Below are positions 1 through 64,000 of a stretch of 64,000 nucleotides of DNA, one piece after another (position 1 is the first letter of the stretch; the number at the start of each line of letters is the position of its first letter). A program made the position numbers and the translations under genes. The DNA comes from Diabrotica undecimpunctata (lineage: Eukaryota; Arthropoda; Insecta; Coleoptera; Chrysomelidae): assembly GCF_040954645.1 (NCBI RefSeq), contig NC_092811.1, positions 122,409,411 to 122,473,410 on the forward strand. Direction: 5' to 3'. The notes below the pieces were generated by a model that was given only the letters and a program-made list of their open reading frames with translations, had not been told where the DNA came from and ran no database searches.

Positions 1-907
1 ATTGAAGTACATGAATTTTACATTATTGTAAAGGGAGTTGAAAGACCTTTTGAATGATGGATCATTCGACCCCCCTTTCCATTTAAGATTTTAGGGATGG
101 TGCCATCCCCGCTTAGGGGGCTGCAAATGTTAATGTGATTTTATGCCAATTTTGTTTCCCCCTCGATAACAAAATCGACGGGTCCAAGCGTTTTTTTTTA
201 AAAGGAATCATCTGCCAGTAAATGCATCTGTTTCGTTTTCGGTGCGCCACCCTGTATAACATATCTATATAAAAGTCCGACCGGGACTACATATTCAGCA
301 AAAATTTATTTCATTTAATTAAACGGACTTATTACTATTTGTAAAACTATTTTGAGTGTCTTTCTGACACGACGATACCGACAAATGTAATCTGATCGAG
401 AATACGACAAGCACTTAATCGAAAACTAAGTATAAAATTCTTTTTTTATTTTATTTTTTTATTGGCCTAATTTTTACGTTATGTATGTTAAATATGGATA
501 ACTTTTATTTGTCCTATTTACCTATTAATAAATCTCTAGTGGGTTTTTTATTTTTGTTTTTGACCGGGTTAGATATTGTGTCTACAATTAATTCGACACT
601 GGGAGATGACGATTTGTCATGTTTTAATAAATATCGCCGTAATGGTAGTGCAAACCGTGACCCATTTTTAACAGATGGCTAAAAATATACGCCATTTCCA
701 GCAGATTGAAATTGAGGAGTGGTACTTAGGGGATTTTCGCGAAATTACAACATGAGCGTAGAGGGATTAATTTTGAACGAAACCGCGAACAAATACGTAT
801 ATTCCGATTGTTCTCTAAGCTTTTTCGCTTTTATTTCTCGTCAAAGGATTAATTACTTACTCAAAATAGCAAGATCCAATTAAATATCGTTCTGAAATTA
901 AAGAAAA
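1..907. other. Unassigned AT-rich flank with a transposon-end-like motif
   Basis: I recognise no gene here. A motif CCACCCTGTATAA at 247-259, preceded by a moderately GC-rich stretch from about 60, resembles the terminus of insect DNA transposons whose ends read TACAGGGTG. The other end would lie outside the window, so this is only a suggestion. A 65-codon open frame at 485-682 has no recognisable motif and low complexity, and I do not call it a gene. The segment ends at the target site of the BEL/Pao insertion. Confidence 0.25.
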
Positions 908-912
908 CATCT

Positions 913-1326
913 TGTTTAAATTCAAATATGGTTGTATAAATTAATCATTACATTTTTCCTCCCCTGTATTCATCCGATCCTAATAGTACCGCTGAGGGCT
1001 CGGAAATACATATCGGGAGAAGAGCACGAGTCGTTGAAAAGAAAAGACGCAACCTGGCACGGGAACCCATGCACGCATATTAAATTGATTTCGTTCGTTG
1101 TTTTGTAGTGCAAACCCTGGTAATTCGACCCAGCGGTAAGTTTTTACCTAGTTTTACCTAAACCTATAAATTGTTTTTTGATTGTTTATTGCAACCATTT
1201 AAATTTTAATAATTATTTGCATCAATGAGGAAAAGTCCATTTTCTCGCCAGAGTTACCGAAGGAATAGTTCTGTTAATTAAGTACTATTAATTTGTAATA
1301 GTACATTTGTTTGTTAATACCCCACA
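913..1326 (+). repeat. 5' LTR of the BEL/Pao element
   Basis: It starts TGTTTAAATTC and ends TACCCCACA. It differs from the 3' LTR only at 1222 (T versus C at 7371) and by a run of six rather than five T near 1175. A consensus-like splice donor (CGGTAAGT) sits near 1134-1141. Its use cannot be judged from sequence. Confidence 0.97.
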
Positions 1327-1327
1327 T

Positions 1328-1353
1328 TGGCCTATCTAGCCGGATTTGAACTC
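1328..1353 (+). other. Primer-binding-site-like sequence
   Basis: The sequence begins TGGCC one base after the 5' LTR. Its complement ends in CCA and contains GTTCAAATCC, a good T-arm of a tRNA. I cannot name the donor tRNA with confidence. Confidence 0.6.
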
Positions 1354-1640
1354 ATTTATTGAAAAAATATTTTTTGTTATATTTAAATTTGAATGGTTGG
1401 TTTCGTCTCGTCGTATTTTTTATCGTTTTGAGGGTTCTTATCTTAAGTTTGCGTCTCTTGTCGTGGCTCGAGAATAATTTATGACCTTTTTGTAAAGTCG
1501 ACCATATGGGACTTTTTAGAAGGGAATTATCGTCGTTTTAATAAAGTATCGAATTACAAATCGGTAATTTCGGGGTTTTAGACCACATTTTTGTACACTT
1601 TCGTTTGTGTAATATTATTGGAACTTGTTAAAAATTTAAA

Positions 1641-4600
1641 ATGGAAAAACTTGAAGAAAAGAATAGGAAGCTCAAATTTTTAAGAAAAACTGCTTTAAAT
1701 GATATTCAGTTAATTTTCGATTTAGGTTTTAAGGCCCTTTCAGACGTTTCTATTCGCCCTTTATTTAAAATTAGACTGGAAGAATTAGATTCGATTCGCG
1801 AAGAGTTCTTAAAACATCACACTAATATTATTAGTAATATTCTTTCTGTACCAGACGCGGATACGAGGGTTGAAGAAAATGTTCGGGAATTATTTTTGGA
1901 ACAATTTTATAAAATAAAACTATTTAGTGCGGAATTATCTGAGCCACAATTTGAAACTCCAGAACCGTTTAGATCGGTAGTAGTTCCACAATCAAATATT
2001 CGCTTGCCTAAAATAGAGCTGCCTAAATTTAAGGGTGATTTTAAGGAGTTTAGTTCGTTTTTAGATTTATATAATTCGGTTGTACATAATAACGCAGGCC
2101 TAGCAGACGTAGAAAAGTTTAAGTATTTGAAAGGATGTTTAGAAGGGACTCCACTTAGTTTGATTCGTAATTTGTCAATAAATAGCGATAATTATCAAAT
2201 TGCTTACGATCTAATTGTTAAACGCTACACAAATGTTCGTCGTTGTGCGACCGCGCATTGGGATGCGATCTTGGGCGTACAGAAAATATCGGTAGTTAAT
2301 TCGAAAAATCTGGCTAAATTAGTAGATACGTTTTTAGAAAATTTAGCCGCATTGAAAACATTAGGTCTTCCGACAGAACATTGGGATTTTATTATGTTTA
2401 ATTTACTTTTGTCGAAATTAGACGCGGATTCAGTAAAGTTATTTGAGTTAGAAAATAAATCGAATAAAATCCCGTCATTTCAAAAATTGGTAGAGTTTAT
2501 TGAAACTCAGTACATTGCTTACGATAATTTGAATAGTAGCTTAAGTGAATCTAAGAAATCGTCGAGGGCTCCAACTTATACGGAGCCAAAGTGTAATTAT
2601 AAACATTCCTATGAGTCAAGGCATAATAGTAGTTCATCCTTTGTTACAAATTCGTCGTCAATATGTTGTGCTTTATGTAAACAAAGTCATTTTCTTAACC
2701 ATTGCTCGTTGTTTTTGAAAAAATCTCCAAAAGAAAGATACCAATTTTGTAAAGAATCTTCCTCGTGTTTTAGGTGTCTTAATCAGGCTAATCATTCTGT
2801 CAAGTCGTGTCCAAAGGCCTTTAAATGTAGTAAATGTAATAGTCACCTTCATAATAGTTTGTTGCACTTTGATAGAAATGGTTCCAATAGTCAGTCGTCC
2901 ATAGAAAATACTAATAATCCAGGGGCATCGGGAGTCGAACAAAATTCGCCTGAAATATCACATTGTGCTGCTAGTTTTATAGGGAAGAAAAACGAGACAA
3001 AAAAGGAAATTTTGCTCGGTACCGTTTTAGTTCACGCGATTGATAGTAAGGGGTGTAAACAGCCCTTGAGATGTCTGCTAGATTCAGGTTCAATGAGTTC
3101 GTTCATTAGTCGTAAAGCTGCCAGTAGATTAGGTTGGCCAAAAACTCCTTGTTCATTTGAAGTTAACGGACTCAATTCGATGCAAACGAAACTGAATCAA
3201 GGTCAAATAAGTTTTTCTATCCAACCTCGTCATCAGGAGTCTCCGGTGTTTCACTTGGAGGCTATTATTACAGATCGGGTTTGCTCGGATTTGCCGAGCA
3301 CCAAAATTGACATATCGACGTGGAATTATATTAAAAATTTGAAGTTAGCCGATCCCGAATTTAACTGTAGTCAATCTATAGATTTGTTAATTGGTTGTAG
3401 CATATTTTCGAAGGTGTTGTTAGAAGGTAAAATTGAAGGTAAAGCGGGACAACCAGATGCCCTAAATACCGTTTTTGGTTATATTTTGTTAGGACCTACT
3501 AGCACACCTAACCTTTCGTCGACTTCGCTTGTTTGTCTTTCAAATATTGAAGACCCACTAAATTCTTCGTTAACGAAATTTTGGGAACTGGAAAACGTAC
3601 CGGAAAAGCCAGTTTCAGAACCAGAAGACGTTCTGTGTGAGAACATTTATCTGGAAACGCATAATCGGGACGTCTCGGGTAAATATGTTGTATCTTTGCC
3701 TTTTCGTGAATCGCCGCCTTGTTTGCAAGATAGCTATGATATTGCTTTAAATAGATTGCTATCATTAGAACGACGCTTATCTCGTCAACCAAGTTTGAAA
3801 AAAGAATATTCTTTTCATATGCAGGAGTATCTTGATTTAGGTCATATGCAGTTAGTCTCTAATGCCGAAAAGAAAAGGGGAAAGTATTATATTCCACATC
3901 ATTGCGTTGTGAAACCAGATAGTGTTTCAAGTAAAATTCGAGTTGTATATAATGCGTCTCAGAAAAGTCCCAGTCGCGGTAAATCTTTGAACGACTATTT
4001 ACTGGTCGGTCCTAAGCTGCAACAGAACATAGTCTCGCTGTTGTTGAATTTTAGACTTAATCGTTTTGCGCTGTGTGCGGACATTCGTCAGATGTATCGT
4101 AATATTTTAGTCGCTCCTGAACACACGGACTATCAACGCGTGTTATGGAGATTTTCTAGCGCTGAGGAAATTCAGGAATATCGTTTATTAACCGTTACTT
4201 TTGGAATAGTATCTTCGCCGTATCTCGCTTTAAGAACTCTCCAACAATTAGCATTAGACGAAGGCTCTCGTTTTCCTAACGCCGTCTCGCTTATTCGTCA
4301 TGCTTCGTATATTGATGATTTTGTTTTTGGTGCTTCGACTCTCGAAGAAGCACAAACTTTAGTTGACGAATTAGTCGCTTTGTTAAAGTTAGGAGGCTTT
4401 GAATTACGGAAATGGTGTTCGAATGAATCCAAATTGTTGTCGCAATTTCCTGAATCCCATATTAATCCTCACTCCATTAATTTTGATCCAGAAGCAAATG
4501 GTCCTTCATTAAAAATCCTTGGTTTGAAGTGGATTGCACAGTCCGACGTCTTTCAATTTTCAGTCAAATTGCAAGACGTTCCTTGTACCAAAAGATCGTT

Positions 4601-6833
4601 TTTGTCCGAATTAGCTCGAATTTATGATCCTTGTGGTTACTTAACACCTATTACCTTTTTCATTAAACATTTAATCCAACAACTTTGGGCAACCGGTCTT
4701 AAATGGGATGATCGTCCTCCTTCGGAAATAATTCGTGTATGGGAGCAATATAAGAGCGAACTATCTCTTATTTCACAGTTCAAAATTCCTCGTTTTTTGA
4801 ATATTTCCTCATGTCCCATCTTAGAGCTTCATGGATTTGCCGATGCTAGTGAAAAGGGATATGCTTGTGTCGTTTATATTCGTAGTATTGATACTCGTAA
4901 CCTAGTTCAAGTTAATTTACTGTGTGCCAAATCGAAAGTAGCTCCTATAAAACAGATTACTATACCTCGATTAGAATTGTTAGCTGCTGTTCATTTGGTA
5001 AAACTTATGTCGTTTGTGTTAGAGTCGTGGAAGCATATAATATTTCAAAATGTGTATGCTTGGTTAGATTCTCAAATCGTATTGCACTGGATTAAAAGCT
5101 CCCACTCGAGATTCAAAACTTTCGTCGCAAATCGCATTTCGTATATCCAGTCCCATAGTCAAAATTATTCTTGGCATTATATCGAATCTCGAAATAATGC
5201 AGCCGATGCGCCTTCGCGAGGCATGCTACCGGCCGCTTTTCTATCAAAATTAGACTGGTTAACAGGTCCTTCGTTTTTGTATAATATTCCATTAATTTTT
5301 CCAGAGGTTCCTCCCTCATTGCAGGAAAAATCCTCTTTGGAAGAGATAAAGAAAGCTTTAGTGTTTGTTTCCACTCGTGAGGAACATTTTCTGTCTTGTT
5401 TGTTGAAAAATAAATCGTCTTTTACCTCGATCCAAAGAATTTTGGCTTTTATGTTGCGATTCGCGCACAACTCTCGTTATAAAAGGTCGAAACGGTCAGG
5501 ACCCTTGACTTTCGTAGAATTAGAAGACTCGTTGATTATTCTTGTCAGATTTACACAAGAAAAGTATTTTGAAGAACATCTTCAATCAAATTCTTTTCCA
5601 AAACCATTTCGTAAGTTGGGAGTATTTTTAGATGATAGTACTCAGTGTTTAAGAGTAGGTGGTCGTCTATCTCAGTCTTCGTTATCGTATGAAGCAAAAC
5701 ACCCGTTTTTGTTACCAAAAAAATCTCGCCTTACTACTCTTCTAGTTCGTCATTATCATGAGAAGTATTTACATGCTGGATTTAAGAGTACTCAGTTTTT
5801 GGTTAGTCAAAGGTTTTGGATAATGTCTTCTAAACAAGCCGTTAATTCGGTATTGTCCAAATGTATTAGATGTTGGAAACAATCTCCTAAAAACTTACAA
5901 CCCCCTATGGGTAATTTGCCTAAATTTCGTCTCGGTGCCATTAAACCCTTTTCGATTTGTGGGTTAGATTATGGTGGACCGTTTTCGATAACCATGTCTC
6001 GTTACAGGGGAGTTAGAACTCAAAAGGCCTATTTGTGTCTATTTGTATGTTGTGCTACAAAGGCTTTACATCTTGAATTAGCTAGTGATTTGACCGCGGA
6101 AGCCTTTTTGGCCGCTTTACAACGTTTTATCGCTCGGAGAGGTCGAGTATCGCAAGTGTTTTGTGATAATGGCACTAATTTTCATAGTGCTTATCGACAG
6201 CTTAGTAGCTTCATGGAGAGCGCTCTCGATAAAGAAAATATTAAGTTTTCATTTGCTCCTCCTGCTGCTCCACATTTTGGTGGTATTTATGAACGGGGAA
6301 TTCGTTCTGTAAAGGAACATATTGTTCGTATAGTCGGGGCTCAAATTTTGACCTACGAAGAATTTTATACCGTTTTAACTTTAATTGAATCGGTCTTAAA
6401 CTCACGCCCTCTTACCCCATTAACTAACGATGTTGAAGATCTCAATGCGTTGACCCCAGGACATTTCCTGACTCTTGAACCCTTGACCTCTTTGTCTGTG
6501 CCTGATTTTTCGGAGGTATCCTTCAATCGTTTGTCCAGATGGCAGTTGTTACAACGCATCCATAGAGATTTTTGGGCTCGATGGCGAAAGGAATATTTGC
6601 ACACCTTGCAACAAAAGTCCAAATGGTTAGATCCTGGCTTTGTACCTAAAATCGGTGCCTTAGTTGTTTTAAAGGAGGATAATTTGGCTCCGTGTAAATG
6701 GCCTCTCGCGCGTCTTGTTGAATTGCATGAGGGTAAAGACGGTGTAGCTCGAGTGGCTACCGTGCGTACGATCACCGGAACCTTAAAACGGCCTCTTGTT
6801 CGAATCTGTCCCTTGCCGATAGATGAAGATTAG
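1641..6833 (+). CDS. BEL/Pao Gag-Pol polyprotein, intact
   Basis: This 1730-residue polyprotein would encode the capsid and all enzymes for retrotransposition. Domains in order: a Gag-like DUF1759 region (about 120-300, with RLPKIELPKFKGD); three Cys/His knuckles (CALC at 343, CFRC at 376, CSKC at 396); an aspartic protease with LLDSGS (479-484); reverse transcriptase from about 765, with catalytic YIDD at 890-893; an RNase H/A17-type region around 1060-1200 (HGFADAS, WLDSQ, ADAPSRG); integrase with an H-H-C-C zinc segment (about 1371-1411) and a D-D-E core at D1443 (GLDYGGPF), D1509 (CDNGTNF) and E1551 (YERGIRSVK); and a C-terminal DUF5641 region (about 1600-1725). The start is the first ATG of the open frame, 314 bp after the LTR. 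No frameshift or stop interrupts it and all inspected catalytic residues are present, so the copy could be active. Confidence 0.97.
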   Translation: MEKLEEKNRKLKFLRKTALNDIQLIFDLGFKALSDVSIRPLFKIRLEELDSIREEFLKHHTNIISNILSVPDADTRVEENVRELFLEQFYKIKLFSAELSEPQFETPEPFRSVVVPQSNIRLPKIELPKFKGDFKEFSSFLDLYNSVVHNNAGLADVEKFKYLKGCLEGTPLSLIRNLSINSDNYQIAYDLIVKRYTNVRRCATAHWDAILGVQKISVVNSKNLAKLVDTFLENLAALKTLGLPTEHWDFIMFNLLLSKLDADSVKLFELENKSNKIPSFQKLVEFIETQYIAYDNLNSSLSESKKSSRAPTYTEPKCNYKHSYESRHNSSSSFVTNSSSICCALCKQSHFLNHCSLFLKKSPKERYQFCKESSSCFRCLNQANHSVKSCPKAFKCSKCNSHLHNSLLHFDRNGSNSQSSIENTNNPGASGVEQNSPEISHCAASFIGKKNETKKEILLGTVLVHAIDSKGCKQPLRCLLDSGSMSSFISRKAASRLGWPKTPCSFEVNGLNSMQTKLNQGQISFSIQPRHQESPVFHLEAIITDRVCSDLPSTKIDISTWNYIKNLKLADPEFNCSQSIDLLIGCSIFSKVLLEGKIEGKAGQPDALNTVFGYILLGPTSTPNLSSTSLVCLSNIEDPLNSSLTKFWELENVPEKPVSEPEDVLCENIYLETHNRDVSGKYVVSLPFRESPPCLQDSYDIALNRLLSLERRLSRQPSLKKEYSFHMQEYLDLGHMQLVSNAEKKRGKYYIPHHCVVKPDSVSSKIRVVYNASQKSPSRGKSLNDYLLVGPKLQQNIVSLLLNFRLNRFALCADIRQMYRNILVAPEHTDYQRVLWRFSSAEEIQEYRLLTVTFGIVSSPYLALRTLQQLALDEGSRFPNAVSLIRHASYIDDFVFGASTLEEAQTLVDELVALLKLGGFELRKWCSNESKLLSQFPESHINPHSINFDPEANGPSLKILGLKWIAQSDVFQFSVKLQDVPCTKRSFLSELARIYDPCGYLTPITFFIKHLIQQLWATGLKWDDRPPSEIIRVWEQYKSELSLISQFKIPRFLNISSCPILELHGFADASEKGYACVVYIRSIDTRNLVQVNLLCAKSKVAPIKQITIPRLELLAAVHLVKLMSFVLESWKHIIFQNVYAWLDSQIVLHWIKSSHSRFKTFVANRISYIQSHSQNYSWHYIESRNNAADAPSRGMLPAAFLSKLDWLTGPSFLYNIPLIFPEVPPSLQEKSSLEEIKKALVFVSTREEHFLSCLLKNKSSFTSIQRILAFMLRFAHNSRYKRSKRSGPLTFVELEDSLIILVRFTQEKYFEEHLQSNSFPKPFRKLGVFLDDSTQCLRVGGRLSQSSLSYEAKHPFLLPKKSRLTTLLVRHYHEKYLHAGFKSTQFLVSQRFWIMSSKQAVNSVLSKCIRCWKQSPKNLQPPMGNLPKFRLGAIKPFSICGLDYGGPFSITMSRYRGVRTQKAYLCLFVCCATKALHLELASDLTAEAFLAALQRFIARRGRVSQVFCDNGTNFHSAYRQLSSFMESALDKENIKFSFAPPAAPHFGGIYERGIRSVKEHIVRIVGAQILTYEEFYTVLTLIESVLNSRPLTPLTNDVEDLNALTPGHFLTLEPLTSLSVPDFSEVSFNRLSRWQLLQRIHRDFWARWRKEYLHTLQQKSKWLDPGFVPKIGALVVLKEDNLAPCKWPLARLVELHEGKDGVARVATVRTITGTLKRPLVRICPLPIDED

Positions 6834-7049
6834 ATGGTCAGCCTTTTTACTGATTTTGTTTTGGTCGGCTTTTGTCAATATAACCGCGACGAAACCACCA
6901 TTTTAATTTAAATTTTTTTATTGTAGTTTAAGTTTTGAATATTTGTTTAAGATTTGTATAGGAATTGTTTGTATTAATTATCGTTTTAGTTGTTTAAGTA
7001 ATGATAGTATTTAGAATTCGTTTTGTTTTTTAAAGACCTTATGGCCTTT

Positions 7050-7062
7050 AAAGGGGGGAGAA
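7050..7062 (+). other. Polypurine tract
   Basis: The purine run AAAGGGGGGAGAA directly abuts the 3' LTR, where plus-strand DNA synthesis would be primed. Confidence 0.9.
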
Positions 7063-7475
7063 TGTTTAAATTCAAATATGGTTGTATAAATTAATCATTA
7101 CATTTTTCCTCCCCTGTATTCATCCGATCCTAATAGTACCGCTGAGGGCTCGGAAATACATATCGGGAGAAGAGCACGAGTCGTTGAAAAGAAAAGACGC
7201 AACCTGGCACGGGAACCCATGCACGCATATTAAATTGATTTCGTTCGTTGTTTTGTAGTGCAAACCCTGGTAATTCGACCCAGCGGTAAGTTTTTACCTA
7301 GTTTTACCTAAACCTATAAATTGTTTTTGATTGTTTATTGCAACCATTTAAATTTTAATAATTATTTGCACCAATGAGGAAAAGTCCATTTTCTCGCCAG
7401 AGTTACCGAAGGAATAGTTCTGTTAATTAAGTACTATTAATTTGTAATAGTACATTTGTTTGTTAATACCCCACA
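7063..7475 (+). repeat. 3' LTR of the BEL/Pao element
   Basis: This is a near-perfect copy of the 5' LTR (one substitution, one single-base indel). It is followed by the target duplication CATCT at 7476-7480. Confidence 0.97.
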
Positions 7476-7480
7476 CATCT

Positions 7481-8612
7481 GTTTTATGGAATTGTTCGAT
7501 ATATGTTAAGAGAACTTTGTTCTAATCTGTATTCTAAAGTGTAACTCAAAGGGAAATGTGGTAACCACAACAAGGTTCAGTAATCAAGGCGTTGGGTATC
7601 AATACTTATGGTATAGTTACAACAGTTTTTTTTTGTCATTAGAATAAAGCTTTTAACCACCTCTTGTAGGAGGCATAAAGTGTCATTAGGAAAAAAAGAA
7701 GAATATTGAAGCTTCTATTAATTTCACACATCAAGTTCTCTTGTGTTTAGTCAAGTATTACTCTAAGAGCAATTATATCTTCGCCCAATTTACTAGCAGC
7801 TCCCTAACTGTTAAGCATATGCTCTATACGACCCTTGTTGCCACCTACACCCTTCTTCTTCTTTAAGTTTCGCTCATATCGGAGACTGGTTCTGTATCAG
7901 TATCAGAGTACCTCTGTTCCCTCTGTGCCCAGTACTAGTAATGCATTGGTTGGTGATCAGTGTAGTAGTGTCTGAGGGCTCGGGAGACCAAGACCTTGAA
8001 GGACCTGAAGTAGACATCGAAGAGGATGTCGAAAGCTCGGCGCAATGATAATCGACGCGGTTCAACCCGGAGGACTGTTGAGACTAAAAGGCACTTCTCA
8101 TTCCCAGTTCAGGACAGACAAAAAAATAAAATTGGATGACCAATAGTACATCAAGAGAAACAGAGCAGTCCAATATGTGGAAGGAAAGATTACTATGTTT
8201 TCCTTTTGCAGAGAAGTGATACGAGAAACTGTTAATGCCCAATTTACGCTAAAACCGGTAGAACATAGCTCATAGAAAAATTGTAACGACTCATCTGACG
8301 GACGGGAAAGCAACACACTTATGATTCGTTCGGCGATAAGGAACAGAGTGGAAGCGCTCCCTAAGCGAACCAAGCATTCCTCCGTCGAAGCTAAGCCAGA
8401 GCCTCCGAACCAGAGATTAAATACGACCAAAAGAAAAGAAAAAGATACAATAGGCGGTACAGTAAACTAGCGCGAAGCTTCATACTATTATTATATTGAT
8501 CGATTATTATGTTGGCTCCTAACGCCACCTGCTAACGTATTAACAAAGCATACGTTGTTAACTTCTAACAGACCTGTTTAAATTCAGACGAAATATTAAT
8601 AAATAATAAAAT
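7481..8612. other. No recognisable gene
   Basis: This is flanking DNA into which the BEL element inserted. Two short open frames on the minus strand (7874-8065, 8098-8430) show no family motif and I do not call them. I see no TIRs, LTRs or RNA genes. Confidence 0.5.
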
Positions 8613-8628
8613 ATAAATAAATGTCCTT

Positions 8629-8690
8629 CTGTGTATCCTCCTTATACGTATTTTGCCCTAATAGGGCTCTTCAGAGACGGCTATTCACAG
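8629..8690 (-). ncRNA. Degenerate hammerhead ribozyme motif
   Basis: Read on the minus strand, a CTGAAGA core is followed by stem II (GCCCT-ATT-AGGGC), then AAAA in place of the required GAAA, then ATACGTATA. The distal stem I pair CTGTG/CACAG is intact. Loss of the core G makes self-cleavage unlikely. Confidence 0.6.
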
Positions 8691-9037
8691 TCGCTCTAAA
8701 CGTGAAAATAAATCTTTTCTGTCTTAGGAAGCAACTCTAACATGGCTTCGTATAGACGCAAATAGCGACATCTGATATTAAAATCTGTAAACTAATTTAC
8801 GAAACCAAATTCAGATTTATGCTTTAATCTGTGCCTTCTAAGAATTTCAAGGCAAAACAGACGTTGATAAAGATGTTATTAGAGACATGGGGAATCTAAA
8901 AATTACATTCCACAACATATCTCCTCAACTAAGCAAAAATCCTTAACGAATTGGTTTCTAGTACTCGTACAGAGTATATCGGAATAAAAGGATAAAAGGA
9001 AAAGGACAGTCAAGATTTGATTTCATGTACAGTGCGT

Positions 9038-9099
9038 CTGTGTATGCGCCTTATACGTACTTCGCCCTAATAGAGCTCTTCAGAGACGGTTATTCACAG
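9038..9099 (-). ncRNA. Degenerate hammerhead ribozyme motif
   Basis: On the minus strand this reads CTGAAGA, stem II GCTCT-ATT-AGGGC (one mismatch), then GAAG instead of GAAA, then TACGTATA. The proximal stem I can form CGTCT/AGGCG and the distal one CTGTG/CACAG. It lies 409 bp from the previous motif in the same orientation. Confidence 0.6.
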
Positions 9100-9180
9100 T
9101 CGCTCTAAACGTGAAAGTAAATCTTTTCTGTCTTAGGAAGCAACTCTAACATGGCTTCATATAGACGCAAATGGCGACAT

Positions 9181-10289
9181 AGAATGACTCAACGATGACA
9201 AATGTACTAAAAAACTATGAAGATGAAGAACCCGTGAAGACAGATGAAGGAGTAGACCAACGCGCTGGACACAGGACAGATAATGAGGCTTATGTTCGGC
9301 GAATGAAGCGAGAAGCTATAGGATGATATCCCGATAATTTTCACACATTAATCTAAATCGTTAAGACGTAATACATGTTTAATCAGCTTATAAGGCACGA
9401 ACATTAAATGATATTTGTTTTAAATAATTAACAAAATTCCTTGCGTACGCCTCTGGATAAAGCCACTCAATAGCGTCCTCGTAATATCGGTTCTAATTAA
9501 AATGGAAAATCATAAAAGGGAAAGGGAAAAACAAATAAAAACGGAAAAACAATGATCAAAAAAGCCTCCAGCATCTTTTGTGCTTGTACAACAAAACCCA
9601 AGTTGTATTTGAAGATTCGACGTGACAGACTTTTGTTCTGCTGTCAATCGGAATGTATTTCAGCTACTTCCATTGTTCGCGAATACAGTTGTGCGAATGA
9701 ATAGATGAATGACGAGTGGAAAAGAGAGCTAGCTTACACCAAGAACTGAACTCTAATTAGCTAGTTTTTAGCTGTATTTACGGTACGTTAGAATAGTATA
9801 TAAGTCGAAGGTAAGTAAAAAGAATGTAGAATTTTTGTACTCATAATAAAGTAAAAACTAATTAGGGAAGTCCTGGAAGACGTAACGAGTAATTAGCTTG
9901 GAAAAAAGAGGATACAGTAGATTTATTAAATTAACTTTACCTTCTATAGGTCGATGAAGACAGAATAGTGAAAGAAGTTAAGCGATTGTCTATAGACATG
10001 TAAAATGATTGTTTATAGATAAATATGTATCCAGACAATGTATAAAAACCGAATTGTTTTTTGTTAGTTGCTAAATATCAGTGACCTTGTTGGGATCAGA
10101 GATTCCTCAATTATAATTTTGGATAATGAAAAAAGTGAGAGAGAGGAACTAAAATTCACCAGATAGAAAAAGTTATAAGATAATTAATATAGTAATACAA
10201 GGTTTGTCAATACATACAGACCACCCTGGTTTGTCGATAGATAATTAAAGAAACCCTTATAATTTTTGAAGAAAGAATTTAATATTGGC
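9181..10289. other. No recognisable gene
   Basis: This is AT-rich sequence with scattered simple repeats. No open frame with a family signature, no TIR pair and no RNA gene was seen. Confidence 0.5.
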
Positions 10290-10500
10290 TTAATGAAAAA
10301 AAAAAGGAAAACTTGGAAGCAGAGGATAGGATAATACGAATGGCACGAGATAAGTCACCAAATGGACGAAGAAGTATTGGCAGACCAAGAAAAAGATGGT
10401 GCGATAATTTAAGCAATTTAGGAAGCTAATATTGAAGAAGAAACAGGCTTTAAAGCCTACATACAAGAAGGAAGAAGAGGAAGAAGTCTTTGAAGGTCCT
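10290..10500 (+). pseudogene. LINE 3' end (C-terminal tail)
   Basis: A translated stretch reads RMARDKSPNGRRSIGRPRKR, followed by RWCDNL. This Arg/Gly-rich tail is typical of the C terminus of insect LINE reverse-transcriptase proteins, and a similar ARDKSPIGRRR tail ends the LINE at 27.6-29.1 kb. An AAG/GAA-rich tail follows. It is a strongly 5'-truncated insertion. Confidence 0.65.
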
Positions 10501-11296
10501 TTTTTTTTAAATATTAGCCATTTAAATAACTATTTTGACACTGAAGGCTAAGAAGGCTCTAACAAGCTAGAACACCTTCTTTATGTAGTGATAACAAAAT
10601 ATACAGAAAAAAATCAAACAAACCATTCTTTATTTCTGTGTTGGTGGATTCTTTGTTTCTGTATTTGTTGACTTTTTTAATGCAATATGTTAAAAAAAAA
10701 ATGAATACCAGACTATTTTTTCTATGGAGGCAGAACGTTAGCTAACTGAAAGATAAGTAAGAACAAGCAAGCAACAGGTTTACCCAGCCTGAGAGACTTG
10801 CACACCCCTTAAGTATGACGTTAGGGTGATACAATTCATTGGAGCGAGGAAGATTAACTCGCGTAAACAGGAATTACTCCACCCCGCCCACATACTCCAG
10901 ACTTCCCTACCCCCAATAGCACTCTGGTGTGCTATAGAGGCTCTCTTATCAGCAAAGTGATTGTAATTTTAAGAGTCCTGAGTAGAAGGCATCCCACACT
11001 TAGTGACTTATCATCGATCTATCATTGCTTATTCGGGCCTCCAGTCCCCGCTCTGGGCTAGGCCCAGTTCGGTGACTCGGCGATCGAGGATACGGGCCTC
11101 TCTCGCCCGTTTTTGGGTTTTATTAGTATTCTTTGTAGCTTGCACCTTTTGTTAGTGTTTTACTATTTTTTAGCCGTTTTTTGTGTTTTTCTGTAAATTT
11201 TTTTTGTGGGCTGTCTGAAACATAAAATCAACATTAGTAAATATACTGAAATGCCAAAAATGAGCTCGTTGTCTTTTTCGATAGAGCTATGATTAT
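10501..11296. other. No recognisable gene; moderately GC-rich patch
   Basis: The part at 10830-11130 is less AT-rich than its surroundings and could be untranslated sequence of the neighbouring minus-strand LINE fragments. I see no open frame or terminal repeat to support this. Confidence 0.4.
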
Positions 11297-12143
11297 CTAG
11301 ACTGTATTATATGCTAATGTTTGCTCTTTGGGTCTTTTGTGCTTCCATCTATGGTACACATCATACCTTAATATCTCTCGCAGGATCCGGTTTGGGTGGT
11401 CTTTTAACTCAAAGAATTTTGTTCTGGCTTTTTCTTCCATCATATCCAGTACCCTTATTTGTTTTAGGTCTCTAAATAGGAACCGTTCAGCGATGTATGT
11501 GGCCACGTTTGCAGCTTCTCTAAGTCAGTTGTTGTGTACTGATTGAATCTTCTTTTTGTTGCTGTGACTTATGTGCCCTCATGCTAAAGATGCATATGTT
11601 CGTTCGGCTTGTTTGTGTATATATTGTTGTAAATATCTAATAAACGCTGCTTAGTTAAAACTAGGATCTCAGCAATCATTGGATAATGGATATTGTGTAT
11701 TCCAGGAGACGTATTATTTCTGTTTTTACAAGCTTGTTGTAACTTTTTCATTGTGTAAGATTTATTTAGCATATGTTCATTTGTATAATAATTTTTGAAC
11801 TCTTTTAGCTTTTCGTTAACCCAATTCGGACAAATTTTACTATGGAAATATTCTGTCCAGTCTTCGAACTCCATTTCATGTAAATTTTGCTTGTTTTCTG
11901 TTTTTGACCGTATTTAATTTAGCTCAGACGTCTTTCGTTGGAGTATTTTTGTTCAAACTTTGGCAATATGATTTCCAAATAGCTAATTATTGATAGTATG
12001 GTGCTGTTTATCAGTCTTAATTTTGTTTTCATAGCTAATTTGCGTCTTCTTCCTGTAAGTCCTCTTATTGCTGGTCTGGTCGTTGCTGTTTTCTGGACTG
12101 TCGCGTTAAGATGTGGGCTGAATTTTAGTCCTGGTAAGAACAA
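11297..12143 (-). pseudogene. Jockey-like LINE fragments, rearranged
   Basis: Three minus-strand pieces belong to one LINE type but are out of order. 12143-11919 gives an RT thumb-like segment (SPHLNATVQKTATTRPAIRG, then KTKLRLINSTIL). 11874-11584 gives an N-terminal RT piece with NNTSPGIHNIHY, a degenerate form of the usual SPGxDxI motif. 11506-11297 gives a C-terminal piece with FLFRDLKQIRVLDMM. The catalytic core is missing, so this is a deleted and scrambled remnant. Clade assignment to Jockey rests on these motifs only. Confidence 0.6.
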
Positions 12144-12542
12144 TGTCTCTAAATCTAATCAACCTAAATTTCAATGATAATAATATGTTTTTCTACCAGA
12201 CTCTTTAGCGTTTATTCCCACTTACTTAACGGTGTTTAACTAATACGTGCACAATAATATTCCATATTTTACGGTTAAATAATCACAAGTTTCGATTTTG
12301 CAAGGTCGTAAATAATTAATGCGAAAATTATACACAATTTTTAATTTTACGGCTGCTTAATATGCAACTATTATTTTATTACTAATGGAAATTGGTCATT
12401 TTAAAGCATCGGAGTAGAAAAACTATTTGTACATAGAAAATAATATATAATTTAACATAACGAGATTCTTTCAATAATTAGTACATAAAAGGAATTTATA
12501 TTTTTGTTCTTAAGATGACCTTGCTAGCTAGCATAGTGAGTA

Positions 12543-12581
12543 TAGTTTGTTTCACGAAAAATGGTTGAGTGCTTTATAGTT
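12543..12581 (+). repeat. Left TIR of copy A
   Basis: It pairs with the inverted 14837-14875 copy; the shared start is TAGTTTRTTTCACGAAAA. It is preceded by the target TA. Confidence 0.85.
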
Positions 12582-13101
12582 ACCTGAGTTGATCCTATTG
12601 TGTATACAAGAGTCTCTCAATAAACTACCGAAGTACACAGGGTCGCACTTCAGAAAGTTTGTTATTTAATATATTTCATTGGTAGCTGTGTTATACACGA
12701 TTATAAAAATTTATTAAATTATTTCATATGGTATTTTCAGGTTGTTCAAGTGAATGTACTTGATAATTGATTAATTTTTAACATGAAGAAAGTAGTTTTT
12801 TTATTCTACGTCAATAATTGTAGTATATGGATCTAAATTCAGAAAGATACTTTCCTTCACACTTTTTACAGGCTTAGGACTGTCAGCAAAAAACTGGCGT
12901 GTTTAAAAGTTTTTGCTCTTCCTAATCGGATATCGTTAAAAATGTACAGTAATAATAGTTCTATTTACAGTATATACATACAAACGAATACATAATGTAC
13001 AAAAAATAGATGAATTGAAAAAAAAATATAGAAAAATATATACAAGTTAATATTTACAAAAAAAAAAATACCCAAAATAACCAAAATATATTTATGATTT
13101 C

Positions 13102-14409
13102 CTAAATACCTAATTCTGTTTCGCTGTCGCTATCCTCTTCAAGATTAATAACAATTGGTTTAATTATGTGATTCAAAGTAACATATGAATTTTCTACGTT
13201 CATTATATGGCGTACTGAATTTTACCAACTTTCTGGGGAGATATCATCAACACATTTCCTTATTAATTCGACTACACTACCACTTAAACTCGGAGAAACA
13301 TTTTGTGACCTAACATTTGACTTTAGTTGGTGCCACATATAATCTATGGGATTAAATAAACAATAGTAGGGCGGAAGCCGTAACACTGTATGTCCCATGT
13401 CCTCGGCCAATGCGTCACAAACATATACTTTTTTAATAGAAAATGATTTTAACACTTCTAACAGTTCATTTTTTAAATAACTTTCTTCAAAATATATATC
13501 GTTTTCTAACAGGTAGTTTGGAATTTCAATTTTCGTGTTATTTGCACTTGGAGACTTATGTAATTGACGACTGTGGTAACTTGCATTGTTCATTACTATC
13601 ACACTATTTTGAGGAAGGTTAGGTATAAGACGATTCTTAAACCATTGCTCAAAAAGCTCTGCCGTTGTATCCTCATGGTAGTCCACGCAGGAGTCTTTAA
13701 TGTTCTTTGCAGAAAGCCATAAGGCATTTGGGACCCAACCATTTTCTGATCCTGCATGTAAAATTGTGATTCTTTTCCCTTTGTTTGATGGAGCTTTTGT
13801 TTGACACCTTTTGGAAGAATCGGACCATCCTTTGGATGGTGTTTCATGAGTGTCAAACCATGTCTCGTCCAGATAAATTATTGGTCGATCTTCTGTACGG
13901 TACTTTCTTATGGAAGTTATATATTCAGTACGCCACTTTTGTAAACGATGGGACTCCATAAGCACTTGCCTTTTGTCAATTGTACGATATCTGAAGCCCA
14001 TTTTAGACAAAATCCTCCAAAGACTAATGCGGCTACAGTTTATTTGTGTATCATCATTAGTAAGCCGTTGTTTTAAAGCATCTAATGTAGGTATCCGTTG
14101 CTCTTCGTACATTGTGTAAATTTTTCGTCTTATTAAGTCCTTATCACTTTCGTCAATACATTTGGTAGAACCGGCATCCTTACGCTTCCTTCTTGACTTA
14201 ATGGGATTTGATGTAATTCTTTTCACTGTGGTTAGAGGTATTTTCGTTAAATCAGATATTTCACTGGCAGCAGTATTAGCAGTAAGTCCTGTTGTAAGTA
14301 AAGAACTATATATTGTTTTTACGATTTCTCTAGCGTCAGCAGATAAATGCTTTTTCTTTGCTGGAACACTGGAAGAAGCACCATCAATGTTTTTCCACGG
14401 ACGCCACAT
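13102..14409 (-). pseudogene. DD82E-type transposase, copy A (active site altered, premature stop)
   Basis: The frame 14409-13222 encodes 395 residues of an IS630/Tc1/mariner-superfamily transposase. An N-terminal helix-turn-helix-like region (about 20-140) is followed by the catalytic domain with YLDETW (D181), VMNNASYHS (N274 where the family has Asp) and NPIDYMW (D356 where relatives have Glu). About 81 residues separate the last two positions, against about 34-41 in ordinary Tc1/mariner. After SPESW a TAA stop interrupts the frame. Downstream codons continue in frame to a natural stop at 13102-13104 and match the acidic C-terminal tail of copy B, so this stop is premature. The missing second Asp alone should abolish catalysis. 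The assignment to the Sailor/DD82E group rests on spacing. Confidence 0.85.
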
Positions 14410-14836
14410 AATGCTGTTTTATAGGTATAAATAGGTATAACCCTGGTAACACTTATAACACTTTCAACTAAATGAAACAAAATGTATATTTAAAAATTTC
14501 TCATCGGTTTTATATACTTTTACAAATTATACAGAATAAAGGGAACCTGTATAATTATTCCAGGAAATACTTAACGATCAACAAATTTATTGTGGTCATT
14601 AAAAGATCAACCATTGATAGTGAAACTCACTGTTAAAATGTTTACAACTTTATGAAATAAAATGTATTCTAATCGTTTTTATAATTTTATACGATTTTTT
14701 AATCGTTTTTACATTACCAGGAATTTATTATACAAACAAGATAACGACACTCCACAGTAGCTTCAATTTTACCTGAATACTTACCTGCTCAACTAATGTT
14801 GACTAAGCTGGGGTACTTGCGGTCGGGTTTTATTGC

Positions 14837-14875
14837 AATCATTAAGCACTCAAACAGTTTTCGTGAAATAAACTA
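14837..14875 (-). repeat. Right TIR of copy A
   Basis: This is the inverted partner of 12543-12581, followed by the target TA at 14876-14877. Confidence 0.85.
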
Positions 14876-14877
14876 TA

Positions 14878-15307
14878 CCTGCTATATTTGTATTATTCCT
14901 GTATCTATAACAGCGCCAGCGATTCCCAAAAAGTGTTTCGCGGAACTCGAGGGTTAGTAAGGATGATCAGAGATTCGAGAATTACGATGCACCATAGGTC
15001 TGATTGCATTTTCTTTTATTTATTTTTATTTTATTTCAAATCTATTATAAAAAGAAGTATAGATAATGCAACATGTTTTATGAATTTATTTAAAAATACA
15101 CCGATTATATACTAATCAAGTTAGTAAAAAATTAACCTTTTATCGTCTCATCTGTAGAAATATGACCGTTAAAATTTGTATTACAAAAAAACTCTTATCT
15201 AGGGTTTCATTAAATTTTTAGTGGAAATATGTTGAAATAAACTTTGAAAACGCCAAACTCATTATTTTCATCATAACTTACAAACTTGTCTATTTGGAGA
15301 TTTGACG
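14878..15307. other. No recognisable gene
   Basis: This is AT-rich DNA between two insertions. A 75-codon open frame at 14888-15115 has no family signature. Confidence 0.5.
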
Positions 15308-15358
15308 TTAACAGAAAAAGGAAAAGACAGTTAAGATTTGATTTCACGTACAGGGCGC

Positions 15359-15417
15359 CTGTGCATCCGCTTATACGTATTTCGGCCTAATAGGCCTCTT
15401 CAGAACGGCTTTCACAG
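15359..15417 (-). ncRNA. Hammerhead ribozyme motif, core intact
   Basis: On the minus strand: distal stem I CTGTG, internal loop, proximal stem I CCGTT, core CTGAAGA, stem II GGCCT-ATT-AGGCC, GAAA, a self-complementary stem III ATAC/GTAT, cleavage triplet TATA, then AGCGG and CACAG closing stem I. The core allows any base at position 7, so CTGAAGA is acceptable. It has type I topology with a very short stem III, as reported for metazoan retrozymes and Penelope elements. Confidence 0.8.
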
Positions 15418-15650
15418 TCGCTCTGAACGTCTAATAACATCTAATACGTATAATAATAATAATAACATCTTTATCAACGTCTGTTTTGCCTTGCAATTCT
15501 TAGAAGGCACAGATTAAAGCAAAGTTCTGAATTTGGTTTCGAAAATTAGTTTACGGATTTTAATATCAGATGTCGCTATTTGCGTCTATACGAAGCCATG
15601 TTAGAGTTGCTTCCTAAGACAGAAAAGAGTTATTTTCACGTTCAGAGCGA

Positions 15651-15709
15651 CTGTGAAAGCCGTTCTGAAAAGGCCTATTAGGCCGAAATACGTATAAGCG
15701 GATGCACAG
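15651..15709 (+). ncRNA. Hammerhead ribozyme motif, one core change
   Basis: It has the same stems as the 15359-15417 motif but on the plus strand. The core reads CTGAAAA, so the conserved G at position 8 is A and cleavage is expected to be lost. Confidence 0.7.
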
Positions 15710-16120
15710 GCGCCCTGTACGTGAAATCAAATCTTAACTGTCTTTTCCTTTTTATTCCGATATACTCTGTACGAGTACTAGAAATCAATTCGCTAAGAAT
15801 TTTTGCTTAGTTGAGGAGATATGTTTTGGAATGCAATTTTTAGATTCCCCATGTCTCTAATAACATCTTTATCAACGTTTGTTTTGCCTTGTAATTCTTA
15901 GAAGGCACAGATTAAGGCAAAATTCTGAATTTGGTTTCGAAAATTAGTTTACGGATTTTATTAACAGAAACTTTTTCAAAGATACATAAAATGAGATATG
16001 CTAAATTAAAATCGGATCATAAACAAAAAAGTTATTGCATAATGGACAATAAAATCGCTGTTTTTGAATATTGTTATTAACTGTTTTATTATTTCTTAAA
16101 ATGGATGGTGGACTATGCTA

Positions 16121-16165
16121 TAGTCCATTTCCAGCATATTGATAGCACATTATGTATGCAAATCC
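16121..16165 (+). repeat. Left TIR of copy B
   Basis: This is a 45-bp arm beginning TAGTCCATTTCCAGCATATT. The inverted partner is 18352-18396, with two mismatches. Confidence 0.85.
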
Positions 16166-16465
16166 CTAAACTGTTGATACGGGTGACTCAATGAAAAGTA
16201 GATATTTGTCAACAAGTTTACAGAAGTATATAGGAAAACAATTTTAAATTGAGTATAACTACCAGGTATAAAGGTTGAAGCAGAATAGAATACAATAGTT
16301 TTGAGGGTTACTAATCCCTAAATAAAGTTGCCAGTGTCTGAGTGATGGAGATTAACAGGTACTAATGAATTTGCAAGAAATGTAAGATGTTTATTTTATT
16401 GGTTATATATAAAATAATTTGTGGCCGTAACAGGGGCCTATTTGTAAAAAAAAATGAATATTATT

Positions 16466-17841
16466 TTAATCAAATTCCATTTTAGATTCACTGCTTTCTT
16501 CAGAATCTAAGGAATCTTCAACTCCAATGTTAATTATTACCGGTTCCAGCATTGCATCAGTCATATTATCCAAATACCACATTTTATTTTCTTCCTTGTG
16601 AGCATGACTAACAGCATTTTTCCAATTTTCTGGAGTTACTTTTGATAAGGAATGTTCTAATAATTGTTGTAAGTCTTCTAATTTAAAAGTTTTGTTGTTG
16701 CGTCCCACTTCACCCTTTACTTGAGACCATATATTTTCTATCGGATTCAGATCACAGTGGTGTGGGGGAAAACGTAAAATAATTACATCACGGTTTAATG
16801 CCATTTCATCAATTATATATTTTTTATAAGCTGCTTTATGTTGCCTTACAATAGGTAATAATTCCTTTTTTGTCGAATTCCCTTGTACTCAATTGCGTGT
16901 TTATCCAACCATTCGATTATCTCTCCTTTTTTCCATGCCGTTGTTGGCAATTTTTCTGCTAGTCTTGAATGGTAACTAGCATTATCCATGACTATGACAG
17001 AATTTTTTGGAATTAAATCCAACATTTGCTCAAAATATTCTTCAAAAACGCCAGCAGTCATTTCCTCGTGGTAATCTTTGGTTGATTTTGAGGCAAAACT
17101 TAATAATCCACCATTGACAAAACCGTATTCGTTTCCAATATGGGTTATTATGAGTCTGCGTCCTTTTCCAACGGGAATATTGTTTATTCCAGTAGATACA
17201 CCTTCGATGAATGCCTGACGGGAACTTTTCACATTTGTATCAACCCATGGATATGGTATAGTATGACCTTCATTTAGCCAAGTCTCGTCCAAATAAAAAA
17301 TTGTTTTCCCTTCTTCTCGGTACTTTTTAATAGTTCTTAGATAATCTCGTCTCCAACATACAATGTAATCTTTTTCAATTAAAACGGATTTTCTTCTATT
17401 CTTTTGCCAACGAAATCCCATCTCTCTCAATAGTCCCCATAATTTCTTATTGCTTATGATTGGTAACTCTTCGTTTTTTCTAATTAATGTTTGGATTTTG
17501 TCCAATGTTGGAAATTCTTTGTTAAAAAAAAAATGAGTGGACGCTGCGTCTTATCATGTTTTTATGTATTTCTTCAATTTCCAAGGGTTTACTCCCTCCA
17601 CTCTTCTTGGGAGCTGAAACAGTTCCTTTTAGGAATCTTTTCTTTCTTTTAGGAATCTATAAATTGTTGCTTCTCCAACCCCTGTCATATTTGAACACAT
17701 GTTAACGATTTCACGAACATTACTTAAAGGGCGTTGATGTACAAGTGCTTCGTGTACATTTAATATTATATTTTTCTCTCTTAGACTGAAGGCGCCTTTA
17801 AAACTACACTTAACCGGGATAAAACCTGTTGTCGACGTCAT
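16466..17841 (-). pseudogene. DD82E-type transposase, copy B (frameshifted, full triad)
   Basis: Three frame segments on the minus strand make one transposase. The N-terminal part (17841 to about 17630) starts MTSTTGFIPVKC and carries the helix-turn-helix-like MTGVGEATIYRFL. The middle (17505-16850) has LREMGFRWQKN, FYLDETW and VIVMDNASYHS. The C-terminal part (about 16880-16466) has PPHHCDLNPIENIW and an acidic tail ending KMEFD. The full D-D-E triad is therefore visible, with about 81 residues between the second Asp and the Glu. Frame is lost near 17630-17650, where a short TTTTAGGAATCT stretch is duplicated, and near 16880 by an apparent single-base deletion. The copy is dead but its triad is better preserved than in copy A. 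Confidence 0.88.
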
Positions 17842-18351
17842 TTTTAAATGCAAATAACAAAATATCGACACCAAAAACGTAGGTAGGTAAGACATGAACA
17901 ATGTACATCTACAAACTAAATGGAAGATGCAAACAATTTCTAATTTATATTATTGGCATAAGCTTTAATGTGGCATAAAAACTACTTAAACTATCATTAG
18001 TGAAGCCTTATCAGTAATGCCAGGTAATCGTTCAAAGAAGGTATTCCTTTTGTGTCAGGCGATAACTTGTATAGAAAACAATAATCACCTTTAAATTACT
18101 GTTTACATTAATTTATTTCGTGAAACATTAAATTCTCTCGTTAATCACCGGTGTATAATTAACAATAATCGTGTGGCATATATACCGACGTTTTTTACGC
18201 ACAAAAAAGGTATAGTGAGATTAGTGGACATTTATTTTACAGAAGATTTTTTAAAAGATAATGAATTGTTGACGGCATCTTAAAATATTAATTTTTTTTA
18301 TTTATTTCAAGACAAGTATAGGGTGACGCCTATGGTTTTTTGACCTGTTGA

Positions 18352-18396
18352 GGATTTGCATACATAATGTGCTATCAATATGATGGAAAAGGACTA
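18352..18396 (-). repeat. Right TIR of copy B
   Basis: This is the inverted partner of 16121-16165, followed by the target TA at 18397-18398. Confidence 0.85.
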
Positions 18397-18659
18397 TAGA
18401 TTTACATGAATCACCCTATACATTTCAATTTATGTTTAAAAAGCGCACATTTATATTTAAAAATCTACGAGATTAAGCGCTTTTTATTATTTTTAAAATA
18501 GGGATACAAAACATTTGGATTCAAGTTTCAACAAGTGGTTTCCACGCGTTTCCACAAGTTTTTTACTTTAAGAGAAAACTATAACATCGTCTCAAGTATA
18601 CTCGAAGCAGCTAAAAAATAATTAGAAACTCGAAAACAATCTATAGGTAATATTTTTTT

Positions 18660-19000
18660 TAGATTGCATGAAGGATACTGAGAGATCTTATAGAAGAGGA
18701 AATTAAAGATTTAGAAAAAGAACAAAGAGAATTTTGTACAGGAACAAGATTTATAAGGTCAAGATATTTTATATCTTACAAATTATTGAAAAAAAAAATG
18801 GTAACTGGGAAAAAATACTTATAACACTTATAGACTAACACAAAGCATATGATTCAGTACCAACATTGGAATTCTGGTAGGTCTTAAAAGATACAAGCAC
18901 ACCAAGACATAACCATTAGCGATATTAAAAAATCTGTTGAAGACACATGAAATGTACTATAACTTTCAAGCATATACAATCACGACAAAAATCACTCAGT
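18660..19000 (+). pseudogene. Degraded LINE reverse-transcriptase remnant
   Basis: Across shifting plus-strand frames I read EEIKDLEKEQREFCTGTRF and then HKAYDSVPTLEFW. These correspond to the EEQxGFRxGRS and LQKAYDSVP segments of insect LINE reverse transcriptases. Several stops and frameshifts are present and no catalytic YADD block is visible. Confidence 0.55.
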
Positions 19001-19560
19001 TTTTATTACAACTTACATAAACAAAGAGTAATTCCCTACCATAAAAATACTCGTTGACTTATTCTTTCCTCGAAAACAAATTGCTACTTTAGAAACAAAT
19101 CCGCTCCTGATAGGCTATTCCAACAATATCCCTTACTTGTCCCAGGGCGTAGATATTCTCTTATCCTGTGTTGGAAAGTGCGCCTAAAACAATATAGAAG
19201 CACAAAATGGAAATCTAACTGCTACAAAAACGTCTGTATCACTCCAGCAGATGCCGGCTTGTGCGTATCTCGAAAACCGTTCCAGAGAGCGTTTCCGTCT
19301 GCCTCATTTTGTTTCGGCTGACAATCAGAAGTCAAACGGATACGGGGATTACGTGGAAACTCATTGAGGGATTACCGTTAGAATCGAACCGGTACAGTAC
19401 CGTTGAATTGTTTAATAATATAAATATTTTTTTACATCGATTATATATTTTTATAATATATTTTTAAAGTATACATACAGCTGAAATTATCTGGTCATTT
19501 AAAGAACTTTTATATCTTTTCGTACAAGTCTAAAATTTGTTAAAATCTTTTTCTCAAACT
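19001..19560. other. No recognisable gene
   Basis: This is AT-rich sequence. A 68-codon open frame at 19261-19467 has no family signature. Confidence 0.5.
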
Positions 19561-19599
19561 CAATTAGACTTTGCCGTTAAAAACCGCATGAATACTTCT

Positions 19600-20650
19600 C
19601 CTGGAATTTTATTTACTTGCTTTTAAGCTTTGTTGTCGTACTTCTTACTTCAACATCTCCGTAACTAGTTATATCTATTTCCAGATATCTAAACCTTGCT
19701 TCCTGCTTTCGTCCATTATTATATTAAAGAGAAGTGGGCTTAACGAGTTACCCTGTCTGACTCCGCTTTGTACTGGTATACAATGTGTTAGTTTTCCATT
19801 TATCTTGGCCTGTATTCGATTATGGAACATCATGTTCATGAACAACATCATATGGAACATATTCGGGCAGGACATCTGGCAAGATCACAGCAGAACAACC
19901 CTCCTAGAAGAATCCTTATGTCACAACCTGTGTGAAGGAGAAGTAGGGGTAGACCAAAACTCAGATGGAGGGATGGTGTAGATGAGGATGGTAGACAAAT
20001 AGGCGCAGCAAACTGGTAACAGTTGGCAATGGATAGAACTGACTGGCGTAATAGACTTGGGAAGGTCGAGGCTCTTTTATAGGGCTGTAGAACCAATGAT
20101 GATGGTATTCCATTATGGAATTAGATGCTTTTCATGGTTTGTATAATATTGATTGGTATGTTTCTTTTATATAGTAGGTGTAAGACGTCTTCGACTTGGA
20201 TGCGATCGAAAGCCTTTGTCAGGTCTGTAAAACATAGATATCCTGGTTTATTGTACTTGATGGCCTTTTCTGTGATTTGTCTTAGTACAAATACTTGTTG
20301 TTCATCTGATAGAGTTGTTGTTCGTCTGTTAGTTTATTGATTTTGATAATTAGGACTTTTGTGGTAAGCTTAAGTGCGGTATTCAGTAGATTTATAAATC
20401 TATAATTGTTGGAGTCTTCTTTATCTCCTTTCTTGAACATTGGTATTAATATGATGTTTCTCCATGCGTCTGGTATCTTGCAGTGCACTATTAGTTTTTG
20501 TATAAGTTTTGTCACCTCTAGGGTTATACTTTCTCCTCCGTGTTTTAGAAGTTTGTTGGTTATTCCGTCTGGTCCTGGTGACTTTCTATTTTTGAGTGAA
20601 TTTATGGTTTTTTTTACTTCCTGAAAACTGATTTCAATTTCAATCCACAA
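19600..20650 (-). pseudogene. LINE reverse transcriptase, internally deleted and split by another LINE
   Basis: From 20650 leftward the minus strand encodes an RT N-terminal segment: EIEISFQEVKKTINSLKNRK, then SPGPDGITNKLLKHGG, PDAWRNIILIPMFKKGDK and NNYRFINLL. After the nested insertion it resumes (19812-19675) with NGKLTHCIPVQSGVRQGNSL and SPLLFNIIMDE. It then jumps to a segment near 19670-19600 with ITSYGDVE, so the YADD-containing palm is deleted. The sister copy at 42.0-42.9 kb shares the EISFQEVK and INSLKNRKSPGPDGI segments. It was an RT of the endonuclease-bearing LINE class, clade not assigned. Confidence 0.75.
19828..20105 (+). mobile_element. 5'-truncated LINE inserted in the opposite orientation
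   Basis: A 278-bp plus-strand segment is bounded by an imperfect direct repeat, TATTCSATTATGGAA (19813-19827 and 20106-20120). It encodes a LINE C-terminal tail with HIRAGHLARSQQN, RRSRGRPKLRWRDGVDED and DRTDWRNRLGKVEALL, and ends with a GATGATGG tail. It splits the minus-strand LINE RT exactly between two RT blocks. Confidence 0.8.
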
Positions 20651-20659
20651 GGAATCTAC

Positions 20660-21010
20660 GTTCCTGTAATTGGCTGTATACCATATATTAAAAAATTTAT
20701 TAAAATCCTTTGTAAAAGGTATATATTTAGAAACCCAAACAGACTATGTTAGATAAAACGTTTTCGGAATCCATCATTCTATCATTAGTGTCTAGGAGTA
20801 CATGAATGTAGCCACTAAATATATGGGTAAAAACCCGTTAAAAAATAATTATTTACATTTGGTTTACAGTATTTCTTATAAAATGTTAAGATGTTAAAGT
20901 TACCTTTGGATTAGGTAACATGGCGACATATGACTCCACGTTGAAGTTGCTAGTCCTGAGACGGTGTGTCTACGAGGACTTTAGTTGCTTCCAAAAAGTG
21001 TTCATTTTTT
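20660..21010 (+). repeat. Penelope-tail-like dispersed repeat, copy 1
   Basis: Blocks such as ACGTTTTCGGAATC, AGCCACTAAATAT, GGGTAAAAACCCGTTAAA and GTCTACGAGGACTTTAGTT recur in inverted orientation at 49340-49700. The complementary strand has a hairpin followed by GAAAACG, resembling the hammerhead-like terminal region of Penelope-type elements. No coding sequence is attached. Confidence 0.55.
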
Positions 21011-22329
21011 GTTCTTCTTCTTTGACGTCAAACACACGGCAGAATAACTTAACTTACATATTTAGCAGCACTTTTCTTGGATGATGTTGAAGTAGCATAT
21101 GAATCAGTTTGTTTGTTAACCTTAAAATACAAAATGGTAAATTTGTTCCAAATGCCAACTATCGGTTTCTATACACACAAGGTAATCTACGTCAGAAATC
21201 ATAATAACACGCTAATATGATCTCAAAATAACCATCACGGTATAGTTTTCTTATGATAGGAGCCAACTAATTCTCTGCTTTTTTGAACATATAGAATGTG
21301 TTTTCTCCCTGTTGTTTCCCCGTTGTCTTGTGGAGTTTTATGAAGAATAGAAGCATGTAATTACCTAGACAATACACTAATAATTACACCTTGGAATAAA
21401 ATAATGAAAAAGAAAAAACCATAAATACTAGTATATAGTTTAAAGCTTCTTTCCATACTATTGTGCTTTCAATCCAGATGGAATGACATCGCGAGAAATC
21501 GCGACTTTTCATTTTTGAACACTGTTTTTCTCGCTTCCAATTTTACCGGAGTGTGCAGTTTTGAGTACTTTTATGAAACGCAATATTTATTGATTTATTT
21601 TGTCACATAGCTATAAGCTTTTATTAAGCTTACTAAAGGACTACGTCATATATCACAAGTTATATACAAAAGAGTTATATCAAAAATAATACTTGATTAA
21701 AACTTTATTGAACGAAACCTGAAACTTATTATTGATGTAGTCCTTACAATATACAACCTACTCCTTGTATACCTACGTGGTCTACAGTAGGGATGAAAAG
21801 TGAGATAATAGTTTTGGCAACTCGTCCGAAAAGTTTCTGATGGTATCGGAGATTGGACAACGGTCGGATAGATTCGAATGCTCAAAACGTGCTCGTTAGT
21901 GCTGTTTTATGGGGCTGAGTAAGTTTTAGATACAAACCGTCGACTGTGGACTTGTTTAACTTTGCTAATAACTAGTTCAGGCGACTGCACATTAAGGCGT
22001 TTTATTGCGGTTTAATATCGGCACGAGTTGGACGAGGACGATAACTTTTTTTAGAGACGACTAAGAACTGAGTAATTTGTAGTGTGAGTGTTTATATATA
22101 GTTTTATAATTAAACTTTCTGTATACTATATAAGGAATTTATGACAGAAAATAACAAACTGCATTAAATAAAAGATATACTAAACCACATTTGAATAATA
22201 GATAATAAGTCTTTCCATGTTTCCTGTCTGCGTTAATTCCAAAAATTCCTTTGATTTTAGTGAATGTTAAGTCGTTCAAATGAAAGTTCGTTATAATTAC
22301 TCTTAACTGAGTATATATTATGTAATCAT
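21011..22329. other. No recognisable gene
   Basis: Only AT-rich unique-looking sequence was seen. A small hairpin TCGCGA-GAAA-TCGCGA lies near 21490. No gene or terminal repeats were found. Confidence 0.5.
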
Positions 22330-23508
22330 TTAACACTTTAACTGCCATGTGTAGCAGATATGGACACAGGCAATTTTCAATGCCTGGTCCATATATCCAG
22401 GCCTGGACAAAAGCAATGTGTCCGTGGCTGGTACACATTTACCGTGTATTTAAATAGGAATATCATTGAGTCTGGCGTAGAACTATGACATTTAAAAATA
22501 TCCTGGAAATTTTTTAATTTTTGAAGGTATAAGGGATAATAAAAAAAATTAAATATACATCAACTTTTTTTTTATTTTTATGATAGTACAGAATATTATA
22601 TAGGTAGTCTAAACACATAAAAGGGCTGTCTTCACATCTGTTGCATGTACATGTTACTCGTTTTGTGTTTTTTTACAGCATAAATTCGACCATGTAGTTC
22701 AGAGTTTTTTTTGTAACAAATCGTGCATCTACCTCTTTTATTCAAAGCATTTTGAGTAAGTTCATGTTTGGTTTGATCTTGTATAGGAAGAGGTAGATTA
22801 CTAGATTGAAGAAGTTGCAGGACACATTTTCTTTGAATTTTATAACTGACATTTTGCTTTGATTGATGTTATTGAAAGTAATAAGAGCATTCACCAATGA
22901 AGTACCAGTAATCATTTCAAATGCCACTTTTCTGTACCATTTCACATGCTTTCGTAAGCAGTTTGAGTAAGCTGTGTTTTGATCTGACATGTCCATAAAC
23001 GCTTTTGCGTTATTGTACTCGACAATGGCTGCACTGGCTGTTTTTTTAGGACCTTCCCTATGCATTACCTCTATCATATCATCTCTATGTTTTGTAGACA
23101 GAAAAAGTACGTCTCTCTTGTCATGCCATTTCATAACTATCTTTATAACTTCATAATAGCATTTTTGTTTTGTTTGGCAATGATCTCCCCTTTCTTGAGT
23201 TTGGCTTCTACAACATCTTTGGGAAGATTTTTTCGGTTTTTTCTTAACGTTCCAATAAGATGAGTGGATCTAGTTTTTAAAATTTCAGCAAGATTAACCG
23301 ATGTATACCAGTTGTTTGTAATAAAAGTCCTACCTACAATAAAGGTTTAATCATTTCCATAACTACCCTTTCAGCAACCGGTTGTCCATTAATTTTTTCT
23401 TTACCACAATATATTTTAATTGTATGGGTATAGCCTTCTAACAAACAAATGTTAAACAACTTTATTCCAAACTTATGACGTTTTCCTTTCACGTACTGTC
23501 GAAAAGAT

Positions 23509-25237
23509 TCTTCTTCTTAAAGTTCCATCTCCTATCGGAGGTTGGATATTATAACGGCTATGGTCACTTTCTTGGCTGCTGCTCTGAAAAGTTGTAGGGA
23601 ACTACAGTTAAACCATTCTCTAAGGTTTCTCAGCCAGGGGATGCGTCTTCTTCCTATGCTTCTTCTTCCTTGGATCTTTCCTTGCATAATAATTCTCAGC
23701 AGCTCATATTTTTCTCCTCTGGTTATGTGACCCAAATACCCTAGTTTTCTTCTTTTTATGCTGTTCATAATTTCTAACTCCTTAATTAGACGTCGTAGTA
23801 CCTCAGCATTGGTAATCCTTTGAACCCACTGAATTTTTAATATTCTTCTGTAACACCACATTTCGAACGCTTCTATTTTTCTTATGTGTTGTTTCTTCAA
23901 TGTCCAAGCTTCCATTCCATATAGTAAGATAGAAAATATGTAACATCTTAGAGCCCTCAATCTGAGATGCAACTGAAGGTCTCTGTTGGTAAGCATTGTC
24001 TTCATTTTTCACAAATGCTTGCCTTGCAGTTTCAATTCGGACTTTGATTTCTCTGCTTTGGTCATTTTTGTCATCAACCCAGGTTCCCAGATATTTGTAT
24101 GTCTCTACTTTTTCTATTTGGGTTTGCTCTATCATTAATCTTTCATTTCCATGTTGCGTTTTTGAGACAATCATAAATTTAGTTTTTCTTTTATTTATTT
24201 TTAGTCCGTATCTAATGCAATAATGTTAGTGTTAGTTAGTGTTAATTGTATTTACCAATTCTTGTAGCGATTCCAGGGTGTCTGCCATTATAACGGTGTC
24301 ATCAGCGAATCTTATGTTATTTACTATTCTTCCGTTTACAGAGATTCCATCACCCAGATCCGCTATCGCTTCCTGGAATATGGATTCACTGTACACGTTA
24401 AACAGTAATGGTGACAGAACACAGCGCTGTCTTACTCCTCTCTGTATATCTATATTTTTGGACTTTTGTTCTTCTATCTTTATATTAGCCTTTTGATTCC
24501 AATACAGATTGATAATGATTCGTAAGTCTCGTCTGTCTATATCTTTGTTTCTCAGTACTTCTATTAGTTTTTCATGTCGGACCCTGTTGAATGCCTTCGC
24601 GAAGTCGATGAAACAGGAATAAATATCTAGGTTCATATCTAAGCATCTTTGAGAGAGGACATTAAAAGCAAACAATGCCTCTCTCGTTCCCAGTCTCTTG
24701 TGGAACCCAAACTGAGTATCATCCATATCATCTTCTAGTTTTCTATATAATCTTCCATGAATCACCTTTAGAAATATTTTGAGGGTATGGCTTATTAGTG
24801 ATATTGTCCTATAGTCTGAACAATCTTTGGCATATACTGTTTTTGGTATTGCTACAAAGGTGGACACCAACCATTCCTGTGGGATTTTTCCAGTTTTATA
24901 TACTTCATTAAATAGGTCCAGAAGTACAGGTAGAGTTTCATCGTCTAGACATTTCAGTAGTTCCGCAGGTATTTCGTCTGGACCATGTTTTGAAAAACTG
25001 TAGTTTTTCCGTTTTTTGCGTTTCGTATTGCTTGCTGGATTTCCTCTATTATGATCTCTGGCCCCGTTTCGCTGTCGATTTCTTCCGATTCTTGTCGATT
25101 ATCCTCAAACAGATCTGTTATGTATGTCTTCCATTTTCTTAATTTCTCTTTAATTTCTATAATGATTTTTCCATTTGCGTCTTTCAGAAGGGCATCTTTC
25201 TTTTTTCTCAGTGTATTTGTCATTGGTCGATTGTCAT
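23509..25237 (-). mobile_element. LINE inserted into the piggyBac transposase
   Basis: The 1729-bp insertion is bounded by the perfect 12-bp direct repeat TGTCGAAAAGAT (23497-23508, 25238-25249). Its 3' end on the minus strand is a GAA-rich tail, as in the relative at 62.1-62.8 kb. It is 5'-truncated and lacks the endonuclease domain. Confidence 0.93.
23532..25223 (-). pseudogene. LINE reverse transcriptase, frameshifted
   Basis: Minus-strand segments in order: linker (25223-24960, KLRKWKTYITDLFEDNRQ, ending IQQAIRNAKNGKT); the RT palm (24870-24232) with FVAIPKTVYAKDCSDYRTIS, IDFAKAFNRVRHEKL, GVRQRCVLSPLLFNVYSE and catalytic IRFADDTVIM; then thumb and C-terminal region (24174-23532) with YKYLGTWVDD, LLYGMEAWTLKK, AFEMWCYRRILKI and LRNLREWFNCSSLQLFRAAA. 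At least three frameshifts separate them. The FADD catalytic motif is intact. Its closest relative in the window is at 62.1-62.8 kb. Confidence 0.88.
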
Positions 25238-26624
25238 TGTCGAAAAGATAACTTGCCTCTAAACGGGATCATAGTTGTATCAATGCAAATAGTTGAGCCT
25301 GTTGAGCAAATCATACATCGATGAAAATTAGCGTTCATTTCATTGACCAGACATTGAATTTTATGAAGTCTGTCATTTTCAGAACACTCGTCATTGTTTG
25401 CTAGATGAAACATGCGCAAGAGCAATTCGAACCAATTTCGGAACATGTATTTAGCAATATCACTTTTATATAATGAATTTTGCGCTAATAATCAACTAAT
25501 GACGGCTTTGAGTCTAGTCCCATCCAAAGAAGAAGTGCTATGAATCTACGCATTTCAGTGTAGTTAGTCTCTTTACAATAATTAAAACGTGACTCTTTCG
25601 TAATTGTTTCATTTACTATTCCAGTAAGAATTTGTTGCTCTTCATACCTATTTGTTTCGAGAACAATCATATTTATAACATCTTCAGAGACAAACAGTTC
25701 ATTCTTACCAGCCATTTCGTTTTTCAAATGTTCAGGAATGCCAAAGGTCAAAGGTTAATAAAAAATTGGGAAATTTACGGAAATAGGTTCCCAATTTGAA
25801 TCTTGTAAAGAATTTTCTGTTATCTACCAAAAAATCATCATCTTGAGTCAAAGAACTGTCTGATTCTTCCTCCATTACTCGAGATAACTGAACACGGGAA
25901 GGTCCTGCAGAAGTATCGGGTTCTACGTCTCCTACAAAAAAATATGGATATATTAGTCCATTTTCAGATAATGCTTACTCTATCTATGCGCAAATCAAGG
26001 TTTTGTGACAATTTAAATGATATATTTATAATACGTAAAAAAATCGGATTATACAAACAAAAATTTTATTTAAGGTTCATTGTTGGATTCACTCAACCTC
26101 AACGCTGCATCTATATTATATGTAGGATCCAAATCATAATCCAAATAATCAGAATAAATCATCACTCATGTTCATTTTTCTAAACTCCTCTAACTCACCG
26201 GCAGCCTCTTCTGCTTATAATTCCAACTCTAAATAACGGAGTTGTTTGTTATTGTGCGCCATATTAACATTTTTCAATCGTGAAGTCGACGATGCACTTC
26301 CATCGGAAGTAAATAACAAACTAAAACATCTTACACCTGTCTGTCACTCTCTTACTGCAAAGATAACATACTATTTGACCTTCAATGTCCATCTGTCGTT
26401 GATATGTCCTGCAACTAGACATTAGTAACAATTTCACAATCGCATGCATCGTGCACCATATGAGGACACAGCAATTTTTACAAAAATAACCAAAAAACAA
26501 ATCTGATTTTATGATTTTTGCTAAAAACAAAGACAAATAGAGTAATTAAGAAGAAACAAATATTTTGTCCCAGAAGACCCGGTACAAAATTTACTCTGAA
26601 TTTACCTGGCAGTTAAAGTGTTAA

Positions 26625-27559
26625 TGTATTTTTATTGTCTGGCTAACTGGTCTTTACCAAAGCCATCCAATTAAAAAAATGTATTTTTATTTTAATAATA
26701 ATTTTTGTGATAAAACTTGTACCTATATTAAACAAATCGAAACAACCCTATTTCTCTTTTCGGGTTTCATATTTTCCACTGAATTTGAACTTGACAAAGA
26801 AAAGAAACGGCGCTTTTGGAAAACATAATTTCACGGCAAACAAAACATTTTCAGCGAAACCGGCATTCCAGACTCAACAATAACAGCGGTGACCTCTGAC
26901 ATTATTACTGTTATTGATATAAAGTTGGTTTTGGGGTTGCGTTACAAATCCCCCGATGGTCTGACGTTATTCTGCCTAGTGTAAGCCTGGTACAAAATGT
27001 CACGATGTGGGCGGATGTAGATCTCTTACTCGGTTCAAAGAGATACAAAATTTAATAATTCAAATCGTTTTAATGGAAAACAACTGAAAACGACGGTGTT
27101 CTCCTAAATGTCAAATGCTCAATAAGAGCTGCTGTTCAATTATGGACTGTTCACTGTTTCGAATCAATTTTAATTTAATTCTAAAGCATTTATGAAAAGC
27201 AGGTATAGAAATTTATTTTTGAATTTTTATTTAAAATATCGTTTATTAATATTGATAAATAAATTTGATAAAATACACTGCTGAAAAACTCTTAATGTTT
27301 GTAATTTTATTCTTCAAATGTTGCTATTCTTAAGAAGTTTCTTCTGCTTTTTTTTTTAGTCGTATTTTTAACTTTGACTTTCGCCATCTTTAAAACAATC
27401 TTCCTGATGGTCTGGTGTCTGCTGATGGTCTGGTATTCTGAATCCAAACAGGTCGTAACTTTTAACACTAGAAATACAAAAAGAATAACCGAAAAAAGCA
27501 GAAACACATATATCACAGAAAGTGATGGAGTCGAAAAAAACTGGACAATAAATAATTAA
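26625..27559. other. No recognisable gene
   Basis: Flanking DNA of the piggyBac element. A slightly less AT-rich stretch at 26925-27010 has no identifiable structure. Short overlapping open frames near 27300-27580 on both strands show no family motif. Confidence 0.5.
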
Positions 27560-29130
27560 GTCTAATATCTTAGCCTCGGTCAAGGAAGTTCTTGGTGAAA
27601 GAAATATAAATAAAATTAAATCGTTCCCAAGGCGAAGTACTCCATGGTTTTGTATAGAAGTGAAGGAAAAATGTAAATAAAAGAAAATAGCTTACCTGAA
27701 ATACATGTCAACCATAACACACAAGAGGCATACTATAATTACAAAATAATTAGAAACGAAATAAAAAATGATCACCTGGAACGCTTTTCGAAAGAAATGG
27801 AACATGATTTCTACGGTCTGCAAAAGGAAAAATGGCGCTTCATAAGAGGTCAAAGAACGGAGGTAAAGGGACTAATAGAACCAAAACACATAGAAAAGGA
27901 GAACGGGCGAACTAGTTGTACTATTCAAAAAAGGAGATAAAAAAACAACAAACTACAGAGGTATAAACTTAAATACTACGCTAAAACTTTACAAAAATTT
28001 TACAAGTGATAATAAATCAGAGGATAAGTTTAGTAGATGAACAACAGAGTTTTCGTAGTGGAAGATCGTGTACAGATGCAATATTCGTTATAAAGCAAAT
28101 TACTGAGAAATCACTAAAGTATAATAGATCAGCATTTCTGTGTCTGATTGACCTAAAGAAAGCATTTGACAGAATCAAATATGTAATCCATCTTCTGTAT
28201 AATAGAGAAGTTCGCCTAAATATTATAAAAACTATCGAAAACATCTACCAAAACAGAGTAGATGGACAACGTACAGAACCTATAGAAATAGGAAGCGGAA
28301 TAAGACAAAGGGATTCATTGAGCCCCATGCTCTTCAATTTGATCATGGATGAAATCATCAAAAGCGTTAACAAAGGCAGAGGATACAGAATGGAAAACAA
28401 AGAAATAAAAATACCCTGTTAAGCAGACGACGCAATATTGATAGCCCAAGATAAAGGTAGTCTGCAAAGACTGGTCAACAGATTTAACATAAGAGCAAAA
28501 GAATTTAATATGACAATCTCATCTAAGAAAACTAAAACAATAGTAGTCAGCAAAGAACCAACTGATGTAAAATAGAAATTTATGGCATCAGTATTATACA
28601 AGTAATGGAAATACAATACCTGGGAATTATACTGTCCAGCTATGGAGACCTGGACAAAGAAGTGAGAGATCAAGTACAAAAAGCAAATAGACTGGCAGGA
28701 TGCCTTAATAACACTATATGTCGAAATATACACATTAACACTGAGATGAAGTCAATAATTTATAAAACCAGTGTAAGACCAATAATGACATATGCCTCAG
28801 AAACAAGACCCGTCGCAGCCACAACGCAAGGGCTACTGGAAACGGCAGAGATGAGAATACTGAGAAGAATTACAAGAAATACGCTGAGAGATCGAAAGTG
28901 AAGACATTAGAAGAAAATCTAACGTTCAGTGTATAAATGAATGGACAAAAAATAGAAAAAAAGAATGGAATGACCACATTAGCAGAATGAAGGAGGCCCG
29001 TGTCGTCAAAATAGCAAGAGATAAGTCACCAATCGGCAGAAGAAGGCAGAAGGTGGAATGACAACCTCCCATAGAGGTATTAATCCACCAATGAACAAGC
29101 AGAATTGTTTATAAAATAGAAAAAAAAGAA
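27560..29130 (+). pseudogene. LINE reverse transcriptase, deleted and stop-bearing
   Basis: The plus strand starts inside the endonuclease-RT linker (VLGERNINKIKSFPRRSTPWF), has a deletion near 27900, then gives QRISLVDEQQSFRSGRSCTD, LCLIDLKKAFDRIK and GSGIRQRDSLSPMLFNLIMD (28006-28422). A TAA replaces the Tyr codon of the catalytic YADD (ADDAILIA follows). Thumb sequences (MEIQYLGIILSSYGDLDKEV, RPIMTYASETRPV) and an ARDKSPIGRRR tail with a GAA/AAG-rich 3' end follow. The copy at 58.7-60.7 kb is the same family. Confidence 0.85.
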
Positions 29131-29863
29131 GAAGAAAAAATACAAAATATCGTCTTAGAAGCACCGAAAATTACAATACAAACACCGGGGTACTCTCGAC
29201 GGCTACAAATAGCAAAGTTGCTCGAAATGATATCTGTCCTAGATGAGGTGACAGCCACAACTCCCATGCACGAGTTTTATAAAATCAAAGCCTAATAATA
29301 ACAAAAAAACAAAAATATGTTATAGATATAGATCAAGAAGAGCAAAGAAAATAATATATTGTTACGCCAAGCCCTTGTTACGCCCCTGATCGAGCTCGAT
29401 CGACGATTCGAACTTCAGGTGTACTAAGACCGCCGAGAGAATTCTATTTTGTTCTCGGAGTGTTTCGAACAGTGAGATGAAATGAGATGAAATAAATGTT
29501 ATAAATTAATCGTACTTTATTGTTAATGTTAGAAGAATTTAAATAAATTTAAAAAAACATTACAATATACTACATTTATCCAACCGACAGTGTTCTATAC
29601 ATGAAAATCTTTATTAAGAATCTACATGTGATAATATCGTGTGGATTTTAGATGCGAATGAAAAATAACGTAGGACGTAGTGGGGGATGAGCGAATAAGT
29701 CTGGCGAAAAAGCACGCATGATGAACTTATAGTACGGAAGCAGCTGTTAAAAACAAAAGAAGGAGACCATCTAAAAATTGGATGGAATTGGTGGAAGGAA
29801 GACCTGTGATCACTAAAAGTGCAAGAAAAGTGGAGGTATATGATTGAAGCCTTAAAGTTATCA
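29131..29863. other. Possible solo-LTR-like patch and LINE-tail scrap
   Basis: At about 29363 a stretch begins TGTTACGCCAAGCCC and is followed by a moderately GC-rich segment then AATAAATGTTATAAATTAATCG, reminiscent of the start of a Gypsy-type LTR. No matching second LTR or target duplication was found. At 29740-29850 an Arg-rich plus-strand frame (KRRRPSKNWME) resembles a LINE C-terminal tail. Both calls are weak. Confidence 0.25.
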
Positions 29864-31860
29864 TCATCATCATTCTCAGCATATTCTACCGATTATGGTG
29901 TAGCCTCCCTTAGATATCCATTCTTCATATCTGCCCTGATTGTTTAAAATTCGCTTTTCCGTGCCATGTTTTATCGGTTTGTTTCCTTATGTCATAGTCT
30001 TATCTTAAATTTTGACGTCTTCTTGGCCTCTTGGTCACCTATTGTCAATTCTTCTAGCTAAATGTCCCGCCCACTGCCATTTTAAAGATTTAATTTTATG
30101 GATTACATCAATAACCTTGCTTTTCTGTCTGATCCATTCTATTCTTTTTCGATCTTTCTTTGTTATACCTAGCATGCATCACTCCATTGACCCTTTGAGT
30201 GACTTTGAGTTTCGATATTATCTCTTTCTTTAGTGTCCAAGTTTCGCAGCCGTATGTCATGATTGGTGGTATACACTGATCGAATTCTTTTTCTTCAGGT
30301 GGATTGGCATCTTCGATTTGAATATAACTGCATTTCTACCAAAAGATGTCCAAGCTAGTTTCATTTTTCTGTTGATTTCTGGAAGTAAGGAGTCAGATTT
30401 ATGTATTAATTGTCCCAGGTATACCTACTCGTCTACTGTCATCAAGTGCAGTGTTGTTTATTATTACATCTTGGACATCCACTAGCTCGTTGTACATGGT
30501 TTTTGTTTTTGTCAAGTTCATTTTTAGCCCAACTTCAGTGCTAGCTGCATTTAGGTCGCTTATAAGAGGAAGAACAAAGCGGGTTCCGTGCAGGAAGATC
30601 GTGCACCGATAACGTATTTTGTCTTAAACAAATAATAGAAAAAAGATCGGCTAAGAATCTAGAAACTCATATTACTTTTGTAGACCTGCAAAAAGCATAT
30701 GACAACATCCCCTTTACAAAACTGTGGACAACGTTGAAAAGATCTAACATCAACCACACATTGATAAATGCTGTACAAGAACTATATAGAGACTCAAAGG
30801 CACAGATAAAAACAGGAAAATATCTAACGGAAGAATTCCTGGTTACAAAAGGCTTGCGACAGGGATGCTGTATGTCACCAACCTTATTCAAGATATATGT
30901 TGCAGCGGCATTGGACAGATGGAAAAGAAAGGTGCATAGGATGAGTATAGAGCTTAGCAATGAATGTATATATACACTCCAGTTTGCTGATGACCAGGTA
31001 GTGCTAGCGACCGACAGGCAAGACATGCAGTACATGCTTAGAAAACTGATAGAAGAATATAACGACTGGGGAATGAATGTCAATACAACAAAAACCAAAT
31101 ATCTTTGTATTGAAAACGAGTCAGATAACATAGACCTCGAAAACGGACAACATATTTCCTGTTGTCAGAGCTATGACTACTTGGGTGTTGCCTTTGACAA
31201 TACAGGAACTGATACACGGGAAATAGAAAAACGAATCACTCAAGCAAAGAAAGTCTTAGGATGTCTCAATGGTATACTGTGGAGTAAAGAGATAACGAAA
31301 GGAAGAAAATTTAATATATATGAGACCATGATTAAAACTACTCTTCTTTATGGCGCTGAAACATGGAGAATTAGTGAAAAGATCAAAAAGCGAATAGAAG
31401 CAGTAGAGATGGATTCAATGAGAAGATCTTTAGGTATTTCCAGACGAGACCGAATCAGAAATGATGTAATAAAACAACGTATGGGAATAGAAGGAAATAT
31501 AACTCAAGATATAGAGAAGAAACAATTAAGGTGGTATGGGCATGTTCAACGGATGCCAGCAACAAGACTCCTTAAAAAAGTAGTAGAATGGCAACCGATA
31601 GGCCGACGGAAAAGAGGAAGACCCAGATTAGAATGGCAACACGGCGTAAACAAGTCCATGAGCGAAAGAAATTAATTTAACAACAAACGACTGCGAAGAT
31701 AGGAAGAGATGGTGTTTAGGTATCGGACAACGTCGAAAGACGTTCTAAACCGATAAGTTCTTGTAGTTCTGCAGGATTATTAGCAATCAGAACGATGTCG
31801 TCTGCAAATCTTAGATGGCTGAGGTATTCTCCATCAATGGATATTCCTTTGTTCTGTCAG
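29864..31860 (-). pseudogene. LINE reverse transcriptase split by a nested LINE
   Basis: The minus strand reads, from 31860, SIDGEYLSHLRFADDIVLIA then NNPAELQELI up to the insertion at 31753. It continues left of 30566 with SDLNAASTEVGLKMNLTKTK and a degraded C-terminal region (KWQWAGHLARRIDNR near 30060). It ends with a GATGATGAT-type 3' tail near 29865. The FADD catalytic motif is present. The right end abuts the next minus-strand LINE. Confidence 0.8.
30567..31752 (+). mobile_element. LINE with a long open RT frame, nested
   Basis: This is a plus-strand 5'-truncated insertion bounded by ATAAG (30562-30566, 31753-31757). Joining the outer sequences restores the codons QELISDL of the host LINE. 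A 370-codon frame (30566-31675) runs without stops through EEEQSGFRAGRSCTDN, TFVDLQKAYDNIPF, GLRQGCCMSPTLFKIYV, the catalytic LQFADDQVVLA, YDYLGVAFDN, LLYGAETWRISEK and the Arg-rich tail GRRKRGRPRLEWQHGV. It lacks the endonuclease and has no start codon of its own, but it is one of the best-preserved RT segments here, implying a relatively recent insertion. Confidence 0.9.
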
Positions 31861-31869
31861 TTCATTTTC

Positions 31870-33520
31870 TTCTTGTTGATGTGCCTACCCGTTACGAATG
31901 TTGGCGATCATCATGGCAATCTTTATCTTATCTGCAGCAGCGCGGAAAAGCTGCACAAATGTTGTATTGAACCAGATTCTGAGGTTCTTTAACCAAGATG
32001 TTCTTCTTCTTCCTGGACCTCGTTTTTCAAATATTTTTGTTTGCAGGATGGCTTGAAGGAGAGCATATCTGGATTCATTTCGCGTAATATGTCCGAAGAA
32101 CTGTAACTTTCGAGATTTGATGGTGGTCAGTACCTCTCTCTTCTTATTCATTCTTCTGAGGACCTTCTCATTTGTGACTTGGTCAGTCCACGGGATCTTA
32201 AGCATTCTCCGATATAGCCACATCTCAAATGCTTCCAGTTTTCTGCACATATTTTCGTTCAAGGTTCACGATTCAACACCATAAAAAAGGACAGAGAAGA
32301 CGTAGCATCGCAGGATTCTTACTTTTGTATCAAGAGAGAGGTTGTGACTCTTGAAAAAGGCCCCCATCCGATTGAAGGTGGATCTAGCTTTTCCGATGCG
32401 TGCTCTAATCTCCTGGTTGTTGGTCCATTCTTCATTTATTATGGTGAAGAGGTAGTTGTAGTGCGTCACTCTTTCTACAGGGGATTGGTTGACGTAGAGT
32501 TGACCTTCTCTTATCCTTTTCTTGCTAATTATCATAAGCTTTGTCTTCTTAACGTTTATATTGAGTCCATATTCTTTTGAGTCCTGTTCATTTTGCTGAA
32601 TATATTTTATAGAGTTGCAGTGAAGAGCTTTGGTGATATTGCGTCTCCTTGTCTGACGCCTCTGGTAGTGGGAAATTCTGGAGTGTTTTCATAAATTTTT
32701 ACCTTAGCTTTTTTGCTTATCTGTATATATTTGCTAAAGTTTCTATATAGGGTTTGTCAATGCCTTGGTTGGTCAAAGCTTCTATTACTGCCATGGGATA
32801 TATAAAATCGAAAGCCCTCTCGAAATCTATTAACATTAATGCTAGCGGTATTACATATTCTTTAGCTCTACTCATTATGTTCGAAGTGTATGAATATGAT
32901 CTATGGTACTAAATTCACTTCTGAAGCCAGCTTGTTCTCTCGGCTCTGCAGCATCTAATGCATGCGTTTGTTAATATGTTGTTGATGATCTTTGTGAATA
33001 TCTTGTATACGATTGGTAGTAGACTTATAGGTCTATAGTTTTTGATATCCACTTTGCTACCTTTCTTATGAATGTGAATTATGTTTGCTGTATTCCAGTG
33101 GTCTGGCATGCATCTCGATCTTAGTAAGTTCGTAAATATCCCTGTAAGATTTTCCAGGTTTTATTGCCAGCGTATTTAAGCAGGTCCACTGTTATACCAT
33201 TGGTTACTGATTACTTCTTAAAGTGTGTCGGGAGCTTTGTATAGTTCGCTGTAGAATTTAGTTACGAGTTGTATTATTTCGTTTCTGTCTGTAATTCTGG
33301 TGTTTTCGTTTGTTAGAGCAACGATTTGCTTCTTCCCAATGATTAATGCTTTTCTTGTTTTCTTATAGTTTTTCCTGTTTTCGATTGCATTTTCTACCAG
33401 TCTTTCATTGTATTTTCTTATGCCGTACTTAATTATTTTCCTTATTGTCTTACAAAGTTCTGTGTAGTATATTCTCTGTATGTTGCTGCTTACTTTCATT
33501 TCCCTTCTTTGTTTTAGCTT
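31870..33520 (-). pseudogene. LINE reverse transcriptase, palm deleted
   Basis: Minus-strand pieces from right to left: linker (33499-33218, ENRKNYKKTRKALIIGKKQI); RT fingers (33109-32915, WNTANIIHIHKKGSKVDIKN then YRPISLLPIVYKIF); GVRQGDAISPKLFTATL near 32680, followed directly by thumb sequence, so the FADD block is deleted; then 32535-31885 with THYNYLFTIINEEWTNNQEI, CYVFSVLFYGVES, AFEMWLYRRMLKIPWTDQVT and VQLFRAAADKIKIAMMIANI. A GAA-rich tail ends it near 31870. Several frameshifts are present. Confidence 0.85.
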
Positions 33521-35071
33521 AAGGTTATATTAATGTATATTATTTAAGTTACTATATATTTGATGCATTTAGAAAAAGTATTGTTAAAGCGAATCGACTG
33601 GAATATGCATTAACAATATTTCAACATTGTTTTCGTCTCTTCACAATAGCTATTGAAATAACACGTTTTTGTTGACATTGTTATTAAAAAAACCTACAAA
33701 CATCGTGTTGTGTTTATTTTTATGAATCATTTAAAAAAATGCAGACTGAAATTGATCAACAACGTAAAAATGTGAACAATAAATTCAATGAATACTGTAA
33801 GATTGCACATCTTGATTTTTTGTGGAAAGGTTTATTATGTTCAAGATCGTTTATTTTATTGAATTGAAATCGTGTCATTTCCTGTTGGCAATTTGTATAT
33901 ATGCATTTAACATGTAAACAGTGTTATGGAAGTTTTCGCGTAGCAGATGTTTCTACATGAATTATATCTATTTGGAAACCGATAAATGTATAGAAACTGA
34001 CTGATATTCCGCAAACTACAATTATTATTGCACGACTAATGATAAAAATAAAAAATAAGAATAGAAACGTTTATTGCATTATAATATTTACATTTCAAAA
34101 GAATTAGAAAATATTTTAGCCTTCTTTCTTCTTCTGCCAACGTTCTGCTTCTGCAATGCTTACTTTCTGGGACTGCATATAGATCAACATGTATATATGA
34201 TCAAAATTCCGAGGATAGATCAACAAATATAATTTGCTGCAGCACGGCTCAATTCAATGCAGAAAACGGCTGTGATAGTTCTGCCACATTCGGCAGATAT
34301 AACAGATCCTATCTATTTATCTCCTTTAGATCCATAAACCTTTGGACATTTTTTAAACTGTTGTAATGCAAGTTTCGTCTATATTAAAAATTCTGTTTGG
34401 CTCAAACTTAAACTTTTCTATAAGTATTTTGATATTATTCTTCGTTCACAAGTTGTTGAGAGCACGAAATGTGCCTCAAACTCATAAAAAGGTCGTAAAT
34501 CACAGGCGTTCCTAAGGTGTTTATTCATTAAATAATAATATAATGTTTTAATACTGTTATATATAATATTGATAATATTTTAATACTAATATATTTAGCA
34601 AAAAAACAATTAAAACTTTCACGACTAATGTTGGTTATTATATTATATTAATAAAAATAAGAATTTAACCATTAACAATTTTGTAAATAAGAGTACCTTA
34701 TCTCTTTCGATATTTCAATACTAATCTTCGCGTTTAATCACTTTACTAGAAAACCTGGAATTCATATCCGAAGGTACTATTCGTTGCAAGATAATTAGGA
34801 TGGAATTCCTCAGATTTTTAATAATATAATTATATTCGAAACTTAGCTTGAAAGGGTGAAGTTATTACGAACGAAAACAATTTTTTTGTTTAGTACGTTT
34901 TTGATCGCATGTAATTTACGGCTCGTCGGCGTTTCCCCGTCTACGGCAGTAATTAGCGTCTCAAATATTTCTTTTACGAATTGTATGCAGTGCGTGAGTG
35001 ATTTTTTATTCCATATACCTACGAACATATACGTACCTTTCGCTCGTGCTCGTTTTGTTGGATTGTTTGTG
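33521..35071. other. AT-rich sequence upstream of transposase copy C
   Basis: No gene recognised. The last few hundred bases should include the left end of transposon copy C, but I could not find a TIR matching its right end, so the left boundary is lost or diverged. Confidence 0.45.
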
Positions 35072-37209
35072 ATGGCTTCATCATCAAGTTTTACACCGGT
35101 ACTGTTGCGTACAGTCAGTAAGTCTGTCTATTCACCAAGAGAGAAGACTATTGTCCTGAATGTTCACGATGCTCTGGTTTCTCAGAATCCCACAAACACT
35201 GTTCGCAACATAGTCGAAAGTTGTGCCAACATGACTGGCGTAGGAGAGTCAACTATATATAGGTTCCTATCAGAAAGAAAAAAACATGGTATAGTTAACC
35301 CAAACACAAACGAACACTTAAAGAGAAGGAAAAAGCCTATTGAAATTGATAAATTTGCCAAAAATGGTATTCGAAGGAAAATTCATGGATTTTTTTTTTT
35401 TCAAAAAAGAAATACCAAACCTAAACAAAATTATACAAGAACTTAGAGACGACCCGGATTTGCCTCATATCGGACGAACTAAATTGTGACAAGCTTTAAA
35501 AGAATTAAATTTCCGGTGGGAGAAATCAGACCGAAAATCACTTTTGATTGACCGGGAGGAGATAATGTGTTGGAGAAGAAATTATCTAAGATCCATACGA
35601 AAATTCCGGTCTGAAGGAAGGCCCATCTTCTACCAGGATGAAACGTGGGTAAACTCAGGTCATACTCTAAAAAAAAATTGGTCAGATAAAATATATTAAG
35701 CTCCAGGCAAGCCTTTATGGAAGGTTGGTCTACTGGTATCTCCCCACCTTCTGGTAAAGGCAGTAGATTAATAATTTCTCACATTGGCAGTGAAAAAGGA
35801 TTTGTTAAGCATGGTTTGTTGGAATTTCAGTCCAAAAGCACAAAAGACTATCACGAGGAGATGACAGCTGATGTTTTCGAAGAGTATTTTGAGCAGATGA
35901 TTGAAGATTGAACACATACCACCAAATTCAATTATAATATTAGATAATGCACCTTATCATTCACGACTAGTAGAAAGATTTCCAACGAATGCGTGGAAGA
36001 AACAGGATATTCTTGACTGGCTGCGGAATAAGTATCTGCCTTACGAAGATGGAATGGTAAAAGCAGAACTTTTAAAAATTGCCCGGCAACACAAATCTAA
36101 GTTCAAAAAATACGTAGTTGACAAAATGGCGGAAAGGCGAAACATCAGTCTTTACACTTCCACCCTACCACTGCGAAATATATCCAATTGAACTCATTTG
36201 GGCACAAATGAAAAGTTATGTGGCTAGAAAAAATACGTCATATAAAATACAAGCTGTACTTTCCGGTGGGAGAAATCAGACCGAAAATCACTTTTGATTG
36301 ACCGGGAGGAGATAATATGTTGGAGAAGAAATTATCTAAGATCCATACGAAAATTCCGGTCTGAAGGAAGGCCCATCTTCTACCAGGATGAAACGTGGGT
36401 AAACTCAGGTCATACTCTAAAAAAAAATTGGTCAGATAAAATATATTAAGCTCCAGGCAAGCCTTTATGGAAGGTTGGTCTACTGGTATCTCCCCACCTT
36501 CTGGTAAAGGCAGTAGATTAATAATTTCTCACATTGGCAGTGAAAAAGGATTTGTTAAGCATGGTTTGTTGGAATTTCAGTCCAAAAGCACAAAAGACTA
36601 TCACGAGGAGATGACAGCTGATGTTTTCGAAGAGTATTTTGAGCAGATGATTGAAGATTGAACACATACCACCAAATTCAATTATAATATTAGATAATGC
36701 ACCTTATCATTCACGACTAGTAGAAAGATTTCCAACGAATGCGTGGAAGAAACAGGATATTCTTGACTGGCTGCGGAATAAGTATCTGCCTTACGAAGAT
36801 GGAATGGTAAAAGCAGAACTTTTAAAAATTGCCCGGCAACACAAATCTAAGTTCAAAAAATACGTAGTTGACAAAATGGCGGAAAGGCGAAACATCAGTC
36901 TTTACACTTCCACCCTACCACTGCGAAATATATCCAATTGAACTCATTTGGGCACAAATGAAAAGTTATGTGGCTAGAAAAAATACGTCATATAAAATAC
37001 AAGCTGTACGTGAATTGTTATACGAGTCTTTACAACATATTACAAAACAAAACTGAAAAGATGCAGTAAGACATGTAATAGAAGAAGAACAAAAAATGTG
37101 GGATCTTGGTAACATAATTGATGCGACCGTAGAGACACAACCGCTAATTATTAACTCTCAAGACTACTCGGATTCCGAAGTTGATCCTATTTATTTTGAA
37201 TTTGAATAG
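35072..37209 (+). pseudogene. DD82E-type transposase, copy C, with internal 750-bp duplication
   Basis: The plus strand begins MASSSSFTPVLL and has the helix-turn-helix-like MTGVGESTIYRFLSERKK, homologous to copy B. Frame is lost at a T run near 35390-35401. Downstream segments give LNFRWEKSDRKSLL, FYQDETWVNSG, SHIGSEKGFVKHGLLEFQSK, IILDNAPYHSRL and PPYHCEIYPIELIWAQMK. All three acidic residues are present, with about 82 residues from the second Asp to the Glu, and the tail ends YFEFE. Stops (TGA near 35488, TAA near 35698) and frameshifts inactivate it. The middle of the gene occurs twice in tandem (35510-36259, 36260-37009) and both copies share the same lesions. Confidence 0.88.
35510..37009 (+). 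repeat. Tandem duplication, 2 x 750 bp
   Basis: 35510-36259 and 36260-37009 are direct repeats that I could distinguish by one substitution only (35567 G versus 36317 A). The unit length of 750 is 250 codons. The junction has no obvious microhomology beyond a base or two. It is either a very recent duplication or an assembly artefact. Confidence 0.93.
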
Positions 37210-37266
37210 TTTTCTAATCGTAATTATATAAGGTAAGTAATAGTAGTTGTAATCGTGAGGTATTAA

Positions 37267-37660
37267 AGGGGAAAGGCGCAAAATGTCGCCTGTCAAAATG
37301 TTCAATGTGTTTTAAATGTATCCATTTTTTTTTCAAATCCTGAGAAAACTAAAAAGCATTTTTGAAAAATTTAAAGGCAGAATGAAATATTAGAATAAAT
37401 AAAAAGTTTCTTTTGCATGCAATATTTTCAATTAAAAATTATACTATATTTTCTCTTTTATTTTCACCCCTGTTACATAACACATTAAAATAAACATTGT
37501 AGAAGTTTTCAGGGACTTTCTGCCCTGAGTAATAATGTAATCTTTCATTCTGCGTTTAAATTTTTCAAAAATATTTATTAGTTTTCTCCGGATTCGAAAA
37601 TAATGGATACATTTAAAACACATTGGAAATTTTGCCAGGCGACATTTGGCGCCTTTTTCC
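37267..37660. mobile_element. MITE with long TIRs and TTAA target duplication
   Basis: A 394-bp non-coding element lies between TTAA at 37263-37266 and 37661-37664. Its arms (about 37267-37396 and 37535-37660) are long inverted repeats sharing AAAGGCGC, AATGTCGCCTG, AATGTGTTTTAAATGTATCC and GAAAAATTTAAA. TTAA suggests mobilisation by a piggyBac-type transposase, but the termini differ from those of the piggyBac-like element at 22.3-26.6 kb. It sits inside transposon copy C, after the transposase stop. Confidence 0.8.
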
Positions 37661-37985
37661 TTAATTAAATAAATGTATCTTTTACAAATGGCAAGAAACT
37701 TTTTATTTTTGAATAAAATAAATAAGTTTTATTAAAAAATACAATTTACATAAGTACAATTTAAAAAATATATTTATTTAGTTCAAATAAATGTTTCAAT
37801 CATATACTCTACGACACTGGTCGGTCATCTCTAACCATTCAAAATACCCCCGTAATAGGATTATAAGGTATTTATTCCTTCAGATATAAGGTGGGTTAGT
37901 CGAAAACATCTTAAACCGTCAGTTTTAGGTTGGTTTTTACTATTATATCGTATTACCTATCCTCTCTGTATTTTAGTTTTCTAAT

Positions 37986-38031
37986 TAGGGTTAAACTTAT
38001 AGTGAGCTATCAACAAATTGTGAACCGACTA
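37986..38031 (-). repeat. Probable right TIR of copy C
   Basis: Read on the minus strand from the TA at 38032-38033, the sequence begins TAGTCGGTTCACAATTTGTT and continues GATAGCTCA. This follows the layout of the copy B TIR (TAGTCC, then TTGATAGCACA at a similar distance). The matching left end was not found. Confidence 0.55.
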
Positions 38032-38033
38032 TA

Positions 38034-39450
38034 GAATAAAATAGTGTTGTTGACTCTTCATTGAATGCAGCAATCCTGTTTAAACTTATTCCTTCTGGTT
38101 GTTTTAATGTTACATCGGAATCTTTTTATAAACCCATAAATCCAATCTTTGCTAACTAACCTTCATTACAATCTTTATTAAAATTATTTAGGATATTATT
38201 TTCTTCAGCATACCTGAATACCAATCGTCTAAGTTCTTTAGCCAGAGAATAATTGAGCAAGCGTTAACAGATACTCTCTTAATTCTTTTGCTACTTCATC
38301 CGAAAATACAGCTGTGCGACCTAAACGGGTTGGCGTGTGCAAACCTGTTAATCATATTCGGGAATGTTGAAAGCTCTTCCCGTTTCCCTTATTTTTTTGC
38401 CGTCATTTCTCATTACATACAGATCATTTTGTAAATCTTCGTTAATAATATGTTAATATTAATATTTACCATTTCATTGTTTGTGGGGGAATCGTGCGCT
38501 CTCCTGCGCAATATTACCCCTTTATGCCTTAAATAACAAACGTCATCACAAACGGAAAACTACTGAATCATATAAACCAACAGCACCAAAATGTACGGAA
38601 AACAACACAATTTAACTCAATAATAAGTTTTAAACACTGAAGAAAGCCTAAGGACTTACCGTCCTAATTTTTGGAGCAGAAAAACTAGAAGAATCCTTGC
38701 AATTTTCAATAATCGAATTATACTTAGTCCACGTGCAACGATGGACTGAAGATAACGAGACTAACCGAAAGATGTAGGTCTGGTTGAGTTCGTAAAATCT
38801 TCCACGGGATTTTAAATACAATACATCGCACCATTCCCCCACTTTCACTTACTATTTTTGGTACCGTACCTACTTCCTTGCTTGGCTGCCTTCAGCAACT
38901 ATCTGGCTAGACACTGATTAGATGGTCAATTAGTCGATATTTTCTATGATACATCCTCTGTATACGATTTCTGTTGAGAATGTCTCTGGTCTTTAGGAGT
39001 CTTCTTGTGGCCTGGTGGAAGAAGTATCTTGTTGTGTTCTCGGCCACCTCCCTAAGTGGTGTGTATTGATTCCTCAATCAATCTATAACATACCGTTTCC
39101 GTTCTATTGAGTTTTTTAGTCTCCAGTTTGACTCAGCCGTTAAACTTCATACTGGGACTAACGTAGACCTTTTTTCTGATACTGGAAATTTCTAAAAACC
39201 GTACCACATTAACCCATCCCTAGAGATGGCTAGCGTGTATTGGATTCAAGGTAGAGAAGTACAACCGAGCCCATTTCCCCTTAGGTTCTACCAATTAAAA
39301 CCAGCCTCTCCTACTTGTACGCAGTTGACTGTCGCACGTACCGTACTCCGAAAGTGTTATGGCCGCTGTAAGGCTGACGACACTTTCCGAGCACTCCCTT
39401 CTCTTATCTAGATTTAATCTCTGTCGTTGATCCGGCTGGTGTTTCTCTTC
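38034..39450. other. No recognisable gene
   Basis: The stretch 38870-39420 is less AT-rich. It could include 3' sequence of the R1-like LINE to its right, but nothing diagnostic is visible. A 61-codon frame at 39226-39411 has no motif. Confidence 0.45.
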
Positions 39451-39453
39451 TTC

Positions 39454-40197
39454 TTTTTTTTTTAATTACTGTTCGAATGTAATTCTTTATACTATTCGAT
39501 CCCTCCTTACTTTCCGCCATCTTCAAGATTTTCTCTCCACTGTCCATCTATTATACTCCAGCACTGTGTGAGTAACAGTGTCGGAGTATTCGCAGTATAG
39601 GCATTTATCTGGATCTGTCTTTTTGAACCTATGAAGATACGGCCTAAAACACCCATATCCTGTAAGCACTTGCATCAGGAAATAATCCAGTCGCCTATGA
39701 CCACAGCCGTCCCAGTCCCTTAGGCTCGGGACCAGCATCTTGGTCCTCTGGGCAACATCTTCCGTGTTGTTTCTCTCTTCTTGCCATCTTTCCATTGATC
39801 TTTCTCTTTCTTCTTTATTTATGGCTGTTTTTAAATGATCTCTTCTTTTATAGAGATATCTCCGTTCTACTGCTAACACTTGCAGAGGAACACAACCCTT
39901 GATAGTCCACAAGGCCGCCGCAGATACAGTCCTGGAGGCGCATGCTACTCGCAACAGACTTGTCCTATCTACTATATCATGAGCACCTTGTAGGTAGGTA
40001 TATCTACTGCCCCACTCCAGACTAACGTAGAGCTGGTATAATTAAATCTTCTTAGACTGTGATGGAGGGCTGGTCCTAAAATTGAAAGGTTGAATTAGTG
40101 TCTTTGCCACTGGTGCTTTTATCTTGATTTCTTGGGTGTTCCTGGTGAAATTTAATTTTCTGTCGATGTGGACTCCGAGGTACGTGACGGCTTCTTA
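39454..40197 (-). pseudogene. R1-clade-like LINE, C-terminal fragment
   Basis: From about 40197 leftward the minus strand reads TYLGVHIDRKLNFTRNTQEI, then, after a frame change, the 143-residue segment 39954-39523: RVACASRTVSAAALWTIKGC, VPLQVLAVERRYLYKRRD, LDYFLMQVLTGYGCFRPYLH and a CLYCEYSDTVTHTVLEY zinc-knuckle-like end. This combination (LxVxxACAxRTVS, then LTGxGCFxxYLHRF with C-x2-C...H) is characteristic of R1-type LINE C termini. A T run at 39454-39463 may be the poly(A) tail in reverse. The catalytic RT is missing. Confidence 0.8.
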
Positions 40198-41979
40198 TTA
40201 GCATGTACTGGTATATTATTTTACTATAATTGCCAGCTAAACACTGCGTTTCAGTTCAGTTCAGTTTTCACAAGTCTCCCTGACGAGAGGTAGACCTTGT
40301 AATACATACAAGAGAATTTTAAGAGACTTAAATTGAACAGAAACACAACCTTCTATATATACATTTGTTACTGAATGATTTTATCGATTTAGGGTTTTTT
40401 TGTTTTGTTAAAGTAAACAGGAAAACCTTCTAAAGACTAATTCTCTATAAAACTTTGTAATTATATACCTAAACGATATTCGTATTAACGTTTCTTAACG
40501 ACCGCCGCCTTCTGGATTAGCTTGTATATGATCCCGAGTCACCAAAGCGAAAGCATCCCTTGTGTTTTAATAGTCGTTTATACATACACCCTTTTAACAC
40601 CCCCACAGCCATTTCCGAGCTCTCCGGCCCGCATAAACAATTCGGGACTTCCAAACAATTACCGCAGGTCGGTCGACTACTATTTTAATTACTGAATCAA
40701 TTAATTTTGTATGTAACGGAAAGTTTTGAAGGTTGATCGTATTTTTGGCGTTCGGAAAATTGATGCTTTCGGTTTTATTTATGGACAATATGTTCACGAC
40801 GGAATGAACTTGTTGATGTAATGCGCATGATTGCGAATACCGCGAATTTTACCACAGGGAAATATACATAATTGCGAATATTATTGCAGATTATGAAATA
40901 GAATTCAAAATGGTCAACAATGAGATTAAAAATCATCATCAAAGTCAATAGGAGAATAACATGGGTTTCTAAAAGTCAGATCCATTCCTCCATCCACTAG
41001 TCGTCTCCCATGTCTCTAATTTCCCATTTCCGACTTGACTCCTCCAATATAGGTTTTTCTTGACCTTTCCCCTTTTCTATGTCCGTTAAATGCCCTTGTC
41101 CGGTTTTGTTTAATTATTCTTTTTCCCTAGAATAAATAAATAAATCAATTGATGAGCAGAAATGATTAAAACCAATTTTATAAAAGTGGGAAATAAAAAT
41201 GGGTACACAACTATACCCTTTTAAGTTATTTTTAATAATTACTGTTATCTGGTAGTTATTTTTACATCAAAGGTACGCCCTTTGAAATTCTTAATCAAGA
41301 AATAGACATGCAAGACAAAAACCTCCCCGATTTTCCCGCAACGATAGACAGGCGGTGCAGGAAGCGAATCACTGGCCGTGAAAGAGATATAGAATGATAG
41401 AGCCTTTATATATAAAAACATGCATCCGTTTTTTAATAGACGATTATCTCTTATTTTACATACGGATTATAATAATTAAAGCGGGATTGGACGTATAGAA
41501 CGCAGAGATTTAGTTGTGAGGAGAGTATAGCTAACTCGTTCTTTGTACTGAGTCGATTACTGTGTACCTATTTATTCATATTCTAATATACCTGAGTCAA
41601 AACTTCGGGCTGGGCTGTAAATAAACACTGCAAATAGAATCTGACAACAAACAACAAAGTAACGGTGATGTGGATGTGAGATCACAAAACGATTAGGGAA
41701 AATGACGGTGCTGTTAGGGAAAGTTAGCGAAATACGGAACAACTATTCCGATATTATATACAATAGTGAAAAAAAAAAGATCTCGAATGCGATGAGAGAC
41801 TTCTTATGCGATGTGTTATAATTAGACTTAGGCAAATATGCAAAAAATAGCGAAAAGCATAAATGTGCACTAATTTACACAAAAATATGCATTAAATATG
41901 CATTTATTTTTAGAAAATTTTAGGAAAATGATGTATCATTTATGTCTTCTATATTGCATGCTCTTCTATTGCATTCTAA
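40198..41979. other. No recognisable gene
   Basis: AT-rich sequence. A segment at about 41825-41915 (ATTAGACTTAGGCAAATATG, with repeated ATATGCATT) resembles the end of a DNA transposon, but no second end was found. Confidence 0.4.
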
Positions 41980-42925
41980 GTCAACAGACTTTTCCATGAT
42001 ATTCGTCTAAGTATTTTCATCTCTGTTGTTTCTAGTACTCGTCTTGTTTTAGATGTCAGGTCTTGTCTCCGCCGTGTATGTTAATATAGGTCTAATTGCT
42101 GCTTTATAGATTCTTATTTTTGTGTCTTGTCTTAGTTGTTTGTTCTTCCAGATTATGTCATTAAGAGATCCCGCCGCTTTACCTGCTTTTAAGCTTTATA
42201 AACAGCATAATGTATCATTATGCTGTTAATGTATGTATCTAAAAGTCGGATAATGTATCAATATGCTGTTTCTCCATGCGTCTGGTATCTTGCAGTGCAA
42301 TATTAGTTTTTGTATAGCTTTTGTAAAGCTTGTTGTTTATTCCATCTGGTCCTGGTGACTTTCTATTTTTGAGTGAATTTATGGCTATTTTTACTTCCTG
42401 AAAACTGATTTCTATTTCGTGTCTTATTTCAGGTACGTTATTGTGTTGTTTATTATTTTCCTTTGCTTTAAACAGTTCCGTCAGATATCTTTCCCATTCG
42501 TTTGCGGGTATGTTATTATATTCCTTCAATTCTGCCATTTCTTTTCGTTGGTTTTTTATGAATCTCCATATTTTTTTTGTGTACCGTTGAAGTCACTTTT
42601 CATCCTTTTTGTGAACTGTTCCCAGTGTTCATTTTTTTTTTCTTACCAACTGTTTTGTTTCATTTTGTATTCTTCTATAGTTGTCTCGGGATTCTGGGGT
42701 ATTCGATGTTTTGTACTTCGTGTAGGCCTCTCGCTTTTCTTTAAATTTCTCTTTTATATCTTTTCTGAACCATGGTGTAGTGTTGTTCTTTTGTTCAGGA
42801 TGACTTTGCGTTTTCCTAGAGCTTCTGTTGCTGCTTCTACAATGTTGTTTTTAATTTTCTCCCAGCTCGCGTTTATATCTTAGATGTCGTCTATTTGTTT
42901 CAGCTGTATCTTCTGTGAAGTCACA
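41980..42925 (-). pseudogene. LINE remnant, same family as the one at 19.6-20.6 kb
   Basis: Minus-strand order from the right: endonuclease-RT linker (LGENKKQHC region, then TTPWFRKDIKEKFKEKREAY near 42780); WERYLTELFKAKENNKQHNN and EIEISFQEVKIAINSLKNRK with SPGPDGINNKL (42538-42330). It then jumps to a C-terminal piece at about 42200-42060 (AAGSLNDIIWKNKQLRQDTK, IRIYKAAIRPILTYTAETR). The whole RT core between them is deleted. Confidence 0.78.
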
Positions 42926-43089
42926 CCAGAAACTATAAAACCAAAACCAGAATGGGATGATTCTCCACCCAAAAAGAATCAAGTGAAAACGACTTCAGCT
43001 TCTTCGGGAGCGTAGTAGTAGAGCGTAGCTTCTTCCGAACACTGGAAATTGACAGTGTAGATACTAGTTGTGATGAGAGAGAGAAGCCA

Positions 43090-44931
43090 TCGCCAGGTAA
43101 AACTTCTAAGAAAAAACATAGTTTTGGTAGACTAACTGATGTAAACAAAAGAATGTTCGCTAGTAGTCATGAAACAGGTCCTGATTATAACTGCTTCAAT
43201 GTTTGGTTGTTTTAAAATTATTCCGCCCGAGGATAGGAGTAGGATTATAAAAGATTTTAATATATTAGGAAATTGGAATGAATCATCATATCTAACCTCT
43301 CTTATTGCAGTAACATTGGTTGTTCGCAGAAGACCTAGACAGGACGATCCAAAAAGTAGAGACTTTAATTTTAGATATTTAGTAAGAGTGAAACGAAGCA
43401 ATATTATGCAGGAAGTTCCTGTTTGCAAGAAGGCTTTCATATCCTTACATGTTATTTCAAGACATAGGCTAGATACAATACAAAATTCTTGGCTTGTCTC
43501 CTAGGGACCAAAGAGGTCGCCATTTAAATCGGCCCCAAAGATAGAGTGATGAGAAAAAACAGGCAGTCTATGACCATATAAACTCATTTAGAGGTATAAG
43601 AAGCCATTATGGCCTCAACGATACTGAAAAAATTTACATACCTGAAGATTTATCAATATCTAAATGCTATGAACTTTACAAAGGAAAATATCCCTATCTT
43701 CCTGTATCGTATGAGAGTTACAGAAAAATCTTTAATAATAAATTTAATCTTTCTTTTGGATACCCCCGAACAGATACTTGTTCAATATGTGACAAATACA
43801 ATGCGGAAATTAAGAGTTTAAATCTTAAACTTACTAAAGCTAGTAACGATCAGAAACAAGTGATTGAGGGTGAAATTACTGCCCTTGGAAATGAAAATAA
43901 GTTACATAAATTAAGAGCAGTGACGTTTTATACAAGGAAAAGAAAGGCAAGAAAACTATGTAAATCAGATCCTAACAAAGAATGTGTATGTATGGACTAC
44001 CAGAAGAATTTACCGGTTCCAAACATTACATCAAATGATGTATATTATAAACAGTTCTCCTTTTACAGTTTTAATATACATCAACTTTCAGACCTGGATG
44101 CAATATTCTATGCATACGCCGAAGATATAGAAAATAAGGGTGCAAATGAAGTCATAAGCTTTTTGAATCACTACATGAGTGAAGTTCTTAATCCGAATGT
44201 AAGAGATTTTCAAATATTTTGTGACTCCTGTTCGGGCAGAACAAAAATTACCCTGTATTTTTGTTCCTGTATCACTTAGTTCATGGCATTGACAGACTAC
44301 ACAAAGTTTTAATAACGTTTCTCATCAAAGGACATTCTTATCTGGAATGTGACAAAAATATTTCCTTGGTCAACAAGAAAAGCATAGTTGAGACCCAAAA
44401 TGAATGGAATCACGTTTTTAGAGCAGCACGATCAAACCCCACCCCATTCAATATAATTCAAGTTCAGCAGGATATGATACGATATCGGACGTCTTTTTTA
44501 AAAGCAAAATATAAGGACAAATGCCCATTTCCTACAAGACCAATTCGTGAGGCTAAAATAACAAAAGAAGTAACCAAATTGTTTCATAGAGACACTTACA
44601 GTGAGCCTTGGATATCATCTGACGTTAGACGTAAAACTGATCGACAACCTCTTCTGCAGGATGGAGAATTATTCTACCCTGAACAGTCTTGTCAAGGTAC
44701 GTCTAAATACTAGTGATCTTTTTCTTAGGGCCATCAAAGTAAAATTCAAACAAAATAGGTGATGTTTGCGTTTATTTTCAGATCGCCTACCGATATCAAA
44801 GGCGAAGTATGATGATTATAGAAGTACTTAAACAATTCTGTGGGGATGCTGCAAGACAATATTTTACCAATCTCCCATATTACTGTGAAAATCAAAAGAA
44901 GCCAAACAAAAAACGTAATATTGTAAAGTAG
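43090..44931 (+). pseudogene. Intron-containing transposase-like gene, family not assigned
   Basis: A conserved-looking protein is readable across several plus-strand frames: KTSKKKHSFGRLTDVNKRMF; IIPPEDRSRIIKDFNILGNW (43169-43504); after a TAG near 43543 a long open stretch with YESYRKIFNNKFNLSFGYPR, TCSICDKYNAEIKSL and CVCMDYQKNLPVPNI; then FCDSCSGQNKN after correcting an apparent 1-base deletion near 44240; then IKGHSYLECDKNISLVNKK and WISSDVRRKTDR. A GTACGT donor at 44697 and a TTTATTTTCAG acceptor ending at 44781 define an 85-bp intron. The last exon ends RNIVK at 44931. The DSCSGQN...GHSYLECD order suggests an RNase H-fold transposase or a gene derived from one. I recall similar multi-copy insect proteins but cannot name the superfamily. 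At least four lesions inactivate it. Confidence 0.6.
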
Positions 44932-46324
44932 ATTCTGAATAAAATATTTTGTGCTTTGTAATTTTTGTGTTTAGGTATTTAAAGCTGACCTATCTTTCAC
45001 TCTGAAAATTCAATCTTCATTTCAAAGTATAATGGTTGGACTAATCACTTACGTGGAGTTATCACCAAAATGGACTAAACACGTTATTAGCAAGTCCAAA
45101 ATGTTCTTTGTTTAGTTTTTATAGTTTTTATTTTTTAAGTGCCATATGACGATATAATTTAATTTTTATTGAATTGTTTCAAAATTCATTAGGTATTTAA
45201 TAATATATTTACTATCATTTTAGAATTTTCTAGGAATGTTCTATACAAGATTATAACACTATTTTAGCTCTCCTGTAAAAGTTACAAAATGTGACTGAAC
45301 ACGTTTTTCCCGTGGACCTTGCATATGAGCTTCTGTATTGATTGCAGTCTTTTGTCCTATTGTGTTAAAATGAGAAAATATTGTCAATTATAAATTCGAA
45401 GATTTCGTGAGTTTTCGAAACCAAAAGTCAGATAATTGCCCAAATATGTAACGCATCAACCACACACACCAAATTTCATGACGTCAATCTATGAACGAAA
45501 CCATAAAATCCGACATTACTGAAACTAGTCAAATATTTTTCGGATTAGTAAAATAGTTTTTAGGATTTTTTTCGGGCATGCCTATTCTGAAGGTTCATGA
45601 AGTTTTGAGGCATCTCTACCATTGTGAAACTATTCTTATTCACCGAAGTTTAGAGCTTAAAGCTTACAATTTTATTCGAAACATTCACAAATCTTTATAA
45701 AGCGACCTCATTCAAAGTTTTTTCAACTACCATTTTCATATCCTTTGCCAAGAGCGGTGTTTAATACAAAACAGGGCAACTGGAAAATTCTCGTTTCACC
45801 GCCATCATATAATTTGAAAATTATCTCAACTCGTATAGCTTCCGCCTACGTAGCAGTCCTGTATCGGCAGTGGAGTTTTTTTTTGCAGAACAAAAAAGCT
45901 CTAAAGGTTTTTTGTCAGATTTTACTTTAATGAAGTTATATCAAACAAGACATCGGTTTGATTTAAAAATCATAAAAAAAACTTAAGGGGGAGGAAATAA
46001 AGATACCGAATACTAAAGTTGAAAAGTTCATGGACGTAGAATAATTATATTCTTAATTCAAATAATTATTTAGAGACAAAAGACATTTTGTGGCTTTTAA
46101 CTGCCAATGTGTAACGATAAGACTACCAAAAAGAATTGAAACATTATTATAAAAATAATACCTCAATCAACCATGTGAGCTTATCGTCTATGCTTCGCCT
46201 AGCTCAGTATCTCAAGTAAGAGCTCGTCTTGTCTTAAACTAGGAATTAAACCATGAACCCTTAGCTGATAGCAAATAAAACAATTATTTAACTAATCATA
46301 TTTATTAAAAATGTGACAAAAACA
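44932..46324. other. No recognisable gene
   Basis: AT-rich. No terminal inverted repeat pairing with sequence left of 43090 was found, so the transposon ends of the preceding gene remain undefined. Confidence 0.45.
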
Positions 46325-47403
46325 ATCAACCCTGCCAAAGCTTTCCTCCTCCTCAGTTCTAATCCCTCTTGAGATATGGTGACACCAAGTTTTTTCACGA
46401 TTTCCTTCCATCCTTCCCTGTCCTGGACTAGTTATGCGGCTTCGTGTAACCCTTGGTTAATCAATATTTTTTTTTGATCTATCCAACAGCTTGGAGGTCT
46501 TATCTTCCCCCTCCTTCAACTCTACCCTCGACTATCAGTTTTTCTATTTTTTATTACGGTAGTGCGATGATCAATCCAGGATATTCTTAGCATGCGGCGG
46601 TATACCCACATTTCAAAAGCGTCTAGTTTATTTTTATCCGTTTTCTTTAAGGTCCACGTTTTGGATGCATGTGTGGCTATGGGAAAAATGAGTGCCCTTA
46701 CCAGCCTTAGTTTTGTGTGTATTGTTGTGCTAGAATTTTTACAAATTGTTACCAGTTTCATCATAGCTGTTCTAGCAATAGTCAACCTTCTACGTATCTC
46801 TCTGTCACACCCTCCGTCATTTGTTATTAGGGACCCCAGGTATATATAACTATTTACTACTTCAAAGCCCAATTTCTTTAATGTGTTGAAGATTATTCCA
46901 ATCTCTGTCTACTATTATGATCTTTGTTTTACTCCTATTTAGCTTCAGTCCATATGTTTTGGTTTTCTCCTCCACACATCTCATTATGTCTTCCATTTCT
47001 TCTTGATTTGTCGCGATTATTAAAGTGTCATCAGCATATCTCAAGTTACTGATTTTTTGACCTACTGATATTCCATCCTTCCATCCGTCTAGTACCTTTC
47101 GTATAATATGTTCGCTGTAGATATTAAACAGAGTTGGCGAGATTATGCATCCCTGCCTAACACCTGCTTCTGTTCTGGAATGATCGGAATGGGTGTTGTT
47201 TATTTTTACTGTGCTCTTATTATTTTCATATAGACTTCTCATTAGTTGAATTAAGTGTTGGGGTGTTTGCATTTCCGCTAGTATGGACCATAGCTGCTGC
47301 CATTTGACTTTATCGAAAGCCTTTGTGTAATCCACAAAGCACATAAGCTTAGGAGTATTGAATTCAAGAGATTTTTCGATAGCTTCGCCAAGGCTTTACA
47401 ATA
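46325..47403 (-). pseudogene. LINE reverse transcriptase with intact YADD, one frameshift
   Basis: From 47403 the minus strand reads SLGEAIEKSLEFNTPKL, CFVDYTKAFDKVKWQQLWSI, AGVRQGCIISPTLFNIYSEH and the catalytic LRYADDTLIIA. A frameshift near 46865 follows, then VVNSYIYLGSLITNDGGCDR, AFEMWVYRRMLRISWIDH and, in another frame near 46440-46330, LVQDREGWKEIVKKLG and SQEGLELRRRKALAG. The element is 5'-truncated. The fragment at 60740-61030 is related. Confidence 0.85.
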
Positions 47404-48579
47404 AATAAATTTGGCGATACTTATGGCATCTATGGGTGATTGTGTGGCTTCCCAATTAGTTGCTTAGGTCCTCCTGAGCTGCAGTTGTTCCATATATGTG
47501 TGGCCTCCCAATTAGATGGTTAGGTCCTCCAATAAAGTCAATAAATTCTCCAATAATATCCCATAAAACCAAAAAACTGGTAATACAGCCAAAAAATTCT
47601 TGAATACGTCCAATAAAAAAGCAATGTTTTCTTTAAAGTTGTTTGTACAAAAGCACAGCACACTCCCACCTAACAGTGCCAGTCTCGTGTTAACGAGTAA
47701 AACGACGATTGATGCATCGCCTAGTGCCAGGGTGCGTAACTATTTATACATGGCGGTAAATTCAAAAGGCACGTAAAATTACCTACGATAGTATACTCAC
47801 TTTAAAATAAGGAAAAATCAGTCTAATCCTAAAATAACAAAAAAAAATCCTTATTCTATACGATATGTATTTGGGTTTTCTTGTCATGTTGAGGTTATAT
47901 TTATTTTCCATTACATAAATGGTTAAAGTGGTTAAAAAAATTAAAGAATAAAATGTAGAATAAAATCTTTATTTATAAAAATGTTGCAAAAAATGTTATA
48001 TGTGTTACAAGAAATATTAATAATACAAGCCAAGTAATGTAGTGTTCTTCATGTTGTAACAAGAACTTGTCAGTATTTAAATAATTGTTTTTTCATTCTA
48101 ATGTCAAATGTTATGTGAATACAAGCCTGGTCTTGGTCTCCTTACGTGGTCGTGGTAAAAACAAACTTGGAACGGCTGTTCTCTTAATGCCCCTATGTCC
48201 TTTGGTTATACCTCTGGTTATAACTTTGATTATATCCTCCTCTCTATAAAATGACTAGCGCATACATGATAATTGTTATAGTTTTTGTTGCAACATTCTC
48301 TAATGTAGGGCTCTTAACAGCATTCACCCATTTATCAAACATATCCATATAGTTTCGTGGAATTGGAAAACGGTATTGTTTGCTAGTATTGCTAGCAATT
48401 CTTCATGTTTTCATTGTTATTCCATGTAATGTGTTCGATTTCATAATTAAAAATCGTCTAAAATTGTACCTTTTTGCACTATTTATGAAAAAATAAAACA
48501 AATAAAAATATGGCGCCTTATATTCTTCTCAAGGGAAGGAAAACTTTGACTTTGATGACATACAGTGATAACAATGCGC
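47404..48579. other. No gene; short direct repeat
   Basis: A 56-bp-period direct repeat lies at 47442-47533 (GTGTGGC, TCCCAATTAG and TTAGGTCCTCC occur in both units). The rest is AT-rich with no recognisable feature. Confidence 0.5.
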
Positions 48580-49005
48580 AGGTACGAGATTATCTGTGGT
48601 AGAAAAATGCTATGCCCAAAGGCTTGATGTTTTTATATGCTTCATTGACTATCAAAAAGACTTTGATAAAGGCATGAGCCACTCTTAGAGCGATTACAGG
48701 AAATTGGTATTGATGATAAGGATATAAGAATAATAAAAGAACTATATTGGAAACAATCAGCAGAAATCCACAATAATAATGATCTTTTAACGGACACTTT
48801 CAAAATATTAAGAGGAGTCCAACAGGGATGTATACTATCTCCTATTTTCTTCGATATTTATGTTGAGACAATATTTCATTTAGATTTACGAAATGAGAGA
48901 CAGATTATTGGCGTTTCAATAAATAATATCCATTACGGAGGCAATGCCACAATAATAGCTAATAGCATTGAAGACCTTCCCATAAGGCAACTTATCTTCC
49001 TCCCT
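48580..49005 (+). pseudogene. LINE reverse-transcriptase fragment
   Basis: Plus-strand frames give DVFICFIDYQKDFDKG, then EIGIDDKDIRIIKELYWKQS, ILRGVQQGCILSPIFFDIYV and INNIHYGGNATIIANSIEDL. These are the FIDYxKAFD, GVRQGCxLSP and (F/Y)ADD regions of a LINE RT. The catalytic block is degraded to YGGN. Both ends are truncated. Confidence 0.75.
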
Positions 49006-49339
49006 TAAAGACAAAATACTTTCCCAAAAATTTAAAAGATTTTTATAGGGCTAGGAAGGAAAGGCTAACATTATTGCCAAATTTATTACTTTTGTTTGAT
49101 CTTGTCGTCTTTTTTAGCATTTGAAACTTGTGCTTTTAAAACACAATTAAATTTGGGCGAATTGATTTAAATGGCAGCGTCGCTTTATAATGACCTCTCA
49201 TTCATTTCACAGGCGGGACCCGACGCAAAATGTTGCGTATGTGAAATTTATTTTAATATCAGTATAGACTTTTTTTATTATTATTTTTTTTAATTAGCAG
49301 TAGGGAGGATTCCAATGCAGCGTATTGGGGGTGTAAATA

Positions 49340-49700
49340 TTAAAGTAACTTGCTATCAAAAAGTCCTCGTAGACACTTTGTCTCAGGATCAGCAACCTTA
49401 TGTAGAGTCGTACGTTGCCATGTTACCAATTCCACTGATAACTTTAACATCTTAACATATAAGATCGAATAATGTAATCTAAATTTAAACTAATAAACGT
49501 TTAACGGGTTTTTACCCAAATATTTAGTGGCTCAAAACATGTATACACCTAGAAACACTGATGATGGAATACAGATTCCGAAAACGTTTTGTGATATAGC
49601 CCGATTGGGTATTTTAATTATATACCTTTTATAAAGGATTTTAAATAAATTTTTCTGTGATACATGGTATACAGCCAGCTACCAGAACTTAGATTCCTTG
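49340..49700 (-). repeat. Penelope-tail-like dispersed repeat, copy 2
   Basis: This is the inverted counterpart of 20660-21010. Here the plus strand contains CACTGATGATGGAAT, then GATTCCGAAAACG. A CTGATGA box, a GGAAT/ATTCC stem and GAAA resemble a hammerhead core with one extra base before stem II. The block ATAGCCCGATTGGGTATTTT follows. Confidence 0.6.
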
Positions 49701-50509
49701 TGGAGTTTATAAAAATAACATTTGTATTTAATTAATAATAGGCGGTAGCTGGTTTGTTCTTAGTTTCATGCATGGAAGACAGTGATGCTAGATAAAAATT
49801 ATGCGCCCGGTAATGACGTACGGGTAAAGAACCATGGAATAAACTGTAGACTTTGCTACACTTTCATACCTTCTATATAAATATGATCAAAAAGTGTCTT
49901 GAAAGGTTTTACAGGTTTAGAATGTCATACCCAGCTATAATTAAACGAGCAATAGAAAAACACCCGTTTCCATTTACATGTAAAAAAAAACTGAAATCAA
50001 TTACCACACACTTTTATGAAACTCGCCATATATTGCTTAAGATTGCTTCTAAAGGCAATTAATATTAATATGAAAAACTGAAAAAATTCTCGGTCGTTTG
50101 ACGTGAAAGCAAAACGTGTGAGTCATAACATCTAAGTACCTGTACACCTTGTCATTCTAATCGAATTCCTAACTGTACATGAAAGAAAATTATTTAACAC
50201 GATACGGCATCGTACAATCTAATAAACGCATTAATAAATTACCGAGCAGGTGTTTAAATGCATTTTCAGTGATAATATCACAAGCTTTTGACGTTGAAGG
50301 CTGTTTTCTACTGCGATTAAATCTATGATAGCAAAGTAATATAAGAAAAAGCAAATAAACAATAAATTATTATTAATTTTAGTATTACTCCAGTCACTCG
50401 GGCTATTTACCTCCCAATTTTGTCGGACTGAACCGATTTACTTGAAATTGGGTGAGTTGATGGGAAAGTGATCAACTAACAAAAGTTATATGACACAGGT
50501 CCTTCCGGT
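49701..50509. other. No recognisable gene
   Basis: AT-rich. A 69-codon frame at 49853-50062 shows no family motif. Confidence 0.45.
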
Positions 50510-51334
50510 TCTGCCGTTAAGGTCTCCTGTTATAATGGTGTTGTCTCTTTCTGTCTCTGTCTCTTTACCGTATATGTCTATATGCATTTTAATTATCCTC
50601 TCGTTGATTAGCTCCCATGTTCTAACACTGTTCTTCCACTTATTTTTGATTAGTATTCCCACTCCTGCCTTTGTTCTACATTCCTTATTAACTCAGCTCC
50701 AGCAGTGGATATGGTCTTCTATTGTTTCCGTTCCATTTCCTTTCTTTTTGGTTTCTGCTAGTACTAGTATGTTGCTTTCTCTAAACTCCTTGATCACTTC
50801 CGTCGCCTTTTTGTTCCATCATGTTTTGATTTTTGGTTGAGCTTTAATAAGACTGGGTCTTCCGAACTCTTCGCAACATTGCCCCCCCCCCCCGTACCTG
50901 ATGGGGCTCCCTGTACTCCATGGGAAATCTGTGGATTTCCACCCGGGGATATGTTTTCGTATTTGGCTTGGCTTTTTCATCTTGCGATTTTCGTTCCTCT
51001 TACCCTTACGTTTTTCTGTGTGTTAGGTTGCTAATTCCTAACGCCACAACCCCCGTTTAGCGGACCTTTTTTTCAGCCGCCCATTCTGGATCAGACGCTG
51101 TTGGTTCTTCCTCCCTCTCGACCATTGTGACTTTTCCAGCCATCCTCTGCTCTTGAGACCGTTGACCGGTTTTCACCTGTACCCCAGGCAGGGACCCTCA
51201 CAGGGTGCTATCAGCCGGGTCAGCTGAACCCTGGTTTTTTTTAGAGGTGTTACTCCTCTATCCCTCCTCTTTTATCCGGTCTTGGGACTTCTGCATCGGT
51301 TATAGAGCTACTCAATTCACCCCATACCAATACA
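50510..51334 (-). pseudogene. LINE 5' segment, inverted: 5' UTR and endonuclease N-terminal half
   Basis: On the minus strand this starts with a GC-rich 5' UTR-like block (51334 to about 50900), then encodes EVIKEFRESNILVLAETKKK, HCWS, CRTKAGVGILIKNKWKNSV and IITGDLNGR. These are the N-terminal half of an exonuclease/endonuclease/phosphatase-type LINE endonuclease, ending at the GDxN motif. The endonuclease continues in the forward orientation at 51335. A stop near 50820 and other lesions are present. See the plus-strand partner. Confidence 0.82.
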
Positions 51335-52890
51335 GGCAGAGTTGGACCAGAAGCAAAGAAAGCGATAAAGTAGTGGAGAGATTTGGAGAGGATGAACAAA
51401 ACGATAACGGAGAACGTCTGATTTAATTATGCGAACTAAACAACCTAAAAATTGCCAACGGATTCTTCAGACATAAAAATATTCATAAATATACCTACAT
51501 GGAAGCAAGAAACACGAAAGCTGAAATCGATAATAGACTACGTAAGAGTCAAACAAGATACCACAATAAAGATAAAAGATGTGAGAGTCAGAAGAAGAGC
51601 AGTATGTGGAACTGACCATAAACTACTGACAGCAAAAATGGGCATTAATTGGAAACATAACAAGACCCCTCTACAGAAGGACCGTTGAACACTCTAAGAG
51701 AAAAACAATACAATATAGAACTACTCTAAGAACAATCAATAAGAGAACTATACAAACAACGTCTAGACCAAAAATTAATAGAATTCAGATACGGCAACAT
51801 CGAAGAAATATAAGAGCATATAAAGGCGAGTATAAAACAAGCAGCATTCGAAGCCCTTGGAGAGAAAGAACATATAACAAATAAACAACACTATTATGAA
51901 ATAAATGAACCAATAAAAAGAATAATTGAAGAAAAAAAGCAACTGTACAGAAAATGGCTGACTACAAACAACGATGAAGTTTATAAAGAATATAGGGAAA
52001 AAGAATGGGAAAGAACATGCTTAAATATTGAAACATACATAGGAGGTACAAAAACTTCGGAGCAATGGAAAGTACTGAGAGGATTGAAACAAAACTCAAA
52101 AGAAAAAATTAAATTGGGAAATACACAGGACAAAAAATGGAAGGACTATTACAAGGAACTGCTAACAAAACAAAGACATTGGAAAAGGAAACAGGCTAGG
52201 ACGAAGCAGATCCCCACAACAAGAAATAGAAATAACAGATAGGGAAATGAGAACGGCCATAAAAGCAATCAAAAATAAGAAAGCACCGGGACCTGGAGGC
52301 ATCTCACCTGAACTTATAAAATACGGATCAGAAAAATTACACTGGATGATACAATGGATATTTCAGAAAGCCATAAATGGAGAACAGCCCCCAAAGGAAT
52401 GGTCGGAGGCATGTATGACATCTATATTTAAGAAAAGAGATAGAAAACGATACGAAAACTACAGAGGAATAAGTATAATATCATAATAGGAAGATTATAT
52501 GGGAAGATACTGCGATAAAAGATAGAGCAAGCGATAACAGGCAAAATCGGGGAGGATCAGGTAGGCTTCACTGTATGAACATCATGCATAGACCACATAT
52601 ACACACTGGAACAACTGTTGAAAAAGAAAAAGCAAAAAATAGAGATATACATTTGGCATTTGTAGACCTAAGAAAGGCGTATGACTCTGTACCAAGGTCA
52701 GAACTATGGGAGACCATCTACAAATCAGAAATACAGACGGAACTCATAGAAGTTACAAAAGCTCTGCATAAAAAATAAAATGTCCATTACAATGGGAACA
52801 AGAATTGTAGGAGACTTCATAACAACAAAAGGGCTCCTGCAGGGTTGTTCCACATCTCCAACCCTATTCAAGAAAGAAATTCAATAGCTA
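51335..52890 (+). pseudogene. LINE 3' segment: endonuclease C-terminal half and RT, truncated
   Basis: Beginning with GRVGPEAK, the plus strand continues the endonuclease from where the inverted segment stops: NDNGERLI, LCELNNLKIANGFF, SIIDYVRVKQDTTIKIKDVR and CGTDHKLLTAKM. The linker and RT follow: IKAIKNKKAPGPGGISPELI, WSEACMTSIFKKRDRKR and YENYRGISIIS, LAFVDLRKAYDSVPRSELWE and LLQGCSTSPTLFK near 52835. The sequence then stops resembling a LINE, so the catalytic YADD is absent. Several frameshifts are present. Confidence 0.85.
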
Positions 52891-53212
52891 TTTATGATTG
52901 AAAACAGAGAATTTTTATTGGAAGTCACGTTTTTTAACGGTTTTTCGTGAATAACCCTTTGATAGAAAAAGTATGCAAAACAAAAATGAAGCTTAAGGAA
53001 GCTTTAAGAAGCTAAAAGAAGAATGAGATTCATTTTTACAAGATATTCTAGATACAATACAAGTGATGTATGGTCGGCGAAAGACATTTTTTTTGCGAAT
53101 ATTTGGATCAATGTATTCAACGTTAAATTATAAAAAAAAAGGTTGATTTTTCGAGGGTAATGATGCAAAAGTTATCTCATTATCATTTTTGAACTTTTAG
53201 ATTACTTTGAGG
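52891..53212. other. No recognisable gene
   Basis: AT-rich spacer between the LINE and the hammerhead-family repeat. Confidence 0.5.
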
Positions 53213-54420
53213 CCTCTTCAGAACGGCTTTCACAGTCGCTCTGAACGTGAAAATAAATCTTTTCTGTCTTAGGAAGCAACTCTAACACGGCTTCGTATAG
53301 ACGCAAATAGCGACATCTGATATTAAAATCCGTAAACTAATTTTCGAAACCAAATTCAGAACTTTGCTTTAATCTGTGCCTTCTAAGAATTGCAAGGCAA
53401 AACAAACGTTGATAAAGATGTTATTAGAGACATGGGGAATCTAAAAATTGCATTCCACAACATATCTCCTCAACTAAGCAAAATTCTTAGCGAATTGGTT
53501 TCTAGTACTCGTACAGAGTATATCGAAATAAAAAGGAAAAGACAGTTAAGATTTGATTTTTTTTCTTTTTTCTTTAAAAAGAAAAAATATTTTCCTTTGT
53601 ATTCCGATATACTCTGTACGAGTACTAGAAACCAATTCGCTAGGAATTTTGCTTAGTTGAGGAGATATGTTGTGGAATAAAATTTTTAATTACTATTTAA
53701 ATGGGAATAAGCCACAATTAAAGGTTAAAATACGTTTATTGGCGTTTCAATTTCCACTTCGGAAATCGTTCTCAAAATACAAACATTAGTAAATTGAACA
53801 GTAAATTTTTCCCTCATAATTTACTATGGAATCACTAACAGGAGAATTTTACTGTCATCATGGCATGTGTTTGTCTTTTTAAAGACGAATTACATGCTAT
53901 GATCTTTTCTGACGAATATTCTCAAGTTAAGGTTGATTTCATGTAATCGAATGGTCGTCTTATATCTGTATCTTATAAGTAAAGTCGTCCCAGGAACGCA
54001 ACTCAACAATATTGGCAATATCATTTTAAAGTCGTCTACTTTAAAATGTATAATGTATGTCTGAATTGTCAATATAGATGAGTCAGATAAAATTAAATTA
54101 TTAGAAGAATTTTTCACTAAGTAACAAAAAACAAAATTTGTTTAATTTACTAATGTTTGTATTTTGAGAACGATTTCCGAAGTGGAAATTGAAACGTCAA
54201 TAAACGTATTTTAACCTTTAATTGTGGCTTATTCCCATTTAAATAGTAATTAATTTAAAATGCCACAAGAAAATAGCTTCAGAACAATGCAATTTTTAGA
54301 TTCCCCATGTCTCTAATAACATCTTTGTCAACGTCTGTTTTGCCTTGCAAGTCTTAGAAGGCACAGATTAAAGCAAAGTTCTGAATTTGGTTTCGAAAAT
54401 TAGTTTACGGATTTTAATGA
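53213..54420. mobile_element. Hammerhead-family inverted repeat, split by a palindromic element
   Basis: The left arm (53213-53570) begins inside the hammerhead (only the CTGAAGAG half, minus strand, remains) and runs through the family body (CTGTCTTAGGAAGCAACTC, GACATGGGGAATCTAAAAAT). A T-rich spacer and an inverted arm (53600-53685, then 54285-54420) follow. The arms around 53480-53540 and 53600-53680 form a long hairpin. A 568-bp element interrupts the right arm. No target duplication was recognised, and the left end is truncated within the ribozyme. Confidence 0.8.
53686..54253. mobile_element. 568-bp element with 115-bp inverted repeats
   Basis: Arms 53686-53800 and 54139-54253 are nearly perfect inverted repeats (TTAATTACTATTTAAATGGG at the outer ends). 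Inside each arm, GATTTCCGAAGTGGAAAT can form a stem followed by TGAAACG, a layout reminiscent of hammerhead-like Penelope termini, but the CTGANGA box is not canonical. It is non-coding and inserted within the hammerhead-family repeat. Confidence 0.7.
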
Positions 54421-55689
54421 ATAATTTTATTTAAACCGCCCAACCATAAAAGTCCTACATTACTCAATCGTCTAATGTTTGTTATCTCATCTATCTTCTC
54501 TAGTAATTATTTATGACGACGTTTGCTCCTAGTCTATTATTATTAACCATCGCCAGAAAGAAATTTTCAAAGACACTATTCGTAGTGTTGCGTAAAATTC
54601 ATTCAGTTGCTCTTTCAGAAATAATGTGGGATATCCAATAAGACAATGGACGGCTTGTTTTAATGGCGATCTAAAAATAACTAATAGGTGGTTCCGAACT
54701 TTCTTCGTTAGGTGTTGAAAAGTGCCGTTTATAGATTACCAACTGAGAGAAATATTTATAAATAAGGTTTGGCTATTACACCACATAAACTCGATAGTGA
54801 TTTTAAGTTTTGATAGAATTTTCAGTACTGTATAAATTTAACAGCGCTCAAACTTTCTAATAATTACAATTTTCATAACAATACCGATTACCAGACAATA
54901 AAAGAATTGTGGTCACACAAACAAATCTCCGCTTGAACGGTTTTATTGTATTTATATTATTCATTAGGCCATCAAGCTGTGAAATTGGCTATATACGAGA
55001 AGAGTAAGTGGTTCGCCGGACCCTCCACCCTGTAAACACCCCAATGCCAATGTCAATGTCGGGATTACCGTACACCTTGTATAGATTTTGCATTGTACAG
55101 CTCACCGTTATACTTTGTACCCTAGTTGTAATCGTTTTTACCTGTACAACAGGGGCGTATTTTGAATATATATAAGAGTAAGAAAAAAGAAGTACTTGTG
55201 ACTCGTTTGGAAAAAATATATAAATGTTTTGGATGGGTTGGAGTCAATAAAAGGGGCTATTAGTTAACTATTTATTATCTCGAGCTTTCAATTGTGTTTA
55301 CAAGTATTATCAAGAGCTGCTAAAAAAGACAAAATATCTTACAAAGTTGAACTAGAAAGAAAAAATTTTTTGTTAACTCACCAAATAAAATTAATTTGGT
55401 TAATAAAATTGCTGCTAATACATTTCAAAAAGAATTACTACAAAAATGTCCTTATCTAATAAATGTTTCTCTGAAATTTTAGTATAATTTTGAAAACATT
55501 TTCTTAACACAAAAACAATTGAATTTATAAATAAGTTAGAATAGCGTTTCTAACGCTATTCTAACTAAAGCTAAAGTTGTCATCACTAAAATACATTTCA
55601 AGAAAAGTTGCAACACATACTAAGAGAAAATAACCCTACCTGAACCAATAACAGAACGGACTGGGCTAGCTTAAGATAAGAGTTAAGTG
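54421..55689. other. No gene; perfect hairpin and a decayed repeat
   Basis: A perfect 14-bp stem with a 3-nt loop lies at 55535-55565. Around 55260-55340, CTCGAGCTTTCAATTGTGTT followed by TATTATCAAGAGCTG resembles, on the minus strand, a decayed Penelope tail hairpin ending GAAAGCTCGAG. Nothing else recognised. Confidence 0.4.
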
Positions 55690-56720
55690 ACAGAATTTAC
55701 CTAAATGTACCAATCAAAACTAACGAACAATTTGATGAAATAGCAGAGAACTAACAATAAATATACAACAAGCAGCGTGGAACAATACCAAACAAATTAT
55801 AAGAAAACTCAAGGTCCAAATTATCCCAAAGAAATCCGGGAACTGGTGCAAAGAAAAAGAAAAGCCGGGGAAACATGACAAAGAAATAGAAATATAGAAA
55901 ATAAAAATAAAAAGAGAAACAAAGGCTCCGAAATTTGACTTAATATCAGGAGGAATACTAAAACAATTACCTAGGAAGGCGATCGTAAGACTCACAAACC
56001 TTATAAGTGTGGTATTCAGGTTAAAATATATACTAATAACATGGAAAGCAGCTTAACTAATCATGATTCCCAAACCAGAAAAACCAGTAAATAAAGAAGA
56101 ATCATACAGACCAATTTATTGCTACCAATTATCTTGAATATTGCTAACATTCATACAACCTATTCTCGACTACAAAGAAATTATTCCATCAATTTGGATT
56201 CCTTAACAGTAGACCAAACACATCGCATAACAAATATCTATAGATGAGAATGAAATATGCTCAGCTATTTTCCTAGACATAGCAAAAACATTCGACAAAG
56301 TGTGGTACAAAGGATTGCTACTAAAACTCGAAAGATATCTTTCCATCCACTATGTCCCGCTAATAGTCATATTTGGAAGACAGAACTTTTAGAGTTAAAC
56401 AGGAAGGTGAATCGACCAATCAAAGCAGGAATCACACAGAACATTATTTTTGGACTAATTATTGTATATCTGTGATATCGCTGTTACGGTAAATATTAAA
56501 CTGGCCACATTTGCAGCCGACACTACAATACTAACTGTCAGTGAAACATTCGATAAAACAACTAGACACCTCCAAAATGCAGTAAAAAAATCAGCACACC
56601 TGGTGTGTGGAAGATCCGATATACAGGTTGAAAAGAAGTGGTGCGAGAACAGAGCCTCGCGGAAGCTCATTGTTCTGTTTTCTTTTTTTACTCATTTTGT
56701 CGCCAATAACAACTTGAAAT
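55690..56720 (+). pseudogene. Jockey-like LINE fragment, heavily degraded
   Basis: Shifting plus-strand frames give NEQFDEIAEN, QQAAWNNTKQIIRKLKVQ, APKFDLISGGILKQLPRKAI, LIMIPKPEKPVNKEESYRPI, AIFLDIAKTFDKVWYKGLLL and TFAADTTILTVSETFD. These match the order of a Jockey-clade RT: IPKPGKxxxxxxSYRPIS, FLDIxKAFDxVW, then FADDTAIL. The second catalytic Asp context has decayed (FAAD). Many stops are present. Confidence 0.7.
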
Positions 56721-56729
56721 GTTAATTTG

Positions 56730-56930
56730 GTTGATTAATCATGCTATCGTTTTAGAAGGAATTGTTTATAAGAACTTGTATATAGAGTTCTTCTCTCCAC
56801 ACTGTGTCATAAGCTGCTGTATAAGATTGTAAGTGCTAATACCTTATCACAACAGTTTTGATTGGGTCTAAAACCAGCGTGCACTGCATAATTTTCTATC
56901 TGCAGTTATAATACCTGCAGACAATTTTTT
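56730..56930 (-). pseudogene. Short LINE RT scrap
   Basis: The minus strand reads HAGFRPNQNCCDKVLAL, a decayed HxGFRxxxSTxDxVLAL box of a Jockey-type RT. It is opposite in orientation to its left neighbour. Confidence 0.45.
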
Positions 56931-57059
56931 CAAAATAAAACTGGCATTACGACAAACGAATTTTACAAATAATTAACTGTGTTAACATTTTACTTTGGTA
57001 TTAAAAAAAATCTATTTTTACCGATAGTGCATTTAAAAATTGATTAATATTTTTTCCAT

Positions 57060-57460
57060 TTGTGATGCCGAAAGCTTCCTAACCTCGATCCGCCCCTAGC
57101 GACGACTGCGATCCACACAGCCGCCCTACAGCGGCTCCGTGATCCTTTCATACACCCTACGAACGAACGCTAGTCGCAATATTCGCATCAGTCGCTTTTT
57201 CCGTTTCCCGAAACATAGAGGCACAGCTTGCTCTGATTCCCGTTCATACAACTTCGTATTACTCGTTTCTATCGGCACAGGGTTGTGTGAGATTGCCGGA
57301 TATATCTAAATCTCGCGTGCGTTGGAATCGGACCGTGTTTGTTTTGTAGTTACTTCCTGTTTTAAAAGTTTTAATTTCGGATTTCAGTGGTTGGATGTTT
57401 AGTTAAAGTGGTGACACATACAAATGTTTAATTTTATTGGTAAGTTTTTGGATTATTCGA
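57060..57460 (+). other. GC-richer island with a splice-donor-like end
   Basis: This stretch is clearly less AT-rich than its surroundings. It ends with ATGTTTAATTTTATTG followed directly by GTAAGT near 57440, which could be a first exon or 5' UTR with a donor. No downstream exon is recognisable before the Penelope fragment. It could equally be part of an unidentified repeat. Confidence 0.2.
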
Positions 57461-57849
57461 TTTGATATTTGAACGAAACTAACAACTGTTCTGTTTTTAT
57501 TATTTATCTAATATATACAACAACACAATAGTCATAAACATCATTTCACCCAAATATTGTATTGTGATTGAACTTGTTTTTATATTGACAAGGAACTCAG
57601 AATGCTATATTTATAGTTCTTGTCATTTATCAGTTTTTTTTCATGCTAATTTTCAAAATCTTTCAATCTTTCTTTGATTATTGAGTATTAAGATGTCTGG
57701 TGTTATTTATTGTTATTTATCTATCTTAACGAATCCAGACGTCTGTCTTTTGCGGCACGCAAAAGCTCGCCGGAGTTATTTATGCCTGTCCAGTTCTTTA
57801 TTTTCCATAGCCACGATATTTGTTTGCAAATTAATCCTCTCTTGTCTTC

Positions 57850-58440
57850 AATCTTTTCTTGGAAAATTAGTTTAGGGGATGCGTATTTTTTAATTTGTTG
57901 ATTTCCATAGATTCCAATAAAGATAGCTTAATGCCTTTATTTTGTATGTAAAGAATTTAAAATTCGCCATGAAAAGAATGATTATGGTCTAGAAGGTGAA
58001 ATGCGTACGTAGAATCTGTTTTTTTTTTATTATTGAAAGCCCTTTTATGTTCTGCTATACGTTTGATAAAAGTTCTACCAGTTTGACCGATGTAAGTTTT
58101 TTGGCAATCGCCACATTTAAGTTTGTATACACCACTGTGTAAGTGCTTTTTATTTTGGCTCTTGTTGTTTTTAATATATTTGATTAAGTTGTTGTTTATT
58201 CTAAAAGCTGGTGTTATTCCTTTTTTCAATTGTTTGGCTATTTTTGTTGATATCTTGCCTGTATATAATCGAGTAATCGAGCAGAAGTTACTGAGTTTTT
58301 TCTCTGGTGATGGAAATACTAATTTCAGGGCTTTCTTATGTAGTTTTTGATTTAAAATTTTGTTAATTCTTTGTTCGTTATACCCATTGTTTACTGCTAT
58401 TTCCTTAATGATGTTTTGTACTTTTTAACTTTCTACTTTT
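57850..58440 (-). pseudogene. Penelope-like element, C terminus with GIY-YIG endonuclease
   Basis: The minus-strand frame 58229-57957 encodes KKGITPAFRINNNLIKYIKN, then HSGVYKLKCGDCQKTYIGQT, GRTFIKRIAEHKRAF and STYAFHLLDHNHSF. GVY...YIGQTGR is the GIY-YIG nuclease signature, and CGDC is the usual Cys pair of Penelope-like C termini. Upstream in another frame (58440-58230) is the RT-to-nuclease connector (FPSPEKKLSNFCSITRLYTG). Frameshifts separate the parts, and the reverse transcriptase proper is absent. In active elements this protein performs target-primed reverse transcription. Confidence 0.88.
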
Positions 58441-59929
58441 GGTCGAAAATCATATTAATACAAAAAGAATTAAACAAAACAAAATAATGTGACACATTGG
58501 ATTAATTGGATTAATTATTCATATAATTTCTTATATTGTCTGGCACTGTATTCCTTCTCATTGTCTGGCGCTGAAATCGTATCAACAAATCGTTGTACGA
58601 CAGATTTTTCGACGACAGCATGCCATACTTTCCGTACCATTCAACTGAACGTGTGTGGAAGGAACTACATCACCACACACGTTAAGATTATCATTCAAAC
58701 GCTCGTATTTTTTTCTATTTTATGTCCATTCATTTATACACTGTATTTTCTTCTAATGTCTTCACTTCTCTCGATCTCTCAGCGTATTTCCTGTAACTCT
58801 TCTCAGTACACTCATCTCTGCCGTTTCCAGTAGGCTTTGCATCGTGGCTAAGACTGGTCTTATTTTTTAGGCATATGTCATTATTGGTCTTACACTGGCT
58901 TTATAAATTCTTGACTTCATCTCAGCATTAATGTGTTTGTTTCGCCATATAGTGTTATTAAGACATCCTGCCAGTCTATTTGATCTCTCACTTCTTTGTT
59001 CAAGTCTCCATAGCTGGACAGTGTAATTCCCAGATATTTTATTTCCATTACTTGTTCAATACTGATGCCATCAATTTCTATTTTACATCTGGTTGATTCT
59101 TTGCTGACTACTATGGTTTTAGATTTCGGAGATGAGATTGTCTTATTAAATAATTTTGCTCTTATATTAAATCTGTGGTCCAGTCTTTGCAGACTATGTT
59201 CATCTTGGGCTATCAATATTGCGTCGCCTGCGTAACAGAGTATTTTTATTTCTTTGTTTCCCATACTGTATCCTCTTCGTTTGTTAACCGTTTTGATGAT
59301 TTCATTCATGATTACATTGAAGAGCATGGGGCTCAGTGAAACCCCTTGTCTTATTCCGCTGCCTATTTCTGTAGGTTCTGTAAGTTATCTATCTATTCTG
59401 ACTTCCATTTTGTCGTTTTGGTAGATGTTTTCGATAGTTTTTATAAAATTAACTTTTCTATTATACAGAAGATGGATTACATCTTTGAATCTTACTCTGT
59501 CAAACGCTTTCTTTAGGTCAATCAGACACAGAAACGCTGGTCTATTATACTTTAGTGATTTCTCAGTAATTTGTTTTATAACGAATATTGCATCTGTACA
59601 CGATCTTCCACTATGAAAACTCTGTCGTTCATCTGCTAAACTTATCCTCTGATTTATTATCACTTGTAAAATTTTAGTTGTAAGTTTTAACGTAGTATTT
59701 AACAAGTTTATACCTCTATAGTTTTTTGGATGTTTTTTATCTTCTTTTTTGAATAGTAGAATTAGTTCGCTTGTTCTCCATTCTTTCGGTATTTTATTGT
59801 TTTTTATAATTTTATTAATTAATATTGTTAATTGTTCTGTCATTGCTGCTCTCCCGTCTTTACCTGCTGCTTTTCTGTTCTTCAGGTTTTCAAGTATTTT
59901 CCGAACTTCCTGTACATTTATATTAAGTT

Positions 59930-60511
59930 AATAAAATTAAAGACAGTCAAGATTTCCTTTCACGCAAAAATAGTCTATGTATCTGTTGATACGTATTTCG
60001 CTTTAATAAAGCTCATCAGAACAGTTATTCATAGGCTTTCTCAACGTGAAAATTAATCTTTTCCTGTCTTTGTGAAGCAACGATAAAATGGCTTCGAAAC
60101 GGACGTAATAGCGACATCTGATATTAAATCCGTAAAATAGTTTCGAAACACAATTCAGATAACTGCCTTAATCTGAACCTTCTATAAATGCAAGGTATAA
60201 CAGACGCTGATAAAGATGTTAATAGAGACATGGGGAATCTAAAATTTGCATTCCACGACATGTCTCCTCAGCTAAGCAGAAATCGTTAGCGAATTGGTTT
60301 CTTGTACTCATACAGAGTAGATCCGAATAAAAATAAAATTAAAGACAGTCAAGATTTAGATAGATTAGCTAGAGATTAGATAGATTAGATTAGATCAGTT
60401 AGATTCCCCATGTCTCTATTAACATCTTTATCAGCGTCTGTTATACCTTGCATTTATAGAAGGTTCAGATTAAGGCAGTTATCTGAATTGTGTTTCGAAA
60501 CTATTTTACGG
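59930..60511. mobile_element. Hammerhead-family element with 14-bp target duplication
   Basis: The 582-bp insertion is flanked by perfect ATTTATATTAAGTT (59916-59929, 60512-60525). The left arm (to about 60345) carries a minus-strand hammerhead with a canonical core and the family body. A short AGATTAGATAG-type repeat at 60355-60400 separates it from an inverted partial unit (60402-60511). It has no coding capacity. The clean duplication within a known LINE shows that this arrangement moved as a unit. Confidence 0.9.
59975..60034 (-). ncRNA. Hammerhead ribozyme motif, canonical core
   Basis: On the minus strand: CTATG, internal loop AATAA, CTGTT, core CTGATGA, stem II GCTTT-ATT-AAAGC, GAAA, stem III ATAC/GTAT without loop, cleavage triplet ATC, then AACAG, ATA and CATAG. 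All invariant core bases are present. The predicted cut lies between positions 59988 and 59987. Stem sequences differ from the 15.4-kb motif but pair equally well. This is the best candidate for an active ribozyme in the window. Confidence 0.88.
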
Positions 60512-60739
60512 ATTTATATTAAGTTCTTCATTTGTGGTAATTTCTGGTGTTTCCGGTTCAGCGTCGTTTATTCTTCCTCTGCATAGAGCTTTTTTAGGTA
60601 GTCAATCCACGTATCCTCTTCTATGTATTTTGGTTCTATTAGTTCCTTTACCTCCGTTCTTTGGCCTCTTATGAAGCGCCATATTTCCTTTGCAGACCTT
60701 AAATCCTCATGATATGTTCCCTATAAATATTAAATATTT

Positions 60740-61030
60740 TGGGTGACAAAACGAATCCTTAATTGGCTTGAGAATTTCTAATCTAGTTGTACTGTTGCCA
60801 TATTGGACTGGTATAGATTTTTAATAAGTGTGACCAGGTATATTGGTGCATTCATGTCTATTAACATGGACCAAAGATTTATCCAGCTTACACAAGCGAA
60901 TACCTTTTGGTAGTCAACAAAGCATATTATCATAGGTGCTTGAAATTCTCTTGACTTTTTTTCAATAAGTTGTCCCAGGTTCAGGATTTGCTCACGTCTA
61001 TCTTTTCCCTTTACAAACGTCGCTTGTTAT
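60740..61030 (-). pseudogene. LINE RT fragment
   Basis: The minus strand reads FVKGKDRREQILNLGQLIEK, KSREFQAPMIICFVDYQKVF and INLWSMLIDMNAP. It corresponds to the QAGFxxGRxTxDQI...CFVDYxKAFD region of the LINE at 46.3-47.4 kb. Truncated at both ends. Confidence 0.75.
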
Positions 61031-61822
61031 TTGATAATGTAGGTTTTTGATCATATTATCTAGTGTATAAGAAAGAACGGAGTGTAGGGCGCTCCTTGAA
61101 AAGATTGATGGCGAAATAGTCAATAAATGCCTAAATCCTGGAATGAAAAAGATTTATTATTTGCTTATCTTATCCTGAAGTACTTTTCAGCTGCAAATAC
61201 GGTACTTAATTTACACTATATTCGAAACAATTGAGGACTGAATAAAGTTACGAAAAGTGTTTAATTATTAATATTAATGTTTTGTTAAATTGAAATTGGC
61301 AACTGATTTTTAGGCGATTTCACTTCCGAGTTGAACAACATCGACCGCATATCGCACACAAAATTCATGTATGGTTGATTCCGCATTAATAATTTTTTAG
61401 CTTTCTATTTAAAAAATGTTCGTTACATAACTGTTACAGGTAGACGGAATAATGAAATTAAATGTATTACCACTTTTATTATTTATTATTTAACTTATAT
61501 TTGCATTATTATGTAGCATTTAAACATAAAAAATCTTATTTTTGGCGACGTAAACCCGTTAATATTTAAGAATTTTAAAATAAGTACCAATTTTTTCTAA
61601 TAGAAATAGAATAATTATTTACAGTAAAATATATTACATAAATTAGCGACTATTTTGGATTAGGGATGACACCTTTGACTGTTAAAAACGGTCCATTAGC
61701 ATTGTGCTGAGAAGGTTAATTCTCTCAATATTCGATGCACTGTCGAAGACAAGCAAAAATACGGTTCAATACTCAAAATTGTTCCTAATGAGTAAATGAA
61801 AACATATTACCTTACAATGTAA
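61031..61822. other. No recognisable gene
   Basis: AT-rich. It may contain the left end of the transposon whose transposase starts at 61823, but no TIR was identified. Confidence 0.45.
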
Positions 61823-63066
61823 TCAAGAATTAGATCCATACCCATAATCACTGTCGTCGATATCTTCGTTTGGATTATCAATGATTACTGGGTCAATTGC
61901 TTTGATGTGATTTTCACGCATCCAACATTCTTCTATTAACTTTTCACATTTCTACACACTTTTTTTTCCAAATTGCAGTAGTAGCAGTATCCAATGATTC
62001 TTGCCATGTTTCTAAAACTACTGTGAAACTGTAACCGTTACGTTCAATACAGTTATCGTAGTAAGTTTTGATGAATGACGGATAACAACAACTGTCATGA
62101 GTACGGACTGAAGATAAATTTAAAGAAAACTAAATGCATGATCATGACTAAATCTGCACATGCAAATATCCAATTGACTATTGAAGATACTGCAATTGAG
62201 AGTGTTAATAACTATAAATACTTAGGAACATGGATAACATCAGATGTAGACCAAACCAAAGAAATTAGGACACGCATTGAAATAGCACGTACATCATTCA
62301 TTAAACTTAAAAAGTTTATTTGTTGTCGGGATATAAGGTTAGAACTACGCCTGAGAATGCTTCGATGTTACGTGTTCTCTACTCTTCTTTATGGCTTGGA
62401 AGCGTGGACAGTAAAACAAGTCCATCTGAATAAGTTGACCGCCTTTGAATTTTTGTGTTACAGAAGAATCCTACGAATATCATGGATTCAAAGAATGTCA
62501 AACGTGGAAGTAACTAGAAGGATATGAAATGAGGCGGAAATAATATTAACTATCAAAAGACGAAAACTTGAGTACTTAGGACATGTGATGAGAGGGCAAA
62601 AATAGGCATTATTACAACTTATTATGCAAGGCAAAATCCGAGAAAAGCAAAATGTTTGAAGACGAAGAATATCCTGGCTTAAGAACTTAAGGGAATGGTT
62701 TGAATGCAGTAGTGCAGAACTTTTTAGAGCGGCAGTCAACAGAGCCGCATAGCCATGATTTCCAACCTTCGATAGAAGATGGAACTTAAAGAAGAAGAAG
62801 AAGTAAGTTTTGCACATTCTCCAAATATGTTTAATGGGATTGAATTCACAATGTTGTCCAAAACTATGTATACTTTCGTCTACTATAAATATTTTTGGTT
62901 TTTCATTCCTGTCGGATAACTGAAGTAATACCGGCTTGAAAGAATCCTAAGGAAATGAAATATTTTTATTGGTTAACCATTCTTTTATTTGAAGTACTGT
63001 CCGGGAATTTGTTGGTTGTTTATTTAAAATTTCGGAATGGTGTGGGGCATTATCCAAAACTATAAC
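61823..63066 (-). pseudogene. DD82E-type transposase, copy D, 5'-truncated and split by a LINE
   Basis: From 63066 the minus strand reads VIVLDNAPHHSEILNKQ, TVLQIKEWLTNKNIS, then a TAG, then KIFIVDE and QHCEFNPIKHIWRMCKTYYD. After the LINE it resumes with NCIERNGYSF, VLETWQES and an acidic tail (NPNEDIDDSDYGYGSNS) ending at 61823. The second Asp is kept, the Glu of NPIE is Lys, and about 73 residues separate them. The first Asp and the whole N terminus are missing. The C-terminal layout (WK...EE..., then acidic tail) matches copies A and B, though the sequence is more distant. Confidence 0.8.
62071..62801 (+). mobile_element. 5'-truncated LINE inserted in transposase copy D
   Basis: The 731-bp insertion is bounded by the perfect 11-bp repeat AGTAAGTTTTG (62060-62070, 62802-62812) and ends with a (GAA)n tail. 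It encodes the RT thumb and C-terminal region: EYGLKINLKKTKCMIMTK, NNYKYLGTWITSDVDQTKEI, LLYGLEAWTVKQVHLNKL, AFEFLCYRRILRISWIQRMS and WLKNLREWFECSSAELFRAA, with stops in the last third. It is the closest relative of the LINE in the piggyBac element (same YLGTW, EAWT and LRNLREWF blocks, same tail). Confidence 0.9.
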
Positions 63067-63174
63067 AACACACGTTCATTAAACAGAAACACTTTACATA
63101 CATACAAACATTTACAGCACATATATTAACCATACCGAACATTTAGAATAATCAGAGTTTGATTTTTCCATGGG

Positions 63175-63680
63175 GAAAACATCTACCCTCACATGTTTTT
63201 CAGCCAATTTTTTTCATGAGAGGCTTTATTGATGGTGGTTTTGTTGTTTTCTCTAGATAGGTTGTTGGATTATTAGGAATTGGTCTGTAGTGTGGAGTAT
63301 TAATGAGATTTGAGAGTTTATTAATATAAGAAGAAGTGTTTAAGATGACGGAGGCATTTCCTTTATCGGCAGGAAGAATGACTAGCTTTGGATTTGACTG
63401 TAGTCCTTTCATAGCTTTTTCCTCCGATTGGCTAATGTTCGGAGTAGGAGACATTTGATTAAAGTTCTTTCATGGCTTTTCCACTGATTGGCTAATGCTC
63501 GGAGTAGGAGGCTTTGAATTTCTAAGAACATTAACGATGTCTTGTCTAGTTATTTCAGTATTTTCGGAAGGTAAACTGGAGATGGCTTCTTCAGTTTGAC
63601 AGATGATTGTCTCAATTGGAATGTGACTTGGGGTAACAGAGTAATTGAAACCTTTTTCCTAAACCTTAAATGGCAACGGT
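63175..63680 (-). pseudogene. Penelope-like element, N-terminal RT segment
   Basis: The minus strand reads SHIPIETIICQTEEAISSLP, EITRQDIVNVLRNSK, a repeated TPxISQSxEK box, then GLQSNPKLVILPADKGNASV, ILNTSSYINKLSNLINTPHY and RPIPNNPTTYLEKTTK. The VILPADKGNA(S/T)V block is diagnostic of the N-terminal part of Penelope-like reverse transcriptases. A 60-bp tandem duplication (63403-63462, 63463-63522) doubles the box, and a stop lies in the upstream copy. No RT palm follows. Confidence 0.85.
63403..63522. repeat. Tandem 2 x 60-bp duplication
   Basis: Both units contain GATTGGCTAATGYTCGGAGT and AGGAG. The period of 60 is 20 codons, so the duplication is in frame with the Penelope fragment. The units differ at several positions. 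Confidence 0.85.
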
Positions 63681-64000
63681 CAAAATAGGAGTATTAGAAA
63701 AGTTATGAACCACTGTAGTGGTTTTCAAAGTTGTAGGTTTTTAGTGTTTAGAGTTTTAGTGTTAGATTCGAAAGTGTTTATGGCTGGCTGGGTGTTGATA
63801 TGGTCGAAACTGTCCCATAATATAGAATGTACATTGAAAGAATGAATGAAATACATAAAGATCTTTCGATTGCATTCATCTCTACTGTTTCTACCAGTTT
63901 CTTGTTTTTTTTACTAATTCTCATTGTTTTAGCGCCATAAAAGAAAGTATTTTTAACCACAGTATTATATACATTGAATATTCTTCCTTTTGTTATATCT
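63681..64000 (-). pseudogene. LINE C-terminal fragment running off the window
   Basis: From 64000 to about 63840 the minus strand reads DITKGRIFNVYNTVVKNTFF, YGAKTMRISKKNKKLVETVE and MNAIERSL. It corresponds to the EITKGRKFNIYETMIKTTLL and YGAETWRISEK block of the nested LINE at 30.6-31.7 kb. The remainder (63681-63840) has no recognisable content. The upstream part lies beyond the window. Confidence 0.7.

Follow-up and report, generated by a model that had tools for sequence, protein, structure and literature searches.

How does a short, non-coding DNA element with a hammerhead ribozyme motif enter a chromosome? The question is raised by a 582-bp insertion (59930-60511) in a LINE in the genome of the beetle Diabrotica undecimpunctata (1.74 Gb). 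It lies in a stretch of 64,000 nucleotides, referred to here as the window, and was described in an original prediction, made from the letters alone, as a mobile unit with a type I hammerhead. For retrozymes in animals, the route into chromosomes, the enzyme, and the use of a circle as template are described as conjecture so far (PMC7229834).

Structure of the insertion

The positions of the main features are given in Table 1. The 14-bp sequence ATTTATATTAAGTT is present on both sides of the insertion, and joining the flanks with a single copy of it gives an uninterrupted LINE frame, confirming the predicted insertion into a LINE with a 14-bp target duplication. Alignment to a second copy of the LINE in the window skips the target stretch. 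The view that the element is non-coding also held, with no frame of at least 150 aa overlapping the focal insertion and no frame longer than 54 codons in the repeated unit, the GC content of which is 0.35.

Table 1. Features of the focal insertion and its older relatives in the window. U, position in the repeating unit, numbered from the hammerhead cleavage site; P1 and P2, sites on the unit at U55-64 and U247-273.
Feature	Position	Strand	Remarks
LINE reverse transcriptase frame (RVT_1)	59385..59843	-	domain match
Target-site duplication, left copy, 14 bp	59916..59929	.	flank sequence
Long arm, 428 nt: U33-402 then U1-58	59930..60357	-	outer 3' end 59930 = P1
26-nt repeat, second-lap copy	59930..59955	-	marks one 402-nt circuit plus 26 nt
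Type I hammerhead ribozyme (predicted from sequence)	59972..60037	-	expected cleavage between 59988 and 59987
U247-264, inside P2 (end site of opposite arm)	60126..60143	-	
26-nt repeat, first-lap copy, U33-58, contains P1	60332..60357	-	
Linker, 41 nt, AGATTAG-like, outside the unit	60358..60398	.	meeting point of the two arms
Short inverted arm, 113 nt, U148-260	60399..60511	+	outer 3' end at P2
Target-site duplication, right copy, 14 bp	60512..60525	.	flank sequence
Older copy A, single arm of 1.4 units	8628..9180	-	outer end at neither P1 nor P2
Older copy B, divergent pair of arms ending at P1 and P2	15318..15960	.	10-bp duplication TTAACAGAAA outside
Older copy C, divergent pieces	53210..54418	.	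element with inverted ends inserted at ~53689-54285

Within the insertion, a direct repeat of 26 nt (at 59930 and 60332) has a spacing of 402, which sets the repeating unit at 402 nt. There is also a perfect inverted repeat of 118 nt (60125-60242 / 60399-60516). The 26-nt repeat and the inverted piece together identify the insertion as two divergent arms, with the hammerhead sense directed outward on both sides. The original prediction had noticed neither these repeats nor the three older copies. At its outer end, the short arm matches the target over 5 nt (microhomology).

Elsewhere in the window, an uninterrupted 1730-aa frame for a Bel/Pao polyprotein (1641-6833, plus strand) has 86% identity to a D. 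virgifera protein over the part searched. Two DDE_3 transposase frames are found on the minus strand (13222-14409 and 16846-17505), the second of which scores just below the Pfam cut-off.

The hammerhead motif

The core described in the original prediction is present on the minus strand, where CTGATGA, GCTTTATTAAAGC, GAA, and ATACGTATC occur in order, and its type I topology is borne out, with a stem I of AACAG/CTGTT. Stem III is formed from two pairs and an ACGU loop; two pairs with a tetraloop are described as similar to hammerheads of invertebrates (PMC7229834). The core string alone amounts to no more than chance. The pattern CTGATGA...GAAA has 4 matches against 1.71 expected, with 4 or more in 9 of 100 shuffles, and CTGATGAG has 1 match against 1.27 expected. 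A relaxed scan, tolerating core changes and requiring all three stems, gave 4 matches in the window, all of them within copies of the retrozyme element; the same scan of 100 Markov controls gave 10 matches in total and a maximum of 1 per control. Two of the four window matches have one core change (G8 to A at 15665; G12 to A at 8674).

The covariance-model test suggested for the hammerhead was not passed. Rfam reported nothing at the gathering threshold for the whole window and nothing at E ≤ 1 for 1.6 kb, and no Rfam hammerhead family was found in older copy B at E ≤ 10. With 91 bases, the scores were 17.8 bits for RF00008 (cut-off 48.5, E 0.096) and 16.1 bits for RF03152 (cut-off 56.3, E 0.95). 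We attribute these low scores to the short stem III, and with values so far under the cut-offs, Rfam was set aside as proof of a hammerhead. Since Rfam reaches just 17.8 bits, the case relies on 20%-diverged relatives with compensatory changes, and comparison with older units identifies compensatory pairs in stems I and II. Folded by itself as a linear molecule, the hammerhead stretch prefers another fold (z -1.24, 24 of 200 shuffles as good), and for this reason hammerhead activity is not argued from folding. A scan of viral contigs with the exact hammerhead pattern found 0.

Relatives in the genome

The focal element has at least 499 matches in the genome; a first look gave 929 candidates, of which 39 were scored. 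The locus set consists of 38 fetched loci (every distinct place among the matches listed) and the focal locus, 39 in all and thus as many as were scored, and is biased to copies with a full 428-nt match. Two arms are found at 28 loci and one arm at 11, the latter including L027, which was scored in this way though its array extends past the fetched stretch. The search for other copies with flanking direct repeats, proposed with the original prediction, found target duplications of 8-15 bp at 36 of the 39 loci examined, bearing out the claim of a mobile unit.

An older subfamily gave 2893 first-look candidates, of which 40 were scored. Its copies in the window differ in form: older copy A has two hammerheads with one core change in each, and older copy C has P1-side and P2-side pieces with one end truncated. 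The inverted ends of the element that interrupts older copy C are roughly 115 bp long, as judged by eye.

Outer ends and target duplications

The 39 loci have 67 outer 3' ends, 38 at P1, 28 at P2, and 1 elsewhere (U96 at L016, a locus that has no duplication). P1 is paired with P2 at 27 of the 28 two-arm loci, and P1/P1 or P2/P2 pairs are found at 0 of 28; the probability of 27 mixed pairs is 4e-9, calculated from pooled frequencies and assuming independence. Among the one-arm loci, the outer end is at P1 in 10 and P2 in 1. None of the outer 3' ends inspected carries a poly-A tail; L017 has an A run on its 5' side.

By hit coordinates, the 40 loci of the older subfamily (including older copy B) comprise 19 with two arms and 21 with one. 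The two-arm loci have ends at P1/P2 (15), at P2/P2 (1), or with one end elsewhere (3), and the one-arm loci at P2 (13), P1 (7), or elsewhere (1), with the P2 count inflated because the older-subfamily query ends at P2. The P1/P2 rule was confirmed by sequence at L047 (11-bp duplication), L048 (14 bp), and older copy B (10 bp).

The duplications at the 36 loci are of 12 bp (17 loci), 13 bp (10), 14 bp (3), 15 bp (1), and 8-10 bp (5), a tally in which those of L011 and L031, sited in AT repeats, are uncertain. Among the 39 loci examined, L016, L019, and L027 have no target duplication. Where two-arm loci have a duplication (27 loci), its length is 12 bp (15), 13 bp (8), 14 bp (3), or 15 bp (1). 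When these loci are set with their P1 arms on the right, base +2 right of the duplication is T in 27 of 27 and base -2 left of it is A in 24 of 27, which suggests a symmetric nick rule on both strands, 5' of NT(T). As a separate observation, five of the nine one-arm duplications (L020, L030, L031, L041, and L046) are 8-10 bp long, compared with 12-15 bp in two-arm insertions.

Inner ends and the template

At 27 divergent junctions, the 54 inner starts are distributed uniformly around the unit (chi-square p 0.38). Where the arms join, they either overlap by 2-12 nt (51 nt in L040) or are separated by an insert of 0-22 nt (119 nt in L025). The 119-nt insert (L025, 2174-2292) is made up of imperfect TATTAACATA repeats and resembles the AGATTAG linker of the focal insertion; it was perhaps produced by slippage while joining. 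Segments have a median length of 2.09 units and a maximum of 15.55, and of the 70 aligned segments, 65 extend across the hammerhead cleavage site. These results argue for a template that is longer than the cleaved linear monomer, or closed.

Sequence variants within the arrays give information about this template. At sites read in three or more units there are 193 variant rows, in which the variant is present in one unit (147), in every unit of a locus (5), or in some units (41, of which 16 are one deletion). T311C occurs in 16/16 units of L039 and in 7/7 of L040, in both arms; A317C is in 2/2 units of L041 and 4/4 of L042; T191G is in 4/4 units of L011, both arms included; and A17G is in 4/4 units of L046. 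Differences per 100 bases average 0.43 inside an arm, 0.51 from arm to arm at one locus, and 0.57 from locus to locus; these values are so close that the one-template signal is small and is carried by lineage variants. Opposite arms of one locus share 6 variants, compared with a permutation mean of 0.45, and 0 of 20000 permutations reach 6; arms were shuffled between loci among the 27 fetched two-arm loci, excluding end regions, U284, and deletions. The arm-shared variants fit one template per insertion, and gene conversion could be an alternative source of the sharing. Partial variants at L010, L017, L021, L022, L032, L034, L037, L039, L042, and L044 oppose a single clean monomer, and these ten loci need conversion, duplication, or a mixed template. 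In L009, L027, and L045, unit variants return at regular intervals of several units, a pattern that resembles later duplication of blocks in the arrays.

Predicted fold of the closed unit

When closed, the 402-nt unit is predicted to form a rod of -100.5 kcal/mol (z -3.6), an energy reached by 0 of 100 shuffles. In this prediction, a single central junction contains U50-70 and U246-256 as unpaired stretches, and P1 and P2 would both border it. All of the exact P1 ends (27/27) are located in the unpaired U50-70, and the exact P2 ends are located in the unpaired U246-256 (3/27) or in the foot of the predicted hairpin that starts at U257 (24/27).

Two older units, with 79% identity to the unit, have a similar predicted rod. 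Mapped onto them, the rod has 9 and 10 compensatory pairs (0-2 in slid controls) and 17 broken pairs in each, numbers to be read in the light of two properties: a fold derived from a single sequence favours itself, and the older units are 93% identical to each other and so are not independent tests. The idea that the unit is an old dimer was ruled out, as local alignment of its halves identified just an 11-nt match elsewhere and ATTTTAT common to the surroundings of P1 and P2.

A candidate helper enzyme

GIY-YIG domains have at least 73 matches in the genome, from the best 150 of 6686 candidates scored, with open frames of up to 605 aa. One of these, L049, is part of the 605-aa frame and has a C-terminal GIY-YIG match of 27.6 bits (cut-off 22.6), with a weak match to reverse transcriptase upstream (17.2 bits, cut-off 29.6). 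Among the 49 relatives of L049 are D. undecimpunctata proteins with lengths of 575 and 610 aa, and GIY-YIG is absent from their precomputed domains. Frames of this type would make a Penelope-like enzyme the candidate helper. Separately, an outward pair of GIY-YIG matches 1.2 kb apart was observed at G000:C8:115021017-115022650, as a two-arm Penelope-like insertion would give.

Comparison with known elements

Its sequence anatomy places the beetle element among the metazoan non-LTR retrozymes: a 402-nt, low-GC, non-coding tandem unit carries a type I hammerhead motif in which stems I-III are all present. Retrozymes of this kind are described as short, non-coding, low-GC tandem units with a type I hammerhead, target duplications of more than 4 bp, and circular RNA as the proposed intermediate (PMC7229834). 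Their units are of about 170-400 nt, so that 402 nt is at the upper edge, and they are described as tandem copies, whereas the beetle insertions have two divergent arms and two start sites used once each; a word search of the main text found neither 'inverted' nor 'head-to-head' (PMC7229834). The same source leaves the priming of retrozymes open and calls Penelope-like elements strong candidates (Cervera and de la Pena 2020, PMC7229834).

Likenesses to Penelope-like elements are found in the ends of the insertions. The Anolis Penelope-like enzyme is reported to cleave and extend both strands, from two internal start sites, with a preference for AT-rich ATT sites and a predicted dimer (PMC11167929). 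In the Anolis assay, the start site was the same for both strands in vitro, and a strict division of sites is thus not shown in that system (PMC11167929). Adineta Penelope elements are described as head-to-head inverted repeats, with a tail on one of them and short duplications of 8-10 bp or none (PMC3846280). Unlike Penelope-like elements, the beetle unit has no ORF and its template is probably a small circle; its start sites are ~200 nt (half a circle) apart compared with ~30-40, and its duplications are mostly 12-14 bp compared with 8-10 bp. Judged from the insertion ends, the mode of integration resembles that of Penelope-like elements. The unit itself is no member of them, with no ORF combining reverse transcriptase and GIY-YIG in the focal insertion or the unit. 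The original prediction had likened the element both to retrozymes and to Penelope terminal repeats; the first comparison stands, for a mobile hammerhead element with duplications, and the second appears wrong, given the lack of coding frames in the insertion and unit.

Plant LTR retrozymes (PMC4918200) are likewise non-autonomous, bear hammerheads, and are thought to move via circular RNA, but have a type III hammerhead, an LTR, a primer-binding site, and 4-bp duplications (PMC7761336, PMC11722881). The beetle element has a type I hammerhead and duplications of mostly 12-14 bp, and so is no LTR retrozyme. It also differs from LINEs and SINEs, which have one fixed 3' end and a truncated 5' end, in having two fixed 3' ends on one unit. 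The kind of element is already known. In the open-licence literature, covered mostly by title and abstract, we recognised no retrozymes with dual-start, two-arm integration, with inverted arms, or with two start sites half a circle apart and each used once, no hammerhead elements of this beetle, and no variant evidence for a template common to both arms.

Alternative explanations

Several other routes to such insertions have been considered. Uncleaved linear multimeric transcripts, in place of circles, could be the templates for twin-primed reverse transcription, with a Penelope-like enzyme or a different one. Read-through transcription of arrays could occur, the 41 of 193 variant rows that look mosaic would be accommodated, and for Anolis in vitro, unprocessed RNA is reported as the main substrate, with insertion unaffected by hammerhead mutants (PMC11167929). 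However, lineage variants are present in every unit of four loci (29/29), which points to a one-unit bottleneck; the strict P1/P2 pairing is left without a reason, and compensatory changes are retained in the rod fold of the closed unit. We regard linear multimers as unlikely. Ordinary LINE machinery combined with twin priming is a further candidate, given that the element is inserted in a LINE, and in LINEs target duplications of similar size and 5' inversions occur. In LINE twin priming, synthesis begins at the 3' end of the RNA and the internal sites vary, whereas both outer ends of the beetle insertions are fixed sites on one unit and those inspected have no poly-A tail, making this route a distinctly improbable one.

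If the unit were a terminal repeat or decayed remnant of a Penelope-like element, the type I hammerhead and the tandem and inverted layout would be accounted for, and Penelope-like genes are found in the same genome. Such a descent would not explain why the unit forms a closed repeat of 402 nt, is retained as a closed rod in the predicted fold, and has such short frames; we give this origin very little weight. The least credible proposal is satellite DNA spreading through DNA recombination or circular DNA. Tandem 402-bp units of up to 15.55 laps and later block duplications in arrays are what would be expected of a satellite, but this reading is largely refuted by the target duplications at dispersed sites (36/39 loci), and the outer 3' ends are fixed and directed outward while the inner ends are scattered.

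A model for integration

In the explanation that we consider probable, the beetle element belongs to the metazoan non-LTR retrozymes, and its circular RNA undergoes reverse transcription primed by both strands of the target, with one start site for each, carried out probably by a Penelope-like RT-endonuclease. The model starts from the observed end sites, their pairing, the duplications, the scattered inner ends, the multi-lap arms, and the arm-shared variants. Transcripts would self-cleave at the hammerhead, and we infer that the cleaved RNA is closed into a 402-nt circle with the predicted rod-like fold. A Penelope-like RT-endonuclease, probably as a dimer, would then nick both strands of the target ~12 bp apart, each 5' of NT(T); this stagger and motif are deduced from the target duplications. 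The two new 3' ends of the target would each prime reverse transcription, the one from P1 and the other from P2 as internal start sites, and both cDNAs would travel round the circle for ~0.3 to 15.6 laps. Their ends would be joined in the middle of the insertion via microhomology or short inserts, and the product would be two outward arms whose outer ends are fixed and whose inner ends are scattered, together with a 12-14 bp duplication. We lean slightly towards a more specific form of this model, in which a single RNA circle, produced by the hammerhead, is copied simultaneously by the two halves of a Penelope-like dimer, each with its own site and target strand. For such simultaneous copying, and with the same slight leaning, we suggest the name two-fork rolling-circle target-primed reverse transcription.

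The insertions record start sites, strands, laps, and joining, which makes the mechanism testable with one RNA circle, a protein, and a target. They would supply a natural record of Penelope-type integration, in which there are two start sites and each is used once.
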